From assembly GCF_036014015.1 (NCBI RefSeq), contig NZ_CP107905.1:5146001-5210000 (forward strand): a stretch of DNA of 64,000 nucleotides, read 5' to 3'. The notes beneath the pieces are model-generated. The model saw only the letters and a program-made list of their open reading frames with translations. It searched no databases and was not told where the DNA came from. This DNA is from Streptomyces sp. NBC_00457. Lineage in GTDB: Bacteria; Actinomycetota; Actinomycetes; Streptomycetales; Streptomycetaceae. This document shows positions 1-64,000 of the stretch, one piece after another. Both the position numbers and the translations under genes were made by a program. Position 1 is the first letter of the stretch; every line of letters begins with the position of its first letter.

Positions 1-310
1 CGAGCGGCTTCCAGGAGGCGTTCAGCGCCTCCAGTTCCCGTACCGAACGCTTCAGCGCGTCGATCGCCACCCGCACCCGGTCCTCGCGCAGGGCGTGCGC
101 GGCGGTCTCCCACTCATGGACGATGACGGTGAACCACAGCTCCATCACCTGGGTCGTGACCAGGAAGACCATCTCTCCGGGATCGTCGGAGAGGGTGTGC
201 TGGAGGTGGGTGAGCACGTCCGCCTTGACGTAGTCCTCGTACGGCGTCGTGCCTGCGAAGTCGAGATGCGGGGTCTCGGGCTCGTTCGTCTCGTGAGCCT
301 CTTGGGACAT
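1..310 (-). CDS. kynA: Tryptophan 2,3-dioxygenase, N-terminal part (3' end outside window)
   Basis: The first 103 residues can be read, starting MSQEAHETNE. They include the family patch with Y24/Y27 and D31 (YEDYVKADVL) and the helix FLVTTQVMELWF (residues 49-60), which in tryptophan 2,3-dioxygenases forms part of the haem and substrate pocket. The enzyme is cytoplasmic and oxidises L-tryptophan to N-formylkynurenine, the first step of the kynurenine route. The ATG at 310 has an AGGAG box six bases upstream, which fixes the start. The gene runs off the left edge, so the catalytic C-terminal half and any kynureninase partner cannot be seen. It lies downstream of the DUF3151 gene on the same strand with a 153-base spacer. 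Confidence 0.9.
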   Translation of the reverse strand, partial: MSQEAHETNEPETPHLDFAGTTPYEDYVKADVLTHLQHTLSDDPGEMVFLVTTQVMELWFTVIVHEWETAAHALREDRVRVAIDALKRSVRELEALNASWKPL

Positions 311-463
311 CGCTGTCTCCTGTTGTAACTCCGGGTAGCGGTCCGCCCCTGCCGTTACCGACACGGGGGCCCCGGTCCCCACCCGAATCCTCACGGGTGT
401 CCCCCGGAAAGTGCAAGGCCCGACTGGATCACAGCCGGACCCGCACTCGACGCCGGCGCTCGC

Positions 464-877
464 CTAGCCCAGGGTCTGGGCCGCCGTGGGCGAGGAGTCC
501 TTCAGGAACTGCGAGCAGCGCTCGTACTCCTCCTGCTCACCGATCGACCCGGCGGCGCGGGCGAGGGCGTGCAGGGCGCGCAGGAAGCCGCGGTTCGGCT
601 CGTGCTCCCAGGGCACCGGGCCGTGGCCCTTCCAGCCGTTGCGGCGCAGGGAGTCCAGGCCGCGGTGGTAGCCCGTGCGGGCATAGGCGTACGACTCCAC
701 GACGCTGCCCCGCTCGAACGCGTCGTCCGCGAGCTGGGCCCAGGCGAGGGAGGAGGTCGGGTACTGCGCGGCCACGTCCGCGGGTGCGGTGCCGTTCGCG
801 AGCAGTTCGCGCGGCTCCGGGTCGTCGGGGAGGTGCGTCGGGGGCGGGCCCCCGAGGAGGTTTTCATGGATCGTCAT
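464..877 (-). CDS. DUF3151 domain protein
   Basis: A 137-residue cytoplasmic protein without membrane segments that matches the actinobacterial DUF3151 family along its whole length. Conserved-looking parts are the N-terminal MTIHENLLGG and the central patch W-A-x-L-A-D ... YAYARTGYHRGLD, which looks like a short alpha-helical, TPR-like fold. The function of the family is not known. I chose the ATG at 877 because it begins the family-type N-terminus; an upstream extension reads into the intergenic repeat. It is preceded on the same strand by the MFS gene, with a 247-base gap holding two repeat copies, so co-transcription is uncertain. Confidence 0.85.
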   Translation of the reverse strand: MTIHENLLGGPPPTHLPDDPEPRELLANGTAPADVAAQYPTSSLAWAQLADDAFERGSVVESYAYARTGYHRGLDSLRRNGWKGHGPVPWEHEPNRGFLRALHALARAAGSIGEQEEYERCSQFLKDSSPTAAQTLG

Positions 878-968
878 GGGTTCCAGTCTGGGGCATGGCG
901 CGCCACTGGGGGTGCCGTGGTCGGTCGTCGGCTGTCTGCGGGCCGGTGGGGGCTGGTCGCGCAGTTCC

Positions 969-1156
969 CCGCGCCCCTTTCGGGGCGCTACGCGAGCCGC
1001 TTCTTCACAGGTTCCCCCTGGAAGTGCCGCGCCGGGTTGTCTGTCGTCTGCGGCTGCGTCGTGGCTGGTCGCGCCCACGCGGCGGAGCCGCATATCGATA
1101 CAGCCCCGCGCCCCTTTCGGGGCGCTATGCGATCCGTTTCTTTACCGGTTCCCCCT
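969..1156. repeat. Two copies of a hairpin-containing intergenic repeat
   Basis: Copy A begins at 969 and copy B at 1106, 137 bases apart. Each carries the inverted repeat GCGCCCC-TTTC-GGGGCGC followed by about 30 similar bases ending in GGTTCCCCCT. Copy A is intergenic. Copy B forms the end of the MFS coding region and supplies its last codons (GEPVKKRIA) and stop. The hairpins could act as transcription terminators for the MFS gene. Repeats with this core are common between Streptomyces genes. Confidence 0.75.
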
Positions 1157-2591
1157 CCAGCGGCGGTGCCGTGATCGCCCCATGTGTACGGCATTCCGGG
1201 CGGCGGCAGTCCGGGGGCAGGCGGCGTACCGTCGTGAAGGCCAGGATCGAGCCCGCTACCAGGATGGCCGCGCAGATGATCATCGCGCGGCCGAAGGCGT
1301 CGTCGAAGGCGGTCGGTGAGCGGTAGGCGTCTTCTCCCATTCCGGCGAGCAGGGGGAGGGCCGCGACCGCGATCAGGCCGGCCGCTCTCGCCGCCGCGTT
1401 GTTGATGCCGCTGGCGAGGCCCGCGCGGGAGGCGTCCACGGAGCCGAGGACGGTGGCTGTCAGGGGGGCGACCAGGGCGACGAGGCCGAGGCCGAAGACG
1501 AGTACGGCCGGCAGGACGTCGGCGGCGTACGAGGCGTCGGGGCCGATGCGCAGCGTCAGCAGCAGGCCGGCGGCGCACACCAGGGGGCCGACGGTGAGGG
1601 GGATGCGGGGGCCGATGCGTTCGCCGAGTTCGCCGGAGCGGGCGGAGAGCAGGAGCATCAGGACGGTCGTGGGAAGCATGGCCGTACCGGCGGCGAGGGC
1701 GGAGTAGCCGGCGACGACCTGGAGCTGGAGCACGGCGAGGAAGAAGAAGCCGCCGAGGGCCGCGTACACGCACACGGTGACCAGGTTGACCGCGGTGAAC
1801 TGGCGGGACGCGAAGATTCCGAGCGGCATCATCGGGTCGGGCCGCCGTTTCTCGACGTACACGAAGGCGATCCCGGCGGCGACGCCCGCGATCGCGGTGA
1901 GGGTGACGACGAGGGAACCGCTCCGGGCCTCGATCAGCGCGTACGTCACCAGGGCCAGGGACAGCGCGCCGAGGGTCGCGCCGAGGACGTCGAAGCGGCC
2001 GTGCTTGCGGCCGTCCCCGGACTCGGGGACGTGGCGCAGAGCGATGGGGACGCAGAGCAGCGCCAGCGGGACGTTGAGCAGGAAGATCCAGCGCCAGCCG
2101 GGGCCGTCCACCAGCCAGCCGCCGAGGAACGGGCCCACGGCCGCGCCGATGCCGCCGAAGCCGGACCACAGGCCGACGGCCCTGCCCCGGTCGTCGGGGT
2201 GGAAGGAGCCCTGGATGAGGGCGAGGGAGCCGGGCGTGAGGAGCGCGCCGCCGACGCCCTGGAGGGCCCGCGCGGCGATGAGGAAGCCGGCGTTCGGGGC
2301 GAGCCCGCACAGCAGCGAGGCCACGGCGAACCAGATGACGCCGATGACGAAGATCTTGCGGCGGCCGTACGTATCGCCCAGGGAACCGCCGAGGAGGATC
2401 AGTCCGGCGAGCGTGAGCGTGTACGCGTTGACCGTCCACTGGAGGGCGGACAGGTTCGCGTCGAGGTCTTCGCCGATCCGGGGGAGGGCGACGTTGACGA
2501 CGGTCGAGTCCAGCAGGGCCATGCTGGAGCCGAGGACGGTGGTGAGCAGGATCCACTTGCCCTGCGAGGAGGCGATCCGGACGTCGGGCAT
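1125..2591 (-). CDS. MFS drug-exporter-like transporter (DHA2 / 14-TM type)
   Basis: A 488-residue integral membrane protein of the major facilitator superfamily, with the drug:H+ antiporter 2 pattern: 14 hydrophobic segments, LDSTVVNVALPRI in TM1, motif A GGSLGDTYGRRK after TM2, and the motif C-like RALQGVGGALLTPGSLAL in TM5. It probably exports a small toxic compound using proton motive force; the substrate cannot be inferred. The ATG at 2591 is preferred because longer starts lie inside the fba terminator. No good Shine-Dalgarno sequence is seen, but TATACC lies seven bases upstream, so a leaderless transcript is possible. The C-terminal tail is encoded by repeat copy B. Confidence 0.87.
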   Translation of the reverse strand: MPDVRIASSQGKWILLTTVLGSSMALLDSTVVNVALPRIGEDLDANLSALQWTVNAYTLTLAGLILLGGSLGDTYGRRKIFVIGVIWFAVASLLCGLAPNAGFLIAARALQGVGGALLTPGSLALIQGSFHPDDRGRAVGLWSGFGGIGAAVGPFLGGWLVDGPGWRWIFLLNVPLALLCVPIALRHVPESGDGRKHGRFDVLGATLGALSLALVTYALIEARSGSLVVTLTAIAGVAAGIAFVYVEKRRPDPMMPLGIFASRQFTAVNLVTVCVYAALGGFFFLAVLQLQVVAGYSALAAGTAMLPTTVLMLLLSARSGELGERIGPRIPLTVGPLVCAAGLLLTLRIGPDASYAADVLPAVLVFGLGLVALVAPLTATVLGSVDASRAGLASGINNAAARAAGLIAVAALPLLAGMGEDAYRSPTAFDDAFGRAMIICAAILVAGSILAFTTVRRLPPDCRRPECRTHGAITAPPLEGEPVKKRIA

Positions 2592-2604
2592 GCCCACAGG
2601 TATA

Positions 2605-2638
2605 CAGCGAGCCCGGTGCCGTAGCACCGGGCTCGCTG
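2605..2638 (-). terminator. Terminator of fba
   Basis: A perfect 15-bp stem (2605-2619 with 2624-2638) closes a four-base CGTA loop just after the fba stop codon. There is no U-tract, as is usual in Streptomyces. It separates fba from the MFS gene. Confidence 0.85.
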
Positions 2639-2655
2639 CAAACGTACGGTTACGG

Positions 2656-3687
2656 CTACTTGATCTTCGTGCCGGTGGAACGCAGGTTCCCGCAGGCCTC
2701 GAGGACGCGCTTGGCCATGCTCGCCTCGGCCAGCTTGCCCCAGGTGCGCGGGTCGTAGGTCTTCTTGGAGCCGACCTCGCCGTCGACCTTGAGGACGCCG
2801 TCGTAGTTCTTGAACATGTGGTCGGCGACGGGACGCGTGAAGGCGTACTGCGTGTCCGTGTCGATGTTCATCTTGACGACGCCGTTCTCCAGCGCGGTCG
2901 CGATCTCCTCGGCGGTGGAGCCGGAGCCGCCGTGGAAGACGAAGTCGAAGGGCTGCGAGCCGGCCGGCTGACCGTACTTCGCGGCGACGCCGTCGTTCAG
3001 CTCCTTCAGCAGCTCGGGGCGGAGCACGACGTTGCCCGGCTTGTACACACCGTGGACGTTGCCGAAGGAGGCGGCGAGCAGGTAGCGCCCCTTCTCACCG
3101 AGCCCGAGGGCCTCGGCCGTACGCATGGCGTCGTCGACCGTCGTGTACAGCGAGTCGTTGATCTCGTGCGAGACGCCGTCCTCCTCGCCACCGGTCGGGG
3201 TGATCTCCACTTCGAGGATGATCTTCGCGGCGCGGGCGCGCTCGAGGAGCTCCTGCGCGATGGAGAGGTTGTCGGCGAGGGTCTCGGCGGAACCGTCCCA
3301 CATGTGCGACTGGAACAGCGGGTTCTGCCCGGCCTTGACCCGCTCCTCGGAGACGGCGAGCAGCGGACGTACGTACGCGTCGAGCTTGTCCTTCGGACAG
3401 TGGTCCGTGTGCAGGGCGACGGTGATGTCGTACTTCTTGGCGACGATGTGCGCGAACTCGGCCAGGGCCACCGCACCGGTGACCATGTCCTTGCTGTGCT
3501 GACCGCCCAGGAACTCGGCGCCACCCGTCGAGATCTGGATGATGCCGTCGCTCTCCGCCTCCGCGAAACCGCGCAGGGCCGCGTGCAGGGTCTGGGACGA
3601 GGTCACGTTGATGGCCGGGTAGGCGAACTTGCCTGCCTTCGCCCGGTCGAGCATCTCGTTGTAGACCTCGGGGGTTGCGATGGGCAT
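2656..3687 (-). CDS. fba: Class II fructose-bisphosphate aldolase
   Basis: A 343-residue class IIA, zinc-dependent aldolase that interconverts fructose 1,6-bisphosphate with glyceraldehyde 3-phosphate and dihydroxyacetone phosphate in glycolysis and gluconeogenesis. The motif HTDHCPKDKL holds the catalytic Asp95 and metal ligand His96. Further metal ligands are His212 in GNVHGVYKPG and His252 in FHGGSGS, the phosphate-binding loop. The length fits the family. The ATG at 3687 has AAGGAG seven bases upstream. The 117-base spacer towards pyrE should hold its promoter, and a strong stem-loop follows the stop, so it looks monocistronic. Confidence 0.97.
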   Translation of the reverse strand: MPIATPEVYNEMLDRAKAGKFAYPAINVTSSQTLHAALRGFAEAESDGIIQISTGGAEFLGGQHSKDMVTGAVALAEFAHIVAKKYDITVALHTDHCPKDKLDAYVRPLLAVSEERVKAGQNPLFQSHMWDGSAETLADNLSIAQELLERARAAKIILEVEITPTGGEEDGVSHEINDSLYTTVDDAMRTAEALGLGEKGRYLLAASFGNVHGVYKPGNVVLRPELLKELNDGVAAKYGQPAGSQPFDFVFHGGSGSTAEEIATALENGVVKMNIDTDTQYAFTRPVADHMFKNYDGVLKVDGEVGSKKTYDPRTWGKLAEASMAKRVLEACGNLRSTGTKIK

Positions 3688-3804
3688 CTGTCCGCTCCTT
3701 GATTGTGCGGGTGGCGTTCTGCTGGCTTTACGGCCCTGACCTAGGGGGCGACGTCATCGTCGGGCCCATCTTTCCAGACAGGACCGGATGATCGGGACGC
3801 CCCG

Positions 3805-4356
3805 TCAGTCCAGTCCCAGCTCGTCCTTCGAGTAGGCGTAGCGGTACGGCACCCCCGCGCCCTCCTGGATCTTCTCGGCGGCGCCGGTCGCCCGGTCGAC
3901 GATCGTGGCGACGGCGACGACCTCGGCGCCGGCCTCCCGCACGGCCTCGACGGCGGTGAGCGGGGAGCCGCCGGTGGTGGAGGTGTCCTCGACGACGAGA
4001 ACGCGGCGGCCGGCGATGTCCGGGCCCTCGACCCGCCGCTGCAGGCCGTGCGCCTTGGCGGCCTTGCGGACGACGAAGGCGTCCAGCTTCCGCCCGTGCG
4101 CGGCGGCGGCGTGCAGCATGGCCGCGGCGACCGGGTCGGCGCCCATGGTGAGGCCGCCGACCGCGTCGAAGTCGAGGTCGGAGGTGAGGTCGAGCAGCAC
4201 CTGCCCGACCAGCGGGGCGGCCTCGCCGTCGAGGGTGATCCGGCGCAGGTCGACGTAGTAGTCGGCCTCGATACCCGAGGAGAGGGTCACCTTGCCGTGC
4301 ACCACGGCCTTGTCCTTGATCTGCCGCAGCAGCGCGTCACGTGCGTCCGTCGTCAT
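3805..4356 (-). CDS. pyrE: Orotate phosphoribosyltransferase
   Basis: A 183-residue type I phosphoribosyltransferase that transfers the phosphoribosyl group of PRPP to orotate, giving OMP in de novo UMP synthesis. The PRPP loop VLVVEDTSTTGGS is at residues 119-131. The N-terminal part SSGIEADYYVDLRR and the VVRKAAKAHG segment (lysines that contact pyrophosphate) are typical of PyrE. The ATG at 4356 gives the usual N-terminus. The aldose-epimerase-like gene ends only ten bases upstream on the same strand, so the two are probably co-transcribed. Confidence 0.95.
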   Translation of the reverse strand: MTTDARDALLRQIKDKAVVHGKVTLSSGIEADYYVDLRRITLDGEAAPLVGQVLLDLTSDLDFDAVGGLTMGADPVAAAMLHAAAAHGRKLDAFVVRKAAKAHGLQRRVEGPDIAGRRVLVVEDTSTTGGSPLTAVEAVREAGAEVVAVATIVDRATGAAEKIQEGAGVPYRYAYSKDELGLD

Positions 4357-4366
4357 GACTGCCAGC

Positions 4367-5167
4367 TTAGACAGCCCTCAGGCTGCGCCAGGTCCAGGTG
4401 GTCGAGGCCTCCAGCGGCTCCAACGGGGTCACGAGGCGGGGCAGGCTGTTGAGCCCGTCCGGCGGCCCGGTCTGCGGTTCGACGCATACGGCCGCTTCCT
4501 GCTCGTCGTACACGACGACCCACTCCTCGCCGCTCCTGACGGTCAGCTCCAGCCGCTCCGGCCAGGTGAGGGTGACGTCGACGCCGCCGGGCATACCGAA
4601 GCAGTCGTCCCAGGGCCCGGGCTTCGGCTCGATCCGGTTCCCGGTCGGCAGATGATCGTCGCCGCGCTCCTCCTGCCAGGTGGGGGCGAAGTCGAGGACG
4701 ACGCCCGCACTCTCACCGAGCTTCCGGTTGAACCACGGGTGCCAGCCGATCTGCGCCGGGAAGGACGACTCGTACGTCTCCACGGACATGGTGAGCGTGA
4801 GGGAGTCCTCGGCGAGGGCGACAACCTGGGTGACCCGGCCGGGGTAGGGCCAGGGGTCGACGAGGTCGTACGTGATGACGGCCTCGTTCGCCGTCCTGCG
4901 GGCGGTGCGCCAGGCGCCGTCGCGGGCGGTGCCGTGGATGGCGTGCGGCGGGGAGTTGAGCGGCAACTGGTGGACCGTTGCCCCGTCCCGGAACCGCCCG
5001 TCCCGGATCCGCCCGCACCACGGCACCATCGGGAAGCACCCGAACCGCTCCCCCTGCCGCAGCAATTGATCCCCACCGACCCGCAGCCCACCGACCCGCC
5101 CGCCGTTCCCCGGCTGCACGGTCACCTCCGCGTCACCCGCGGTCAGCGTGATGTCTTCACTACTCAC
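4367..5167 (-). CDS. Aldose 1-epimerase-like protein
   Basis: A 266-residue cytoplasmic protein of the galactose mutarotase-like beta-sandwich superfamily. Expected active-site positions are present: the substrate-binding PW-CGRIRDGRF segment (49-60), the histidine patch HAIHG (75-79), GWHPWF with His143, and the putative catalytic base Glu230 in VCVEPQTGPPDG. It likely interconverts the anomers of an aldose or sugar phosphate; the substrate is not known. Its stop is ten bases from the pyrE start, which suggests an operon. Upstream lies a long tandem repeat array rather than an ordinary spacer. Confidence 0.85.
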   Translation of the reverse strand: MSSEDITLTAGDAEVTVQPGNGGRVGGLRVGGDQLLRQGERFGCFPMVPWCGRIRDGRFRDGATVHQLPLNSPPHAIHGTARDGAWRTARRTANEAVITYDLVDPWPYPGRVTQVVALAEDSLTLTMSVETYESSFPAQIGWHPWFNRKLGESAGVVLDFAPTWQEERGDDHLPTGNRIEPKPGPWDDCFGMPGGVDVTLTWPERLELTVRSGEEWVVVYDEQEAAVCVEPQTGPPDGLNSLPRLVTPLEPLEASTTWTWRSLRAV

Positions 5168-5215
5168 GGCACGACCCTACTGGGCGGATCAAGAGGCCGT
5201 CCGGTGCCTCTTGAT

Positions 5216-5448
5216 GCCGGTCCGCGCATTCCAGCCGGGGGGCGCTCGCTTCTCGGCGCCGGTGCGCGTACTTCAGCCGGGAGGCGCTCGCTTCTCGGCG
5301 CCGGTCCGCGCATTCCAGCCGGGGGGGCGCTCACTTCCCGGCGCCGGTCCGCGCATTCCAGCCGGGGGGGCGCTCGCTTCTCGGCGCCGGTGCGCGTATT
5401 TCAGCCGGGGGGCGCTCGCTTCTCGGCGCCGGTCCCCGCATTCCAGCC
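5216..5448. repeat. Tandem array of about 5.5 units of 42-43 bp
   Basis: Units begin with GCGCTCGCTTCTCGGCGCCG at 5242, 5284, 5327, 5370 and 5412, with a partial unit on the left. Each continues GTCCGCGCATTCCAGCCGGG plus a variable G-run of three to seven, which makes the one-base difference in unit length. Two units carry the variant GTGCGCGTAYTTCAG. The array sits directly upstream of the aldose-epimerase-like gene on its promoter side. Confidence 0.9.
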
Positions 5449-5491
5449 CGTCCGGCGTTTGAGGACGAGGCCGTCAGGCCGAAGCGGGGGT

Positions 5492-5510
5492 CTGGGGGCG
5501 CAGCCCCCAG
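5492..5510 (-). terminator. Stem-loop after the SRPBCC gene
   Basis: CTGGGGGC and GCCCCCAG pair around a GCA loop, 51-69 bases after the SRPBCC stop. It probably ends that transcript. Confidence 0.65.
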
Positions 5511-5560
5511 GGATGGGACGGGTAGGGGCGGCGGGGGCGAGAAAATCCCCGCCCCACCAC

Positions 5561-6460
5561 TCAGCGCCGCTTACGCAGCACCCTGCCGACAACGATCGCC
5601 GACGCCAGCACCAGCGCCGCCGCCGGAGCCGCCCACCGAAGCGTCGAGTGCGGGGCCACCGTCTGAGGCGCGGGAACCGGCGCATACCGGCCACGCGGCG
5701 GAGCGTGATCCACCTCCTCCGCACTGCGCCCGATCATCGTGCGCCGAGCGTGAGCGGCTTCGGCGGGCGCCGGCTCCTCGGCCTCGGCCTCCGCGAGCGG
5801 ATCGAGGCCCGGCGCAGGCACCTCCGCATCGAACACGGAGGACTCCTCCGGCGCTTCGGCAACGGCATCCGCAGCATCCGCGACCTCCGCCGCCCCCTTC
5901 GCCTCCTCCGGCGTTTCGACAACGGCATCCGCAGCGTCCGCGACCTCCGCCGCCCCCTTCGGCTCCTCCGGGGTTTCGACAACGGCATCCGCAGCTTCCG
6001 CCGCCTCCGCCCCCCTCGGCCCCGGACCCTCAGCCTCTTCCCCCTCGGCCCCCAGATTCTCCGCGAAACGGTTCAGCAGACGGCCCACCGCCGAGGTGAC
6101 CGCATCCGCCGAAAGTTCCGCCACACGTCCGTCCGCCGTGGCCGTGCCCTCGAACCTGAGCGTCGTGCCGCCGTCCGCGTCACGGAGACGCAGCGTGAGC
6201 GCGAGCTTGACCGAACCCGTGCCGCGGGCCTCGGTCGCGTCGCCCTCGATGGCGTACGAACCGTCGTCCTGCCCGGAGAGCCGGGCGGAGCCGCGGTAGG
6301 TGATGGTGTGGCCGCCGACGCGGACCTTCAGCCTGCCGGTGACGGGCTCGGCGCCGGCGTCCTGCTGGAGCCCGGGGACCGCCCGCGCGATTCGTGCGGG
6401 GTCGGCCAGCGCCTCCCTCAGCCGCTCGACCGGAACCGGAACGAACACCTCATGCTCCAT
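5561..6460 (-). CDS. SRPBCC (CoxG-like) protein with tandem repeats and C-terminal membrane anchor
   Basis: A 299-residue protein. Residues 1 to about 145 match the SRPBCC/CoxG fold (MEHEVFVPVPVERLREAL, then beta strands such as GRLKVRVGGHTITYRG), a hydrophobic-ligand-binding domain. An acidic, Ala-rich linker follows with a 20-residue unit, AAEVADAADAVVETPEE plus three residues, repeated nearly three times. A final hydrophobic helix (WAAPAAALVLASAIVVG) ends in RKRR, predicting a C-terminal anchor with the domain in the cytoplasm. The ATG at 6460 starts the domain exactly. The ligand and role are unknown. Confidence 0.82.
   Translation of the reverse strand: MEHEVFVPVPVERLREALADPARIARAVPGLQQDAGAEPVTGRLKVRVGGHTITYRGSARLSGQDDGSYAIEGDATEARGTGSVKLALTLRLRDADGGTTLRFEGTATADGRVAELSADAVTSAVGRLLNRFAENLGAEGEEAEGPGPRGAEAAEAADAVVETPEEPKGAAEVADAADAVVETPEEAKGAAEVADAADAVAEAPEESSVFDAEVPAPGLDPLAEAEAEEPAPAEAAHARRTMIGRSAEEVDHAPPRGRYAPVPAPQTVAPHSTLRWAAPAAALVLASAIVVGRVLRKRR
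5844..6005. repeat. 60-bp in-frame tandem repeat inside the SRPBCC gene
   Basis: Copies begin with TCCTCCGG at 5844, 5904 and 5964, exactly 60 bases apart, and encode the 20-residue acidic linker unit. The copies are nearly identical in DNA, which suggests recent expansion and possible length variation between strains. Confidence 0.85.
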
Positions 6461-6578
6461 GTTGGCCGAGCGTACCCGCAGGCGCCGTCCGCATGCTCCC
6501 GTTGGCCACAACTCGCTCGGCGTGTGTGCGGACGTCGACCGGCGGCTGCCGCCTCCCCGGCACCCAAAGGAAACCCCC

Positions 6579-6660
6579 GCAATACCGCCCTCAAGACCCC
6601 TCCGCAATACCGCCCTCAACACCCCCTCAATACCGCCCGCAATACCCCCCTCAATACCGC
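6579..6660. repeat. Degenerate short tandem repeat CAATACCGCCCT
   Basis: Copies start at 6580, 6605, 6628, 6640 and 6652; the last three are exactly 12 bases apart and the others are near multiples of 12. The copy at 6652 overlaps the TGA stop of the spermidine-synthase-like gene, so the array begins in coding DNA and fills the gap before the SRPBCC gene. Confidence 0.8.
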
Positions 6661-8288
6661 GGATGCACCAGCGTCGAAGCCTCCACCCCCCTCACCCGCA
6701 TCCCCTCCAGCACCCTCGCCCCCGCCCTCAACTCCCCTTGAGTCAGCGTCCGGAGCGGCGGCGCCTCCGCGAGGGACAGCGGCGGATTCCCCCCGGTCGT
6801 CGCCAGCACGAAGCCCCAGTCGTGCGGGCCATCCGCCGTGCCGCCGGTCGAGCGGTCGGGGCCGGCGCGGAAGCCGGCGTCGTGGCCGGTGATGCCGTAG
6901 GGGGACGTCGACAGGGACGCGGCGCGCATCGTGGTGTCCACCGTCCAGAAGGTCTTCGGGCGGGAGGAGACCGGACCGGCGTGCACGACGAGCCGGCCGT
7001 CCCGTGCCAGCGCCCGCCGCGCCAGGCCGTAGAACTCCTGCGAGTACAGCTTGGTGCTCGCCGTGATCCCGGGGTCCGGCAGGTCGGAGATGACCACGTC
7101 GTACGCCGCTCTGGGCGCCGACCGCAGCCAGGCGAAGGCGTCCGCCGTGCTCACATGGACGCGGGGGTCGTCGAAGGCGTGATCGTTCAGCGCGGACAGT
7201 CCCGGGTCCCCGCGCGCCAGGCGGACCACTCCCGCGTCGAGTTCGACGACGTCGACGCGGTGGACGTCGGGGTGGCGCAGTACTTCGCGGGCGGCCAGCC
7301 CGTCGCCGCCGCCGAGGATCACCACGCGCGCGTGCGGGCCGTTCATCGCGGGGTGGACCAGCGCTTCGTGGTAGCGGCGCTCGTCCTGGCCGCCGACGCG
7401 GAGCCGGCCGTCGAGGTAGAGGTCGAGCGGGCGGCCGTCGGTGTCGCCGGTGAGGACGACCTCCTGGACGTCGGTCTGCACGGCCACGCGTACGTCCCTG
7501 CCGTACACGGCGTGCCGGGCCGCGCGTTCGAAGTCGTCGACGTGGACGGCGGCGGTCGCGAGGACGCCGAGGACGGTGAGGTTGGCCAGCACCAGCAACC
7601 ACCGGCCGCGCAGGGTGAGATCGCCGCGGAACAGGCCCAGTACGAGCGCACCGCCGACCACCGCGTTGACCGCCCCGGTGATCAGCGCACCGGTCAACTG
7701 GCCGAGCTGCGGCAGGAGTACGAAGGGGAAGGCGAGGCCGCCGACGAGCGCGCCGACGTAGTCCGCCGCGAACAGGTCGGCGACCGCGCCGCCCGGGTCC
7801 TGGCGGCGGATGCGCTGGATGAGTTCCATCAGCAGCGGGACTTCGGCGCCGATCAGCAGGCCGATGGCGAGGGAGAAGGTGACGAGCAGGAGCCGGGGGC
7901 CGTGCGCCCACAGTCCGCCCCAGTCGCCGGTCCAGGCGAAGACGGCGTACAAGGCCATCGCGCTGCAGCCGCCGACCAGCGCGAGCGTCGCCTCGATCGC
8001 GCCGAAGCCGGCCGCGGCGAGGCTGCGCAGCCGTTTCGCGACGAGGGAACCGATGCCCATGGCGAAAACCATCACGGACAGCACGACGGACGCCTGGGTG
8101 ACCGAGTCGCCGATCAAGTACGAGGCGAGGGCGACGAGTTCGAGTTCGTACACGAGTCCGCAGGCAGCGCAGACGAACACACCCGCGAGGACCAGGAACC
8201 GGCCGACGCCAGGCCGGACGGGCAGCCGCGCGGGGCGGCCCCAGGGCGGCGGTGTGCCGGGTGGGGCGGGCGCGTGCGGTTCGATCAC
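6651..8288 (-). CDS. Membrane-bound spermidine-synthase-like protein
   Basis: About 545 residues. The N-terminal 220 residues contain seven or so membrane helices, starting [20 protein letters not shown]. The C-terminal part is a spermidine-synthase-like Rossmann domain with the SAM-type loop [16 protein letters not shown], the acidic [11 protein letters not shown] and the DLPDPG loop that faces the substrates in aminopropyltransferases. Proteins of this layout are annotated as polyamine aminopropyltransferases, but their substrate is generally unproven. Starts at 8288, 8306 and 8327 (all GTG) are in frame and none has a clear ribosome site; 8288 is the shortest. The DUF2617 gene lies just upstream on the same strand. 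Confidence 0.85.
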
Positions 8289-8346
8289 CTTGCGACGGTA
8301 CGTCACGCCACCGGCACGCTTCGTCACCCACACGTGTGGAGTCTGT

Positions 8347-8937
8347 TTACAGGCGGCGGATACCGGTTTGGGCCGCGAACTCCCCCGCGCCGGGGCGGGA
8401 GGACACCGGCGACGGGCTGGGCCGGCCCGCCGGCACCCGCACCCCGACGCGGGTCCGCGTCGCCACCAACTGCCCGTCCTGCGGGTACGCGTGCCAGGTC
8501 CGCCAGTGCACCTGCCCCTCGTGCCGCTGGGCCAGCAGCGCGGTGAAGGCGTGCGGGCTGCCCGGGAAGACTCCGGCGAGGCCGTGCGGGTGGTCGGAGA
8601 CGAGGGCCAGCAACTCCTGGGCGCGGCCCGCGAAGGAGCCCGGGGAGAGCATCTCGACGCGTGCCGCGAACTCGTACTCCCAGTCGCCCACCCGCTTGGC
8701 GACGCCGAGCGGCAGCGGTGTGCTGCTGCCCGGAATGCATGCCACCGTCTCCGAGCAGACGCCCTGCTCCTCCTCCAGGAGCACCTGGTGGGACGCGCCA
8801 AGCAGTCTCAACTGGAGCTTTGTCCCGGTCAGTTCGAGGTCGAGGGTGGCCAGTGCGGGAAGCGGCTCACGCCCCAGGGCCCAGGCGAGGTCGGCCGCGC
8901 GCGTGTCGGTGTACGAGGTTTTCAGGGTCGTGAGCAT
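8347..8937 (-). CDS. DUF2617 family protein
   Basis: A 196-residue protein matching the actinobacterial DUF2617 family from [22 protein letters not shown] through the central segment [16 protein letters not shown] to WRTWHAYPQ. No signal peptide or membrane helix is seen. The function is unknown. The ATG at 8937 has GGAG seven bases upstream. It precedes the spermidine-synthase-like gene by 58 bases or fewer, so the two are probably one transcription unit, suggesting a linked but undefined role. Confidence 0.82.
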
Positions 8938-9319
8938 GGGTCGGCTCCGCTAGAAAACAAAGAAAAAGGGAGGGGTGGGTCCGGCACTTCCCGGTCCACG
9001 CCGGGAGATCAGCCCGGTCAGCCCGGTCGGGAACAGGTGTCCGCGGGACGTCCGAGGGGCCGCTTTGGTGATGTAGAGGGAATCATGAACTGAGGCGCCT
9101 CCACAGCGTTTTTACCCAACTTCGTAGGGTTTCCATCCCTCAGTGGGCTCCTCAGCTCATCTGTTCAACCACGGCGTGCGCCTCAGCGCATTTGGCGTGC
9201 ACGGGAGCGCACGAGCGCCCGCCGGGAACTGTCCCCGGCGGGCGCGATGTGGAACCGGCAGCGAGCGCGGTCCCGTGGTCGGATGCGGTTCCCCCTTGGG
9301 GGAGCTCAGCTGCCCCGTG
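8938..9319. other. 382-base spacer with a strong stem-loop
   Basis: No gene is supported. The side near 8938 should hold the promoter of the DUF2617/spermidine-synthase-like unit and is locally A-rich on the plus strand (GAAAACAAAGAAAAAGGGAG). A terminator stem-loop is at 9215-9245, and a small TCCCCC-TT-GGGGGA hairpin is at 9289-9302. Confidence 0.6.
9215..9245 (-). terminator. Stem-loop downstream of the small Gly/Cys-rich protein gene
   Basis: Twelve bases GCGCCCGCCGGG (9215-9226) pair with CCCGGCGGGCGC (9234-9245). It lies about 75 bases past the stop of the 82-residue membrane protein gene. Confidence 0.7.
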
Positions 9320-9568
9320 TCAGCTGCCTCCACCACCGCATCCGCCACCCCCGCCGCCGCCCCCGCACGACGATCCACCGCCGCACGACGAGCCGCCGCT
9401 GTCTCCCCCACCGGCCCACCAGCTGCCGCTGCTGCCGGCGCCGGCGTCGCCGCTCCCGCTGTACCGTCCCGCGCGCCGACGACGCCGCTGGCCGCCCCTG
9501 CGCGCGTTGGCGACCATGGCCGCGAAGAACAGGACGATGAAGACCGTCAGGATGATGCCGATGGTCAT
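9320..9568 (-). CDS. Small single-pass membrane protein with Gly/Cys-rich tail
   Basis: An 82-residue product starting MTIGIILTVFIVLFFAAMV, one N-terminal membrane helix, followed by a basic stretch ([13 protein letters not shown]) and a low-complexity tail rich in Gly and Ser with three Cys. The ATG at 9568 has GGAGG nine bases upstream, which supports expression. The tail resembles the glycine-rich ends of some small actinobacterial membrane proteins. No function can be assigned. Confidence 0.7.
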   Translation of the reverse strand: MTIGIILTVFIVLFFAAMVANARRGGQRRRRRAGRYSGSGDAGAGSSGSWWAGGGDSGGSSCGGGSSCGGGGGGGGCGGGGS

Positions 9569-9706
9569 GGCGTCACCCTCCTTCCGTTTACCCCGGAGCG
9601 GCCCCCCGTGGGCGCTCCGCTGGTTGCGTGACCTGGGCATGCCCGGCCGCCATGACCGTCAAAGCAGAGTTGAGGAAGTCCAGAGCTTGGGCGCAGGATG
9701 ACCGGC

Positions 9707-10888
9707 ATGACCTCCAGCGCACGCCCGCTCCTCAACCGCCGGCTCGCCGAGTTCGGGACGACGATCTTCGCCGAGATGTCCGCGCTCGCCCTGTCGACCG
9801 GGTCGATCAATCTGGGCCAGGGCTTCCCCGACACCGACGGGCCCGACGAAGTCCGGGAGGCGGCGGTGCGCGCCCTGCGCGACGGCCGCGGCAACCAGTA
9901 CCCGCCGGGTCCCGGCATCCCCGAGCTGCGGGGCGCCGTCGCGGATCATCAGCGGCAGCGGTACGGGCTGTCGTACGACCCGGACCGCGAAGTCCTGGTG
10001 ACGGCCGGCGCGACCGAGGCGATCGCTGCCTCACTCCTGGCCCTGCTCGAACCCGGCGACGAGGTGATCGCCTTCGAACCGTACTACGACTCCTACGCGG
10101 CCTGCATCGCGATGGCGGGCGGCACGCGCGTGCCGGTCACCCTCCGTCCGCACGAGGGCAGCTTCCGCCTCGACCTGGACGAGCTGCGCGACGCGGTGAC
10201 CGACCGCACCCGCCTCCTGCTGATCAACACCCCGCACAACCCGACCGGCACCGTCCTCACCCGCGAGGAGCTGACCGCGATCGCCGAGCTGGCCGTAGAG
10301 CGGGATCTGCTGGTGGTCACGGACGAGGTGTACGAGCACCTGGTCTTCGACGACGCCGAGCATCTGCCGCTGGCCACGTTCCCCGGCATGCGCGAGCGGA
10401 CCGTCACCATCGGCTCGGCCGGGAAGTCGTTCTCCTTCACCGGCTGGAAGGTCGGCTGGGTGACCTCGACGCCGGAGCTGGTCACGGCGGTGCGGTCGGC
10501 GAAGCAGTTCCTGACGTACGTCGCCTCCGGGCCGTTCCAGTACGCGGTCGCCGAGGCGCTGAGGCTCCCGGAGACGTACTTCACGGCCTTTCGCCAGGAC
10601 ATGCTGGTCAAGCGGGACCTGCTGGCGGCGGGGCTGGCGGAGAGCGGCTTCGAGGTGTTCAAGCCCGCCGGCACCTACTTCATCACCACCGACATCCGCC
10701 CCCTCGGCGAGAGCGACGGCTTCGCCTTCTGCCGCGCGCTGCCGAAGCGCGCGGGGGTGGTCGCCATCCCGAACGCCGTCTTCTACGACCACAGGGAGGC
10801 GGGCGCACCCTTCGTGCGGTTCGCGTTCTGCAAGCAGACGGGCGTGCTGGAGGAGGCGGTAAAGCGGCTGAAGGCGCTGGCCGGCTGA
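9707..10888 (+). CDS. PLP-dependent class I/II aminotransferase
   Basis: About 393 residues of the fold-type I aspartate aminotransferase superfamily, most like the DapC / kynurenine aminotransferase group. Visible features are GQGFPDTDGP near the N-terminus, the PLP-contacting NTPHNPTG and TDEVYEHLVFD segments, and SAGKSFSFTGWKVGW with the Schiff-base lysine. It would transfer an amino group between an amino acid and a 2-oxo acid; exact substrates are not determined. The ATG at 9707 is preferred because AGGA stands nine bases before it; an ATG at 9698 is in frame. A divergent promoter region lies between it and the small membrane protein gene. Confidence 0.9.
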   Translation: MTSSARPLLNRRLAEFGTTIFAEMSALALSTGSINLGQGFPDTDGPDEVREAAVRALRDGRGNQYPPGPGIPELRGAVADHQRQRYGLSYDPDREVLVTAGATEAIAASLLALLEPGDEVIAFEPYYDSYAACIAMAGGTRVPVTLRPHEGSFRLDLDELRDAVTDRTRLLLINTPHNPTGTVLTREELTAIAELAVERDLLVVTDEVYEHLVFDDAEHLPLATFPGMRERTVTIGSAGKSFSFTGWKVGWVTSTPELVTAVRSAKQFLTYVASGPFQYAVAEALRLPETYFTAFRQDMLVKRDLLAAGLAESGFEVFKPAGTYFITTDIRPLGESDGFAFCRALPKRAGVVAIPNAVFYDHREAGAPFVRFAFCKQTGVLEEAVKRLKALAG

Positions 10889-11016
10889 GGCCGGGTCGGG
10901 TGGCCCCGTAGATCGGCAGAGTTTTCCACAGGCTGTGGACGACGAGAGCCCGACCCCGGCATGAGGCCGCAATGACCCATGCCCTGGCCGGGCTCCGCTG
11001 AAGACCAGGACGTGAC

Positions 11017-11544
11017 TTACTCGTCGTCCTCGGGCTTCTCCGCTTCGTTGACCTCCTGCTCGAGGCCGAGCTGCTCCACGAGCCACTTGTCGAACTCGAT
11101 CGCGGCCCGCACCCAGCTGACCGTGGACGACACGAAGTGCTCCAGGCTCACGCCCGTGCCGATCAGCATCTGGGCCTCGCCGATCAGGCGGACGGTGCCG
11201 TCGTCATGGGTGTGGCTGTACACCTTGGGCCACAGGGTCCGCCGGTTCCAGTCGTCGATGGACTCCAGCAGCTGCGGCTTCTCGTCGATCTGGTGGGGCC
11301 GGTCGTAGAACGTCCGCACCGAGAAGACCTGCTGGTCACCCTCGCCGCGGAACATGAAGTACGTACGGAACTGCTCCCACGGTGCGACGAGGTCACCCTC
11401 CTCGTCCACGAGGTGCTTCAGCTCCATCTGGTCGAGGAGCTGCTTAACGAGGTCCTGATCCGGGACGACGGGGCCCGCCGGTCCTTGGGGCTGCGGCTCG
11501 GGCTGGCCCCCGAAGTTCGGAATCGAGGACGGGTCGATGGTCAC
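11017..11544 (-). CDS. YbjN-domain protein
   Basis: A 175-residue cytoplasmic protein of the YbjN / type III secretion chaperone-like fold, with a segment YFMFRGEGDQQVFSVRTFYD and a C-terminal helix WLVEQLGLEQEV. Actinobacterial members are functionally uncharacterised. The GTG at 11544 (VTIDPSSIPNFGG) is chosen because AGGGA lies upstream at a good distance and the N-terminus looks conserved; longer frames reach 11604. It is convergent with the aminotransferase gene. Confidence 0.82.
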   Translation of the reverse strand: MTIDPSSIPNFGGQPEPQPQGPAGPVVPDQDLVKQLLDQMELKHLVDEEGDLVAPWEQFRTYFMFRGEGDQQVFSVRTFYDRPHQIDEKPQLLESIDDWNRRTLWPKVYSHTHDDGTVRLIGEAQMLIGTGVSLEHFVSSTVSWVRAAIEFDKWLVEQLGLEQEVNEAEKPEDDE

Positions 11545-11681
11545 CGTGAATTTCCCTTCGTACGGATTCCGCCATCCTCCCTCACTGGGGGACCCGGTTG
11601 GCAACCCCGACAGGAAGTGTCAGCCGTCAGCTGACAGGATCTGTCCGGTAGGGGACGTCCGCTGCACGAAGGGTGGGGCAA

Positions 11682-11813
11682 ATGGCGATGGCACAGAGTG
11701 GCGAGACGGTGGGACGGACCAGGTGGTGGGTGGTCGCCCTCATCCTGGGGCTGCCCGCGGCGCTCGTGGCCGGCGTCCTCACGCTGCTCGCGGTGTGGGT
11801 GGTGGCTGGGTGA
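11682..11813 (+). CDS. Putative 43-residue single-pass membrane protein
   Basis: The short frame MAMAQSGETVGRTRWW continues into one long hydrophobic helix (VVALILGLPAALVAGVLTLL) and ends after AVWVVAG. A GGTGGGG sequence lies just upstream of the ATG. The stop is followed at once by an 11-bp stem-loop shared with convergent clpB. These features fit a real small membrane protein, but there is no family match to rely on. Confidence 0.5.
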   Translation: MAMAQSGETVGRTRWWVVALILGLPAALVAGVLTLLAVWVVAG

Positions 11814-11843
11814 CGCGGGGGCTCCTTCGCGAGAGCCCCCGCG
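11814..11843. terminator. Terminator between the small membrane ORF and clpB
   Basis: CGCGGGGGCTC (11814-11824) pairs with GAGCCCCCGCG (11833-11843) around an eight-base loop. It sits between convergent stop codons and can serve both strands. Confidence 0.75.
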
Positions 11844-11849
11844 CGCCGC

Positions 11850-14447
11850 TCAGAGGGTCTTACCCGTCGCCGGGCCGACGATCAGTCCGTCCCCGAACGA
11901 GTCCACCCGGACGGTGTCGCCGTCCTTGACCTCGCCCGCCAGGATCTCCTTGGCGAGCCGGTCGCCGATCGCGGTCTGGACGAGGCGGCGCAGCGGACGG
12001 GCTCCGTAGGCCGGATCCATGCCCTCGTCCGCGAGCCAGGCCAGGGCCTCGTCGGTGACCTCCAGGGTGAGGCGGCGCTCGGCGAGGCGCTTGGTGAGGC
12101 GGTCGATCTGGAGCCTGGCGATGCGTTCCAGTTCGGGCTTGGTCAGGGCCGAGAAGACGACCAGGTCGTCGAGGCGGTTCAGGAACTCCGGCTTGAAGGA
12201 GGCGCGGACCACCTCGAGCACCTGCTCCTTCTTCTCCGCCTCGGTGATGATCGGGTCGACCAGGAACTGGCTGCCGAGGTTCGAGGTGAGGACCAGGATG
12301 GTGTTGCGGAAGTCGACCGTCCGCCCCTGACCGTCCGTCAGACGGCCGTCGTCCAGCACCTGGAGCAGGATGTCGAAGACCTCGGGGTGCGCCTTCTCGA
12401 CTTCGTCCAGCAGGATGACGCTGTACGGCCGCCGCCGCACCGCCTCCGTGAGCTGGCCGCCCTCCTCGTACCCGACGTAGCCGGGCGGGGCGCCGACCAG
12501 CCGGGCCACGCTGTGCTTCTCGCTGTACTCCGACATGTCGATCCGGACCATGGCCCGCTCGTCGTCGAAGAGGAAGTCGGCGAGCGCCTTGGCCAGTTCG
12601 GTCTTGCCGACGCCGGTGGGGCCGAGGAAGAGGAACGAGCCGGTCGGGCGGTCCGGGTCGGCGATGCCCGCCCGGCTCCGCCGGACGGCGTCGGACACCG
12701 CCCGCACGGCCTCCTGCTGGCCGATGAGGCGCTTGCCCAACTCCTCCTCCATACGCAGGAGTTTCTGCGTCTCGCCCTCCATGAGGCGCCCGGCGGGGAT
12801 GCCGGTCCAGGCGGCGACGGTGTCGGCGATGTCGTCGGCGCCGACCTCCTCCTTGACCATGGTGTCCTTGGATGCCTCCTCCTCGGCCTGCGAGGCGGCC
12901 TCCAAGTCCCGTTCCAGGGTGGGGATCTCGCCGTACAGCAGCTTGGAGGCGGTGTCGAAGTCGCCGTCGCGCTGGGCCCGTTCGGCCTGCCCGCGCAGTT
13001 CGTCGAGCTTCTCCTTCAGCTCGCCGACGCGGTTCAGGGACTGCTTCTCCTTCTCCCAGCGGGCGGTCAGGCCCCGCAGCTCCTCCTCCTTGTCGGCGAG
13101 ATCGCGCCGCAGCCGCTCCAGCCGCTCGCGCGAGGCCGGGTCGGTCTCCTTGACCAGCGCGAGCTCCTCCATCTTCAACCGGTCGACGGCACGCTGGAGT
13201 TCGTCGATCTCCAGGGGCGAGGAGTCGATCTCCATGCGCAGCCGGGAGGCGGCCTCGTCGACCAGGTCGATGGCCTTGTCGGGCAGGAAGCGGGAGGTGA
13301 TGTAGCGGTCGGAGAGGCTGGCCGCCGCGACGAGCGCGCTGTCCGCGATGACGACCTTGTGGTGGGCCTCGTAGCGCCCCTTGAGCCCGCGCAGGATGGC
13401 GATGGTGTCCTCGACGCTCGGCTCGGCGACCAGCACCTGCTGGAAGCGGCGCTCCAGCGCCGGGTCCTTCTCGATCCGCTCGCGGTACTCGTCCAGGGTC
13501 GTGGCACCGACCATGCGCAGCTCACCGCGGGCGAGCATGGGCTTGAGCATGTTGCCGGCGTCCATCGAGGAGTCCCCGCCGGCGCCGGCGCCCACGACGG
13601 TGTGCAGCTCGTCGATGAAGGTGATGACCTGCCCGTCGGAGTCCTTGATCTCCGCGAGGACGGTCTTCAGCCGCTCCTCGAACTCACCGCGGTACTTCGC
13701 CCCGGCGACCATGGCGCTGATGTCGAGCGCGACGAGCCGCTTGTTCTTGAGGGACTCGGGCACGTCGCCCTTGATGATCCGCTGGGCGAGCCCCTCGACG
13801 ACGGCGGTCTTGCCGACGCCGGGCTCACCGATGAGGACGGGGTTGTTCTTGGTCCGCCGGGACAGCACCTGCACGACCCGCCGGATCTCCTGGTCCCGCC
13901 CGATGACGGGATCGAGCTTCCCCTCGCGCGCGGCGGCCGTGAAGTCGGTGCCGAACTTCTCGAGTGCCTTGTACTGGCCCTCGGGATCCGGTGTGGTCAC
14001 GCGTCGCCCTCCCCTCGCTTTCTGGAAGGCCTCCAGCAGCTTCTTCGCACTGGCGCCCTGCTGGGAGAGTACGTCGCCGGCCTGACCTCCCTTCGCGGCG
14101 ATCCCGACGAGAAAGTGCTCGGTGGAGAGGTACTCGTCCCCCAGCTCCTTGGCCTTGGCCTGCGCGTCCGCGATCACGGCCAGCAGCTCACGGCTGGGCT
14201 GCGGCGGCGCGACGGTGGACCCGGTCACGCTGGGCAGCCCGGCGAGGATCTTCTCCGCGCCGGTCCGTACGGCGGCCTGGTCGGCGTCGACGGCGGCGAG
14301 CAGGTCGGTGATGTTCTCGTTCTCCTGGCCCGCGAGCAGCGCGAGCAGCAGATGCGCCGGGGTGAGATCGGGGTGTCCCTCTTGCACGGCCCGGTTACTG
14401 GCCGCGTTGATGGCGTCCCGGCTCCGGTTGGTCAGCTCGGCGTCCAC
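11850..14447 (-). CDS. clpB: ATP-dependent disaggregase ClpB
   Basis: An 865-residue Hsp100 chaperone that works with DnaK/DnaJ/GrpE to extract proteins from aggregates. Domain order: Clp N-domain (1-145), AAA+ 1 with Walker A GEPGVGKT (207-214) and Walker B ITFIDELH, a coiled-coil middle domain (about 400-520), and AAA+ 2 with GPTGVGKTE and [14 protein letters not shown]. It ends with a ClpB-type small C-terminal domain and lacks a ClpP-binding loop. The GTG at 14447 has AGGAGGA ten bases upstream. A HAIR operator at 14506-14526 indicates repression by HspR, which is encoded in this window. Confidence 0.97.
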
Positions 14448-14505
14448 GTATCCGTTCTCCTCCTAAGCGTCAGCCGTCCACACTGACGTGAGCAACGTAC
14501 ACAAA

Positions 14506-14526
14506 GTTGAGTCTATTCCACTCAAG
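14506..14526. promoter_or_regulatory. HspR operator (HAIR) upstream of clpB
   Basis: GTTGAGT-N7-ACTCAAG matches the HAIR consensus CTTGAGT-N7-ACTCAAG at 13 of 14 arm positions and lies 59 bases upstream of the clpB start codon, the usual place for an HspR operator. Confidence 0.88.
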
Positions 14527-14671
14527 GGGGTGTACGGGAGGTTCGGCGGCGGAGTTCAGGCGTCGTGGACATACGTTCGCGGAACGCGTCCGACTCGGCC
14601 GGCTCGGGTGATCGCGGTGTTTTCCAGCCACAGACCGACTGGGTGGTTGTCCTGAAATATCCCGTAAAACT

Positions 14672-14712
14672 GCAGCGGCGTCACCGTGTTCAGGTCACGG
14701 TGACGCCGCTGC
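14672..14712 (-). terminator. Strong terminator between the Rieske-like gene and clpB
   Basis: A perfect 17-bp stem (14672-14688 with 14696-14712) with loop TTCAGGT, 45 bases after the stop of the upstream gene. It would insulate the heat-shock-controlled clpB promoter. The rest of 14448-14756 shows only the HAIR site. Confidence 0.85.
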
Positions 14713-14756
14713 GGGGGGAAGCACCTGAGCGATCTTGTTACGACGGGGGAATCGCG

Positions 14757-15095
14757 TCAGGCACTGCGGGGGGTGGCTGGGACGGCCTGTGGGGCGGCCG
14801 AGGGCTCGGGCTCGGCCAGCTGGTGGTCACGCTGGTCGAGGTTCACAAAGATCATTCCGTATCGGATGGCACACCTCACCGGCTGCGGCGCCCCCCGGGG
14901 ACGCCGCAGACACCGGTACGCCCGGACGTCGTCGTCCTCGTCCCGCGTGACGACGACCGGCTCACCGAAGACGGTCACCATCAGCGAGTCACCGCTGTGG
15001 GGGATGGCGGTGGCGAGGTCGATGAAGTGCCAGCCGGAGCGGTAGGCGGTCGCCATTTCACGGCGGAAGGAGCGGTCGTCGGGTGGGGTGGTCAC
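14757..15095 (-). CDS. Rieske-like remnant protein without visible cluster ligands
   Basis: A 112-residue protein. Residues 22-68 follow the start of Rieske-type oxygenase alpha subunits: W22, IPHSGDSLMVTVFGEPVVVT, then RDEDDDVRAYRCLRRPRG where CxHRG is expected. Here Cys62 is kept but the His two positions later is Arg, and the second Cys-x2-His box is missing. It probably cannot bind a 2Fe-2S cluster, so any role is non-redox or lost. The GTG at 15095 follows GAGGGG and starts one base after the stop codon of the upstream peptide gene, so translation is likely coupled. Confidence 0.6.
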   Translation of the reverse strand: MTTPPDDRSFRREMATAYRSGWHFIDLATAIPHSGDSLMVTVFGEPVVVTRDEDDDVRAYRCLRRPRGAPQPVRCAIRYGMIFVNLDQRDHQLAEPEPSAAPQAVPATPRSA

Positions 15096-15096
15096 G

Positions 15097-15258
15097 TCAT
15101 TTCCCCTCGGTGTCAGGCGCGACGGGAACAGCAATCGCCGGCCAGGCACTGTCCGCCCTTACGTCACCCTTCTCACCGGAGAGGCCACTCAGCGCTCCGA
15201 AGGCCACAACGGCGGAGAAGGCGACGACAAGAAACGAGCGAAGCATTCTCTTACGCAT
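15097..15258 (-). CDS. Small exported or membrane peptide (53 aa)
   Basis: The product MRKRMLRSFLVVAFSAVVAF followed by GALSGLSGEKGDVRADSAWP and a short Pro-rich tail has a basic N-terminus, one hydrophobic stretch and an Ala/Pro-rich end. It looks like a secretion signal with a short mature peptide, or a membrane-anchored peptide. GAGGA lies twelve bases before the ATG at 15258. Its stop is one base from the start of the Rieske-like gene. It stands divergent to the first of three paralogous HTH regulators, so it could be a signal or a target of these. No family is recognised. Confidence 0.6.
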   Translation of the reverse strand: MRKRMLRSFLVVAFSAVVAFGALSGLSGEKGDVRADSAWPAIAVPVAPDTEGK

Positions 15259-15394
15259 AGTCGGCTTCGTCCTCACTTGAAGGTCCCTCTTCCCCCGTCG
15301 AGTAAGACGATGGCTCATTCAGGCACGTCATGGCCACACTATCGATGCATCATGTTCCTGCATGTTCAGGACCCTGGGGGGTGGAGATTTGGTG

Positions 15395-16399
15395 ATGAAT
15401 CGGACTAATGCGACGCATCCCCATACTGTGAGCGAGATGTGCGACGAAGGGGGACGCCTCTACGCGAACGCGCTGCGCACGGGACGCATCGCCCGCGCCG
15501 ATGTGGAGCCCGCTCCTTGTCTGATGGACTTCGCTCTCCTCCATCCCGACCCTGACGATCCGGAGTGGCTGCGCCCCGTACCCCCTGCAGTCGCCCTGGC
15601 CCAGCGGCTCAATCCCATCGAGCACGAGATCACGGAACGCAGGCGCCTGTCGATCGAACTGTCCGATGCATTCGAGCCGTTCATGGCGCTCAGTGCCCAG
15701 GCGACCACGGCCACCGACTCGATCACAGTGCTGGAGGGCGGAGAACGGATCAACGCGGCACTCAACCTTGCCACGGCCCAGTGCACGTCCGAGATGCTCA
15801 CAATCCAGCCGAGTGGCAACCGTCCGGAGCGCAGGCTCATGCAGGGGCTGGAGCGGGACCGGGAGCTGATCGAACGTGGTGTGAGGATTCGTACCCTCTA
15901 TCAGCACACGGCACGCTACAGCCCGGAGAAGCTGGCCTATACGTCCCAACTGTCCAACGGCAAGGCGGAGTACCGCACCATCGACGAACTGGTCGAGCGG
16001 CTGATCATCTGCGATGAGGCAGTCGCCTTCATTCCCGCGCGCGACGACCAGCAGGTGGCTCTGGAACTCCGGCACCCCGGCCTGGTCCGCTACCTGATCA
16101 AGCTCTTCGAGTTCCTGTGGGACCGCGCGGTACCGCTGAGCACGGGCGCCCCATACGAAACGGCCTCCGACGGCATCACGGAGATCCAGCACTCCATCGC
16201 CAAGCTCCTCGTCGAAGGGCATGTCGACGAGGCCATAGCGCGCCGCCTGGGCATGAACGTACGTACTTGCCGGGCCCACATAGCCAAGCTGGCCACCTCC
16301 CTCGGCAGCGGAAGCCGCGCTCAACTCGGCTTTCTCATAGCGCAGTCGGGGATCCTGAAGCAGGACCAATCGGCACCGGGAGGAGACCGCCACCCGTGA
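15395..16399 (+). CDS. LuxR-type HTH regulator, paralogue 1
   Basis: A 334-residue cytoplasmic regulator. The last 65 residues form a LuxR-type helix-turn-helix (IAKLLVEGHVDEAIARRLGM ... CRAHIAKLATSLG). The preceding 260 residues carry a sensor-like region with the features TLYQHTARY, AVAFIPARD and LELRHPGLVRYLIKLFEFLW, as seen in TrmB-like regulator sensor domains of actinobacteria. The ligand is unknown. I chose the ATG at 15395, which follows GGTGGAG; an in-frame ATG at 15362 is possible. Its stop overlaps the next gene by four bases (GTGA), so paralogues 1 and 2 are co-translated. Confidence 0.82.
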   Translation: MNRTNATHPHTVSEMCDEGGRLYANALRTGRIARADVEPAPCLMDFALLHPDPDDPEWLRPVPPAVALAQRLNPIEHEITERRRLSIELSDAFEPFMALSAQATTATDSITVLEGGERINAALNLATAQCTSEMLTIQPSGNRPERRLMQGLERDRELIERGVRIRTLYQHTARYSPEKLAYTSQLSNGKAEYRTIDELVERLIICDEAVAFIPARDDQQVALELRHPGLVRYLIKLFEFLWDRAVPLSTGAPYETASDGITEIQHSIAKLLVEGHVDEAIARRLGMNVRTCRAHIAKLATSLGSGSRAQLGFLIAQSGILKQDQSAPGGDRHP

Positions 16400-17376
16400 C
16401 GGCGCACACCCACGGAGCGGAGGAGCTGTGCGACGCGGGCCTGGACCTGTACGCCCATGCCCTGCGGGAGGGGCGGGTGGGTGCCGAAGCCGTGGAAGGG
16501 ACGCCGTGCCTGGTCGACCTGGGACTCCTGCAGCCGGACGCCGAGGATCTGCGGTGGCTGCAACCCGTCGCACCGGCCCATGCCCTGCACCGGCTGCTTC
16601 GGACCGTCGAGGACCGCATCGCCGACGAGCGGCGGCTCGAGGAGCGGCTGACCTCCGTGTTCCTGCCTCTGATGCGCATCGACGGCCGGCATACGGCAGC
16701 AGCGGGCACACCGACGATCACGGTGCTCAACGGCACGGAGCAGATCAACCGCGCCATCACCCAGGCCATGGCCGACGCGCGCCAGGAAGCGCTTTGCGTC
16801 CAGCCTCACGCCGGTCTTCTCGGTGAGCGCGGCGAGTCGGCCCGGCTCGTGGCCCTGGCCCGCGACCAGGCTCTGCTGGACCGTGGCGGCCGGTCCCGGA
16901 CCCTCTACCAGCACACCCTTCGCCATGTGCCCGCCATCGTCGGCTACCACGAGCTGCTGCATGGTGATGACGAGGCCCGCTCCCTGGACGAGATCACCGA
17001 CCGCCTCGTCATTCTCGACCGCACGGTGGCCTTCATCCCCGCCAACCCCGACGGCACCCTCGCCCTGGAGATCCGCCACCCCGCGATCGTCGGCTACCTC
17101 GCCACCACCTTCGACCGCCTCTGGCGCCTCGCCACCCCCATGTACCCCGAAGCCGTCCAACGCCCCACCCTCGACGGCATCACCCCCCGCCAACGAGCCA
17201 TCGCAAGCCTCCTCGTCGAAGGCCACACGGATGCCGTCATCGCGGAACGCCTCGGCATGAACATCCGCACCGCCCGCGTGCACATCGCCAAACTCGCTGC
17301 CACCCTCGGCAGTGACAGCCGGGCCCAACTCGGTTACCTCATCGGACAGTCGGGGATTCTTGACCGGGAACAATGA
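16396..17376 (+). CDS. LuxR-type HTH regulator, paralogue 2
   Basis: A 326-residue paralogue of the upstream gene with the same layout: N-terminal EELCDAGLDLYAHALREGRV, a central region with VQPHAGLLGE and TLYQHTLRHVPAIVGY, the shared TVAFIPANPDGTLALEIRHP strip, and a C-terminal LuxR HTH (ASLLVEGHTDAVIAERLGM). The GTG at 16396 follows GGAGGAGA and overlaps the upstream stop. The 3' end overlaps the convergent third paralogue by 38 bases, so the two may influence each other by antisense pairing or colliding transcription. Confidence 0.82.
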   Translation: MTAHTHGAEELCDAGLDLYAHALREGRVGAEAVEGTPCLVDLGLLQPDAEDLRWLQPVAPAHALHRLLRTVEDRIADERRLEERLTSVFLPLMRIDGRHTAAAGTPTITVLNGTEQINRAITQAMADARQEALCVQPHAGLLGERGESARLVALARDQALLDRGGRSRTLYQHTLRHVPAIVGYHELLHGDDEARSLDEITDRLVILDRTVAFIPANPDGTLALEIRHPAIVGYLATTFDRLWRLATPMYPEAVQRPTLDGITPRQRAIASLLVEGHTDAVIAERLGMNIRTARVHIAKLAATLGSDSRAQLGYLIGQSGILDREQ

Positions 17377-18361
17377 GGGGGCGGGACGGGCCATCGAGCC
17401 CCACCTGGGCGATACGGACGCCCAACTGCGTACGGCTGGCCGCGCCCAGCGTCTCCGACAGACGCGCGATGTGGGCACGGCAGGTGCGGACGCTGATCCC
17501 CAGCCGCTCGGCGATCACCGCGTCCTGATGGCCCTCAGCCAGCAGCGCCGCGATGGACTGCTCACGGTGTGAGATGCCTTCGATGCCCGTGTCGGGCAGT
17601 GCGGCGGTCACGGGGATCGCCAGGCGCCAGAGCCGTTCGAAGACCGTCACCAAGTACTGGACCAGCGCCGGATGACGCAGCTCCAACGCCAGCGTGCGGT
17701 CCGCGTTCGCCGGGATGAAGGCCACCGTGCGGTCGAAGAGGATCAGTCGGTCGATGACCTCGTCGAGGGTCCTGGCCTCCACCGCGTCGCCCATCAGCTC
17801 CAGGTAGTTGAGCAGGCCCTGGCCGTGCCGGGCGACGTGGGTGTACAGGTCCCGCATACGCACGCCCCGGCCGCGCAGGGCCAGGGCGCGATGGAGGCCC
17901 TCCGTCAGTTCGTGTTCGGGGCGGATGCCGCCCGGTTGCACGGTCAGCACTTCCGACGTACACGCCTCGGTCGCCTCGTCCATGGCGGCCTGGATGCGGG
18001 AGAGGCCGTCGAGGACCCGGATCGAGGTGCCCTCGGCGGGCACCGACGAAAGGCGCGGGCCGAGTCCGGCGAACCGCTCCACGGCTGCCACCACCGACCC
18101 GACCCGCCGCTGGCTCGCGCTGACCTCGTCGTACACCCCGCGCAGCAGCCGGGTCATGACCTCCTGCGGGGAGGTGGGGACCAGCCAGTCCATGTCGTCG
18201 GGGTCCGGATGCAGCAGGGCGAGTTCGAGCAGGCACGGCACCGGCTCCGCGTCCTGACGCCGCACGCGGCCCCGCCGTACGGCCCGGGAATACACGCGAT
18301 CCCCCGCGTCGCACAGTCGGTCAGCACCGTGTGGATGCTCGTCCGTCCCGTGCCCGGCCAT
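17339..18361 (-). CDS. LuxR-type HTH regulator, paralogue 3
   Basis: A 340-residue third copy of the same regulator family, in opposite orientation. It shares DRLCDAGDRVYSRAVRRGRV at the N-terminus, VQPGGIRPEHELTEGL, TVAFIPANADRTLALELRHP and the terminal HTH (AALLAEGHQDAVIAERLGI). It is closer to paralogue 2 in the FIPAN strip and to paralogue 1 in the VQPxGxRPE strip. The ATG at 18361 is preferred; an in-frame ATG at 18400 would add 13 residues. Three regulators side by side suggest local duplication with changed specificity. Confidence 0.82.
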   Translation of the reverse strand: MAGHGTDEHPHGADRLCDAGDRVYSRAVRRGRVRRQDAEPVPCLLELALLHPDPDDMDWLVPTSPQEVMTRLLRGVYDEVSASQRRVGSVVAAVERFAGLGPRLSSVPAEGTSIRVLDGLSRIQAAMDEATEACTSEVLTVQPGGIRPEHELTEGLHRALALRGRGVRMRDLYTHVARHGQGLLNYLELMGDAVEARTLDEVIDRLILFDRTVAFIPANADRTLALELRHPALVQYLVTVFERLWRLAIPVTAALPDTGIEGISHREQSIAALLAEGHQDAVIAERLGISVRTCRAHIARLSETLGAASRTQLGVRIAQVGLDGPSRPLIVPGQESPTVR

Positions 18362-18737
18362 CGCCCATCCCACCCCCGGTTCAGCCTCTTTGCAGCGCAA
18401 CTATGAAGGGACCGGACCTGCTCCGCAACACAGCCCGGATCGGATGCCGCCACCCGTCTACACAACTTCAGGCCCGATAGAGCTTCCCAATTACAACACT
18501 GTGCACTTTTTATCCACCCCTCACCATCAGGCATGAGCACATCATGAGGCTATCTACACACGCCCAGGCAATACATGGTTGATCAACCGGGAACGCCGGT
18601 CACACGCGGCCTGACCACGACGGGGATGAGCCGTGGCGTCACGCCTGCCAACCTGGCTCAACGAAAAGCAGTGGGCGCGGCGTTGCTCCGCCGCACCCAC
18701 TCTCACGATCGCAGTCCACCTCAGCAAAGGAGTCTTC
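18362..18737. other. 376-base divergent spacer with a perfect palindrome
   Basis: This region separates regulator paralogue 3 and the secreted-protein gene and must hold both promoters. GGTTGATCAACC, a perfect 12-bp palindrome, is at 18577-18588, about 150 bases before the secreted-protein start and followed by CCGG-GAACG-CCGG. It could be an operator. No gene is seen. Confidence 0.55.
18577..18588. promoter_or_regulatory. Perfect palindrome GGTTGATCAACC, possible operator
   Basis: A 12-bp perfect palindrome in the divergent spacer upstream of the small secreted protein gene and regulator paralogue 3. A LuxR-type dimer could bind such a site. Confidence 0.4.
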
Positions 18738-19076
18738 ATGCGAAAGCGTGCAGGCATAGTAGTGGGTCTCATGGCCGTTTCCACCTTCGTGGTCGGAGTT
18801 CCGACCGCGGAAGCGAAGGTGTGCGCCTACAACAGCTGCTCCTATGCCATCAACGGCTGGAAGGCAGCCAAGATCTGTGACGGCGACAGCGACGGCAACT
18901 ACGTCGAGAGCAACTACTACCGCGACAGCGGCAGCCACGGAACCGTTGCGGAGCACAGCGGCGTGGGCCACTGCAACGCGAGCGGTAACAGCACCAACCT
19001 TGTCTACCGTCACCAGGCCCACCAGATCCGCGACTTCGCTCCGGACGCCTGGTCCAGCTTCGAGTACCGCTACTAG
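18738..19076 (+). CDS. Small secreted Cys-containing protein
   Basis: A 112-residue preprotein. Residues 1-26 form a signal peptide ending VPTAEA; the mature 86 residues begin KVCAYNSCSYAINGW and contain four Cys (CAYNSC, ICDGD, HCNAS) with many Ser, Asn, Tyr and His. Two disulfides are possible. AAAGGAG stands six bases before the ATG at 18738, a strong ribosome site. A terminator follows at once. No family is recognised. It lies between the regulator cluster and an ABC transporter, which suggests a secreted signal, inhibitor or toxin-like product, but this is not shown. Confidence 0.75.
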   Translation: MRKRAGIVVGLMAVSTFVVGVPTAEAKVCAYNSCSYAINGWKAAKICDGDSDGNYVESNYYRDSGSHGTVAEHSGVGHCNASGNSTNLVYRHQAHQIRDFAPDAWSSFEYRY

Positions 19077-19083
19077 AAACTGA

Positions 19084-19122
19084 CGGCGGTGGTGCAGGGT
19101 GTCAGGCTCTGCACCACCGCCG
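19084..19122 (+). terminator. Terminator after the secreted protein gene
   Basis: CGGCGGTGGTGCAG (19084-19097) pairs with CTGCACCACCGCCG (19109-19122), 14 bp, eight bases past the stop codon. It separates the secreted-protein gene from the ABC genes at least partly. Confidence 0.85.
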
Positions 19123-19160
19123 TTCGCGGGTTTCGTGACCCCAGGAACCGGAGATGCCGT

Positions 19161-19865
19161 ATGCCCCCCACACCCACTGGCGTTCACGCCCAGGATCTGC
19201 ACTACATGATCGCCACTCGAGTGATCCTGGATTCGCTGACACTGCACATCGACCGCGGTGAAAGCGTGGCCATCACAGGCCCCAGTGGATGCGGCAAGAG
19301 CACCCTGCTCAGCTGTCTCGCGGGGCTCACGCCCCCCGACCGAGGCACCGTCACCGTCGACGGCCAGGAAGTCACCGCGCTCTCACCGGGGCGCAGAGCC
19401 GCTGTCCGCCTCAGCACCATCGGAATGGTCTATCAGTTCGGTGAGCTGCTCCCGGAGCTGAGCCCGCTTGAGAACGTCGCCCTTCCCGCACTCATGGCCG
19501 GCGTCCCCACAGCCGAGACGTACGCCTGGGCGGAAGTGCTCCTCAAGGATCTGGGGGTCGCCTCCGTAGCAGCCACCGAGTGCGGGGCGCTCTCGGGCGG
19601 CGAGCGCCAGCGCGTCGCGGTAGCCAGGGCCCTGATCGGGAAGCCGCGCGTCATACTCGCCGACGAGCCCACCGGAGCACTCGACAGCGAGACCTCCGAC
19701 ACCGTCGCTGACCTGTTGTTCCGCCTTCCCGCATCCCACGGCTGCGCTCTCGTTGTCGTCACCCACAACCCGGACGTCGCCTCTCGGGCCGACCGCGTTC
19801 TCGCCATGCGTGAAGGGCGGCTGCACACCGTCCACGAGACCAACGGTGCGGTGAATCAGCGATGA
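19161..19865 (+). CDS. ABC transporter ATPase (MacB/LolD/FtsE type)
   Basis: A 234-residue nucleotide-binding subunit. Walker A is GPSGCGKST, the signature is LSGGERQRVAVARAL and Walker B is VILADEPTGALD, with the H-loop VVVTHNPD. The DEPTGALD wording is typical of the MacB/LolD/FtsE group that works with FtsX-like permeases in export, lipoprotein release or peptide resistance. The ATG at 19161 has GGAG eight bases upstream. It overlaps the permease gene by four bases (ATGA), so both form one complex. The permease reading frame is broken, which bears on whether this ATPase still has a partner. Confidence 0.88.
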   Translation: MPPTPTGVHAQDLHYMIATRVILDSLTLHIDRGESVAITGPSGCGKSTLLSCLAGLTPPDRGTVTVDGQEVTALSPGRRAAVRLSTIGMVYQFGELLPELSPLENVALPALMAGVPTAETYAWAEVLLKDLGVASVAATECGALSGGERQRVAVARALIGKPRVILADEPTGALDSETSDTVADLLFRLPASHGCALVVVTHNPDVASRADRVLAMREGRLHTVHETNGAVNQR

Positions 19866-22134
19866 CGATGCCTTCTGACACCAGGACCGTAGATACGTCG
19901 TCTCGGACCAAGTCTCCGGGCCGTACGGCCGCAGGGCGAGGGGGCCGTCTCCGAGTTGCGCTGGCCGTTGGCCATCGCGCAGGCAAGGGCAGCGGCGGCG
20001 GACTGCACAAGGCATCACTGGCCTGCGCTGCGTTCCTCGCACTACTGACCTTGTGGGTCTCGGCTGCGGCTCACACCGTGCATGCCGAGCGGAACCAGCG
20101 GATGACCGCACGCAATCCCATCCCGGTGGCCCAGGGCGACACTGATTCCGCAGTGGCACGGTGGTGGGAGCGGCCGGACACAGTCGGCGACCGCAGTGTC
20201 TCCGTGATCTTCGTCCGCGAGACGCGCCCTGGCACACCGCCCCCTCCAGGGCTTGATCGATGGCCCAAGCGCGGCGAGACGTTCCTCTCTCCATCGCTCC
20301 TGCCGCGGCTCCGGAGATGGAGCACCGATACGGATCGTTCGCCGGGACCATCGGGCAGAACGGTCTTGCCGACGCCGCCGAGCTCGTTGCCTACGTCAAC
20401 CCCTCGCAGTCGGCGTTCTTCAAGCAGGTCTTCGAGCCGAACTCGTATGTCCGCGGTTTCGGCAACCCGAATCAGGCCATGTTCTTCGTGAGCAGCCATC
20501 AGTTCGACCGGGGAGTGGCCGAGCTGGACCTGCTCATCCTGCTCATGGCGGCCCTCCCGACAGCAGCCCTGATTCTTGTGGCCGTGCGCAGTCGAGCCGA
20601 CACCCGGGACCGCCGTCTCGCACTCCTCGAAGCGCTGGGGGCGCCCACCCGCGTGCGTGCCCTGGTTCTGGCAGGCGAGTCGTGGAAACCCGTCGCACTC
20701 GCGGTGATCGCGGCGTCTGCCGCCATCACCGCCCTGTCGTGGACGTCACCCACGCTGCCGTTCACGGGCTATCAAGTCTGGTCGCACGACCTGAGAGCAG
20801 CCCTGCCCAAGCTGCCGGTCCTGAGCCTGGGCGTCCTCGTCTGTCTGATCCTGCTCACAGTCCTGGCGGGGATCCGCAGGCCCCGCCGAACCGGCACCAG
20901 GCCGACCCGCCAACGCAGCCGAACGGCTCGCTGGCCGCACACCCTGTTCATACTTGGGCTGGCCGTCGCGGCCTGGGGGTCCGAACACCGCCAGGTGGAG
21001 GGAAGGTTCGGATTCGTCGCCGGGTCCGTCGTCGCGCTGATCGCACTTCCCTACTCGGCCTCACACCTCGCACGTGTGCTTGGCCGCCGTCTCGCTGAAC
21101 GAGGCGGCGCCAAGGGCGATCCCGTACGTATCGTCGCCGGCCGGTGGCTCGCCGCGCGCCCGGCGACTCTGGCACGCCTCAGCGCCGCACTCGTGGTCGG
21201 CCTCGGACTTGTGACCATCGGCCAGGTTCTGACAACGCAGTTCACCGGCCCTGCAGCCGAAGCACGGGACCGCTACCAGGCATCCGGAGCCGAACTCGTG
21301 CAGGTGCGTTCCCGAGACATTCCAGCGACCGCCGCCGCCTTCACGACCGCCCTGGGCCACGATGAGGTCCTGCAGTACTCACCAGAGCCGGGCACATCGG
21401 CCAATACTCCGAAAACGCGGCTCACCGGTACGTGCAAGAGCCTCCGTGCCCTCGGACAGGTGGCCTCCTGTCCGTCCACACCTAAATCCCCGGAAAGCGT
21501 CTTCACCCAACTCACCCCTGCGGGTGCGAACGTGCTGCGTGACGGCGACCTGGTCAGCGCCCCCATCGCCTCGGTCTGCACCTGCGAGGCACCGACGCAC
21601 GGCGACAAGGCCCTCTACGGCTTCCTGGTGCGCAACTCAAACGGCGATGAAGGGCTCAGCCGAATCAAGCGGGCCGCATTCCAGCACCTGTTCGGTCCCA
21701 TGACCGCCCTGCCCGGTCAGTCGTGGTACCTGGGATCAGCTGCCCAGGCCGCCCAGACGCGTTGGCTGCTCGACGTCGCCCTGATCGGGCTTGCGGCCCT
21801 CGCCGCTGCGGGCGCCCTGGGTGCCGCAGGAATCTTCCTGGAACAGGCGAGGGCGCTCGGTCCGCTGTCCGCCTTCCGTACCGACCGCCGGTTCTACAGC
21901 GGCATCGCCGCCTGGAACATGGCGATCCCACTGAGCGTGGTCGGAGCCGTGGGGGCCGTAGTGGCAGCCCTTCCCGGAGGTTTGCTGATCAACCTCGGCA
22001 AGGGCGGCTGGATGTCACTGCCGCTTCTTCTGGTGGGCCTGGTCGTGGTGGCTCTGGCGGGCACAGTGGTTGCCCTGGCCTGTGGCAGCGTCGCCGCTCG
22101 CCACGCAGTCGCCTGGCGGCCCCGCGGTGACTAA
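19862..22134 (+). pseudogene. FtsX-like ABC permease with an apparent frameshift
   Basis: The first part reads from ATG 19862 with one membrane helix (ASLACAAFLALLTLWVSAA) and stays plausible to GETFLSPSLLPRL near 20310. Beyond that the family-like sequence (MEHRYGSFAGTIGQNGLADA and about nine more helices, ending WRPRGD) is in the frame one base back, so one base seems missing at about 20311-20318. The downstream frame is intact to 22134. A full product would be about 757 residues, usual for the family. This may be a sequencing error, a real mutation or a -1 recoding event; no convincing slippery heptamer is seen. Confidence 0.7.
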
Positions 22135-22158
22135 CTCCTGATTCGGCTTGCCACCGGG

Positions 22159-22344
22159 CTAGCGCCTCCCTACGTGCGCGGCGAACTCCCCCCACGTCTC
22201 CGCCGCAAGCCGGAGTATCGGACCGTCCGAGTCCTTGGAGTCCCGTACGGCGACGGTGCCGGATATGTTGCGGGCGACTTCGACGCACTCCTGGCCGGCA
22301 TCTCCGCCGCTGTAGCTGGACTTGACGAACTCGAACTCGGTCAC
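22159..22344 (-). CDS. DUF397 protein
   Basis: A 61-residue protein with the DUF397 pattern: FVKSSYSGGDAGQECVEVA near the start, then VAVRDSKDSDGPILRL and WGEFAAHV. DUF397 proteins are nearly always next to an XRE-type regulator, as here, five bases downstream of it on the same strand. In Streptomyces such pairs act in developmental or antibiotic control and have been discussed as toxin-antitoxin-like. The gene lies 24 bases from the convergent permease end. Confidence 0.9.
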   Translation of the reverse strand: MTEFEFVKSSYSGGDAGQECVEVARNISGTVAVRDSKDSDGPILRLAAETWGEFAAHVGRR

Positions 22345-22349
22345 CGGGC

Positions 22350-23237
22350 CTACAACTCCTTGCGAATGGTCTCGATCAGGTCGACGGCGTTGCGCTCCGC
22401 CAGCCCAACCCGCGCGATGCGGTCGAAGGTCCGGCCGTGGCGGGCGGCGTCCTCCTGGCTCTCCAACCAGAGAGTAGAAGAAGGTACGTCCATGTGTACG
22501 ACATCCAGCGCTGCAGGCTCGGCGAACGAGATGATGCTGAATGCCCCGATCATGCCCGGGTTGGCGCCCGCCAAGAACGGCACGACCTGGATCGTCACCG
22601 TGCTCAGAACGGCCAGTTCGAGCAGATGCCCCAGCTGTTGCCGCATCACGTCACGGCCACCGACGAGCTGACGCAGCGCCCCCTCGTGGATCACGGCCCA
22701 CAGCTCCAGCGGGCGCTCCGATCGCAGTCGCGCCTGGCGGGCAAGCCTCGCTTCCACAAAGGGCTCGATATCGCTCGGACCCTCCCACGAACCGGCGCCC
22801 ACCGCCACAGCACGCGCATAGTCCGGCGTCTGCAACAACCCAGGGATGAAGGCGAGTTGCCAGGTACGAATGCTGGTGGCGATGTCCTCCAGAGCAACGT
22901 ACTCGACCATGGCAGAGAGCTGCGGGTACTGATTCCACCATCCCTTGGCCTTGCGCCTCTCTCGATCGGTGCGCGCCAGCGCCAAAAGCCGCTCGATCGC
23001 GACTTCGTCGGTCTCGCCGTACAGGTGGCACAGCGCACGGATGTCCGGATCCCGCATGGGCACGCCGCCACGCTCCATCTTGGCGACCTTGGACACAGAC
23101 GCCGCCAGCACTTCAGCGGCATGAGGCTGGCGCATTCCGCATGCCTCACGCATACGCAGCAACTCACCCCCCAGTCGGCGCGCGAGCACTGTTGACACGA
23201 TCTTGCCGCGATCAGGGTCCCGGTCCCTGCCTGTCAT
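22350..23237 (-). CDS. XRE-family regulator with C-terminal DUF5753 (Scr1-type)
   Basis: A 295-residue DNA-binding protein. Residues 15-75 form an XRE helix-turn-helix (LGGELLRMREACGM, then AAEVLAASVSKVAKMERGG). The rest matches the DUF5753 domain with WQLAFIPGLLQTPDYARAV and VIHEGALRQLVGG. It is a cytoplasmic regulator, paired with DUF397 and divergent to an anti-sigma-type ATPase gene. This trio is common and repeated in Streptomyces genomes. Its target and signal are not known. Confidence 0.9.
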   Translation of the reverse strand: MTGRDRDPDRGKIVSTVLARRLGGELLRMREACGMRQPHAAEVLAASVSKVAKMERGGVPMRDPDIRALCHLYGETDEVAIERLLALARTDRERRKAKGWWNQYPQLSAMVEYVALEDIATSIRTWQLAFIPGLLQTPDYARAVAVGAGSWEGPSDIEPFVEARLARQARLRSERPLELWAVIHEGALRQLVGGRDVMRQQLGHLLELAVLSTVTIQVVPFLAGANPGMIGAFSIISFAEPAALDVVHMDVPSSTLWLESQEDAARHGRTFDRIARVGLAERNAVDLIETIRKEL

Positions 23238-23501
23238 CCCGTCTCTCCCGCCTTTGAGTTGGCCACAGCCCGCGGCGACACCGTACTACAAGCAAGCCAG
23301 TTCGAGTACATCTTTCTGGCAAGCGACTTGCTGGCCTCCCATCGCAAGCACTACCGTCAGTACTCAATCGCCCACACAGCGACACCAGTTGGCGGAAGCG
23401 CACCATGCTGCCCACCCCAGGGCCGTAAGGCGAAGCCACCTCCCCCACCCTCCTGGCGTCCACCCCGGGCACTCCGCCCCCGCACAAGGAGGTGCGCCCC
23501 C

Positions 23502-23948
23502 GTGACCGACTCCTGTCCTCCCCACCACTCCAAAAGCCCCAAGCCGTACGACCGTTACGACGCCGTCAGCTACACCCCGTTCCCGCGTAACATCGCCCTC
23601 GCCCGCAGACACGTCGCCCAACTCACCGTCGACTGGGGCCACCCCGGCGCGGCGGGCGACGCAGCGCTGCTGGCCAGCGAGTTGTGCACGAACGCCCTGC
23701 TGCACGGGTGTCTACCGGACCGCCTGTTTCAGGTCGAGACGTCCCTCACGGCCACTGCCCTGCGCGTCGCCGTGACCGACCCGCGAAGCGAGCGGCTCCC
23801 GTACTCCCGCCCCTCCACCACCGATGACCAGTTCGGCCGGGGGCTGCTCATCGTCCGCGCGCTCGCCGACCGCTGGTCCGTGGAGACGCTCACCGTGGGC
23901 AAGACGGTCTGGGCGGAGCTGGACCTTCGAGGTGTGGCGGATGCGTAG
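23502..23948 (+). CDS. Anti-sigma-factor-like ATP-binding protein (HATPase_c)
   Basis: A 148-residue GHKL-fold protein of the RsbW/SpoIIAB-like group. The N-box is LLASELCTNALLHG, the DPRSERLP strip follows in place of the G1 box, and the G2-like box is FGRGLLIVRALADRWSVE. Such proteins bind ATP and usually sequester a sigma factor or regulator; many Streptomyces copies are orphans. The GTG at 23502 has AAGGAGG upstream at a good distance. An upstream in-frame extension to 23259 lacks support. It is divergent to the XRE/DUF397 pair. Confidence 0.85.
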   Translation: MTDSCPPHHSKSPKPYDRYDAVSYTPFPRNIALARRHVAQLTVDWGHPGAAGDAALLASELCTNALLHGCLPDRLFQVETSLTATALRVAVTDPRSERLPYSRPSTTDDQFGRGLLIVRALADRWSVETLTVGKTVWAELDLRGVADA

Positions 23949-24012
23949 TCTGCTCGGCCGTCTGCGAAGGTGCCGCAGCGGTACCTTGGCCGCACGGCGA
24001 AAGGAGACGCAC

Positions 24013-24360
24013 ATGGCGATCGAGTGGCAGGACGCGGTGACCGAGGCCCAGGAAGCCACCGGGTTCAGCGGAGAGGTCGTCCCGCACACCGTCGACGGAA
24101 TCGGATCCGCCCTGCGACTCGACCACCGCGCCGATTTCTACACGGAGCTGGGCGCCCTGGCCGACTCCGGCGGCTTCGACGCGTTCCTCAACCACTGGTG
24201 GACCCAGGCACTCGCCGACTCGGCGGTGGACGAGGACGCACGCGAGCAAGCGATCGACTTCGCCGACGTTGCCGTATCCCTGTACGCACGAGCCGCGGGC
24301 GGCCCCACGACCACCCAGGCCGAGATCGAAGCCCTCGTTACGGGAGCGGAAGCCTCTTGA
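24013..24360 (+). CDS. Putative antitoxin of a RelE/ParE pair (DUF6247-like)
   Basis: A 115-residue acidic, helical protein without membrane segments. Its middle part, HRADFYTELGALADSGGFDA then FLNHWWTQALAD, resembles small actinobacterial proteins found upstream of RelE-type toxins (DUF6247-like; tentative). AAAGGAG stands seven bases before the ATG at 24013. Its TGA overlaps the TTG start of the toxin gene, typical of toxin-antitoxin coupling. No DNA-binding motif is obvious. Confidence 0.65.
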   Translation: MAIEWQDAVTEAQEATGFSGEVVPHTVDGIGSALRLDHRADFYTELGALADSGGFDAFLNHWWTQALADSAVDEDAREQAIDFADVAVSLYARAAGGPTTTQAEIEALVTGAEAS

Positions 24361-24611
24361 GCTACACCATCATCTGGGAAAGGTCCGCTTCCGACGGCCT
24401 CAAGCGACTCAGGACCCGTGACGGAGACGCCGTGAAGCCGCTCCTCAAAGCGATCAACGCGCTCGCCGGAGATCCGGAGCCAGCCACGAGTAGCAAGCTC
24501 GGCGGCACCAGCCTGCGGAGGTTACGCGTCGGCGTCTACCGTGCCACCTACGAGATCGACGGCTCCACGGTATCGATCAAGATCCTCATGGTCGGCAGCA
24601 CCCCTCTCTGA
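24357..24611 (+). CDS. RelE/ParE-family toxin
   Basis: An 84-residue product with the RelE/ParE layout: YTIIWERSASDGLKRL at the start, a middle KLGGTSLRRLRVGVYRATYE with the basic residues of the active surface, and the final strand VSIKILMVGS. RelE-type proteins cleave mRNA at the ribosome, whereas ParE types target gyrase; this one cannot be decided but looks RelE-like. The start is TTG at 24357, overlapping the antitoxin stop (TTGA), with GGAG upstream. A weak start would keep toxin below antitoxin levels. Confidence 0.8.
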   Translation: MSYTIIWERSASDGLKRLRTRDGDAVKPLLKAINALAGDPEPATSSKLGGTSLRRLRVGVYRATYEIDGSTVSIKILMVGSTPL

Positions 24612-24724
24612 CCACAGCAAAGACACGGGCTGCCTTCAGGGCCGCCCGGAGCGCGATTCGCCGCGTGAGCTGCCCGAAATCACCGGGTGATCGCCGCGTT
24701 ACGTACCGCCCTTAACGTCCAGTC

Positions 24725-26266
24725 ATGGCGGACATATTTGACGCGTACGCGTTGGCCGATGCGTGGGACGAGATGTTTGTGCGGCCGGGTGAGGTCAGGA
24801 CCGCCTATGAGCCGGTGCTGGCGGCTCTGCAGCCGATCGAGCCGAGTGAGCTGCGTTTCCGGGCGGACCAGATGGCCCGGGCGTTCACCGACCGTGGGGT
24901 GACCTACGCCTTCGCGGGCGAGGAACGGCCCTGGCCGCTGGATCTCGTGCCCAGGATCCTCGACGCCCTGGAATGGGATCTCATCCAGCGCGGGGTGGCC
25001 CAGCGCGTGCGCGCCCTGGAGGCCTACCTCTCCGATGCCTACGGGCACTGCCGCGCCTTCGAGGACGGTGTGGTGCCCTGGCGGCTGCTGCTCAACTCCG
25101 CCCATTTCCACCGGGCGGCCCACGGGGTCGAACCACCCGGCGGGGTGCGCATCCACGTCGCCGGCATCGACCTCGTACGGGACGAGGCCGGGGACTTCCG
25201 GGTGCTCGAGGACAATGTGCGGGTCCCGAGCGGGGTGTCGTACGTCATCGAGAACCGCAGGGCGATGACCCGGATCTTCCCCTCGCTCTTCACGGAGCAG
25301 CATGTGCTGCCGGTGGACGGGTACGCGCAGCGGCTGCTCGCCTCGCTGCGGGCCGCGGCACCCGGCGGCACGGTCGACCCCCGGGTCGTCGTCCTCACCC
25401 CCGGTCCCAGCAACGCCGCCTACTTCGAGCACGCCCTGCTCGCCCGGCTGATGGGGGTTCAGCTGGTCGAGGGGCACGACCTGGTCTGCCGGAACAACCG
25501 GATCTGGATGCGGACCACGCGTGGCGAGGTGCCCGTCCATGTCGTATACCGGCGGCTCGACGACGACTTCCTCGATCCGCTGCACTTCCGGCCCGATTCG
25601 GTGATCGGCTGCCCCGGCATCCTGAGCGCCGCCACGGCAGGCAATGTCACACTCGCGAACGCCGTGGGGAATGGGATTGCGGATGACAAGCTGCTCTACA
25701 CCTACGTCCCTGATCTGATCCGCTACTACCTCTCCGAGGAACCGATTCTCCCCAATGTCGAGTCCTACCGGCCCGACGAGCCCGGCCAGTTGGAGGCCGT
25801 CCTCGATCAGATCGACCAGCTGGTCGTGAAGCCGGTCGACGGCGCGGGCGGGATGGGCATCGTCATCGGGCCGAAGGCCGACGCCGAGACCCTGGAGCGG
25901 ACCCGGCAGGCCGTCGCCGCCGACCCCCGCGGCTGGATCGCGCAGCGGCCGGTCGCCCTGTCCACCTCCCCCACCCTCGCGGGCGAGCGGATGGCGCCGC
26001 GCCACATCGACCTCCGCCCCTTCGCCGTCAACGACGGCAACGACATCTGGGTGCTCCCCGGCGGCCTCACCCGGGTCGCCCTCCAGGAGGGCAACCTGAT
26101 CGTCAACTCCAGCCAGGGCGGCGGCTCCAAGGACACCTGGGTGCTGGCCGAGGGCCCTGCCGAAGGGCCCGCCCCGGCGCCCGCCGGCGGCCTCCCGGAG
26201 GTCGCACCCCGCCAGCTCGGACCCGACGGCTCCCCCACCGTCGTACAGGAAGGGGCGCAGCAGTGA
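24725..26266 (+). CDS. Circularly permuted ATP-grasp type 2 protein
   Basis: A 513-residue cytoplasmic protein of the COG2308 family. Typical features are VTYAFAGEERPWPLDLVPRI, the strip FRVLEDNVRVPSGVSYVIEN, and the ATP-grasp loop VVKPVDGAGGMGIVIGP near residue 370. ATP-grasp enzymes ligate a carboxylate to an amine through an acyl phosphate; comparative-genomic work has proposed that this family makes or attaches small peptides. The ATG at 24725 is used. The alpha-E gene overlaps by four bases (GTGA) and a transglutaminase-like gene follows, giving a three-gene unit. Confidence 0.92.
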   Translation: MADIFDAYALADAWDEMFVRPGEVRTAYEPVLAALQPIEPSELRFRADQMARAFTDRGVTYAFAGEERPWPLDLVPRILDALEWDLIQRGVAQRVRALEAYLSDAYGHCRAFEDGVVPWRLLLNSAHFHRAAHGVEPPGGVRIHVAGIDLVRDEAGDFRVLEDNVRVPSGVSYVIENRRAMTRIFPSLFTEQHVLPVDGYAQRLLASLRAAAPGGTVDPRVVVLTPGPSNAAYFEHALLARLMGVQLVEGHDLVCRNNRIWMRTTRGEVPVHVVYRRLDDDFLDPLHFRPDSVIGCPGILSAATAGNVTLANAVGNGIADDKLLYTYVPDLIRYYLSEEPILPNVESYRPDEPGQLEAVLDQIDQLVVKPVDGAGGMGIVIGPKADAETLERTRQAVAADPRGWIAQRPVALSTSPTLAGERMAPRHIDLRPFAVNDGNDIWVLPGGLTRVALQEGNLIVNSSQGGGSKDTWVLAEGPAEGPAPAPAGGLPEVAPRQLGPDGSPTVVQEGAQQ

Positions 26267-27195
26267 ACGATGTGATCCTGTCCCGGATAGCCGAGGCGCT
26301 GACCTGGACCGGCCGCTATGTCGAGCGGGCGGACGCCACCGGGCGCATCCTCGACGCATATCTGCACCGCATGCTGGAGGACCCCTGGCGCGACGAGGAC
26401 GCGGCCTGCCGGTCGCTGTACGCGATCCTCGGCGTCGACGCGGGCGACGAGCGCGTGGACATGCAGCAGGTCCTCGACCAGCTGGCGTTCGACGCCCACT
26501 CGACCTGCTCCATCGAGGGCGCGCTGGGCGCTGCCAGGCTGAACGCGCGCAGCGCGCGGGAGGCGGTCTCCTCCGAGATGTGGGAGTGCCTCAACGCGAC
26601 CTGGCACGCGCTCGGCGAACAGCGGCGCGCGGCCCGCCGTACCGGCCCGTACGCCTATCTGGAGCTGGTCCGCAGCCGGGCCGCCCTCTTCTTCGGCCTC
26701 GCCGACTCCACCATGAGCCGGGACGACAGCTGGCGTTTCGTCGTGCTGGGCCGGAGCCTGGAGCGGGTGGACATGACGGTGCGGCTGCTGTCCGTGCGTG
26801 TGCTGGACGCCGCCCACGCCCCGGACTGGACGACGCTGCTGAGCGCGAGCGGCGCTGACGAGGCGTACGCGCGCGTGCACACCGGTTTCGGCGACAGCCC
26901 GCGGGTCGCCGAGTTCCTGCTCCTGGACCGGGCCTTCCCGCGCTCGGCGCTGCACGCGCTGACCACGGCCGAGGAGTGCCTGACGGCGCTGGGCCGCCCC
27001 CGCCAGGACCCGGCACGCCGCCCGATCGGCCGGATACGCACCCGCCTGGAGTATCTGGACTCCCATGCCCTGGAAGAGCAACTACCCCTGTTGCTGACCG
27101 ACTTGCGGCAGTCCTGCATGGCCTCCGCCGAAGCGGTGGCGGAGCGGTTCTTCCCGTACCAGGGGCCCGTCGAGTGGGCCCAGGAAGGAGCGTGA
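26263..27195 (+). CDS. Alpha-E domain protein
   Basis: A 310-residue, almost all-helical protein of the COG2307 (alpha-E) family. It begins VILSRIAEALTWTGRYVERAD, the conserved N-terminal helix, and continues with DSTMSRDDSWRFVVLGRSLE, another family landmark. The biochemical role is unknown; it always occurs with the permuted ATP-grasp protein and is thought to act in the same peptide-related reaction. The GTG start overlaps the ATP-grasp stop. The C-terminus overlaps the GTG-AGC-ATG start region of the transglutaminase-like gene. Confidence 0.92.
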   Translation: MNDVILSRIAEALTWTGRYVERADATGRILDAYLHRMLEDPWRDEDAACRSLYAILGVDAGDERVDMQQVLDQLAFDAHSTCSIEGALGAARLNARSAREAVSSEMWECLNATWHALGEQRRAARRTGPYAYLELVRSRAALFFGLADSTMSRDDSWRFVVLGRSLERVDMTVRLLSVRVLDAAHAPDWTTLLSASGADEAYARVHTGFGDSPRVAEFLLLDRAFPRSALHALTTAEECLTALGRPRQDPARRPIGRIRTRLEYLDSHALEEQLPLLLTDLRQSCMASAEAVAERFFPYQGPVEWAQEGA

Positions 27196-27197
27196 GC

Positions 27198-28040
27198 ATG
27201 ACCCGCCGCCTCCGCATCAAGCACATCACCAAGGTCTCGTACGCCCAGCCGGCCGCCTCGTCCCACAACGAGGTCCGCATGACCCCGCTGACGCTGCCGG
27301 GACAGACCACCCTGGATGCCCGGGTCAGCATCGCCCCGGCGACGGCGACCTGGTCGTACTGGGACTACTGGGGCACCCAGGTGACCGGCTTCGACCTCAT
27401 GGACCCGCACGCCGACGTCACGATCACGGCGTCGAGCCTCGTCGAGACGGCCCCGGCGGCCCCCCTGCCCGAGGCCCCCGACTGGACCGGGATAGCGGCG
27501 CGCACCGCCAACTCCCGCCTCCTCGAATTCGCGAACGCAACCAGTCGTACGACCGTCCCGGCGGAGCTGGTGGAGCGGGCGAGGGAGGTTTCCGCCGGCC
27601 TGGACCCGCACGGGACGGCGATCGCGGTGTCCGGGCTGGTCGCCGACCACGTCTCCTACATCCCCGGCGCCACCGGCGTGACCACCTCGGCCGCCGAGGC
27701 CTGGGAGCAGGGCGCTGGCGTCTGCCAGGACATCGCCCACGTCACCATCGCCCTCCTGCGCGCCCTCGGCCTGCCCACCCGCTACGTCTCCGGCTACCTC
27801 CACCCCGTACGCGAGGCCGAACTGCACCGTCCCGTGGAGGGACAGAGCCACGCCTGGGTCGAGTACTGGGCAGGCGACTGGTGCGGCTACGACCCCACGA
27901 ACCGCACCAGGCCCGACGAGTCCCACGTGGTCGTGGGCCGGGGCCGCGACTACGACGACGTGACGCCGCACAAGGGCATCTACCGGGGTGTGGCGGGCGG
28001 GCCGCCGGAGGTGACGGTGGAGTTCACCAGGGTGGGATGA
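27198..28040 (+). CDS. Transglutaminase-like cysteine peptidase-fold protein
   Basis: A 280-residue protein with a N-terminal beta domain (LRIKHITKVSYAQPAASSHN) and a transglutaminase core. The catalytic triad is visible: Cys176 in GAGVCQDIAHV, His218 in GQSHAWVEYW and Asp232 in GYDPTN. It would hydrolyse or transfer an amide or peptide bond. The ATG at 27198 has GAAGGAGC eight bases upstream; a GTG at 27192 is also in frame. It completes the ATP-grasp/alpha-E/transglutaminase set: one enzyme making and another cleaving or transferring an amide-linked tag is a reasonable inference. Confidence 0.9.
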   Translation: MTRRLRIKHITKVSYAQPAASSHNEVRMTPLTLPGQTTLDARVSIAPATATWSYWDYWGTQVTGFDLMDPHADVTITASSLVETAPAAPLPEAPDWTGIAARTANSRLLEFANATSRTTVPAELVERAREVSAGLDPHGTAIAVSGLVADHVSYIPGATGVTTSAAEAWEQGAGVCQDIAHVTIALLRALGLPTRYVSGYLHPVREAELHRPVEGQSHAWVEYWAGDWCGYDPTNRTRPDESHVVVGRGRDYDDVTPHKGIYRGVAGGPPEVTVEFTRVG

Positions 28041-28059
28041 GCCGGCGGGTCCGCCAAGG

Positions 28060-28084
28060 GGAGGGCCGGGTGTTCCGGCCCTCC
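28060..28084. terminator. Terminator between convergent genes
   Basis: GGAGGGCCGG (28060-28069) pairs with CCGGCCCTCC (28075-28084) between the transglutaminase-like and sugar-binding-protein genes. Confidence 0.8.
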
Positions 28085-28092
28085 GCCCGGGA

Positions 28093-29199
28093 TCACCCCA
28101 GGTTGAGCTCGTCGCACGCGCTCTTGAGCTTGCTCGTGCAGATGTCCGACAGCTGGTAGATGTCGTCGGCGATGATCGTGTCCTTGATGTTCTTCTTCGT
28201 CAGGGCGACGACAGGGACGAGCTGAGCGGGGATGTCCTTGTTCGTCGGGCTGTCGACCTTGTCACGGGTGAGGGCGTCGAACTGGATGTCCCTGCCCTGG
28301 ATCTTGGCGACTGCCATCTCGGCCGCGGCCTCGGCCTCCTGCGGGTACGACTTGTAGACGCTCATGTACTGCTCGCCGCTGATGATCCGCTGCACGGCGC
28401 CCAGTTCGGCGTCCTGCCCGGTGATCGGCGGCATGTCGGTGACGCCCGCGGCCTTCAGGGCGTCGACGATGCCGCCGGCCATGCCGTCGTTGGCGGAGTA
28501 GACACCGGCGATGTTGTCCACGCCGATCTTGGCGATGGCCTGCTCCATGTTGGCCTCGGCGTTCTTCGGATCCCAGTCCTTGGTGTCGAAGGACTCCTCG
28601 ATGTCCACCTTGCCGGTCAGCTCGTCGAGCGCGCCCGCCTTGAACTGCTTGGCGTTCGGGTCGGTGGGCGAGCCGTTCATCATGACGATCTTCTTCGAGA
28701 CGTCCTCGCCGTTGCCCAGCGCCTCGACGAGGGTGCGGCCCTGGACCTCGCCGACCAGCGAGTTGTCGAAGGAGATGTACGCGTCGATCGGGCCCTCGGC
28801 CAGCCGGTCGTAGGCGATGACCGGGATACCGGCATCCTTGGCCTTCTTCACACCGTCCGCGATGGCGTGCGAGTCGACCGCGTCCAGCAGGATCACATCG
28901 ACCCCGTCGTCGATCATCTTCTGCAGCTGGTCCGCCTGCTTGGCGGCGCTCGCGTCGGCGTTGTCGTAGTCGACCTTGCCCTGCTTCCGGGTGAGGGACT
29001 CGACCTTCTTCTTGATGATCGGGTAGTCGAAGTTCTCGTAGCGGGAGTTCGCCCGCTCGGGCAGCAGCAGCCCCACGGTGATGTCGTTGCCCTTGGTCGG
29101 GCTCGCGTCACTGGCCTCGCCTGATGCGTTGAGCACGCCGCAGGAGGCGAGCGACAGGGTCATCGTGGACGCGGCCAGAGCTATGGCGGTACGACGCAT
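28093..29199 (-). CDS. Sugar ABC transporter substrate-binding lipoprotein (XylF-like)
   Basis: A 368-residue periplasmic-binding-protein type 1 lipoprotein. The signal peptide ends in the lipobox LASC with lipidated Cys20. The core carries QLQKMIDDGVDVILLDAVDS, IPVIAYDRLAEG and TGQDAELGAVQRIISGEQYM, typical of xylose/ribose-binding proteins. It would present a pentose or related sugar to an ABC importer on the cell surface. No permease or ATPase gene is adjacent, which is odd; it must work with a distant transporter or as a sensor. The ATG at 29199 lacks a good ribosome site; a GTG at 29211 is possible. Confidence 0.88.
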   Translation of the reverse strand: MRRTAIALAASTMTLSLASCGVLNASGEASDASPTKGNDITVGLLLPERANSRYENFDYPIIKKKVESLTRKQGKVDYDNADASAAKQADQLQKMIDDGVDVILLDAVDSHAIADGVKKAKDAGIPVIAYDRLAEGPIDAYISFDNSLVGEVQGRTLVEALGNGEDVSKKIVMMNGSPTDPNAKQFKAGALDELTGKVDIEESFDTKDWDPKNAEANMEQAIAKIGVDNIAGVYSANDGMAGGIVDALKAAGVTDMPPITGQDAELGAVQRIISGEQYMSVYKSYPQEAEAAAEMAVAKIQGRDIQFDALTRDKVDSPTNKDIPAQLVPVVALTKKNIKDTIIADDIYQLSDICTSKLKSACDELNLG

Positions 29200-29494
29200 G
29201 AAGGGGCTCACTTCTGGTGTCTTCCGGACGTGGGCGCAGCATTGCGACCCAGGTGACTGAAAAGCCAACGCGCCCGCGCCCGCCCGCGTCAAGCGGAACT
29301 ACTTAACGAGATGACAACATCACCCTCCGTTTGACCTGTGAAGAACCGAAAGATTCGCCTCCAAACCCCCTTTACGGACCCTCCATTCGACGCACCCCGA
29401 GCAGTGATCGAGATCCGTACAACCAACGCCATACCTCGCGAGTCGTGATCAGGGCAGCTCTTTTCCGTCGCTCTGATCCCGACCCGAGGACCGA

Positions 29495-31465
29495 ATGAAC
29501 TCAGCCAGACGCACGACGACCGCGACCGCCGTCGCGCTCGCCACCGCCGGCGGCCTGCTCTCCACCATCGCCACCACCCCCGCCTCCGCCGCCGTCAGCT
29601 GCACTTCCCCCGTCTTCAAACGGCAGTTCTTCGCAAACACCACCTTTTCGGGCACTCCGAAGAAGACGGACTGCGACACCACCATCGACCAGAAGTGGTC
29701 CGGCGCCCCCACCTCGGGCCTGCCGAGCAACAACTTCGGCGTCCGCTGGACGGTGACCAGAGACTTCGGCTCCGGCGGCCCGTTCGCCCTCAACGCCTCC
29801 GCCCTGGACGGCATCCGCGTGTACGTCGACGGCGTCCGCAAGATCGACCTGTGGAAGAACACCTCCACGACCGTCTCCAAGGCCGTCAACCTCACCATCC
29901 CGTCCGGCAAGCACAGCATCCGCGTCGACTACGTCAACTGGACCGGCAGCGCGAGCGTCAAGTTCGCCTACACACCCCGCACGTCCGCGACCGTCGACAA
30001 GGTCAAGCCCCTCACCCCGACCGGCACTTCGCTGTCGTACGACCAGGCCACCGGCAAGGCCAAGCTCACCTGGGCCAAGAACAAGGAGATGGACCTCGCC
30101 GGATACCGGGTCTACCGGCGCCTGAAGGGGAGTTCGTACCCGGGCACGCCGCTCGCGACGACCACTTCGACGTCGTACACGAACTCCCCGCCCCCGACCG
30201 GTGACACCTACTACTACGAGGTCCGCGCGGTCGACAAGGCGGGCAACGTCTCGACGGGCACCGCCGACCAGCCGGTCACCACCGTCGACAGCACGGCCCC
30301 CGGCGCGCCGAAGAGTCTCGTGGCGAAGTCGACCAAGGCGGCCAACTCTCTTTCCTGGCAGGCTGTTTCCGGCGCCACCTCGTACGAGGTGTACCGCGCG
30401 TCGAACGCCGATGGCCCCTTCACCCGCATCGCGGTGACCGGTTCGGCGGCGTACGACGACAAGGACGCGACGGCCGACGTGCCCTTCGCCTACAAGGTGC
30501 GGGCGCTGGACGCGGCCGGGAACATCTCGGTGTTCTCCGCTGTCGTGTGGGCGACCCGGGACACGGTGGCGCCGGCGGTGCCGCAGGGGGTCGACGTCGT
30601 CGCGGAGGACGAGGACGGAGTGACGCTCACCTGGCAGAGCATCGGCAGCGACGCCGCCGCCTACCGCGTCTACCGATCCACGTCGTCCCAGTCCTACGGC
30701 ACGCTTGTCGGCACGACGCAGACGGTCACCTACCGGGACACCACCGGCGTGGCGGGGGAAACGTACATCTACGTGGTGACGGCCGTGGACGCGGCCGGCA
30801 ACGAGTCCCACGCCGGGGCCCGCGTCCCCGGCACCAGGACGGTCGGTCCGAGCAGCGCGCCCGGGGCTCCGGGCCTCAGCATCCTCGCGGACGCCGGCAG
30901 CGACCGGATCAGCCTGGTCTGGAACCAGAGCGGCGCGGTTCCCGTGTCCGGCTACACGGTGTACCGCTCCCGCACGACGCCGGTGGACACGACCAACGCC
31001 TCGAACGTGTACGCCACGACCACCGCCAGGTCGTACGAGATGACGGCGACCGCCGACGATCGGACCTACTACTACGCGGTGGTCGCCACCTCGACATACG
31101 GCATCCGCTCGGCCCCCTCGAACTCCGTGCTGCCTCCCGCGGGCGGGGGCCAGGTCGAGACCCGGCCGCCCGGGCCCACCGAGGTGTACGAGGTCGTGCC
31201 AGGCGACGGACAAGTCCGGCTGACCTGGGCCATCGTGGCGTCCCCCAATGGCCAGTCCCCGGTCACCGGCTACCGCGTGTACCGCTCGACCAGCCCCGGC
31301 GTCACCAAGGAGAACGCCGAGGCGACCTACGACACCGCCGACCACCGCCACACCGACACCGGACTGACCAACGGCACGACGTACTACTACGCCGTCGCCA
31401 CGCTCAACCAGGCCGGCCTGGAGTCCGCGCTGTCTCCCGAGGTCTCTGCCACACCCGGAACCTGA
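29495..31465 (+). CDS. Secreted PA14 / five-FN3 protein (copy 1)
   Basis: A 656-residue secreted protein. The signal peptide (1-33) ends TTPASAA. Residues 34 to about 160 form a PA14-like domain (FKRQFFANTTFSG ... IRVYVDGVRKIDLW), often carbohydrate-binding. Five fibronectin type III domains follow, each with Y-x-V-Y-R and YYYxV landmarks. It ends SATPGT without a wall anchor, so it should be released. No enzymatic domain is present. The next gene is a paralogue in the same orientation, 17 bases on. Confidence 0.87.
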   Translation: MNSARRTTTATAVALATAGGLLSTIATTPASAAVSCTSPVFKRQFFANTTFSGTPKKTDCDTTIDQKWSGAPTSGLPSNNFGVRWTVTRDFGSGGPFALNASALDGIRVYVDGVRKIDLWKNTSTTVSKAVNLTIPSGKHSIRVDYVNWTGSASVKFAYTPRTSATVDKVKPLTPTGTSLSYDQATGKAKLTWAKNKEMDLAGYRVYRRLKGSSYPGTPLATTTSTSYTNSPPPTGDTYYYEVRAVDKAGNVSTGTADQPVTTVDSTAPGAPKSLVAKSTKAANSLSWQAVSGATSYEVYRASNADGPFTRIAVTGSAAYDDKDATADVPFAYKVRALDAAGNISVFSAVVWATRDTVAPAVPQGVDVVAEDEDGVTLTWQSIGSDAAAYRVYRSTSSQSYGTLVGTTQTVTYRDTTGVAGETYIYVVTAVDAAGNESHAGARVPGTRTVGPSSAPGAPGLSILADAGSDRISLVWNQSGAVPVSGYTVYRSRTTPVDTTNASNVYATTTARSYEMTATADDRTYYYAVVATSTYGIRSAPSNSVLPPAGGGQVETRPPGPTEVYEVVPGDGQVRLTWAIVASPNGQSPVTGYRVYRSTSPGVTKENAEATYDTADHRHTDTGLTNGTTYYYAVATLNQAGLESALSPEVSATPGT

Positions 31466-31482
31466 ACTCCCCGAAGGACCCG

Positions 31483-33204
31483 ATGAACCACGCCAGACGC
31501 ACGACGGCGGTCACCGCGACCGCCGTCGTGCTCACCACCGCGGGCGGCCTCCTCGCCGCGACCGCGGCCCCGGCCACTGCGGCCGTGAGCTGCACTTCCC
31601 CCGTCTTCAAGCGCCAGTTCTTCGCGAACACCACGTTCTCCGGCACGGCGAAGAAGACCGACTGTGACCCGGCGATCGACCAGAACTGGGGCACGGGCGC
31701 CCCCGCCACCGGCCTGCCGAGCAACAACTTCGGCGTCCGCTGGACGGTGACGAGGGACTTCGGCTCCGGCGGCCCGTTCGCCCTCAACGCCTCCGCCCTG
31801 GACGGCATCCGCGTGTACGTCGACGGCGTCCGCAAGATCGACCTGTGGAAGAACGTGTCGTCGACGGTCACCAAGGCCGTCAACCTCACGATCCCGTCCG
31901 GCAAGCACAGCATCCGCGTCGACTACGTCAACTGGACCGGCAGCGCGAGCGTCAAGTTCGCCTACACGCCCCGCACGTCCGCGACCGTCGACAAGGTCAA
32001 GCCCCTCACCCCGACCGGCACTTCGCTGTCGTACGACCAGGCCACCGGCAAGGCCAAGCTCACCTGGGCCAAGAACAAGGAGATGGACCTCGCCGGATAC
32101 CGCGTCTACCGCCGCCTCAAGGGTGCGTCGTTCGGCAGCACTCCGCTGAAGACGACCACGTCGACGTCGTACACCGACAGCACCCTTCCGGTGACCGGTG
32201 ACACGTACTACTACGAGGTCCGCGCCTACGACAAGGCGGGCAACGAGTCGGCCGGTACGGCGGACAAGGCCGTCGTCACCGCCGACCGCACGGCCCCCGG
32301 CGCGCCCACCGACCTGGCGGAAACCTCCGTGGCGGACGGACTCCGGCTCGACTGGACCGCGGTCACCGGAGCGGCGTCGTACCGCGTGTACCGGGCGCCG
32401 ATCTGGAGCACCTCGTACGTCAAGGTCGGGGACGCGAACGAGGCCTCGTACCGGGACACTTCGGCGGTCGAGGGAAGCTCCTACACCTACCGGGTGACCG
32501 CCCTGGACGCGGCGGGCAACGAGTCCGTCCGCTCCGCCGCCGTCGAGGCGACCCGCTATGACCGGACCCCGCCGCCCGCGGTGACCGGGCTGACGGTCAC
32601 ACCGACCGGGTACGGCTTCACGCTGAGCTGGGACCCCAACCCGGCGCCCGACCTCGGGCGGTACCTCGTCTACCGGGGTGAACTCGTGGGCGACGAGGAG
32701 GAGAAGGTCTGCTCCGTGCACGAGGTGGAGTGGCTGTTCGCCGACACCACGTCGTACGAGTACGCGACCCTGCCGGACGGCGAGGAGGCGTGCTTCTTCG
32801 TGGACGCGTACGACGACAACTGGCTCTCCAGCTGGAAGTGGACCGGCGAGGCCGACATCGTGGTGGAGACGGAACTCGACGTCACGCCGAGTGTGGCGAC
32901 GCCGGAGGGCTCCCCGCTGGAACTGGAAGCGGTGGCACCGGAGGGCGACGGGGGCAACTCCCTGACCTGGACCGGGCTCGGCGCATCCGCCCCCGAGGCG
33001 GCCGGCGGCTACCGCGTCCACCGCTGGAACCCGGCCACGTCGGCATACGAGAAGATCGCCGACCTCGGCAACAGCGACACGTCCTTCATCGACACGGGCG
33101 CGAAGCGCGGCACGACGTCCTTCTACTGGGTGACGGCCGTCGCCGCCGACGGCACGGAGACCGCCCCCGCGGGGGCTTACGCGATCACCACGCCGACCGC
33201 CTGA
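31483..33204 (+). CDS. Secreted PA14 / FN3 protein (copy 2)
   Basis: A 573-residue paralogue of the upstream gene. It has the same signal peptide type (MNHARRTTAVTATAVVLTTA), the same PA14-like domain and first FN3, then about three different FN3-like domains, one with an insertion holding two Cys (KVCSVHEVEW and EACFFVDAY). The ATG at 31483 follows GAAGGACCC. It probably shares a transcript with copy 1. The PA14 and first-FN3 DNA is almost identical between copies while the rest differs, indicating duplication with later gene conversion. Confidence 0.87.
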   Translation: MNHARRTTAVTATAVVLTTAGGLLAATAAPATAAVSCTSPVFKRQFFANTTFSGTAKKTDCDPAIDQNWGTGAPATGLPSNNFGVRWTVTRDFGSGGPFALNASALDGIRVYVDGVRKIDLWKNVSSTVTKAVNLTIPSGKHSIRVDYVNWTGSASVKFAYTPRTSATVDKVKPLTPTGTSLSYDQATGKAKLTWAKNKEMDLAGYRVYRRLKGASFGSTPLKTTTSTSYTDSTLPVTGDTYYYEVRAYDKAGNESAGTADKAVVTADRTAPGAPTDLAETSVADGLRLDWTAVTGAASYRVYRAPIWSTSYVKVGDANEASYRDTSAVEGSSYTYRVTALDAAGNESVRSAAVEATRYDRTPPPAVTGLTVTPTGYGFTLSWDPNPAPDLGRYLVYRGELVGDEEEKVCSVHEVEWLFADTTSYEYATLPDGEEACFFVDAYDDNWLSSWKWTGEADIVVETELDVTPSVATPEGSPLELEAVAPEGDGGNSLTWTGLGASAPEAAGGYRVHRWNPATSAYEKIADLGNSDTSFIDTGAKRGTTSFYWVTAVAADGTETAPAGAYAITTPTA

Positions 33205-33227
33205 GACACGACCCCGCCTCACAGCAA

Positions 33228-33269
33228 AGGGGCCCGCATACCGACAGTGCGGTCGGCATGCGGGCCCCT
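33228..33269. terminator. Bidirectional terminator between the FN3 gene and hspR
   Basis: AGGGGCCCGCAT (33228-33239) pairs with ATGCGGGCCCCT (33258-33269); an inner CCGAC/GTCGG adds to the stem. It lies between convergent stops. Confidence 0.85.
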
Positions 33270-33287
33270 CGAGCGTGTTGAGCCCGC

Positions 33288-33737
33288 CTACTGCTCGGAC
33301 GACCGCTTCGGCCGCCACACCACCAGCGCACTGGTCTGCTGCACTTCCTGGTACGGCACCAGATCGCGGCGGTACGACGCGTGCACCGCCGCCTCGCGCT
33401 GCTGCATCGCCGCCGCGGCGCCGTCCAGGGCCGCCTGGAGTTCCGCGACGCGGGACTGCAGGGCGGCGACCTGGTTCTCCAGTTCGATGATGCGCTTGAT
33501 GCCGGCGAGGTTGATGCCCTCGTCCTGTGACAACTGCTGCACGGTGCGGAGCAGTTCGATGTCGCGCGCCGAGTAGCGGCGGCCCCGGCCGGCGGTGCGG
33601 TCCGGGGAGACCAGGCCCAGGCGGTCGTACTGACGCAGCGTCTGCGGGTGCAGGCCGGACAGCTGGGCCGCCACCGAGATGACGTAGACCGGGGTCTCCT
33701 CGGTCAGTTCATACGGGTTGCGTCGACGGCCGTCCAT
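33288..33737 (-). CDS. hspR: Heat-shock repressor HspR (MerR family)
   Basis: A 149-residue repressor starting MDGRRRNPYELTEETPVYVI. Residues about 15-80 hold the MerR-type winged helix (AAQLSGLHPQTLRQYDRLGLV) and RGRRYSARDIELLRTVQQL; a coiled coil follows (ELENQVAALQSRVAELQAAL). It binds HAIR operators, with DnaK as co-repressor in Streptomyces, and controls the dnaK operon and clpB. It is the last gene of dnaK-grpE-dnaJ-hspR, so it represses its own operon. The start is set at the conserved MDGRRR; an ATG at 33743 overlapping the dnaJ stop (TGATG) is the alternative. Confidence 0.95.
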   Translation of the reverse strand: MDGRRRNPYELTEETPVYVISVAAQLSGLHPQTLRQYDRLGLVSPDRTAGRGRRYSARDIELLRTVQQLSQDEGINLAGIKRIIELENQVAALQSRVAELQAALDGAAAAMQQREAAVHASYRRDLVPYQEVQQTSALVVWRPKRSSEQ

Positions 33738-33742
33738 CTCCA

Positions 33743-34915
33743 TCAAGCTCCCTTCGCGGCCTGGAACAGCTCCGCCCGCGGATCCTCACCCGCGGTCGCC
33801 TCGCGGTACGCCTCTAGCGCGTCACGAGCCTTCCCCGTCAGGTCCTTCGGAACACTCACCTCCACGGTGACCAACAGGTCACCGCGAGTGCCGTCCTTGC
33901 GGACCGCGCCCTTGCCCCGCGCCCGCATGGTGCGGCCGTTGGGCGTGCCCGGCGGCAGCTTCAGGGTGACGGGAGGGCCGCCCAGCGTCGGGACCCGGAC
34001 TTCTCCGCCCAGTGCCGCCTCGGTGAACGTCACCGGGACGGTGACGGTGAGGTTGTCGTCCTTGCGGCCGAAGACCGGGTGGGCGTCGACATGGACGACC
34101 ACGTACAAGTCGCCTGCCGGGCCGCCCCGTTCACCGGGTGCGCCCTTGCCGCGCAGGCGGATGCGCTGGCCGTCCGACACCCCGGCCGGGATACGGACCT
34201 GCATGGTGCGCGACGACTTGGCGCGGCCGCTGCCCTTGCAGACCTCGCAGGGGTTCTCCGCGATCAGGCCGCGGCCCTTGCAGTCCGGGCAGGGGTCCGT
34301 GAGGGAGAAACCTCCGCCGGAGCCCCTTGCCACCTGGCCGGTGCCCACACAGGTCGGGCAGACGCGCGGGTTGCCGTTCGCGTCACCCGTGCCCGAGCAG
34401 GCCTTGCAGGGTGACTGCGAGGACATCCGCAGCGGGACCGTCGCGCCCTCGATCGCCTCGGTGAAGCTGAGGGTGACCTCGGACTCGATGTCCTGGCCGC
34501 GTCGCGGCTGGGTGCGCGTGGTGGCGCCGCCCCGGTTGAACAGGCCCCCGAAGACATCACCGATGCCGCCGCCGAAGCTTCCGGAACCCCCGCCCTGGGG
34601 GGCGCCTCCGAAGAGGTCGCCCAGGTCGAAGTTGAAGTTGCCGCCGCCCGCGCCCGGCCCCGGGCGGAATCCGCCGTTGCCGAAGAGGGTGCGTGCCTCG
34701 TCGTATTCCTTGCGCTTCTTGGGGTCGCCGAGGATGTCGTTCGCCTCGGAGATCTCCTTGAAGCGCTCCTCGGCCTTGGCGTTGCCCTTGTTGGCGTCCG
34801 GGTGGTACTCGCGGGCGAGCTTCCGGTACGCCTTCTTGATCTCGGCCTCGGTGGCGTCCTTGGGGACGCCGAGGACCTTGTAGTAGTCCTTCTCGATGAA
34901 GTCCTTGGTGCTCAT
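33743..34915 (-). CDS. dnaJ: Co-chaperone DnaJ
   Basis: A 390-residue class A Hsp40. The J domain carries HPD at residues 38-40; a Gly/Phe-rich region follows (80-130). Four zinc-finger repeats (CKACSGTG, CPTCVGTG, CPDCKGRG, CEVCKGSG) have Cys170/173, 186/189, 209/212 and 223/226. It delivers substrates to DnaK and stimulates its ATPase. It stands third in the operon, 36 bases after grpE. An N-terminal MSTKDFIEKDYYKVLGV extension is typical of the operon-encoded actinobacterial DnaJ1. Confidence 0.97.
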   Translation of the reverse strand: MSTKDFIEKDYYKVLGVPKDATEAEIKKAYRKLAREYHPDANKGNAKAEERFKEISEANDILGDPKKRKEYDEARTLFGNGGFRPGPGAGGGNFNFDLGDLFGGAPQGGGSGSFGGGIGDVFGGLFNRGGATTRTQPRRGQDIESEVTLSFTEAIEGATVPLRMSSQSPCKACSGTGDANGNPRVCPTCVGTGQVARGSGGGFSLTDPCPDCKGRGLIAENPCEVCKGSGRAKSSRTMQVRIPAGVSDGQRIRLRGKGAPGERGGPAGDLYVVVHVDAHPVFGRKDDNLTVTVPVTFTEAALGGEVRVPTLGGPPVTLKLPPGTPNGRTMRARGKGAVRKDGTRGDLLVTVEVSVPKDLTGKARDALEAYREATAGEDPRAELFQAAKGA

Positions 34916-34951
34916 CCTCGACGTCCCTCCTCTCTCGTCGTCAGTTCAACG

Positions 34952-35592
34952 TCAGCCCTCGTCCGGGCCACCGTTCTCCTTGTCGTCGCCGGCCTCGGCC
35001 TCTTCGGCCTTGACGGTCTGGGCGCCCGGCTGCGGCTCGGCGACCGCCACCCGCGCGGGGCGGATGGTGCGCTCGCCGATGCGATACCCCGGCTGGAGGA
35101 TCGCGACGCAGGTCGTCTCGGTGACGTCCGGCGCGTAGGAGTGCATCAGCGCCTCGTGGATCGTCGGGTCGAAGGGCTCGCCCTCCTTGCCGAACTGCTG
35201 CAGTCCCATCTTCGCCGCGACGGTCTCCAGCGACTCCCCGACGGACTTGAATCCGCCGACGAACTCGCCGTGGTCGCGGGCGCGGCCGATGTCGTCGAGC
35301 ACGGGCAGGAGCTCGGTCAGGAGGTTCGCGATGGCGATCTCCTTGACCGCGATCCGGTCGCGCTCGACCCGGCGGCGGTAGTTCGCGAACTCGGCCTGGA
35401 GCCGCTGGAGGTCGGCCGTGCGCTCACCGAGCGCCGTACGCGCCTGGTCCAGCTGGGCCAGCAGGCCCGCTTCTGCGTTCACGTCCCCGGCCGGGGCCGC
35501 CCCCTCTTCGGGAGCGGCCTGCGGCTCGGCGTCGTCGGGGGTCGCGCCGGAGGGGACGTCGGGCTTCTCGTCGAAGCCCGGGGTCTCCTCGG

Positions 35593-35596
<4 letters not shown>
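34952..35596 (-). CDS. grpE: Nucleotide exchange factor GrpE
   Basis: A 214-residue GrpE with an acidic, disordered N-terminus (about 1-50), a long coiled coil ([20 protein letters not shown], then YRRRVERD) and the C-terminal beta domain including [10 protein letters not shown]. It releases ADP from DnaK. The GTG start at 35596 overlaps the dnaK stop (GTGA), so translation is coupled. The C-terminal tail after the beta domain is acidic and longer than in E. coli, as usual for Streptomyces. Confidence 0.95.
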
Positions 35597-37440
<1,844 letters not shown>

Positions 37441-37459
37441 GGTTGATTCCTCCAGCTGA

Positions 37460-37480
37460 CTTGAGTGGAACGGACTCAAG
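37460..37480. promoter_or_regulatory. HspR operator (HAIR) upstream of dnaK, perfect
   Basis: CTTGAGT-N7-ACTCAAG with all 14 arm bases matching, 20 bases upstream of the dnaK start codon. Confidence 0.95.
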
Positions 37481-37511
37481 TGTGCACGACGGCTTCCCTG
37501 CGGTCAACAGA

Positions 37512-37532
37512 CCTGAGTCTGTGAGGCTCAAC
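37512..37532. promoter_or_regulatory. Second, degenerate HAIR-like site upstream of dnaK
   Basis: CCTGAGT-N7-GCTCAAC matches 11 of 14 arm bases of the HAIR consensus and lies 31 bases beyond the perfect site. Several HspR sites at dnaK are known in Streptomyces. The site ends two bases from the stop codon of the neighbouring MraY-like gene. Confidence 0.65.
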
Positions 37533-37534
37533 TC

Positions 37535-38554
37535 TTATCCGTTCCTTACACGCAACTGGCCCGTGACCTGCGGAGAAGCGGACCGGCGAGGCCCGTACAC
37601 CGGCACCCCGAGCAGCCCCACCACGACCACCACGGCACCGCCGGCCACCCACACCACCGCCGATTCCCCCACCCACCCGACATGCACCAGCACCCCGACG
37701 GCCACCGCCGCGAACGCGCAGAGGGCCAGGATGACCACCGCCCCCTGCGGGGTGAGCCCGAGCCGCCGCAGCCGGTGCGCGAGATGGTCGGGCCCGCGCC
37801 GCAGCAGGGGCCGCCCGGCGAAGCGGCGGGACAGCATCACGAGTACGACATCGGCGCCCGCGACCGCGGCGAGGGCGAACAGCACGCCCGCGTCGGACAA
37901 CGGATCGCCGCCGGCCCGTGTGAACACGGCCGTCGAGGCGAGCAGGAACCCGGTGAACAGCGACCCGCACGAACCGAGTGCCACGCGCGCGGGCGGCCAG
38001 TTGTGCATGAGGAACCCGGTCAGCGCGGCGGCCAGCACGCTCAGCAACACCGCAAGACCGTCCATGACTTCGGCGGCGGCGATGGCCCCGGCCCCGAAGG
38101 CGGTCACCACCCCGACGGTCCCCGCCAGCGCGTCCGCGTGATCGAGTGCCCGGAACCCGACGGCCACGAAGACGATCCAGCCGACGGCGAGCACGCCGAC
38201 GAAGAGCCCGGTCTCGGCGTACGGCACCACGCAGGCCGCCGCGATGGCCGTACCGCCGACAAGGAACCGCAGCTTCACCCGCCGGAAGTCGGCGATCAGC
38301 CCCAGCCCGGCGACGACGGCGGCGGCCACGACCAGCCCGCCGACCCCGTCCCCCAGGGGCGCGTACCGCGTCCAGTTCCCCGCGCCGGCCACGACACAGG
38401 TCGCGACCACGACGGCCACCCCGCCGACCACGGGGACGGGCCGCTGCCACCGCCGGTCGATCAGCCCGATCCGCTGGGCGGGCAGCCGGAACAGGGCCGC
38501 GAGGACGGCGGCGAGGAGAAAGGCGGCTGAGGCGGCGACGATCCCGTAGATCAC
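37535..38554 (-). CDS. MraY/WecA-like membrane protein with altered catalytic motifs
   Basis: A 339-residue integral membrane protein with about ten helices that aligns with polyprenyl-phosphate glycosyl-1-phosphate transferases (MraY/WecA/TagO). Family landmarks are recognisable but changed: GLIADFRRVKLR (86-) for GLxDDxxxL, RALDHADALAG (136-146) for NxxDGxDGLA, and VALGSCGSLFTG (191-202) where FxGDxGS would hold the catalytic Asp, here Ser195. The terminal PDHLAHRLRRLGL is kept. It may be inactive or use another chemistry. The GTG at 38554 has no well-spaced ribosome site. It ends against the dnaK operator region. Confidence 0.75.
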   Translation of the reverse strand: MIYGIVAASAAFLLAAVLAALFRLPAQRIGLIDRRWQRPVPVVGGVAVVVATCVVAGAGNWTRYAPLGDGVGGLVVAAAVVAGLGLIADFRRVKLRFLVGGTAIAAACVVPYAETGLFVGVLAVGWIVFVAVGFRALDHADALAGTVGVVTAFGAGAIAAAEVMDGLAVLLSVLAAALTGFLMHNWPPARVALGSCGSLFTGFLLASTAVFTRAGGDPLSDAGVLFALAAVAGADVVLVMLSRRFAGRPLLRRGPDHLAHRLRRLGLTPQGAVVILALCAFAAVAVGVLVHVGWVGESAVVWVAGGAVVVVVGLLGVPVYGPRRSASPQVTGQLRVRNG

Positions 38555-38758
38555 CCTCTTAAATTAGTCATGAATTGCCCTAATTATCATGAATAACACG
38601 GTCGACTCCTGAGGCAACCCTCAGCGACACAGATCACCGCACGCCCGGCTACAGTGCGGCGGAAGATAGGGGTAGTCTCGGAACTGATTAAGTTACCGCT
38701 TAGTAATCTCTTGAGACCTCTCGACGAAGCCCCTCTCGCAGGCCCGAGGAGCCCCGAA

Positions 38759-41026
38759 ATGCAACTCGCCGCGATCATCGTGTCGCTGGTTCTGATCGTG
38801 GTCGGCGTGGCCCTGTTCACCCGCGCCACCCTGCAGATCCTCAACTTCATGCGGCTCGGCCAGAGCGTGCCCGCGGGCACCCGCACCGACGAGCCGGTGC
38901 AGCGCCTCGTCACCGTGGTCAAGGAGTTCCTCGGCCATACCCGGATGAACCGCTGGGGCGTCATCGGCGTCGCGCACTGGTTCGTGGCCATCGGCTTCTA
39001 CACGCTGCTGCTGACGATCGTGAACGCCGTCGGGCAGCTCTTCCAGGCCGACTGGGTGCTGCCGATCATCGGGAACTGGGCGCCGTACAACGTCTTCGTC
39101 GAGTTCATCGGCACCATGACGGTCCTCGGCATCCTGGCGCTGATCGTCATCCGGCAGCTCAGCAAGGCGAACAAGCCGGGCCGCAAGTCCCGCTTCGCGG
39201 GCTCCAACACCGGCCAGGCGTACTTCGTCGAGACGGTCATCCTGATCGTCGGCGTCTGCATCTTCATGCTGCACGCGCTGGAGGGCGCCCAGCACCACGT
39301 CGAGAGCTACGAGGCGTCGTTCTTCATCTCGTACCCGGTGGTGTCGTGGCTGGAGGGCATGGACCTCTCCACGCTCCAGAACCTCACGTACTTCTTCGCC
39401 GGCCTGAAGGTCTCGACCTCGTTCATCTGGATGATCGTGGTCGCCCTGAAGACCGACATGGGCGTGGCCTGGCACCGCTTCCTGGCCTTCCCGAACATCT
39501 ACTTCAAGCGCGACGCCAAGGGCGGCACCGCGCTGGGCGAGCTGCTGCCGATGACGTCGGGCGGCAAGCCGATCGACTTCACCGACCCCGGCGAGGACGA
39601 CGTCTTCGGTGTCTCGCAGGTCGAGCAGTTCTCCTGGAAGGGCCTGCTGGACTTCTCCACCTGCACCGAGTGCGGCCGCTGCCAGTCGCAGTGCCCGGCC
39701 TGGAACACGGGCAAGCCGCTCTCCCCCAAGCTGCTGATCATGTCGCTGCGGGACCACGCCCACGCCAAGGCGCCCTACCTGCTGGCCGGTGGCGGCAAGA
39801 CGATGGAGGGCGAGGAGAAGGCGTCCGAGGAGCAGCTGAAGGACGTCCCGGCCGCCGCTCTCGCGGAGGCCGAGCGCCCCCTCATCGGCACCGTCGAGGA
39901 GAACGGCGTCATCGACCCGGACGTCCTGTGGTCCTGCACCACCTGCGGCGCCTGTGTCGAGCAGTGCCCCGTCGACATCGAGCACATCGACCACATCGTC
40001 GACATGCGCCGCTACCAGGTGATGATCGAGTCCGCGTTCCCGTCCGAGGCGGGCACGATGCTCAAGAACCTGGAGAAGAAGGGCAACCCCTGGGGCCTGG
40101 CGAAGAAGCAGCGCCTGGAGTGGCTCAAGGAGGTCGACTTCGAGGTCCCGGTCGTCGGCAAGGACATCGAGGACCTGTCCGAGGTCGAGTACCTGTACTG
40201 GGTCGGCTGCGCGGGCGCGCTGGAAGACCGCGCCAAGAAGACGACGAAGGCCTTCGCCGAACTCCTCCACATCGCGGGCGTCAAGTTCGCGATCATGGGC
40301 GGCGACGAGAAGTGCACCGGTGACTCCGCCCGCCGCCTGGGCAACGAGCCGTTGTTCCAGGAGCTCGGCATGGAGAACGTGGCCGCGCTGAACATGGCGT
40401 TCGGGGAAGACGACGAGGACGAGAGCACCAAGAAGCCCAAGTCGGCCAAGAAGATCGTCGCGACCTGCCCGCACTGCCTCAACACGATCGGCAACGAGTA
40501 CCCGCAGATCGGCGGGGACTACGAGGTCATCCACCACACCCAGCTGCTCCAGCACCTCGTCGACGCGGGCAAGCTGGTCCCGGTGACCCCGGTCGAGGGC
40601 ATCATCACCTACCACGACCCCTGCTACCTGGGCCGCCACAACAAGATCTACACGCCCCCGCGCGAGATCATCGCCAGCGTCCCCGGCATCCGCAACGAGG
40701 AAATGCACCGCCACAAGGAGCGCGGCTTCTGCTGCGGCGCCGGCGGTGCGCGGATGTGGATGGAGGAGCGGATCGGCAAGCGCATCAACAACGAGCGCGT
40801 CGATGAGGCTCTTTCCGTCAACCCGGACATCGTGTCCACGGCCTGCCCGTTCTGCCTCGTCATGCTGACCGACTCGGTCAACGGCAAGAAGAACGACGGC
40901 AAGGCGAAGGAGTCCATCCAGGTCGTCGACGTCGCCCAGCTCCTGCTGGACTCCGTGAAGACGCCGGTGGACCCGGAGGACTCGGCCGATGCGGAGAGCA
41001 CGTCGGAGCCGGAGCCGGTGAAGTAA
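38759..41026 (+). CDS. FeS membrane oxidoreductase (heterodisulfide-reductase-like)
   Basis: A 755-residue membrane protein. The N-terminal 250 residues contain five or six helices with His residues suited to haem b (NarI-like). Two 4Fe-4S ferredoxin boxes follow (CTECGRCQSQCP and CTTCGACVEQCP), then two Cys-rich CCG domains (TCPHCLNTIG, HDPCYLGRHNKIY, FCCGAGGARMW, ACPFCLVML), as in HdrD/GlpC/LutA-type proteins. It probably passes electrons between the membrane quinone pool and a cytoplasmic substrate; the substrate is not known. The ATG at 38759 follows GAGGAG. It stands alone with its own terminator. Confidence 0.92.
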   Translation: MQLAAIIVSLVLIVVGVALFTRATLQILNFMRLGQSVPAGTRTDEPVQRLVTVVKEFLGHTRMNRWGVIGVAHWFVAIGFYTLLLTIVNAVGQLFQADWVLPIIGNWAPYNVFVEFIGTMTVLGILALIVIRQLSKANKPGRKSRFAGSNTGQAYFVETVILIVGVCIFMLHALEGAQHHVESYEASFFISYPVVSWLEGMDLSTLQNLTYFFAGLKVSTSFIWMIVVALKTDMGVAWHRFLAFPNIYFKRDAKGGTALGELLPMTSGGKPIDFTDPGEDDVFGVSQVEQFSWKGLLDFSTCTECGRCQSQCPAWNTGKPLSPKLLIMSLRDHAHAKAPYLLAGGGKTMEGEEKASEEQLKDVPAAALAEAERPLIGTVEENGVIDPDVLWSCTTCGACVEQCPVDIEHIDHIVDMRRYQVMIESAFPSEAGTMLKNLEKKGNPWGLAKKQRLEWLKEVDFEVPVVGKDIEDLSEVEYLYWVGCAGALEDRAKKTTKAFAELLHIAGVKFAIMGGDEKCTGDSARRLGNEPLFQELGMENVAALNMAFGEDDEDESTKKPKSAKKIVATCPHCLNTIGNEYPQIGGDYEVIHHTQLLQHLVDAGKLVPVTPVEGIITYHDPCYLGRHNKIYTPPREIIASVPGIRNEEMHRHKERGFCCGAGGARMWMEERIGKRINNERVDEALSVNPDIVSTACPFCLVMLTDSVNGKKNDGKAKESIQVVDVAQLLLDSVKTPVDPEDSADAESTSEPEPVK

Positions 41027-41047
41027 CAGCGGCCGTACGACAGAAAC

Positions 41048-41081
41048 GACGCCCCCTGCCCCGTGATGGGCAGGGGGCGTC
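41048..41081 (+). terminator. Terminator after the FeS oxidoreductase gene
   Basis: GACGCCCCCTGCCC (41048-41061) pairs with its complement at 41068-41081 around CGTGAT, 22 bases past the stop. Confidence 0.88.
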
Positions 41082-41135
41082 GTCGTCGCGGAAACCAGGT
41101 GAGCGGGGGCGGCGGTCCTGCGTACCTTGCTCCCC

Positions 41136-42233
41136 ATGGGTGGGGAAGAGACCGGGAGCGGACGGCTCGTGGACGCGGTGCGGGCCAAGGACGCCGACGC
41201 CGTACGGGAGTCGCTGGCAGCGGGCGCGGACCCGGACACCGTGGGCCCGGACGGGCTGCCCGTCCTGTGCGCCGCGGTGGCCGCGTACGACGCCCCCGTC
41301 GCCGAGGCGCTCGTCGAGGCCGGAGCGGACCCCGACCGGGCGCTCCCGGACGGGACGACGCCGCTGGAGCGGGCCGTCGTAGGCGGCTCACCGGCCGTCT
41401 TCTCGGCTGTCCTCGGCACCGAGCCGCGGCTGCGCCTCCCCGAAGAGGCCCGGGAACGGCTGCTGGCCCTGGCCCGGCGCTGGTACGAGACCGGTGCGGC
41501 CGAGGAGCTGCGCGGGCTGACCGGCGCCCGCGGACCCGCCGAGACCGCCCGGGTCCTGGACGACGACCACGACTGGGTCTGGGAGGTCACCCTCGGCGGA
41601 CGCACCGTACGAGCCGGGCACGGGTCCGTCCTGTCCGCGCTGGAGTGGGCCTTCCGGATCCTGGCGCCGGTCGACGAACTGATCGCCCGTGCGGTGAAGG
41701 AACAGGACGCCGCGCATGTGGACTGGTGGGCGGTCCGCTCCGTCCTCGCCCAGCGGCGCAGCCTCGAGACCTGGACGGCGGTGGTGGCTCACCGCCATCA
41801 CCCCTCCCCGCTGAACCGCCGGTTCGTCCTGGACTACCTGCGCGACAGATCCTTCCTCCGGTACCACACCAACTCCGCCGCCTACTACGACAAGAAGGAG
41901 GGCGCGTTCCTGGCCGACTGGGCCGCGGCGGAGACGGACGGCGAGATGCTGGCGCGGGTGCTGGACACGTACGCCCAGTACAGCCACCCCGACCAGCGGG
42001 CCATAGGCCTCCGCCACGCCGGCCACCCCGACCCGCGGGTGCGCCGGGAGGTGCCCTGGTGCCTGATCGATGAGGACGTCGCGCTCACCGCGGAGGCCAG
42101 GGAGGCGTTGCGCGCCCTGACCCTCGACCCGGACGCCCAGGTGCGCCTGAGCGCCTGCGAGGCATGCCGGTACGACGAGGAGCTGGCCGCGCTGCTCGAC
42201 GACAGAGTGGGCGAACACACCGCCGACTCCTGA
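41136..42233 (+). CDS. Ankyrin-repeat protein
   Basis: A 365-residue cytoplasmic protein. Residues about 8-90 hold two ankyrin repeats (LVDAVRAKDADAVRESLAAG, DPDTVGPDGLPVLCAAV, then VAEALVEAGADPDRA). The C-terminal third contains HEAT-like helices (AIGLRHAGHPDPRVRREVP, then LTLDPDAQVRLSACEA). The ATG at 41136 is used; no strong ribosome site is present, and an in-frame TTG at 41127 is an alternative. Such proteins mediate protein-protein contacts; no partner is evident from the neighbourhood. Confidence 0.8.
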   Translation: MGGEETGSGRLVDAVRAKDADAVRESLAAGADPDTVGPDGLPVLCAAVAAYDAPVAEALVEAGADPDRALPDGTTPLERAVVGGSPAVFSAVLGTEPRLRLPEEARERLLALARRWYETGAAEELRGLTGARGPAETARVLDDDHDWVWEVTLGGRTVRAGHGSVLSALEWAFRILAPVDELIARAVKEQDAAHVDWWAVRSVLAQRRSLETWTAVVAHRHHPSPLNRRFVLDYLRDRSFLRYHTNSAAYYDKKEGAFLADWAAAETDGEMLARVLDTYAQYSHPDQRAIGLRHAGHPDPRVRREVPWCLIDEDVALTAEAREALRALTLDPDAQVRLSACEACRYDEELAALLDDRVGEHTADS

Positions 42234-42282
42234 GGCTCATCCTTCACACTGGGGGAAGCAACCGATCCGAAAGGGCCGCGGG

Positions 42283-42570
42283 ATGATCATCTTTGGCACC
42301 AAGGGCTACGTCTACCAACTCGCGATACTCACCCTCCTGTGCGGCCACTGCGGCAACCCCGCTGCGCACACGCTGCGCAAGCGCGTCACCAAGTTCACGC
42401 TGTTCTTCGTACCGCTGTTCCCGTTCTCGACGAAGTACGCGACGCAGTGCACGTTCTGCGGTGCGGAGCAGAAGATCACCACCGAGCAGGCGGAACAGCT
42501 TCAGGCGCAGGCGGTGAGCGGCGGTCAGGCTTACGGGCAGCCGCAGCAGCAGCAGCCGTATCAGTCGTGA
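42283..42570 (+). CDS. Zinc-ribbon protein
   Basis: A 95-residue protein with a four-Cys zinc ribbon: Cys20-x2-Cys23 (LLCGHCGN) and Cys56-x2-Cys59 (QCTFCGAE). Between them lies a basic, hydrophobic stretch (KFTLFFVPLFPFS), and the tail is Gln-rich. Similar small zinc-ribbon proteins are widespread in Streptomyces with no known role. It is 49 bases after the ankyrin-repeat gene and may share its transcript. Confidence 0.82.
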   Translation: MIIFGTKGYVYQLAILTLLCGHCGNPAAHTLRKRVTKFTLFFVPLFPFSTKYATQCTFCGAEQKITTEQAEQLQAQAVSGGQAYGQPQQQQPYQS

Positions 42571-42664
42571 CGTACTGATCCTGAACACGTCACGCCTCTT
42601 AACTCCCGGCCCGAACACGCGCATCATTACTGAGTCGTTGTCAAAGAGGTCGGCGAGGTGAGCG

Positions 42665-43963
42665 GTGCGCGTGCGAAGACGCACGATGTGTGTGGCGGCC
42701 GTGACGGTCGCCTGGCTTCTTCCTCTCGCCGCCTGCGGGCCGACCCAGCACACCGGCACCGCCAAGCCCACCCCCGTGAAGGTCGCGAAGGGTGATGTCC
42801 CCGCCCAACTGCCCGTCCCCCGCGGCAAGGGCAGCGACGTCCCCGACGACTTCAACGGCGACGGCCACGGCGATCTCGTCCTCGACGACCTGGTGAAGAA
42901 GCAGAGCCATGCGGACGACGCGGGCATCGGCGTCGTCTACGGCTCGGCGCGCGGACTCGTCCCCGGCGCCCGGCAGTTGCTGAGCCCGGCGCGCAACGCG
43001 GCCCGCGTCGGGGGTCAACTCCCCGCCCTCTTCGACGCGGAGACCGCCTGCGACCTCGACGGGGACGGCTTCACCGACCTGGTGATCTCCACCGACCCGC
43101 CCTACGACGGCCAGGGCCGCCCCCCGGTCCCCCTCCAGCTCCTCTTCGGCTCCCCCGAGGGCCTCACCGGCAAGGCCGTCACCCTCGCTGTCCCCGACCG
43201 GGCTCGCGCCGGCAACGACTGGCCGGACCAGCCCGTGTGCGGCGACTTCGACGGCGACGGGGCCGAGGACCTTGTCGTCCACGCCTCCGACCGCCAACTC
43301 AGCTTTCTGCCGGGCCCGTTCACCCGCAAAGGCGCCCCGAGCGCCGCCACCACCCCGATCCCCGCGCCCGGCAACCTCCCCATCGGCCCCGCCGCCGACG
43401 TCGACCGCGACGGTCACGACGACCTGATCGTCCGTACGGCGGAATCCGCCGCCACCTCGACACTCGTCCTCGGCGGCCCGACCGGCCCCACCGGCACCGG
43501 ACCCGCCCTCCCGGACGGCATCGACGTGGCCCTCGGCGACTTCGGCAAGGGCGACCGGCTCGATGCCGCGGTCGGCGCGATGGGCGCGACCGCCCTCCGC
43601 TACGACCTCCCCACCCCCACCCGCGCCACCCTCCCCACCCCCGGCTCCATGCTCACCGCCGCCGACTTCGACGGCGACGGCAAGGACGACCTCGTGTCCA
43701 GCGGCTCGCGGCTACGGCTGTTCCGCGGTGGTACGGCCGGACTGTCCACGGCACCGACCGTGACCGTCGAGCCCGCCGCCCGCGGCACCACCCGCGTCCT
43801 GGCCGCCGCGGACTTCGACGGGGACGGACGCGCGGACCTGGCCGTACGGACGTATCAGGGCGAGACGAAGGACACCGTCGCCGTCTATCCGGGCACGAAG
43901 AGCGATCTGGTCGCGGCCGAACCCGTGGTGACCTTCTCCACGTCGGAGTTCCTCGGCCGCTGA
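42665..43963 (+). CDS. FG-GAP repeat lipoprotein (FG-GAP cluster, gene 1)
   Basis: A 432-residue surface lipoprotein. The signal peptide ends in LAAC with lipidated Cys24. The mature part carries FG-GAP/VCBS repeats with the calcium-binding-type core DFNGDGHGDLVLDD, DLDGDGFTDLVIS, DFDGDGAEDLVVH, DVDRDGHDDLIVR and DFDGDGRADLAVR, suggesting a beta-propeller. The GTG at 42665 has GAGG upstream. It is the first of four consecutive FG-GAP genes in the same orientation, and the only one with a lipobox, so it may be the membrane-anchored member. Confidence 0.87.
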   Translation: MRVRRRTMCVAAVTVAWLLPLAACGPTQHTGTAKPTPVKVAKGDVPAQLPVPRGKGSDVPDDFNGDGHGDLVLDDLVKKQSHADDAGIGVVYGSARGLVPGARQLLSPARNAARVGGQLPALFDAETACDLDGDGFTDLVISTDPPYDGQGRPPVPLQLLFGSPEGLTGKAVTLAVPDRARAGNDWPDQPVCGDFDGDGAEDLVVHASDRQLSFLPGPFTRKGAPSAATTPIPAPGNLPIGPAADVDRDGHDDLIVRTAESAATSTLVLGGPTGPTGTGPALPDGIDVALGDFGKGDRLDAAVGAMGATALRYDLPTPTRATLPTPGSMLTAADFDGDGKDDLVSSGSRLRLFRGGTAGLSTAPTVTVEPAARGTTRVLAAADFDGDGRADLAVRTYQGETKDTVAVYPGTKSDLVAAEPVVTFSTSEFLGR

Positions 43964-44135
43964 ACGCCACAGCGGGCTCAGGACTTTCACCGAACTCACG
44001 TACAACCCTTGCATCCCGGCAGGAGTCTCCTGATCGCCGAACCCTCCGCGCCGGACGTGACGCGCGCAGGGGTCCGCGCCCCATTGACTGCGGATGCCCC
44101 GTGGCATCCCCCGCCTGCCGCTGGAGAAACCCGTC

Positions 44136-45569
44136 TTGCGCAAGCGCACCCTTCTGCTGGCCGCCACCCTCACCACCGGCCTGCTCACCGCCCTGCCCGG
44201 TACCGCCTCGGCCGCGCCGTCCGGGCTCGCCAGTGACTTCAACGGCGACGGATACCGCGACGTCGCCATCGGCGCGATGAGCGCCACCGTCGGCTCCGTG
44301 CCGTACGCCGGTGCCGTGGTCGTCATGTACGGCTCGTCCTCCGGCGTCTCCGCCGCCAAGAAGACCGTGATCACGCAGAACTCCACCGGCGTGCCCGGCA
44401 CCGCCGAGACCGACGACCGCTTCGGCAGCAGCCTCGCCGCCGGTGACCTGAACGCCGACGGCTACGCGGACCTGGTCGTCGGCTCCCAGTACGAGAGCAT
44501 CGGCGACCGCGACGGCGTCGGCACCGCCACCGTCATCTGGGGCGGCAGGTCCGGCCTGACCGGCGGCTCGGCGCTGCCGCAGCCGTCGTACCTCTCCGAG
44601 TGGGGCGGCCACTCCTCCGGCGTCGCGACCGGCGACTTCGACGGCGACGGCAAGACGGACGTCACGATCACCGGCCAGAGCTACACCGGCCTGTACAAGG
44701 GCCCCTTCGCCCGCACCGGTAAGCCGGTGAGCGAGACCGGCGTCTACGAGGTCGGCTCGACGTACGACGTCATCGCGGGCAACCTCAACGGCGGCAAGGC
44801 GGCCGAGCGCGTGTACCCGTACGCCACGGACGCCGACCAGGGCGGCGTCATCGGCTACCTCCGCCACGACCCCGCGGGCGGCGAGACCCACCCCGAGTCG
44901 GACTACGCCGAGACCATGCTGCCCAAGGCCGACGGCTCCCTGGGCACGGTCGGCGACATCAACGGCGACGGCTACGGCGATCTCGTCCTCGCCGACTACG
45001 CAGACCCCCGCAGCGGCAAGCCCGGCGGCCACAAGGGCGGCCAGATCACCGTCTGGTACGGCAGCGCGACCGGCCCCGACCCGGCGCAGAAGCCGACCGT
45101 CATCCACCAGGACACGGCCGGCGTGCCCGGTGCGGGCGAGAGCGACGACGTGTTCGGCGCGGCGGTGAGCGTCGGCGACATCAACGGCGACAAGTACGCC
45201 GACGTCGCGGTCGGTGCGCCCGGCGAGGACAACGGCACGGCCAGGGACTCCGGTTCGGTGACGGTCCTGCTCGGCTCGGCCACCGGGCTGAAGGGCTCGG
45301 GCGCCAAGTCGTACACGCAGAACACGCCGAGCGTCCCCGGCAGCAACGAGACCAACGACGCCTTCGGCCAGTCCGTCCGGTTGATCGACCTCGACAAGAA
45401 CGGCAAGGCCGACCTGGTCGCCGGCATCGGCTACGAGAACGGCCACGGCGCGATCACCGTGCTGCGCGGCAGCGCCTCCGGCCTGATCACCACCGGCGCC
45501 AAGTCCTTCACCGCCCCCGCCGTCTCCCTCAAGGGCAACGCCGACTTCGGCTGGGTGATCGCCCAGTGA
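44136..45569 (+). CDS. Secreted FG-GAP protein (cluster gene 2)
   Basis: A 477-residue secreted beta-propeller-type protein. The signal peptide (RKRTLLLAATLTTGLLTALP, then GTASAA) is followed by about seven FG-GAP repeats, each with D-x-N-G-D-G-Y-x-D and the spacer QNTxGVPGTxExxDxFG. I chose the TTG at 44136, which has GGAG nine bases upstream and gives a clean signal peptide; the ATG at 44094 would place 14 odd residues before it. Integrin-like FG-GAP proteins bind calcium and often sugars or surfaces. Confidence 0.85.
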   Translation: MRKRTLLLAATLTTGLLTALPGTASAAPSGLASDFNGDGYRDVAIGAMSATVGSVPYAGAVVVMYGSSSGVSAAKKTVITQNSTGVPGTAETDDRFGSSLAAGDLNADGYADLVVGSQYESIGDRDGVGTATVIWGGRSGLTGGSALPQPSYLSEWGGHSSGVATGDFDGDGKTDVTITGQSYTGLYKGPFARTGKPVSETGVYEVGSTYDVIAGNLNGGKAAERVYPYATDADQGGVIGYLRHDPAGGETHPESDYAETMLPKADGSLGTVGDINGDGYGDLVLADYADPRSGKPGGHKGGQITVWYGSATGPDPAQKPTVIHQDTAGVPGAGESDDVFGAAVSVGDINGDKYADVAVGAPGEDNGTARDSGSVTVLLGSATGLKGSGAKSYTQNTPSVPGSNETNDAFGQSVRLIDLDKNGKADLVAGIGYENGHGAITVLRGSASGLITTGAKSFTAPAVSLKGNADFGWVIAQ

Positions 45570-45604
45570 CGACCCGTCGACTCCCGCACGGACCAAGGAG
45601 CTCC

Positions 45605-47047
45605 ATGCGCTTCCGCGCCGCCGCCGCACTCCTCGCCGCCACCCTCACCCCGCTCGCGCTCTGCGCCCCCGCGGCGCACGCCGCCACGCCCGCCGCCCCG
45701 TACGACTTCAACGGCGACGGCCGGCGCGACCTCGCGATCGGTGCGCCCGGCGCCACCGTCGCCGGCAAGGCGCGGGCGGGAGCGGTGTCCGTCGTGTACG
45801 GCAGCTCCAGCGGCCTCAAGCCGTCCTCGTACAAGGTGATCACCCAGAACACGACGGCCATCCCCGGCACCGCCGGCACCGACGACGCCTTCGGCTCCTC
45901 CGTCGCCTCCGCCGACCTGAACCGTGACGGCTACGCCGACCTCGTCGTCGGTGCCCCCGGCGAGGACGAGCCGGACACCAACAACGGCACCATCGTCATC
46001 GTCTGGGGCTCCAGGTCCGGTCTGTCCGGCGGCCGTACGCTCGTCAACCACAACGAGCGCGAAAACGACCGCTATGGCAAGGCGGTGGCCGCGGGCGACT
46101 TCACCGGCGACGGCCTGCCCGAGATCGCGACCGGCTCGACCGGCCGGTTCGAGCTCAACTTCGTCTCCGGCCCCTTCACCAAGACCGGCGCCTTCGGCGG
46201 CGGCAACGGCGGATCCTTCGCGTACGGCTCCCACCCGCTCGACGCCTCGTACGGCATCGAACACCTCTCGACCGGCGACGTCATGGGCCGAGGGTTCGCC
46301 CAACTCGTCGTGCACGGCCGCCTCGACGGTACCGACGACGCGGTCACCACCCTGGTGGACGGCAGCATCGGCAACTTCACCGACTGGCAGGTGGACCTGC
46401 CCGCCGGCTATGTCTCCGCGGTCGGCGACATCGACCGCGACGGCTATGCGGACATCGCCGTCGGCAACCACCGCGAGACCTCCGGCGACCCCGCGGGCGC
46501 CAAGGGCGGCAAGGTCACGGTCGTCTACGGAGGCCCCGACGGCCGAGACACCAATCGCGCCCCGCTCGTCCTGACCCAGGCCACCGCGGGCGTCCCCGGC
46601 ACCGCCGAGACGGCCGACGCGTTCGGCTCCGGCGTCAGTCTCGGCGACATCAACGGTGACGGGTACGCGGACCTGGCGATCGGCGCGTCCGGCGAATCCA
46701 CCGGCGCCGCCGCGACCACCGGCTCGGTGACCGTCCTGTACGGCTCGGCCTCCGGTCTGACCACCAGCCGCGCCACGTCGTACACGCAGAACACGGCGGG
46801 CGTGCCCGGCGCCGATGAGAAGAACGACCGCTTCGGCGGCCGCACGACCCTGCTGGACCACTCCGGCGACCGCCGCGCCGAGCTCTCCGTGTCCGCGCCG
46901 GGCGAGAACTCGGGCGACGGCGCGGTGTGGTCGCTGCGCGGGACCACCGCCGGACCGACGACGTCCGGCGCCGTGAGCTTCGGCCCCACTGCCACGGGCG
47001 TCTCGACTTCGGGCACCCCGGGCTACGGGTCGACGCTGGGTCGCTGA
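45605..47047 (+). CDS. Secreted FG-GAP protein (cluster gene 3)
   Basis: A 480-residue paralogue of gene 2. The signal peptide MRFRAAAALLAATLTPLALC ends APAAHA. Repeats carry DFNGDGRRDLAIGAPGAT, DLNRDGYADLVVGAPGED, DIDRDGYADIAVGN and DINGDGYADLAIGAS. The ATG at 45605 follows AAGGAG at short spacing. The gene starts 36 bases after gene 2, so the genes are very likely one operon. Confidence 0.87.
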   Translation: MRFRAAAALLAATLTPLALCAPAAHAATPAAPYDFNGDGRRDLAIGAPGATVAGKARAGAVSVVYGSSSGLKPSSYKVITQNTTAIPGTAGTDDAFGSSVASADLNRDGYADLVVGAPGEDEPDTNNGTIVIVWGSRSGLSGGRTLVNHNERENDRYGKAVAAGDFTGDGLPEIATGSTGRFELNFVSGPFTKTGAFGGGNGGSFAYGSHPLDASYGIEHLSTGDVMGRGFAQLVVHGRLDGTDDAVTTLVDGSIGNFTDWQVDLPAGYVSAVGDIDRDGYADIAVGNHRETSGDPAGAKGGKVTVVYGGPDGRDTNRAPLVLTQATAGVPGTAETADAFGSGVSLGDINGDGYADLAIGASGESTGAAATTGSVTVLYGSASGLTTSRATSYTQNTAGVPGADEKNDRFGGRTTLLDHSGDRRAELSVSAPGENSGDGAVWSLRGTTAGPTTSGAVSFGPTATGVSTSGTPGYGSTLGR

Positions 47048-47121
47048 CGCCACCTCCACGGGCGACGCCGAGCCGCTGACCCCCGCCGTCGCCCCACCCC
47101 ACCTGACCGCAGGAGCTCCCC

Positions 47122-48579
47122 ATGATCAGGCACCACCGAAGACTCGCCCTCGCGACGGTCACCGCCGCCGCGCTGACGGGCGGGCTGCTCACTTTCTCCG
47201 CCTCCACGGCGAGCGCCGCCGCCTCGCCCCGCGCCTACAAGGCGGACTTCAACCGCGACGGCTACGGCGACGTCGCGTTCGCCGCCCCCTATGCGAAGGT
47301 CGCCGGCAAGGGCATGGCCGGCTATGTCGCCGTCGTCTACGGCAGCGCCTCCGGCCTCAACACCGCCAAGCGCACCGTCGTCAGCCAGAACACCGCCGGC
47401 GTCCCCGGCACCGCCGAGGCCGAGGACACCTTCGGCCAGGCGCTCGCCGTGGCCGACCTCAACGGCGACGGTTACACCGACCTCGCGGTGGGCGCCCCCG
47501 GCGAGGACAACGGCGCCGGTTCGGTCACCGTGCTGTGGGGCTCGGCGAGCGGCGTGAAGAACGGCACGACCGTGAAGGACCCGACTCCCACCAGGGCCGA
47601 CGGCTGGGGCACCGTACTGGCCGCCGGTGACTTCAACGGCGACAAGAAGGCCGACCTGGCCTCCGGCACCAGCGCCTCGTACGCATACATCGTCAAGGGC
47701 GGCTTCACCAAGTCCGGCACCACCGGCGGCACGCAGAAGGTCACCACGCCTGAGAAGGCGGAGTTCGGCATCGACGCGATCGCCGCGGGCGACACCAACG
47801 GCGACAAGAAGGCCGACCTGGTGCTCACCTACCGCACCGCGCTCGACTCCCACGAGTCGGGCAGCTGGTCCAAGGGCGCCGCCTTCCTCGGCGCCTCCAC
47901 CGGCGTCGTCGTCACCCAGCCGCGCCCGCTGAACGGCGGCACCTCGCTGGCCCTCGGCGACATCGACGGCGACGGCTACGACGAGATCGCCATCGGCAAC
48001 GTCTTCGAGCAGGAGACCGACCACACCGGCACCCTCGGCGGCCAGGTCGTCGTCATCCGCGGCAGCGCGGGCGGCCCGATCAACGGCGACGCCCCCATGG
48101 CCCGACTCACCCAGTCCTCCACGGGAGTTCCCGGCACCGACAAGGCAGGCGACGCCTTCGGCGGCGACCTCTCCATCGGCGACGTCAACGGCGACGGCTT
48201 CGGCGAGCTCGCCATCGGCGTCACCTTCAAGGACATCGGCGCGGCCGAGGACACGGGCCTGGTCGTCCTGATGAACGGCTCGGCCTCCGGCGTCTCCCGC
48301 ACCGGCGCCCGTACGTTCTCCCAGAACACCCCCGGCGTCCCCGGCACCGCGGAGTCCATGGACTACTTCAGCTCGGACGTCCTGCTGACCGACGTCACCA
48401 AGGACGGCCGCGCCGACCTGACGATCACGGCGGGCTTCGAGGACGAGGGCGTCGGCGCGGTGACCGCGCTGCGGGGCTCGGCGAGCGGCATCACCACCAC
48501 CGGCGCGAAGTCCTTCGGCCCGGGCACGTTCGGGCTCTCGCGCACGTACGGGGCGTTCGGCGCCGCTCTCACCGGCTGA
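47122..48579 (+). CDS. Secreted FG-GAP protein (cluster gene 4)
   Basis: A 485-residue member of the same family. The signal peptide MIRHHRRLALATVTAAALTG ends STASAA. Repeats include DFNRDGYGDVAFAAP, DLNGDGYTDLAVGAPGED, DTNGDKKADLVLTY, DIDGDGYDEIAIGN and DVNGDGFGELAIGV. The motif SQNTAGVPGTAEAEDTFGQ is shared with genes 2 and 3. An AGGAG box precedes the ATG. One repeat has lost the last Asp of the D-x-N-G-D pattern (DKKADL), which may reduce calcium binding in that blade. Confidence 0.87.
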   Translation: MIRHHRRLALATVTAAALTGGLLTFSASTASAAASPRAYKADFNRDGYGDVAFAAPYAKVAGKGMAGYVAVVYGSASGLNTAKRTVVSQNTAGVPGTAEAEDTFGQALAVADLNGDGYTDLAVGAPGEDNGAGSVTVLWGSASGVKNGTTVKDPTPTRADGWGTVLAAGDFNGDKKADLASGTSASYAYIVKGGFTKSGTTGGTQKVTTPEKAEFGIDAIAAGDTNGDKKADLVLTYRTALDSHESGSWSKGAAFLGASTGVVVTQPRPLNGGTSLALGDIDGDGYDEIAIGNVFEQETDHTGTLGGQVVVIRGSAGGPINGDAPMARLTQSSTGVPGTDKAGDAFGGDLSIGDVNGDGFGELAIGVTFKDIGAAEDTGLVVLMNGSASGVSRTGARTFSQNTPGVPGTAESMDYFSSDVLLTDVTKDGRADLTITAGFEDEGVGAVTALRGSASGITTTGAKSFGPGTFGLSRTYGAFGAALTG

Positions 48580-48768
48580 GACCGGACGACACCGGCTGGC
48601 ACGGCTGGGCAAGGGGCACGTCGGAGCGCGTCCCTAGGGCGACACCCTGACCGACCACCGAGAACAGCACCATCTGTCCCTTAGGGGATGTCACAGCTCG
48701 GCCGCAAAGCCGGGCCCGAAACCCCGGGCCCGGCACGGGACTCCCAGGAACCAGGTACGTTCGAAGAC

Positions 48769-49701
48769 GTGGCTGGATTCAGGATCGGACGCGGCCGAAG
48801 CAACGGCGCTCCTCACGCGCGACCGCAACAACCTCCGTACGGACAGGCCCCGCAGGGTCCGCCGTACGGCAATCCCACGGCGCCGCAGCAGCCGTACGCC
48901 CCGCAACAGCAGTGGCCGCAGGGCAACGGCGGCCAGGGCGGTGGCTACGGCGGCCAGGGCCATGGCGGCCGGGGCGGCGCGGGGGGCTACGACGAGCCGG
49001 AGTACTTCGGCGACGGCGGCGGGTACGCACCCCACCCCGGCCCGGACCCGTACGCGGCCAACAACCCCGGTCACACCCAGGCGTTCTCGGTCGGCGAGGA
49101 GCCGTACAACCAGGGCGGGACGTACCACGCGGGCTCGACCGCGCCGGCCGCCCCCATCGGCCCGCGGCTGCACTGGAAGGCGCTGCTGAGGGGCATAGTC
49201 GTCGCCCCCAACCAGACCTTCCTCCAGATGCGCGACTACACGATGTGGGGCCCCGCCCTCATCGTGAGCTTCCTCTACGGCCTGCTGGCGGTCTTCGGCT
49301 TCGACGGCGCCCGCGAGGAAGCGATCAACGCGACCCTCTCGAACGCGGTCCCGATCGTCCTGACCACCGCGGTGGCGATGGTCCTGTCCGCCTTCGTCCT
49401 GGGCGTGGTCACCCACACCCTGGCCCGCCAGCTCGGCGGCGACGGCGCCTGGCAGCCCACGGTCGGCCTCTCCATGCTGATCATGTCCATCACCGACGCC
49501 CCCCGCCTCGTCGTCGCCATGTTCCTCGGCGGCGACGCCCCCTTCGTCCAGCTCCTCGGCTGGGCCACCTGGGTGGCGGCCGGCGCCCTCCTCACCGTCA
49601 TGGTCCGGCGCTCGCACGACCTCCCGTGGCCCAAGGCCCTCGGCGCGTCCGCGATCCAGCTGATCGCGATCCTGTCGATCGTGAAGCTGGGTACGTTCTA
49701 G
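48769..49701 (+). CDS. Yip1-domain membrane protein
   Basis: About 310 residues. The N-terminal half is a disordered Gln/Pro/Gly-rich region (PPYGQAPQGPPYGNPTAPQQ). The C-terminal half has five membrane helices with the Yip1 pattern, beginning LLRGIVVAPNQTFLQMRDY and ending LIAILSIVKLGTF. Bacterial Yip1 proteins are uncharacterised. The GTG at 48769 (MAGFRIGRGRS) is preferred because the N-terminus from there looks natural; the ATG at 48688 would add 27 residues. It is convergent with the DUF899 gene across a strong terminator. Confidence 0.8.
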   Translation: MAGFRIGRGRSNGAPHARPQQPPYGQAPQGPPYGNPTAPQQPYAPQQQWPQGNGGQGGGYGGQGHGGRGGAGGYDEPEYFGDGGGYAPHPGPDPYAANNPGHTQAFSVGEEPYNQGGTYHAGSTAPAAPIGPRLHWKALLRGIVVAPNQTFLQMRDYTMWGPALIVSFLYGLLAVFGFDGAREEAINATLSNAVPIVLTTAVAMVLSAFVLGVVTHTLARQLGGDGAWQPTVGLSMLIMSITDAPRLVVAMFLGGDAPFVQLLGWATWVAAGALLTVMVRRSHDLPWPKALGASAIQLIAILSIVKLGTF

Positions 49702-49716
49702 GTCTTGAGCGGTACG

Positions 49717-49755
49717 GAGAAGGGCTCCCGGCGGTGCACGCCGGGAGCCCTTCTC
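49717..49755. terminator. Bidirectional terminator between the Yip1 and DUF899 genes
   Basis: A 16-bp stem, 49717-49732 with 49740-49755, closes loop GGTGCAC, between convergent stop codons. On either strand the stem is followed by or begins with AGAAG/CTTCT. Confidence 0.9.
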
Positions 49756-49773
49756 GTGGTCGACACATGCGCG

Positions 49774-50556
49774 TCAGTGATGGGGTCCGTGCCGGCCGAG
49801 GGTCTGCACCGGGGTCGCGCCGGGGCGGGTCCACTGCGGTACGGGGCGGCTGGTCGGACCCCAGGTGGCGTTGCCGTCCGCGTCCGTGCGCCAGGACCAG
49901 CACGGGACGTCCCCCTTCGGCCAGCCCTCGGGCTTGTCCTCCCATGCCTCGCCACGGCCGTAGGGCGTCATGTCGAGCAGACCGAGGGACCCGTTGACCC
50001 GCTCGGTGCCACGGCCCGTCGTGGAGTAGGTGAGGAACGTGCGGTCGCCGTCGCGCAGGTAGGAGGTCATGTACCCCATGGGGCCGCCGACCGGCTCGTC
50101 CACGTCGCGCACCGAGTACCAGGGCTGGGTGTAGCCCATGAACTCGACGAAGGCGGCCACCTCGTCCCACCGGCCCGTGGTCACGATGGCGAACGAGACG
50201 CCGCGGGCGTTGAGGTAGACCGCGTCCTTCAGATGCCAGGCCGTGGTGGTGCAGCCCTCGCACTGCCCCTGGGGCGGCGCCCCGTCGTACCACATGTGCT
50301 TGTAGACCACGAGCTCGTCGCGCCCCTGGAACAGCTCCAGGAACGGAACCGCCCCGTCGGGTCCCACCACCTCCACCGTCCCGTCGAACTCCACCATCGG
50401 CAGCCGCCGACGGGCCGCGGCGATCGCGTCCCCCTCGCGCGTATGGGCCTTCTCGCGTACCAACAGCTCGTCACGGGCCGCCTGCCAGGTGGCCAGGTCG
50501 ACGACGGGCGGGCGGCCGGGCAGCGCGGTGGCCGGTTCGTCCCCAGTGCTCGTCAT
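49774..50556 (-). CDS. DUF899 (thioredoxin-like fold) protein
   Basis: A 260-residue cytoplasmic protein of the DUF899 family, with LPMVEFDGTVEVVGPDGAVP, ELFQGRDELVVYKHMWYDG and CEGCTTTAWHLKDAVYLNAR. The CEGC pair stands where a thioredoxin-like redox centre would be, so a redox role is possible, but the family is uncharacterised. The ATG at 50556 has GGAGGA seven bases upstream. The closest upstream gene on the same strand encodes a secreted protein and is separated by 86 bases. Confidence 0.85.
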   Translation of the reverse strand: MTSTGDEPATALPGRPPVVDLATWQAARDELLVREKAHTREGDAIAAARRRLPMVEFDGTVEVVGPDGAVPFLELFQGRDELVVYKHMWYDGAPPQGQCEGCTTTAWHLKDAVYLNARGVSFAIVTTGRWDEVAAFVEFMGYTQPWYSVRDVDEPVGGPMGYMTSYLRDGDRTFLTYSTTGRGTERVNGSLGLLDMTPYGRGEAWEDKPEGWPKGDVPCWSWRTDADGNATWGPTSRPVPQWTRPGATPVQTLGRHGPHH

Positions 50557-50642
50557 GGTGTCCTCCGTGAAGTCTCGTACGACGGTCACCAGAACAGACT
50601 CGCACCCCGGCCGGAACTCATCGCGCCCGGCGACTTCCCCGG

Positions 50643-51428
50643 TTACTGCACGTCCACGAAGTCACCGGCCGCGCTGACCGCCGGAGTCGTCGCCGTACCC
50701 GCGAAGCTGTAGCGGAAGTAGCCGTCGGTGGAGGCGGTGACGGTCGTCTTGAGGTTGCCCGTCGAGTTGGACTTGATCGTCTTCACCGTGGTGTAGGTGC
50801 TGCTGCCCTTCTTGCGGAACTGCAGCTTCACCGGCTGGTTCGTGTAGCCGTGGTACAGGTTGTCGTCCCAGTTGGCCCGGGAGAGCTTGCCGGTGACCGT
50901 GATCGTCTTGCCCTTCCTCACCGGCTCCGGCGAGGCGTTGACCGTCAGCTTCGAGTTGCGCTGCACCTTGAACGTGGTGGCCGCGTCCCGGTGGATGTAG
51001 TTGGCGTCGTTCGCGGAGACCAGCGTGCCGAGGTCCCAGGTGGCCGCCGCGGCGTTGTTGACGAAGCCGGTCGCCGCCTGCGGGTCGAACGTCAGCGTGC
51101 CCGTGCAGGTCGACGTGGTGGCGCTGACCTCGACGCAGGTGATGTCGCCGTCGTCGTACCAGATCTGCGCGAAGTTCGGACGCGGACCGGCACCGTGGAT
51201 GTACGACGTCTGCTTGATGCCCGAGTCGTCCGACGCGGTCACCGAGACCTTGGCGGACACGACGTTGGTGGTGCCGACCACGACCGGCTTGCCGCCGTTG
51301 ACGACGACCTTGTCGATCGTGATGTTGCCCGAGCCGCCGTCCGCCGCCTGGGCAGCGGTGGCACCGGTCGCACCGGCGACCAGCGCGACGCTGGTGCCGA
51401 GCAGGGCAAGGCGCGTGAGTGCGCGCAT
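50643..51428 (-). CDS. Secreted protein of unknown function with Ig-like part
   Basis: A 261-residue secreted protein. The signal peptide MRALTRLALLGTSVALVAGA ends TAAQAA. The mature chain is rich in beta-forming residues, with two Cys (DITCVEVSATTSTCTG) that may form a disulfide, and a C-terminal Ig/FN3-like segment (KLTVNASPEPVRKGKTITVT, then GKLSRANWDD). Similar Streptomyces secreted proteins exist without known function. The upstream region 51457-51482 holds direct and inverted GATC repeats. Confidence 0.75.
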   Translation of the reverse strand: MRALTRLALLGTSVALVAGATGATAAQAADGGSGNITIDKVVVNGGKPVVVGTTNVVSAKVSVTASDDSGIKQTSYIHGAGPRPNFAQIWYDDGDITCVEVSATTSTCTGTLTFDPQAATGFVNNAAAATWDLGTLVSANDANYIHRDAATTFKVQRNSKLTVNASPEPVRKGKTITVTGKLSRANWDDNLYHGYTNQPVKLQFRKKGSSTYTTVKTIKSNSTGNLKTTVTASTDGYFRYSFAGTATTPAVSAAGDFVDVQ

Positions 51429-51456
51429 GAATATCCCCCCACGGGATTTCGTGCTT

Positions 51457-51482
51457 GATCAGATGGATCGAATCGATCAGAT
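51457..51482. promoter_or_regulatory. GATC-rich direct and inverted repeats upstream of the secreted protein gene
   Basis: GATCAGAT occurs at 51457 and 51475 (18-base period), with the inverted repeat GATCG-AAT-CGATC at 51466-51478 between them. The cluster is about 30-55 bases upstream of the start codon at 51428 and may be an operator. Confidence 0.45.
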
Positions 51483-51548
51483 CGGAGCGTACGGCGTTGG
51501 CCAACGCTTCACCACATTTTTACCGTACGTACGTCCGGTCCGCGCAGC

Positions 51549-52058
51549 TCAGAGCGCTTCCCTGTTCGCTTTGACCGCTTCCCCCGACCGGTGCACGGGC
51601 GGCAGCACGCTCCACGGGAAGTTGATCCACTCGTCGGTGCGCTTCCACACGTACTCGCACTTCACGAGGGAGTGGGACTTCTCATAGATCACGGCGGACC
51701 GCACCTCGGCGACATGGTCGACGCAGAAGTCGCGGACGAGCTTGAGGGTCTTGCCGGTGTCGGCGACGTCGTCGGCGATCAGGACCTTCTTGTCGGTGAA
51801 GTCGATCGCGTTGGGAACGGGAGCGAGCATGACGGGCATGTCGAGGGTGGTGCCCACGCCCGTATAGAACTCGACGTTCACCAGGTGGAGGTTCTTGCAG
51901 TCGAGGGCGTAGGCGAGGCCGCCGGCCACGAAGACGCCGCCGCGGGCGATGCTGAGGACGAGGTCGGGCTCGTACCCGTCGTCGGCGATGGCCTGCGCGA
52001 GTTCGCGTACGGCAGTGCCGAAGGCCTCGTAGGTCAGGTTCTCCCGTATGCCGCTCAT
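51549..52058 (-). CDS. Type I phosphoribosyltransferase
   Basis: A 169-residue purine/pyrimidine phosphoribosyltransferase-like protein. The PRPP motif is VLIADDVADTGKTLKLV; an upstream strip VLSIARGGVFVAGGLAYAL forms the nucleotide-side loop. It resembles xanthine/hypoxanthine-type enzymes, but the base specificity is not clear. The ATG at 52058 is used; an in-frame ATG at 52079 overlaps the dcd stop (TGATG). Position directly downstream of dcd suggests a joint role in nucleotide salvage. Confidence 0.88.
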   Translation of the reverse strand: MSGIRENLTYEAFGTAVRELAQAIADDGYEPDLVLSIARGGVFVAGGLAYALDCKNLHLVNVEFYTGVGTTLDMPVMLAPVPNAIDFTDKKVLIADDVADTGKTLKLVRDFCVDHVAEVRSAVIYEKSHSLVKCEYVWKRTDEWINFPWSVLPPVHRSGEAVKANREAL

Positions 52059-52078
52059 GCCGCCGCCATCCCCCGCCA

Positions 52079-52654
52079 TCACACCTGTGTCCGGTGGAAG
52101 TTGAGGTAGGACCGGGAGGCGGTGGGCCCGCGCTGCCCCTGATACCTCGACCCGTACCGCTCGCTGCCGTACGGGAACTCGGCGGGCGAACTGAGCCGGA
52201 ACAGGCACAGCTGGCCGATCTTCATGCCGGGCCAGAGCTTGATGGGGAGCGTGGCGAGGTTGGACAGCTCCAGGGTGACGTGCCCGCTGAACCCCGGGTC
52301 GATGAACCCGGCGGTGGAGTGGGTGACGAGCCCGAGCCGCCCGAGGGACGACTTGCCCTCGAGCCGGGAGGCCAGATCATCGGGCAGGGTGATGACCTCG
52401 TACGTGGAGGCGAGCACGAACTCCCCGGGATGCAGGATGAACGGCTCGTCACCCTCCGGCTCCACCAGCCGCGTCAGATCGGCCTGCTCGACGGAGGGGT
52501 CGATGTGGGGGTACCGGTGATTCTCGAACACCCGGAAGTACCGGTCCAGCCGCACATCGACGCTGGACGGCTGCACCATGGTCTGGTCATAGGGATCGAT
52601 CCGTACACGTCCGGCGTCGATCTCGGCCCGGATGTCCTTGTCTGAGAGAAGCAC
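52079..52654 (-). CDS. dcd: dCTP deaminase
   Basis: A 191-residue Dcd-type dCTP deaminase that converts dCTP to dUTP, the source of dUMP for thymidylate synthesis. Family features: [50 protein letters not shown] and the catalytic-loop part [13 protein letters not shown]. The start is the GTG at 52654. It is followed by the phosphoribosyltransferase gene with an overlap or a gap of 20 bases, depending on that start. Confidence 0.95.
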
Positions 52655-52716
52655 GTCCCGAGGATACGCAAGGCGCGCGGAGCCACCACAATCGGCGAAC
52701 TCCGCGCGCGCTGGCG

Positions 52717-52769
52717 TACTGCTTACTGCTTTATCGCTTACTGCTTACCGCTTACCGCGAGTTACCGCT
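52717..52769. repeat. Heptamer tandem repeat TACTGCT/TACCGCT
   Basis: Units at 52717, 52724, 52732 (TATCGCT), 52739, 52746, 52753 (TACCGCG) and 52763. Most follow in exact seven-base steps. The array lies 60-115 bases upstream of the dcd start. Confidence 0.85.
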
Positions 52770-53148
52770 TTTCAAGAGTCACCGGCACGACGCTGCGGAG
52801 CCGGGCGCACCGCGGACATCGGACGAGCCGTCCGGGTCCGAGGCGGTCGGCCTGCTGCATCGGGAACGATCCGGTGCTGAACACGTGCCCATCGGCACAA
52901 CGGACGACGGTGCGCTCCATCAAGTCCTAGAGTCCCTTCCCCAGAGCCGCGTCCGGCTGCTGCCCGCCGGACGACGAAAGGCCACATTACGGGATGAAAG
53001 GGACGGCCATCCAGGGGGCACTCCGACCCCACCCAGACCCCGTGCCACCCCTCCACCGTACGTCCCAACTCCCGCCCCCCGCAGCCCCATCGCCCCCTCA
53101 AAACACCCTCGGGCCCCACGGCTTCAGCACCGGGGGCCCGACATGAGG

Positions 53149-53154
53149 TAAAGT
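53149..53154 (+). promoter_or_regulatory. Possible -10 element of tRNA-Gly
   Basis: TAAAGT fits the TANNNT type of Streptomyces -10 boxes, 40 bases upstream of the mature tRNA. No good -35 box at ideal spacing is seen, so this is tentative. Confidence 0.4.
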
Positions 53155-53193
53155 GACCACGCGTTCCGACACCGGTCCCGACCGGCGTCTTAC

Positions 53194-53267
53194 GCGGGTG
53201 TAGTTTAATGGTAGAACATCAGCTTCCCAAGCTGAGAGCGCGAGTTCGATTCTCGTCACCCGCTCCA
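53194..53267 (+). tRNA. tRNA-Gly (anticodon CCC)
   Basis: A full cloverleaf of 74 bases with CCA encoded: acceptor GCGGGTG/CACCCGC, D arm GTTT-GAAC, anticodon stem TCAGC/GCTGA around TTCCCAA (anticodon CCC, reading GGG), and T arm GCGAG-TTCGATT-CTCGT with one G-T pair. Confidence 0.97.
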
Positions 53268-53272
53268 GAATG

Positions 53273-53299
53273 AAACCCCAGGTCGATGGCCTGGGGTTT
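53273..53299 (+). terminator. Terminator of tRNA-Gly
   Basis: AAACCCCAGG pairs with CCTGGGGTTT and is followed by GTTTGTTGTCT, a T-rich tail. Downstream of it, GCGTGCCC occurs twice (about 53329 and 53340), as often seen where elements integrate at Streptomyces tRNA genes. Confidence 0.88.
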
Positions 53300-53430
53300 G
53301 TTTGTTGTCTAGTCCAATTTGAGGGTGGCGTGCCCTCTGCGTGCCCTAAGTCGAGGTCAAGCGGCTCCCCAGGGGCGCTCCCTCGCCCGAACAGCAGCCG
53401 TCACACGACAGGAACCTCACTCCTCACCAA

Positions 53431-55125
53431 CTACAGCTCCCATGTCGGAACTCGCACGAATCGCCCGGTTATATGAAGGTTGGCCTCGATGTGGGCAGCC
53501 GTGGCCCGCAGTTCCGGCAAGATGGTTGTGACGCACTCCGCGGCGGGGCGGCGACCGCTGTGCATGGTGACGTTGATCGCCGCCATGAGGCCGCCGTCGC
53601 GGTCGCGTACCGGTACGGCGATCGAGCGAAGCCCTTCTTCCAGTTCCTCATCGACCAGGGCATAACCGTCCTCGCGCACTCGGTCGAGAATCACCTCGAG
53701 GTCGGTGGGCCGGGTGACGGTGCGAGCGGTCAGCGCCCCCATCCGCACGCGCGCCAGCCGGGCAGTGCGCTCCTCGGCCGGCAGCCCCGCCAACAGCACC
53801 CGGCCCGTGGAGGTCGCATAGGCGGGCACGCGCGCGCCCACGGCGATATCAGCGTCCATGATGCGTCCCGCGGCGACCGAGGCCGCGCACTGGACATCGT
53901 CACCGGCGAGCACTGCCAGGGACGTCGAGTCCGCCACCTTGCGGGTGAGGGCGGCGAGATGGGGGTGCGCGATCCGGGTGAGTGTCGTCTTGGACAGTGG
54001 CGGGAAACCGAGGGCGAGGACGCGTGGAGTGAGCCGGAAGACCCGCCCCTGCAGCGTGACGTAACCGAGGTACCCAAGGGTTATCAGGGCGCGGCGAGCC
54101 GTGGCGCGGGACAGGCCCGTGGCTTCGGCGACCTCGGTGAGGGTCAGCTCCGCACGGCCCTCACCGAACGCGGTGACCACGGTCAGGCCGCGGGCCAGGG
54201 ATTCGATGAACTCCCCGCCCAGTTCCTGTTTGGACGCGCTCGTCCAGGTGGCGAGCCCGTCGGGAGTGCTTTTGCTCGGCGGCTCCGGAGGCGGAGCGTC
54301 GGCCAACTTCCGCTCCATGACGGTCACGGCAGTACGGAGCTTGGGGAGAAGGGCGTCGCGCAGCGAGTCCGCGCTGTGCCGACTGGTATGGCTCACGACG
54401 CTCGCCACACAGGCGATCCGGCCGTCGGGGGCGCGAACCGGAACGGATGCGGCGACGAGCCCCGGCTCGATCAACTGGTCGTCCATCGCCCAGCCATGGG
54501 CGCGCGCCCGTTCCACCCGTTCTTCGAAGTCTGTCGTGGCGGTACGGTGCGATCGAGGGGGGACCGCCGGGAAGCCGAGGTCCTCGGGGTCGGCGTCCTG
54601 CCGCTTGTGCCACCGCGCCCAGTCCTCCGTGCTCCACTCGGTTGCCAGCAGCGGGCCTGGCGCGGTGCGTTCGGCGGGCAGCAGGTCGCCGATGCGGAAG
54701 CTCAGCGACAAGGCGCGGCGGCGAATTGCTTGGTGGATGAAGCGGATGCCGTCACCGTCCGCCACCGCGAGGGACACCGACTCGTCGAGTTCCTCGGCGA
54801 GGGCATCGGCGTGCGCACTTAGCAGCGCGGGAAGACGCAGGGCGGCCAGGTACGCGTTCCCCAGCTCCATCAGGCGGGGGGCAAGGACGGCGTTGCTGCC
54901 GTCCATCCGCAGGTACCCCATGTGAGCGAGTGTTCCGGTGACCCGGTCGATGGTGGCGCGGGCCAGGCCGGTGGCCCGTCCCAGATCGCTGAGGCCGGCC
55001 GTCCCTCCGGCGTCGGTGAGCTCGCGCAGCACGGCGATCCCCCGGATGAGAGGGGCCACGGCTTCCTCGGGTGGCGCGGGAGCCGCCATGGGGTCGGTAG
55101 GCGTCAGGGCGTGGGGCGATGTCAT
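53431..55125 (-). CDS. Double IclR-family regulator (fused tandem)
   Basis: A 564-residue protein made of two full IclR units. Unit 1 (about 20-275) has a winged HTH GLSDLGRATGLARATIDRVT and an effector domain; unit 2 (about 305-555) has LTLTEVAEATGLSRATARRA and an effector domain with SIAVPVRDRDGGLMAAINVT. Usual IclR proteins are about 250 residues and dimerise; a covalent double would bring two different ligand domains together. The ATG at 55125 has GGAGA six bases upstream. It is the last gene in line with a second IclR gene and an ABC importer, suggesting local control of substrate uptake. Confidence 0.88.
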   Translation of the reverse strand: MTSPHALTPTDPMAAPAPPEEAVAPLIRGIAVLRELTDAGGTAGLSDLGRATGLARATIDRVTGTLAHMGYLRMDGSNAVLAPRLMELGNAYLAALRLPALLSAHADALAEELDESVSLAVADGDGIRFIHQAIRRRALSLSFRIGDLLPAERTAPGPLLATEWSTEDWARWHKRQDADPEDLGFPAVPPRSHRTATTDFEERVERARAHGWAMDDQLIEPGLVAASVPVRAPDGRIACVASVVSHTSRHSADSLRDALLPKLRTAVTVMERKLADAPPPEPPSKSTPDGLATWTSASKQELGGEFIESLARGLTVVTAFGEGRAELTLTEVAEATGLSRATARRALITLGYLGYVTLQGRVFRLTPRVLALGFPPLSKTTLTRIAHPHLAALTRKVADSTSLAVLAGDDVQCAASVAAGRIMDADIAVGARVPAYATSTGRVLLAGLPAEERTARLARVRMGALTARTVTRPTDLEVILDRVREDGYALVDEELEEGLRSIAVPVRDRDGGLMAAINVTMHSGRRPAAECVTTILPELRATAAHIEANLHITGRFVRVPTWEL

Positions 55126-55312
55126 GGGCTCTCCGCGGCGACTGTCTCAGCACTGCAGTGAATGATGCCTGGTGGGGGCAGAGAGCCGACAGGTCCGGGT
55201 GACCGTGACGAGCCCACGGCAACGCCCGTCGCGCAGGGCGGTGTGTTCCGGCCAGTCGCCAAGGCCGGTGCTGCTCCGTGCTGCCGTCGCGGGGGCACGG
55301 CATCCGGACCGG

Positions 55313-56089
55313 CTAGCCGGGGACCTTCAGCTCGGCCTCGATGTCGGCGGCGGTGGCCAGGAGCGGCGGCAGCAGATCGTGGCGTATCGAGTCCGGCGTT
55401 CGCCGGCTGACGTGGGTGGAGAGGTTGATGCCTGCCACCACCCGTCGTGCTTCGTTCCGGATGGGTACGCCGATCGATATCAGGCCCTGTTCCAGTTCCT
55501 GGTCCACCAGACACCAGCCCTGTGCCCGCACGTGTTCCAGTTCGGCCGCGAGTGCCTCCCTCGAGGTGATGGTGCGGGGGGTGAGCGGCTTGAAGGAGGC
55601 GGTGTCCAGGTAGTGCCGCAGCCGGGGCTCGTCGAAGTCGGCGAGCAGGACCCGGCCGAGGGAGGTGGCATGGGCGGGGAAGCGGGTCCCGATGCTGATG
55701 GAGACCGACATGATCCGCCGGGTGGATACCCGGCTGACGTACACCACGTCCTCGTCGTCGAGCACCGCCACCGACGAGGACTCATGGACCTCGGCGACCA
55801 GTTGCTCCAGGTGGGGCTGGGCGATCTGCGCCAGGGACATGCTGGACAGGTAGGCGTAGCCCAGTTCCAGGACCCGGGGCGTGAGGCGGAAGTGGCGGCC
55901 GTCGGTGGCCATGTACCCCAGGTCGGCGAAGGTGAGCAGGAAGCGCCGTGCGGTGGCACGGCTCATGCCGGTGATCGTGGCGACCTCCGAGAGGGTCATC
56001 TCGGGTGTGCCGGCGGTGAACGCACGGATGACGGCCAGCCCTCGTTCGAGGGACTGCACGAAGTACCGCCCGGGTTCGTTGTCGTCCAT
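55313..56089 (-). CDS. IclR-family regulator (PcaR-like)
   Basis: A 258-residue regulator of normal IclR length. The HTH is MTLSEVATITGMSRATARRF; the effector domain has YLSSMSLAQIAQPHLEQLVA, RIMSVSISIGTRFPAHATS and SIGVPIRNEARRVVAGINLS. The wording is close to PcaR-type regulators of aromatic acid catabolism, so a small aromatic or organic acid may be the ligand; this is only suggestive. It follows the ABC ATPase gene by 29 bases on the same strand, so it may be co-transcribed with the importer. Confidence 0.9.
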   Translation of the reverse strand: MDDNEPGRYFVQSLERGLAVIRAFTAGTPEMTLSEVATITGMSRATARRFLLTFADLGYMATDGRHFRLTPRVLELGYAYLSSMSLAQIAQPHLEQLVAEVHESSSVAVLDDEDVVYVSRVSTRRIMSVSISIGTRFPAHATSLGRVLLADFDEPRLRHYLDTASFKPLTPRTITSREALAAELEHVRAQGWCLVDQELEQGLISIGVPIRNEARRVVAGINLSTHVSRRTPDSIRHDLLPPLLATAADIEAELKVPG

Positions 56090-56118
56090 GTGCTACGGCC
56101 CCTGTGTCGGACGGTGTG

Positions 56119-56952
56119 TCAGGACTCGGACTTGTGCAGGGCGAGCTCGTCGCTGCGGTCGGCCACCGGCGTATCCGTGTCGCTGTTGTGGTGCTTGGCG
56201 CGCTGGATCTGCTCGTAGACGTGGGCGCGCAGTTCGGCGAAGCGGGTGCTGGAGCGGGTGTGCAACTGGTCGCGCTCGTCGGGGAGATCGATCGTCAGAT
56301 CCTCCATCACCACGGTCGGTGAGGTGGACAGGATGATGGTGCGCTGGCCGAGATAGACGGCTTCGTCGATGTCGTGGGTGACGAACAGGACGGTGACGCC
56401 CAGTTCGCGCCACAACCGCCGGATGAGGTCCTCCAGTTCGGCGCGCGTCTGCGCGTCGACGGCGGCGAACGGCTCGTCCATGAGCAGCACCTTCGGCTCG
56501 AAGGCGACGGCGCGGGCGATGGCGACGCGCTGCTGCATGCCGCCGGACAACTGCCAGGGGTACGCCTCGTGGGCGTCGGCCAGGCCGACCACCTCCAGGG
56601 CGTGGTCCACCAGCTCCCGCTCGCGGGCCTTGCCGAGCTTCTTGCGGCGCAGGGGCAGGGCGACGTTGTCGCGTACGTTCATCCAGGCGAACAGGGAGCG
56701 GCCGTATTCCTGGAAGACGACCGCCATGCCGGGCGGGGGCCCGTCCACCGGGCGGCCGTCCAGGCGCACTTCGCCGCCGGTCGGGTCGAGCAGTCCCGCC
56801 ATGCACTTCAGCAGGGTGGTCTTGCCGCAGCCCGACGGCCCGACCAGACACACGAGTTCGCCGGCGCCGATGTGAAACGTCAGGTTCCGCAGTGCTTCGA
56901 CGCTGCGGTTGCGTCCGGTGTAGATCTTCTGCAGGTTGCGTACGTCGAGCAT
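56119..56952 (-). CDS. NitT/TauT-type ABC importer ATPase
   Basis: A 277-residue nucleotide-binding subunit. Walker A is GPSGCGKTT, the signature LSGGMQQRVAIARAV, Walker B VLLMDEPFAAVD and the H-loop FVTHDIDEA; the EA(V/I)YL strip after the H-loop is typical of nitrate/sulfonate/taurine/aliphatic-amine importers. AAGGAG precedes the ATG at 56952. It is 13 bases from the upstream permease gene. The C-terminal 40 residues are a variable acidic tail. Confidence 0.93.
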   Translation of the reverse strand: MLDVRNLQKIYTGRNRSVEALRNLTFHIGAGELVCLVGPSGCGKTTLLKCMAGLLDPTGGEVRLDGRPVDGPPPGMAVVFQEYGRSLFAWMNVRDNVALPLRRKKLGKARERELVDHALEVVGLADAHEAYPWQLSGGMQQRVAIARAVAFEPKVLLMDEPFAAVDAQTRAELEDLIRRLWRELGVTVLFVTHDIDEAVYLGQRTIILSTSPTVVMEDLTIDLPDERDQLHTRSSTRFAELRAHVYEQIQRAKHHNSDTDTPVADRSDELALHKSES

Positions 56953-56965
56953 CGACGTCTCCTTG

Positions 56966-57748
56966 TCAGGGGTTGCGCTGGGCCCGGCGCAGGCCGTGGT
57001 ACCAGGCCAGGACCCGGTTCTCGGCGATGCGGAAGAGCAGGGAGAGGGCGAATCCGAGCAGGCCGAGCAGCAGGACACCGCTCCACATCTCGGGGATGGC
57101 GAAGGAGCGCTGGAACTGCACGATGGTGAAGCCGAGTCCGTTGCTGGCGGCGAACATCTCGCTGATGACCATGAGAATGATCGCGATGGAGAGGGCCTGG
57201 CGCATGCCGGTGACGATCTGCGGGCTGGCCGAGCGCAGCACCAGGTGCCACAGCCGGGAGGGGCCGGTGATGCCGTACGACCGGCAGGTGTCGCTCAGGA
57301 CCTCGTCGACGGCTCGGACGCCCTCGACCGTGTTGAGCAGGATCGGCCACATGCAGCCGCTGACGATGACGATGACCTTCATGGTGTCGCCGATGCCCGC
57401 GAACAGCATGATGACCGGCACGAGCACCGGGGGCGGGATGGCCCTGAAGAGTTCCAGGACCGGCTCCAGGACGTCCCGCACGCCACGGTGCATACCGACC
57501 ACCAGACCGAGTCCGACACCGACGGCGACGGCGAGGAGATAGCCGGCGAGCAGGCGGACCAGGCTGGGTACGACGTCCGACAGCAGTCGTTCGCCCGTCC
57601 ACACCTCCCCGAACTTGCCCAGGATGGTGGACAGCGGGGGAACGTAGAAGTCGGTGCTGTCGGCGGTGGCGAACCACCACACGGTGAACAGGACGGCGGG
57701 CAGGCCCAGGACCAGCCCGGTCCGCCGGGCAAGTGTGAGGACGGTCAT
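56966..57748 (-). CDS. NitT/TauT-type ABC permease 2
   Basis: A 260-residue BPD-type permease with six helices. The ATPase-coupling loop reads SYGITGPSRLWHLVLRSASP. A soluble part between helices 1 and 2 begins ADSTDFYVPPLSTILGKFGE, as in SsuC/TauC. The ATG start at 57748 overlaps the stop of permease 1 (ATGA). Two different permeases in one importer are unusual for this family, which mostly uses one as a homodimer; a heterodimer is likely. Confidence 0.9.
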   Translation of the reverse strand: MTVLTLARRTGLVLGLPAVLFTVWWFATADSTDFYVPPLSTILGKFGEVWTGERLLSDVVPSLVRLLAGYLLAVAVGVGLGLVVGMHRGVRDVLEPVLELFRAIPPPVLVPVIMLFAGIGDTMKVIVIVSGCMWPILLNTVEGVRAVDEVLSDTCRSYGITGPSRLWHLVLRSASPQIVTGMRQALSIAIILMVISEMFAASNGLGFTIVQFQRSFAIPEMWSGVLLLGLLGFALSLLFRIAENRVLAWYHGLRRAQRNP

Positions 57749-58614
57749 CGCTGTCCCTCCCTGCGCATCGATTGGTGCCAGTGCAGTGCCCGACGCTCGA
57801 CCGCCCGGGCCACCAGGTTGACCGCGACCCCGAGGAGTCCGGTGACCAGGACCAGGGCGTAGACCCGCGGTACGGCGCCGGAGGTCTGCGCGACCGCGAG
57901 CTGGTTGCCCAGGCCGGGCGAGCCGATGACGAGTTCGGCGGTGATCGTCAGGACGAGTGCCACGGTCGCGGCCAGCCGCAGGCCGGTCATCACGTACGGC
58001 AGCGCGGTGGGCCACAGGACGTACCGCACCCGTCCCCACCTGCCCATCCGGTAGCTGCGGGCGGTGTCCTCGGCGACCGGGTCGACGTCCTGCATGCCCG
58101 CCAGGACCTGGACGAGCACCTGCCAGAAGGAGGCGTACACGACCAGCAGCAGCTTCGACTCCAGGTCGGTTCCGTAGAGCAGCACCGCCACCGGGATCAG
58201 CGCCACCGACGGGATGGGGCGCAGGAACTCGATGGTGGAGGCGGTCACCGCCCGCAGCACCGGCACCGATCCGATCACCACCCCGGCCACCACCCCGGCC
58301 ACCACGGCGATGGCCAGGCCCAGGCCCCAACCGGTGAGGGTGTCACCGAGCGCGGTCCAGAACGCGTCTTCGCCGAGCATCTGCCACAGGGCCCGGCCCA
58401 TGTCGGAGGCGGGCGGGAGGTAGTCGGCGGAGACGACACCGGTGTGCGGCAGCACCTCGAGCAACACCACCAGCCCGGCCAGGCCTGCCAGTCCGCGCAG
58501 CGGGGTGCGCGCTCTGTCCAGAGCGCGCCGGACGCGGCCGCCGCCCGGCCCGCCGGGACCTGTCGCGGTCCCGGCGGGCTTCGTCAGTACAGGAGTGCTC
58601 CCGGACGCGCTCAT
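57745..58614 (-). CDS. NitT/TauT-type ABC permease 1
   Basis: A 289-residue BPD-type permease. A basic N-terminal extension is followed by six helices; the coupling loop is ARSYRMGRWGRVRYVLWPTA and the soluble part contains VVSADYLPPASDMGRALWQM. Its ATG at 58614 overlaps the stop of the substrate-binding-protein gene (ATGA), and its own stop overlaps permease 2. It is clearly different in sequence from permease 2. Confidence 0.9.
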   Translation of the reverse strand: MSASGSTPVLTKPAGTATGPGGPGGGRVRRALDRARTPLRGLAGLAGLVVLLEVLPHTGVVSADYLPPASDMGRALWQMLGEDAFWTALGDTLTGWGLGLAIAVVAGVVAGVVIGSVPVLRAVTASTIEFLRPIPSVALIPVAVLLYGTDLESKLLLVVYASFWQVLVQVLAGMQDVDPVAEDTARSYRMGRWGRVRYVLWPTALPYVMTGLRLAATVALVLTITAELVIGSPGLGNQLAVAQTSGAVPRVYALVLVTGLLGVAVNLVARAVERRALHWHQSMRREGQR

Positions 58615-59585
58615 GAGAACAGGGCATCCAGGTCGGGCTTCTTACCGCCGAAGATGCCGTCCTGCTCGCCGAGCGAGGCCAGCTTCTCCAGGGAGGCCAT
58701 GTCGTACTCGGCCGGCCAGGTCGGCAGCGTCAGGTTCTTCAGCACCTCGCCGTCGATCTTGGTGTAGGTGGTGAGCGTCTGGCGTGCCTCGTCCGGGTGC
58801 GCGGAGGCGTACTTCAGCGACTCGGTCACCGCCTCGGTGAACTTCTTCACCAGGTCGGGGTTCTCCTGGGCCAGCTTGGTGGAGGCGAAGTACGTCGCGA
58901 TAGTGAGCTTCGGGTCGGTCTCGGCGAACGGCGACGCCACGACGCGGGCGCCCTGCCCCTTGGCGATGGTCAGCGCGGGCTCGCCCACCCAGGCGGCGTC
59001 CACCTGCCCGCCGTCCAGCGCGGCCGGCATCTGGTCGAACGGCATCTCGACGAACTTGACCTTCGAGGGGTCGCCGCCGTCCTTGCGCACCACCTCACGG
59101 ACCGTGGTGTCCCCGATGTTCTGCAAGGTGTTGACCGCCACCGTCTTGCCGGCAAGTTCCTTGGCCGACTTGATCGGGCTGTCTTTCTTGACGGCCACCC
59201 CGCTGATGTCCTTGCCGGTGTCACCGGTGGAGGCGGTCCCGTTCACCACGGACTTGATCGGCACACCCTTGGTCTGGGCGATCATCAACGACGTGACGTT
59301 GCTGAATCCGAACTGGAACTGACCGCTCACCACGCCGGGGATGATCGCGGCGCCGCCCTGAGCGGTCTCCATTTTCAGGTCGATGCCGCGGCTGCTGAAG
59401 AAGCCCTTCTTCTGCCCCAGATACAGGGGCGCCACATCGACGATCGGGATGATCCCCACTTTGACCTGGGTGGTCTTGTCCCCGTCCGAGGAGGACGAAC
59501 CACCGGCCCCGGAAGAAGATCCGCATCCGGCCGCGGCTGCGACCGTCACTACCGCTATGGCAAGCCCGAGAACGCGCCGTTGCAT
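58611..59585 (-). CDS. NitT/TauT-type substrate-binding lipoprotein
   Basis: A 324-residue lipoprotein. The signal peptide ends AAAGC with lipidated Cys21; a Ser/Gly linker follows. The core VKVGIIPIVDVAPLYLGQKK (with FFSSRGID), GGAAIIPGVVSGQFQFGFSN and ALDGGQVDAAWVGEPALTI is typical of SsuA/TauA/ThiY-type binding proteins, which bind sulfonates, nitrate, pyrimidines or aromatic acids. AGGAGG precedes the ATG at 59585. It leads the operon SBP-permease-permease-ATPase-IclR(-IclR), with four-base overlaps between the first three genes. Confidence 0.93.
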   Translation of the reverse strand: MQRRVLGLAIAVVTVAAAAGCGSSSGAGGSSSSDGDKTTQVKVGIIPIVDVAPLYLGQKKGFFSSRGIDLKMETAQGGAAIIPGVVSGQFQFGFSNVTSLMIAQTKGVPIKSVVNGTASTGDTGKDISGVAVKKDSPIKSAKELAGKTVAVNTLQNIGDTTVREVVRKDGGDPSKVKFVEMPFDQMPAALDGGQVDAAWVGEPALTIAKGQGARVVASPFAETDPKLTIATYFASTKLAQENPDLVKKFTEAVTESLKYASAHPDEARQTLTTYTKIDGEVLKNLTLPTWPAEYDMASLEKLASLGEQDGIFGGKKPDLDALFS

Positions 59586-60077
59586 GGGGGCCTCCTGAAC
59601 AGGAACGAGTGTGTGCGCATTGCGAACATCTGTCCGTGTGCCGAACAAATGCATGCGGAGATTATGTCCCTGCCCGAATCGCGTCAATAGGTCGCGCCCA
59701 GGCTCCTCCCGGAACCGCGCCCTGCCGCCTGGCGACGGTGGCCCAGGTCGTGAAGCCCACGCTTCGGAGGCAGACCGTCGAGGGCGGTGCCGAGGGCGTC
59801 CCCCGCGCCGTCGCCACCGGCACGGGTGACGCCGTGACCGCTGGCGGCTCCACCATCGTGGCGGCGAGAGCCACCGCGATGATCCTGCTGACCGAGTCGG
59901 CCCGCTACGCGACGTCCACCGGCTGGGAACCGGCAGCTCATCGGCCTGTGAGCGGCCGTGTGCACAACGAGTGTCGGGGCCGTGGTTGTTGCCGGTCCTC
60001 GACCGGTGTCGAAGAACCGCGGTCGGCCAGGTGGTGACCTGACCGACCGCGGGCCGGATGGTGGGGAGCGGAGAGCG
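59586..60077. other. 492-base stretch with no confident gene
   Basis: The left end must hold the importer promoter. Roughly 59735-59930 shows coding-like third-position GC on the plus strand (VAQVVKPTLRRQTVEGGAEG, continuing AVATGTGDAVTAGGSTIVAA), but no start, ribosome site or family is recognised. It may be a remnant of a lost gene. Confidence 0.4.
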
Positions 60078-61598
60078 CTACGCCGTCGTCAGGGGCAACG
60101 CGGCGAAGGTGTGCCGCTCCCAGAGGCGGCGGGAGGCATCCTCCGGGTAGGCGGCGACCGTCGGTTCCGAGTCAAGGACCTGGACGAGGCGCTGCTCGCT
60201 GTCGTACGCCGCCCAGCCCGGGTCGCCCGTGGCCGCGAACGCGGTCCACGCGGAGCGGAAGCGGGCGGAGAGCGCCTCGGTCTCGGGCGAGGGCACCGGT
60301 CCGGTCAGCATGCCGCCGAGCCCGCCGTACACACCGAAGGTCAGCGGTACATCCAGGCCATGGCAGGCACCGAGAGCGCCGCCGTTCGCCGGAGCGGACC
60401 AGGTGAGGTCGTACATGTGCGCCCGGCCGCCACCGGCCACCTGGGCCTCCACCAAGTGCAGCGAGGGCATGCGGAACAGCCAGTCGGACTGGACCAGTTC
60501 GAACAGGTACTCCGCCGAGGCGTCCGGGAACGCGGCGCGGTAGGCGTGCACGGCGTCCGGCGCCGGCCCGAACAGGCCCAGCGCCATCGAAGCCAGACCC
60601 TCGTCCACCCGCCCGAGCATCCCGCCCAGCATGAGGAAGAGACGGTACTCGTCCCGGTTGTGCCCGGCGATCAGCTCCACGTCGCGTGCGGCACCGCCCG
60701 CCAACGCCTCCCACGGCGTGGTGGGCAGAACGTCGCCGTCGACGACGGGCGAGAACGGGGTCGGGGTGAGGGCGACCGGACCCCAGCGGTGCACGTACTC
60801 GCGCATCCGACCACTCAGCGCGGCACCCGCCTGGGGCAGCTTGCGCGGGTCCACACCGGACAGGTCGGCCACCGTCGGGCGCAGGCCGAGCTCACCGGCC
60901 AAGGTCTCCGCGATGTCCGCGGCCAGCGCCTCCGAGAAGAAGGTACCCGGCACGCTCTGCGCGATGGCCCGCCGGAACAGGCCCCGCGCCCGGGGCATGG
61001 CCATCAGCGCGGCGATGGACCCGGCGCCGGCCGATTCACCGAAGACGGTGACCCGGTCGGGGTCGCCGCCGAAAGAGGTGATGTTCTCGCGCACCCACTC
61101 CAGAGCCGCGATCTGGTCGAGCAGAGCCCGGTTCGCGGGAGCGCCCTCGATCGAGGCGAACCCCTCGATGCCGACACGGTAGTTGAGAGTGACCACGATC
61201 AGGTCGCCGTCCCGCGCCAGGCGGCTGCCGTCGTAGGCGGGGTCGTCGGCGGAGCCGAACTTGTAGGCGCCCCCGTAGATCCACACCATCACCGGTCGGC
61301 GCGCCGCCGGGTCGGCGTCCGGCGTCCAGATGTTGACCGTAAGCCAGTCGTCACCTGCCGGAGGGGGTCCGGCGGGAGCCGCCTCGGGCCCGAACGGCTC
61401 CTGCGGGGGAGGCGGACCGAACGCGAAGGCCTCCCGTACCCCGTCCCAACGGTCCGCCGGTCGCGACGCCGCGAAGCGTGCCTCGCCCACCGGTGGCCGC
61501 GCGTACGGGATGCCGCGAAAGACTGCCAGGCCGCCCTCACGGCGGCCGCGGACCGCACCGGCCGCCGTCACGGCCTCCGGAAACTCGCTCTTGGTCAT
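60078..61598 (-). CDS. Type-B carboxylesterase
   Basis: A 506-residue cytoplasmic serine esterase of the carboxylesterase/para-nitrobenzyl esterase family. The nucleophile is Ser189 in FGESAGAGS; the oxyanion strip is IYGGAYKFGS (107-116); the acid is the Glu in GHNRDEYRLF and the base His lies in ACHGLDVPLTFG. FRGIPYARPPVGEARF at 27-42 is a family hallmark. GGAG stands seven bases before the ATG at 61598. It is not coupled to the importer but could free the imported acid from an ester. It is divergent to a secreted hydrolase. Confidence 0.93.
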   Translation of the reverse strand: MTKSEFPEAVTAAGAVRGRREGGLAVFRGIPYARPPVGEARFAASRPADRWDGVREAFAFGPPPPQEPFGPEAAPAGPPPAGDDWLTVNIWTPDADPAARRPVMVWIYGGAYKFGSADDPAYDGSRLARDGDLIVVTLNYRVGIEGFASIEGAPANRALLDQIAALEWVRENITSFGGDPDRVTVFGESAGAGSIAALMAMPRARGLFRRAIAQSVPGTFFSEALAADIAETLAGELGLRPTVADLSGVDPRKLPQAGAALSGRMREYVHRWGPVALTPTPFSPVVDGDVLPTTPWEALAGGAARDVELIAGHNRDEYRLFLMLGGMLGRVDEGLASMALGLFGPAPDAVHAYRAAFPDASAEYLFELVQSDWLFRMPSLHLVEAQVAGGGRAHMYDLTWSAPANGGALGACHGLDVPLTFGVYGGLGGMLTGPVPSPETEALSARFRSAWTAFAATGDPGWAAYDSEQRLVQVLDSEPTVAAYPEDASRRLWERHTFAALPLTTA

Positions 61599-61940
61599 GG
61601 ATGACTCCTCACGGAACGCCGTGTCGCAGCCGGTACGAGCAAGGGTGGGGATCGGGAATCGCCTCGCGCAACACCATTGACACTCGCCCACCGCGACCTG
61701 AGACTCATGCCTGCCAAAAGTGAATAACGCTTCACCAGACGAACGAACCGGGTGCTCACGCTCTCCCCCGTGTCGCTCGCCCGGCGGATCAGCCGGAGTG
61801 ACACCACGGCCCCGGCACCCGTCACGGCCACTGTCGGCGCGGGCGCATCGGACAGCCGCGTCCAGTCTCCCGGTCTCGTTCGTTCCATCGCTTCATTCGG
61901 CTTCAGCTCGCACGAACCCCCTCGAAGAGGAGTCGGCACG
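61599..61940. other. 342-base divergent promoter region
   Basis: It separates two divergent hydrolase genes. The plus-strand frame upstream of 61941 is open but lacks a ribosome site and gives unlikely protein, so I take it as non-coding. Other than the two ribosome sites, no clear element is seen. Confidence 0.5.
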
Positions 61941-63014
61941 ATGCAGCTACGCACAGGGATACACCTGGGTCGGTTGCGCTCGGGGCGCATCCCTCGGGCA
62001 CTGGCGGCGGCCGCCGCAGCCGTGGCTCTCATCACGGCTGCGGGGACCACAGCCCCCGCCCGAGCGGAGACCGATGTGGAAGTCACCAAGGACCTCGCCT
62101 ACGCACCCGCCCAACCGCCCGGCACTCAAGGCCACTTGCTGGACCTCTATGTCCCCAGGTCCGCGCGGCCGGTCCCACTGGTGATCTTCTCCAGCGGCTC
62201 GGGCTGGCTGGCGGACAGCGGACGCCGCGGCGCCGACACGGTGGCCGCACAGCTCAACCCGCGGGGATTCGCCGTCGCGGGCGTGGCGATCCGCTCCAGC
62301 GGGCAGGCGCAGTTCCCGACGCAGCTGTACGACATCAAGGGCGCCATCCGCTGGCTGCGCGCGAACGCCAAAACGTACAACCTGGACCCGCACCGCGTCG
62401 CGATCATGGGCGACTCGTCGGGCGGCTGGACGACCGCGATGGCCGCGGTCACCGGCGACCGTCCGGAGCTGGAGGGCGACGTCGGCCCGCGCGGGCCGTC
62501 CAGCGCTGTCCAGGCGGCCGTGCCGTTCTACCCGCCGACCGACTTCCTGCAGATGGACGCGCACATGCCGGACGACTGCAGGGTGTTCAACTCGGCGTTC
62601 GGGCTGACGGACTGCCACTCCGACGCCCGCTCACCCGAGTCGCTCCTGCTCGGCTGCACCATCACGGCCTGCCCTGGCAAGGTCGCCGCGGCGAACCCGC
62701 TCACCTACATCGGCAAGCGGCACACCCCGCCGTTCCTGATCTTCCACGGCGAGCAGGACCCCTTTGTGCCGTACCACCAGAGCCGCCTGCTCTACGACGC
62801 CCTCGCGTCCGCGGGTGAGGAGGCACGTCTGATCTCCTTCCCACGAGCCGGGCACGGGCCGATGGAGGACATGCTCACCGACGACGAGACCCGCCAGGGT
62901 GCCTACCAGGAGACCACCCGCAACGGGCACAGCACGCCGGCCCGTCCCGTGACTCCGACGTGGCCGACCGTCGTCTCCTTCCTGGAACAGCGGTTGCGCA
63001 CTGTGTCCCGCTGA
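61941..63014 (+). CDS. Secreted alpha/beta hydrolase
   Basis: A 357-residue exported hydrolase. An Arg-rich N-region and hydrophobic core end TTAPARA, a signal peptide. The nucleophile is Ser159 in GDSSGG; the acid is probably the Asp in FHGEQDPFVPYH and the base the His in PRAGHGPME. The N-terminal part of the core (HLLDLYVPRSARPVPLVIFS) fits the BD-FAE/esterase group that acts on acyl or feruloyl esters. Four Cys between residues 210 and 250 may form disulfides. AGAGGAG precedes the ATG at 61941. Confidence 0.88.
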   Translation: MQLRTGIHLGRLRSGRIPRALAAAAAAVALITAAGTTAPARAETDVEVTKDLAYAPAQPPGTQGHLLDLYVPRSARPVPLVIFSSGSGWLADSGRRGADTVAAQLNPRGFAVAGVAIRSSGQAQFPTQLYDIKGAIRWLRANAKTYNLDPHRVAIMGDSSGGWTTAMAAVTGDRPELEGDVGPRGPSSAVQAAVPFYPPTDFLQMDAHMPDDCRVFNSAFGLTDCHSDARSPESLLLGCTITACPGKVAAANPLTYIGKRHTPPFLIFHGEQDPFVPYHQSRLLYDALASAGEEARLISFPRAGHGPMEDMLTDDETRQGAYQETTRNGHSTPARPVTPTWPTVVSFLEQRLRTVSR

Positions 63015-63149
63015 GGCGCTGGTCCTCGCCGCCCAACGGGTCTACCGTCGTTGGGCGGCTGCGCCGACAAGGAGCGCCTCTCCATCACGGGGTGGTTGCG
63101 CCCGCGGACGGCTGAAGTCCCGATCGCCTGCGAGGCGCAGGAAGTGACC

Positions 63150-63187
63150 ACGGAACCTGGCCGGAAATTTGTCCGGCCAGGTTCCGT
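63150..63187. terminator. Terminator between the secreted hydrolase and the integrase remnant
   Basis: A 16-bp stem, 63150-63165 with 63172-63187, around loop AATTTG. It lies between convergent ends and can serve both strands. Confidence 0.88.
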
Positions 63188-63202
63188 ATGCGCATCGTGT
63201 TG

Positions 63203-64000
63203 TCACGCTTCCGCGACCGACCTTCCCTCCGCCGCTGCCTCGCGCAGTTGCTGCCGCACTTCGGCGTCGATGCCCTGAGCGAGCCTGCGCTGGTGCTTCG
63301 CCGTTGAGTGCTGGTAGATCAGTTGGGCGCGCTCCGAGGACTGGCCAGCGCGGACCATGAGGTCTTTCAGCTTGGCTCCGGTGTATGCGGCGAGGGTGTT
63401 GCCGGTGAGCCGGAGGTCGTAGAAGCGGAAGTTGTCCGGCATGCCGACCGACCTTGGCCCTCGCCTTGCGCCACTTGCGGTCGAAGGTCGAGCGGCGGAA
63501 GGGGGCGCCCTTCTCGCCGATGAAGAGGAGGCCGTTCCGCTCCTTCTCGGCGAACCACTGGAGGTGGCGACGCAGCTCCGGGAGCAGGAAGTCGGGCAGG
63601 TAGACGGTGGGCTTGCCTGCCCGGGTCTTGGGGTCGCCGGTGACGCGCCTGCCGTTGGTCAGCTCCGGCGAAGCCTGCGTGACGCGCAGGGAGCATTCGT
63701 CGAGATCGACACTGTGACGGCGCAGTTCGGCCAGTTCCTCCGGGCGGAGGGAGGCGAAGGCGCCGAGGAGGACATCAAGCGCCAGCGTGGGCCCATCGCG
63801 TCAGCGAGGTCGAAGACCTGCTCGATGGTGGCGGTGGGCCGCTCGTCGGCCTCCTCCTTGCCGGCGCCCTTGATGCGGCATGGATTGCTGCGGAGGAGGT
63901 CGTCGTCGACCGCGGTCTGAAGGACGGCCTTCAGCAGGCGGTACGACTTGACGACCGTGGTGGCGCCGGTCACCTTCAGGCGCTCGGCTCGCCATGTGCG
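63203..64000 (-). pseudogene. Frame-broken tyrosine integrase (N-terminus outside window)
   Basis: The minus strand encodes parts of a phage/plasmid-type tyrosine recombinase in three frame segments. From the right edge: TTVVKSYRLLKAVLQTAVDD up to DLADAMG; then, one frame away, LALDVLLGAFASLRPEELAE to KWRKARAKVG; then, in a further frame, MPDNFRFYDLRLTGNTLAAY to the stop at 63203. The breaks are near 63790-63805 and 63440-63450. The expected HDLRH box reads YDLRL, so both histidines are lost; the nucleophile Tyr is kept in ERAQLIYQHST. It should be inactive. It marks an integrated element. Confidence 0.82.

Follow-up and report, generated by a model that had tools for sequence, protein, structure and literature searches.

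The gene pep and the divergent regulator gene R1 probably form a signalling pair in Streptomyces: pep would encode a linear peptide pheromone that is polymorphic among strains, and R1 its receptor, of LuxR type and without TPR repeats. We put the probability of this reading at about 0.8. Precursor design, strain-specific repeats, synteny and residue coupling are supported by sequence, and the architecture of the receptor is predicted from a model. The pair lies in a window of 64,000 nucleotides (the whole stretch of DNA analysed) from Streptomyces sp. NBC_00457. The initial annotation had joined pep, its regulators, a secreted cysteine protein and an ABC transporter into one signalling and export cluster. 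Judged by comparison with relatives, this cluster is two separate units, A and B, that are unrelated to each other.

A strain-specific peptide and its neighbouring regulator

Unit A comprises clpB, a Rieske-like gene, pep and the regulators R1, R2 and R3. It is a Streptomyces core locus, found in 19 of 19 loci compared.

11850..14447, minus strand: clpB, part of the unit A core
14757..15083, minus strand: small Rieske-like protein, adjoins pep in synteny
15097..15258, minus strand: pep, precursor of 53 aa with one D-x-x-W unit (ADSAWP, residues 35-40); in 19/19 core loci
15259..15394: promoter region between the divergent genes pep and R1; across 122 loci, 77 of its 137 columns reach 95% conservation or more
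15351..15373, plus strand: candidate site for a regulator, CATGTTCCTGCATGTTCAGGACC, with two CATGTTC steps spaced by 10 bp; occurs once in the window
15395..16399, plus strand: R1, proposed pheromone receptor, 334 aa; divergent from pep
16396..17376, plus strand: R2, paralogue 50% identical to R1
17339..18373, minus strand: R3, convergent paralogue 47% identical to R1; start set in this analysis

The pep precursor seems secreted, with a basic start and a hydrophobic stretch that look signal-like by eye. Its variable part holds 1 to 10 copies of the D-x-x-W unit among 120 distinct precursors, and a single copy in the window. Within a precursor the two variable residues of the unit are identical in 379/382 pairs, and the codons differ in 237 of these 379 agreeing pairs. 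Between strains the same two residues agree in just 6.8%. Residue 5 of the unit is the same in only 255/382 within-precursor pairs. Each strain looks to encode its own short Trp peptide, often repeated in the precursor.

The precursor set was reduced from 130 given loci to 123 parsed ones and, after removal of L193 (misparsed) and two duplicates, to 120. The automatic start pattern failed for L200, L235, L267, L270, L279 and L284, and in one locus, L268, a broken pep adjoins R1. Some relatives' precursors exceed 100 aa and reach 127 aa. A pentapeptide stands at the very C terminus, one residue past the last Trp, in 60 of 235 sequences (a count that still contains the misparsed L193 row); because only these end exactly after the unit, the mature C terminus is uncertain in the remaining precursors.

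Multi-copy cores with identical variable residues also occur in some RiPP precursors, and the Rieske-like gene adjoins pep. Hence pep could be a multi-core RiPP precursor, antibiotic or metal-binding, with R1 as a local regulator or immunity sensor. We regard this as unlikely. Of the window genes tested, clpB and the Rieske-like protein alone are conserved beside pep in addition to the regulators, and no modification enzyme was seen among them. The Rieske-like protein reads CLR..CAIR and is without the usual His ligands of the Rieske motif. The residue coupling described below is what a sensed peptide predicts, although a sensed RiPP predicts the same.

R1 is predicted to combine three parts: a TrmB-like N part, a PLD-like sensor domain (residues ~103-249) and a LuxR HTH (~258-322), which is of the C-terminal GerE type as in LuxR-type regulators. 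A PLD-like domain behind a TrmB-type N part, as in the TrmB family, is seen both with profiles (TrmBL2, 5box, E 9.3e-06) and with Foldseek (predicted model against 5bpi, E 4.8e-13). The whole-length VIA match of the R1 model has an rmsd of 10.9 A and the model a pTM of 0.49, so the domain arrangement differs or is unsure. No TPR repeats were found in R1-R3 in Pfam at E up to 1. The phospholipase D motif HxKxxxxD is not intact in R1, which reads H171-TARYSPE and has no Lys at the motif position.

The region between the two genes is shared. A simple scan found no sigma-70-like promoter in it. A 32-base pattern overlapping the candidate site matches 245/392 genomes, once per matching genome, with 0 matches for a reversed control; at 2 mismatches it was not found in 147/392.

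The peptide and one residue of the neighbouring R1 look to change in step. Peptide residue 2 predicts R1 residue 134: Ser goes with Met in 52/52 loci, Thr with Val in 26 of 27 (the exception is Thr-Leu in L251), and Ile, Leu or Val with Val or Ile in 15/15. The R1 of the window has Met at this covarying position. Among held-out loci 47 of 48 fit the rule, the misfit being Leu-Ala, and the Ser-Met/Thr-Val rule is kept in all 35 held-out loci of Ser or Thr type. Independent contrasts agree with the rule in ten cases out of ten, on an R1 tree built without column 134. The distant homologues L314 and L319 break it, with Ser beside Leu. The parsers for held-out loci and distant homologues required a D-x-x-W unit, so that these loci bear on the receptor rule and not on whether the unit is present. 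Peptide residues 1 and 3 have four contrasts each (p 0.125), which is too few. The equivalents of residue 134 in R2 and R3 follow no such rule with the peptide.

Only ~137 bp separate pep from R1, so short-block exchange could move both together. The 18 Ser/Thr state changes on the R1 tree are also close to what shuffled labels give (minimum 18 in 50 shuffles). The covariation might then reflect linked-block exchange only, with a D-x-x-W unit that is structural or at the cell surface. Linkage should, however, lift many nearby columns. In R1 a single column peaks, residue 134 at z 37.4, and the next column has z 8.5 (the Mantel and column tests cover 73 of 93 loci, those with R1, R3 and the Rieske-like protein). 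This single-column peak argues against linkage alone. The held-out loci and the contrasts also speak against it, and we consider linkage as the sole cause improbable.

The secreted cysteine protein and its transporter

Unit B consists of the secreted Cys protein (sec), an ABC ATPase and a frameshifted permease, and it sits on a 6.2-kb island.

18432..24661: accessory island, 6.2 kb, between R3 and the CP_ATPgrasp gene; absent from the core loci compared
18738..19076, plus strand: sec, secreted-type four-Cys protein, 112 aa, predicted all-beta (sequence and predicted model)
19161..19865, plus strand: LolD/MacB-type ABC ATPase of the sec module (domain match)
19862..20491, plus strand: FtsX-type permease, 5' part, first frame (ORF list, relatives' loci)
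20260..22134, plus strand: FtsX-type permease, 3' part, second frame (ORF list, domain match, relatives' loci)
22159..24611: island cargo, comprising DUF397 and XRE on the minus strand and three plus-strand ORFs (domain matches)
22159..23237, minus strand: the DUF397 and XRE genes (ORF positions)
23502..23948, plus strand: HATPase_c_2 gene, island cargo (domain match)
24013..24360, plus strand: unnamed ORF, island cargo
24357..24611, plus strand: ParE-type toxin, island cargo (domain match)
24725..26266, plus strand: CP_ATPgrasp gene, flanks the island

Gene by gene, the initial annotation agrees with these coordinates. The 53-residue peptide gene is an ATG ORF, the three regulators are paralogous, the small secreted protein has four Cys behind a signal-like start, and the group lies between clpB and the DUF397/XRE genes. 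Its MacB/FtsX-type ABC pair holds for the ATPase and not for the permease as an intact ORF: the frame shifts near 20300, where S. hokutonensis (L001) reads through in one frame.

The claim of a single cluster fails because units A and B do not co-occur in relatives. In 19/19 core loci the regulator-peptide part has no match to the secreted Cys protein or the permease, and the island has no counterpart of at least 80 bases in any of eight core loci compared. A generic ABC ATPase match occurs in two of the 19. These 19 loci were taken from the best regulator matches and 80 further loci were chosen by the pep-R1 site, so the sample of 19 plus 80 is not random. R3 was matched in 79/99 loci, and the copy number of R2 varies from 0 to 4 among loci.

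The run of sec, ATPase and permease is present in 14 of the 15 other loci found through sec, and no orthologue of R1-R3 was found near those loci, among which L002 and L041 end at contig ends. In L040 one distant member of the regulator family (37% identical) lies ~5 kb from the sec module. Hence it is very improbable that R1-R3 respond to the secreted Cys protein and regulate its gene and the ABC transporter, as their adjacency in the window had suggested. The candidate pep-R1 site has no second copy in the window at up to three mismatches, so there is no candidate site upstream of sec either. The secreted Cys protein and the ABC genes are, by these sequence comparisons, a module on an inserted island, conserved within itself and unrelated to the regulators. 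Co-occurrence in relatives, the check proposed with the original claim, upholds the pep-regulator part and not the single cluster. A peptide signal sensed by the regulators is retained for the 53-aa pep with R1 only and dropped for the 112-aa protein.

The module is sporadic, with profile matches in 14/392 genomes. Reading upstream of the permease gave a sec-like gene in 23 of the 26 loci that could be read (E up to 1e-39, window included), and in 16/19 without the seven loci already found through sec. Of 30 permease places, G198 was unread (contig edge) and L178 ends before the upstream gene; sec was not seen at two other weak permease places, L177 and L179. The sec alignment (A3) holds 13/15 loci, omitting L034 and L035, where the sec start is broken or unclear. 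The permease alignment (A7) holds 11/15, omitting L035, L038, L039 and L041. Rows P0001, P0010, P0025, P0039, P0041, P0042 and P0071-P0074 are omitted from A4.

This pairing and the sporadic distribution would suit a bacteriocin-like sec that the ABC pair exports, or against which it protects the producer, as in lactococcin 972. In the available text of PMC4055356 the lcn972 cluster likewise has a small secreted protein alongside a putative ABC transporter that is regarded as conferring immunity. Unit B resembles the lactococcin 972 family in this design, but sec showed no membership of its sequence family, and the permease family and gene order differ. None of 25 sec members matches lactococcin 972 (PF09683/TIGR01653) in Pfam and NCBIfam at E 0.1, hhalign gives a probability of 3.4%, and the profile has no above-cut-off match in the source genome. 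The PDB set searched with the sec model included 2lgn and 9hkj, and the searches speak neither for nor against the 2lgn fold in sec. The membrane partner TIGR01654 matches 2/2 Streptomyces lcn972-cluster proteins (E 1.1e-10 and 4.2e-17, both below the curated cut-off) and 0/3 sec-cluster permeases at E 0.01. On balance the lactococcin-like role is a tentative one, at slightly worse than even odds.

Proposed mechanism and known systems

For pep and R1 we infer secretion, processing, import and binding, as well as the direction of regulation and its targets. The signal-like N terminus would export pep, and peptidases would trim it to a short D-x-x-W-x peptide, for example DSAWP in the window (calculated [M+H]+ 575.246). 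This peptide would build up outside until an oligopeptide transporter re-imports it. The PLD-like sensor domain of R1 would then bind the peptide, and the LuxR HTH would let R1 act at the shared pep-R1 promoter, if not at others too, creating a population-density autocircuit. Since the peptide and the matching R1 residues differ among strains, each lineage would hear its own dialect. The paralogues R2 and R3 may have other or eavesdropping roles.

It is fairly likely that the pair is a pheromone language of the whole family Streptomycetaceae. There would be 35 or more D-x-x-W-x dialects, each with a matching PLD-like/LuxR-type receptor, and residue 134 would act as a specificity switch whose state has changed many times from lineage to lineage. 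If true, a ribosomally encoded polymorphic peptide, together with a candidate receptor known by name and a single residue predicted to set specificity, would open peptide communication in Streptomyces, the main antibiotic producers, to direct tests. It would also offer a way into the strain-specific control of their development or antibiotic production.

Signals of Actinomycetota are typically enzyme-made small molecules, according to the available text of PMC10075063. The same text characterises RRNPP systems by a small propeptide beside a regulator of 250-500 aa, a short linear peptide and intragenic duplications. The pep-R1 pair, with its predicted short linear peptide, shares these features with the RRNPP systems of Firmicutes (Rap-Phr, PlcR-PapR, NprR, Rgg-SHP), as far as that text describes them: its 53-aa precursor falls within 10-100 aa and lies ~136 nt from the receptor gene, and R1 has 334 aa. 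Unlike RRNPP, the receptor combines a PLD-like/TrmB part with a LuxR HTH instead of TPR, and the host belongs to Actinomycetota.

The Phr peptides of Bacillus are pentapeptides at the precursor C terminus that work with a Rap phosphatase. Part of the pep family has such a C-terminal pentapeptide; unlike Phr, the pep-R1 system lacks a Rap phosphatase, its precursors hold as many as 10 units, and its receptor has another fold.

Among the parts of the literature consulted, Streptomyces signalling covers gamma-butyrolactones, an imported oligopeptide of the BldK pathway and, in general terms, peptides that are cyclic or modified; a PLD-like, LuxR-type receptor class for peptide signals was not found there. 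As in the BldK-imported oligopeptide signal of S. coelicolor (PMC11303876, available text), the pep signal would be an imported oligopeptide in Streptomyces. R1 resembles archaeal TrmB and TrmBL2 in its N part and PLD-like domain, a domain that in TrmB binds sugars, going by the title of 2f5t. R1 differs from them in its added C-terminal LuxR HTH and in its proposed ligand, a peptide and not a sugar. Peptide quorum sensing would, if this holds, gain another receptor fold.

Two units at one locus

The window is part of a 10.8-Mb chromosome. The genes discussed here are the following.

14757-15083, Rieske-like protein (108 aa)
15097-15258, minus strand, pep, a 53-aa precursor
15395-16399, plus strand, regulator R1
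16396-17376, plus strand, regulator R2, a paralogue of R1
17339-18373, minus strand, regulator R3, a further paralogue
18738-19076, plus strand, sec, a 112-aa secreted-type four-Cys protein
19161-19865, plus strand, ABC ATPase
19862-22134, FtsX-type permease, frameshifted

The initial annotation had read pep, the regulators, sec and the transporter as a single cluster. All of its genes are found in the window, except that the permease is split by a frameshift. The single cluster itself dissolves into two units, for the sec module (sec, ATPase and permease) and pep with R1-R3 are found apart in other loci.

Of 392 genomes sampled from the genus, 381 contain matches to the regulator family (E 1e-20, distant members counted). 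In all 19 loci taken from the best regulator matches, the gene order is clpB, Rieske-like gene, pep, R1, R2 (none to several copies) and R3. No sec gene or permease match occurs in any of these 19 core loci; generic ABC ATPase matches occur in two (L093 and L096). The Rieske-like gene adjoins pep in 19 of 19 loci; its product has Arg at what we take to be the His ligand positions of the 2Fe-2S cluster. Among 99 loci compared, all carry R1, 79 have a matched R3, and R2 copies range from 0 to 4; 80 of the 99 were picked by the pep-R1 site, and those stretches span at most 6.7 kb with some ends cut.

The sec gene is rarer and occurs in 14 of 392 genomes (profile search, own genome counted). Sec, ATPase and permease are consecutive in 14 of 15 other sec loci, the exception being L038; in L035 the permease is in pieces. 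None of the 15 has R1-R3 orthologues near sec, and one (L040) has a distant regulator-family member about 5 kb away. The module sits on an island: the eight core loci compared all lack a counterpart of positions 18432-24661 of the window. Its left end is roughly 60 bases away from the start assigned to R3 in this analysis. On the right, homology resumes at 24661-24676 in six of the eight and near 28105 in the other two. Besides the sec module, the island holds genes for DUF397, an XRE protein like Sco1979 and a HATPase_c_2 protein, then a small ORF and a ParE-type toxin. The last two, at the right end, are possibly a stabilising toxin-antitoxin pair.

The sec module

The permease frame breaks near 20300, where S. 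hokutonensis (L001) has one continuous frame. A pseudogene, a recent mutation or a base-call error would each account for this. Because of the frameshift, the transporter is probably broken in this strain, unless the base call is wrong.

The sec family is small and fast-changing: 15 proteins in a first pass, 74 with a profile (the window's own counted). The two relatives that carry names are both Streptomyces, and 25 members checked have no Pfam or NCBIfam assignment. Permease places number 30, spread over 28 of 199 genomes; 27 of the 30 have E up to 1e-39. A sec-like gene lies upstream in 23 of the 26 readable places among these 27, seven of the 23 having originally been found through sec itself. 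In L159 there is no ATPase match between the sec-like gene and the permease. L171 has a tandem pair of sec-like genes upstream of a single ABC pair, and NPDC002033 and NPDC054904 have tandem copies, going by locus numbers. L038 (9872-10249) encodes a sec-like protein that has no ABC genes close by, and the profile search finds many proteins resembling it (P0027 among them, several from S. mirabilis).

Cysteines were compared in the window protein (18738-19076), L032, L033, L036, L037 and L039-L044. In the window protein one Cys pair is N-terminal and the other central; in several distant forms two Cys are central and two C-terminal. L032 and L033 have the central pair only, L040 and L042 the C-terminal pair only, the central pair being absent. 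The second pair is N-terminal in close relatives and C-terminal in several distant ones, as if the disulphide had moved. The predicted model is all-beta (pLDDT 82.4), and its structure matches are common-fold only, apart from 4ruw. True lactococcin 972 genes are found in Streptomyces too (13 of 121 genomes); where such a cluster was read, it differs from the sec module in membrane partner and gene order. Sec may be a secreted protein that is bacteriocin-like or acts on the envelope, with the ABC genes encoding its transporter, a tentative reading that we hold at slightly less than even odds.

A D-x-x-W precursor that covaries with R1

Across loci the pep N terminus is conserved and signal-like, and the C-terminal part is variable, with D-x-x-W units such as DSAWP, DTVWD, DSSWG, DIGWT and DVGWG. 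There are 35 unit types by the first four residues. Of 120 distinct precursors, 28 have one unit and 92 have two to ten. The two x residues are the same in 379 of 382 pairs within precursors, and 89 of the 92 multi-unit precursors are uniform; between strains the agreement is 6.8%. At most 49 agreeing pairs arose in 2000 shuffles. Of the 379 agreeing pairs, 237 differ within the nine nucleotides before Trp. Residue 5, the one after Trp, is looser (255 of 382 within precursors, 14% between strains), and residues 6 to 9 from the unit start agree in 34%. Exactly one residue follows the last Trp in 60 of 235 precursors. A protein search used 37 precursors as queries; the 7986 candidates with the most words in common were scored, which gave 126 matches, 120 of them listed. 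Among these 120 matches listed, 114 precursors are new (369 of 377 pairs agree, 97 of 102 uniform), and the named ones are from Streptomyces, annotated as hypothetical, secreted, predicted or 5'-nucleotidase. Pep has the layout of a peptide-signal precursor, judged by Phr precursors and by the propeptide criteria of PMC10075063. In L268 pep is truncated beside the R1 gene, possibly a signal-blind strain that retains its receptor.

Over 73 loci the distances between peptides correlate with those between R1 proteins (r 0.312, p 0.001); R3 and the Rieske-like protein show no such correlation. When the remaining two proteins enter as covariates, R1 has r 0.358, R3 -0.188 and the Rieske-like protein 0.054. 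For peptide residue 2, the first x, R1 alignment column 136 (window Met134) ranks top with z 37.4; the next reaches 8.5 and the best R3 column 4.0. Further columns of R1 track residues 1, 3 and 5; many of these columns lie in the sensor domain. In 94 loci, Ser at residue 2 goes with Met in the R1 column (52/52), Thr with Val (26/27, the other being Leu), and Ile, Leu or Val with Val or Ile (15/15); R2 and R3 follow no such rule in these loci. The pairing would make steric sense, a small Ser facing a large Met and larger residues facing smaller side chains.

On the R3 plus Rieske-like tree the Ser/Thr state requires 21 changes; ten independent contrasts are supported there, and all ten agree (p 0.00195). 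On the R1 tree all contrasts also agree, both without the residue-134 column (10/10) and without the entire sensor (6/6, p 0.031). For peptide Pro5 and column 190, an average of 6.9 of 7 contrasts agree (median p 0.016); with four contrasts each, residues 1 and 3 are not significant (p 0.125).

Fifty loci with previously unused R1 were held out, 48 after removal of two duplicating known precursors. The rule fits 47: Ser-Met 21/21, Thr-Val 14/14, and Ile or Leu with Val or Ile 12/13. The exception, L330, pairs Leu with Ala, a pair absent from the earlier 94 loci, yet not Met. It leaves the odds of the pheromone reading unchanged, since all 35 loci of the Ser and Thr classes follow the rule.

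At E 1e-60, 64 of the 121 family genomes, in 9 of 17 genera, have R homologues. Within the genus, L310, L311 and L312 carry five DIAW, five DPGW/DPSW and three DPGW units, respectively. Three of seven loci from other genera have units, in precursors with quite different N termini: L314 has DSAWG, L316 DMGWN, and L319 two copies of DSQWG, of which one forms the very C terminus. L313, L315, L317 and L318 show no convincing unit by the filters used. The rule is not universal, as L314 and L319 pair Ser with Leu. In the window's own genome, locus L045 holds two distant paralogues of the R family some 5 kb from each other (2886522 and 2891542), and the filter used finds no D-x-x-W precursor there.

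The pep-R1 spacer is highly conserved (77 of 137 columns at 95%, 122 loci). A 32-base pattern from it (at most two mismatches) matches 245 of 392 genomes, once in each, and its reversed control none of the 392; the 23-bp core has one copy in the window (at most three mismatches). From these sites we infer that R1 may regulate its own promoter and that a wide regulon carrying this exact site is not to be expected.

Comparison with known systems

We propose that pep and R1 form a polymorphic peptide-pheromone/LuxR-TrmB receptor pair, with a probability of roughly 0.8. The titles and abstracts listed contain no description of it. Actinomycetota signals are typically enzyme-made small molecules, according to the part of PMC10075063 seen here, and an excerpt of PMC13220807 names gamma-butyrolactones as Streptomyces signals. 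In S. coelicolor, BldK takes up an oligopeptide signal (PMC11303876, in part). Five criteria for RRNPP systems, propeptide criteria among them, are given in the same portion of PMC10075063. One of the five is secretion of the propeptide, which the basic start and hydrophobic stretch seen by eye in pep may serve. RRNPP receptors have TPR repeats, and R1 differs from them in this respect; pep and R1 share with RRNPP systems the small propeptide, the receptor length and the adjacency of the two genes.
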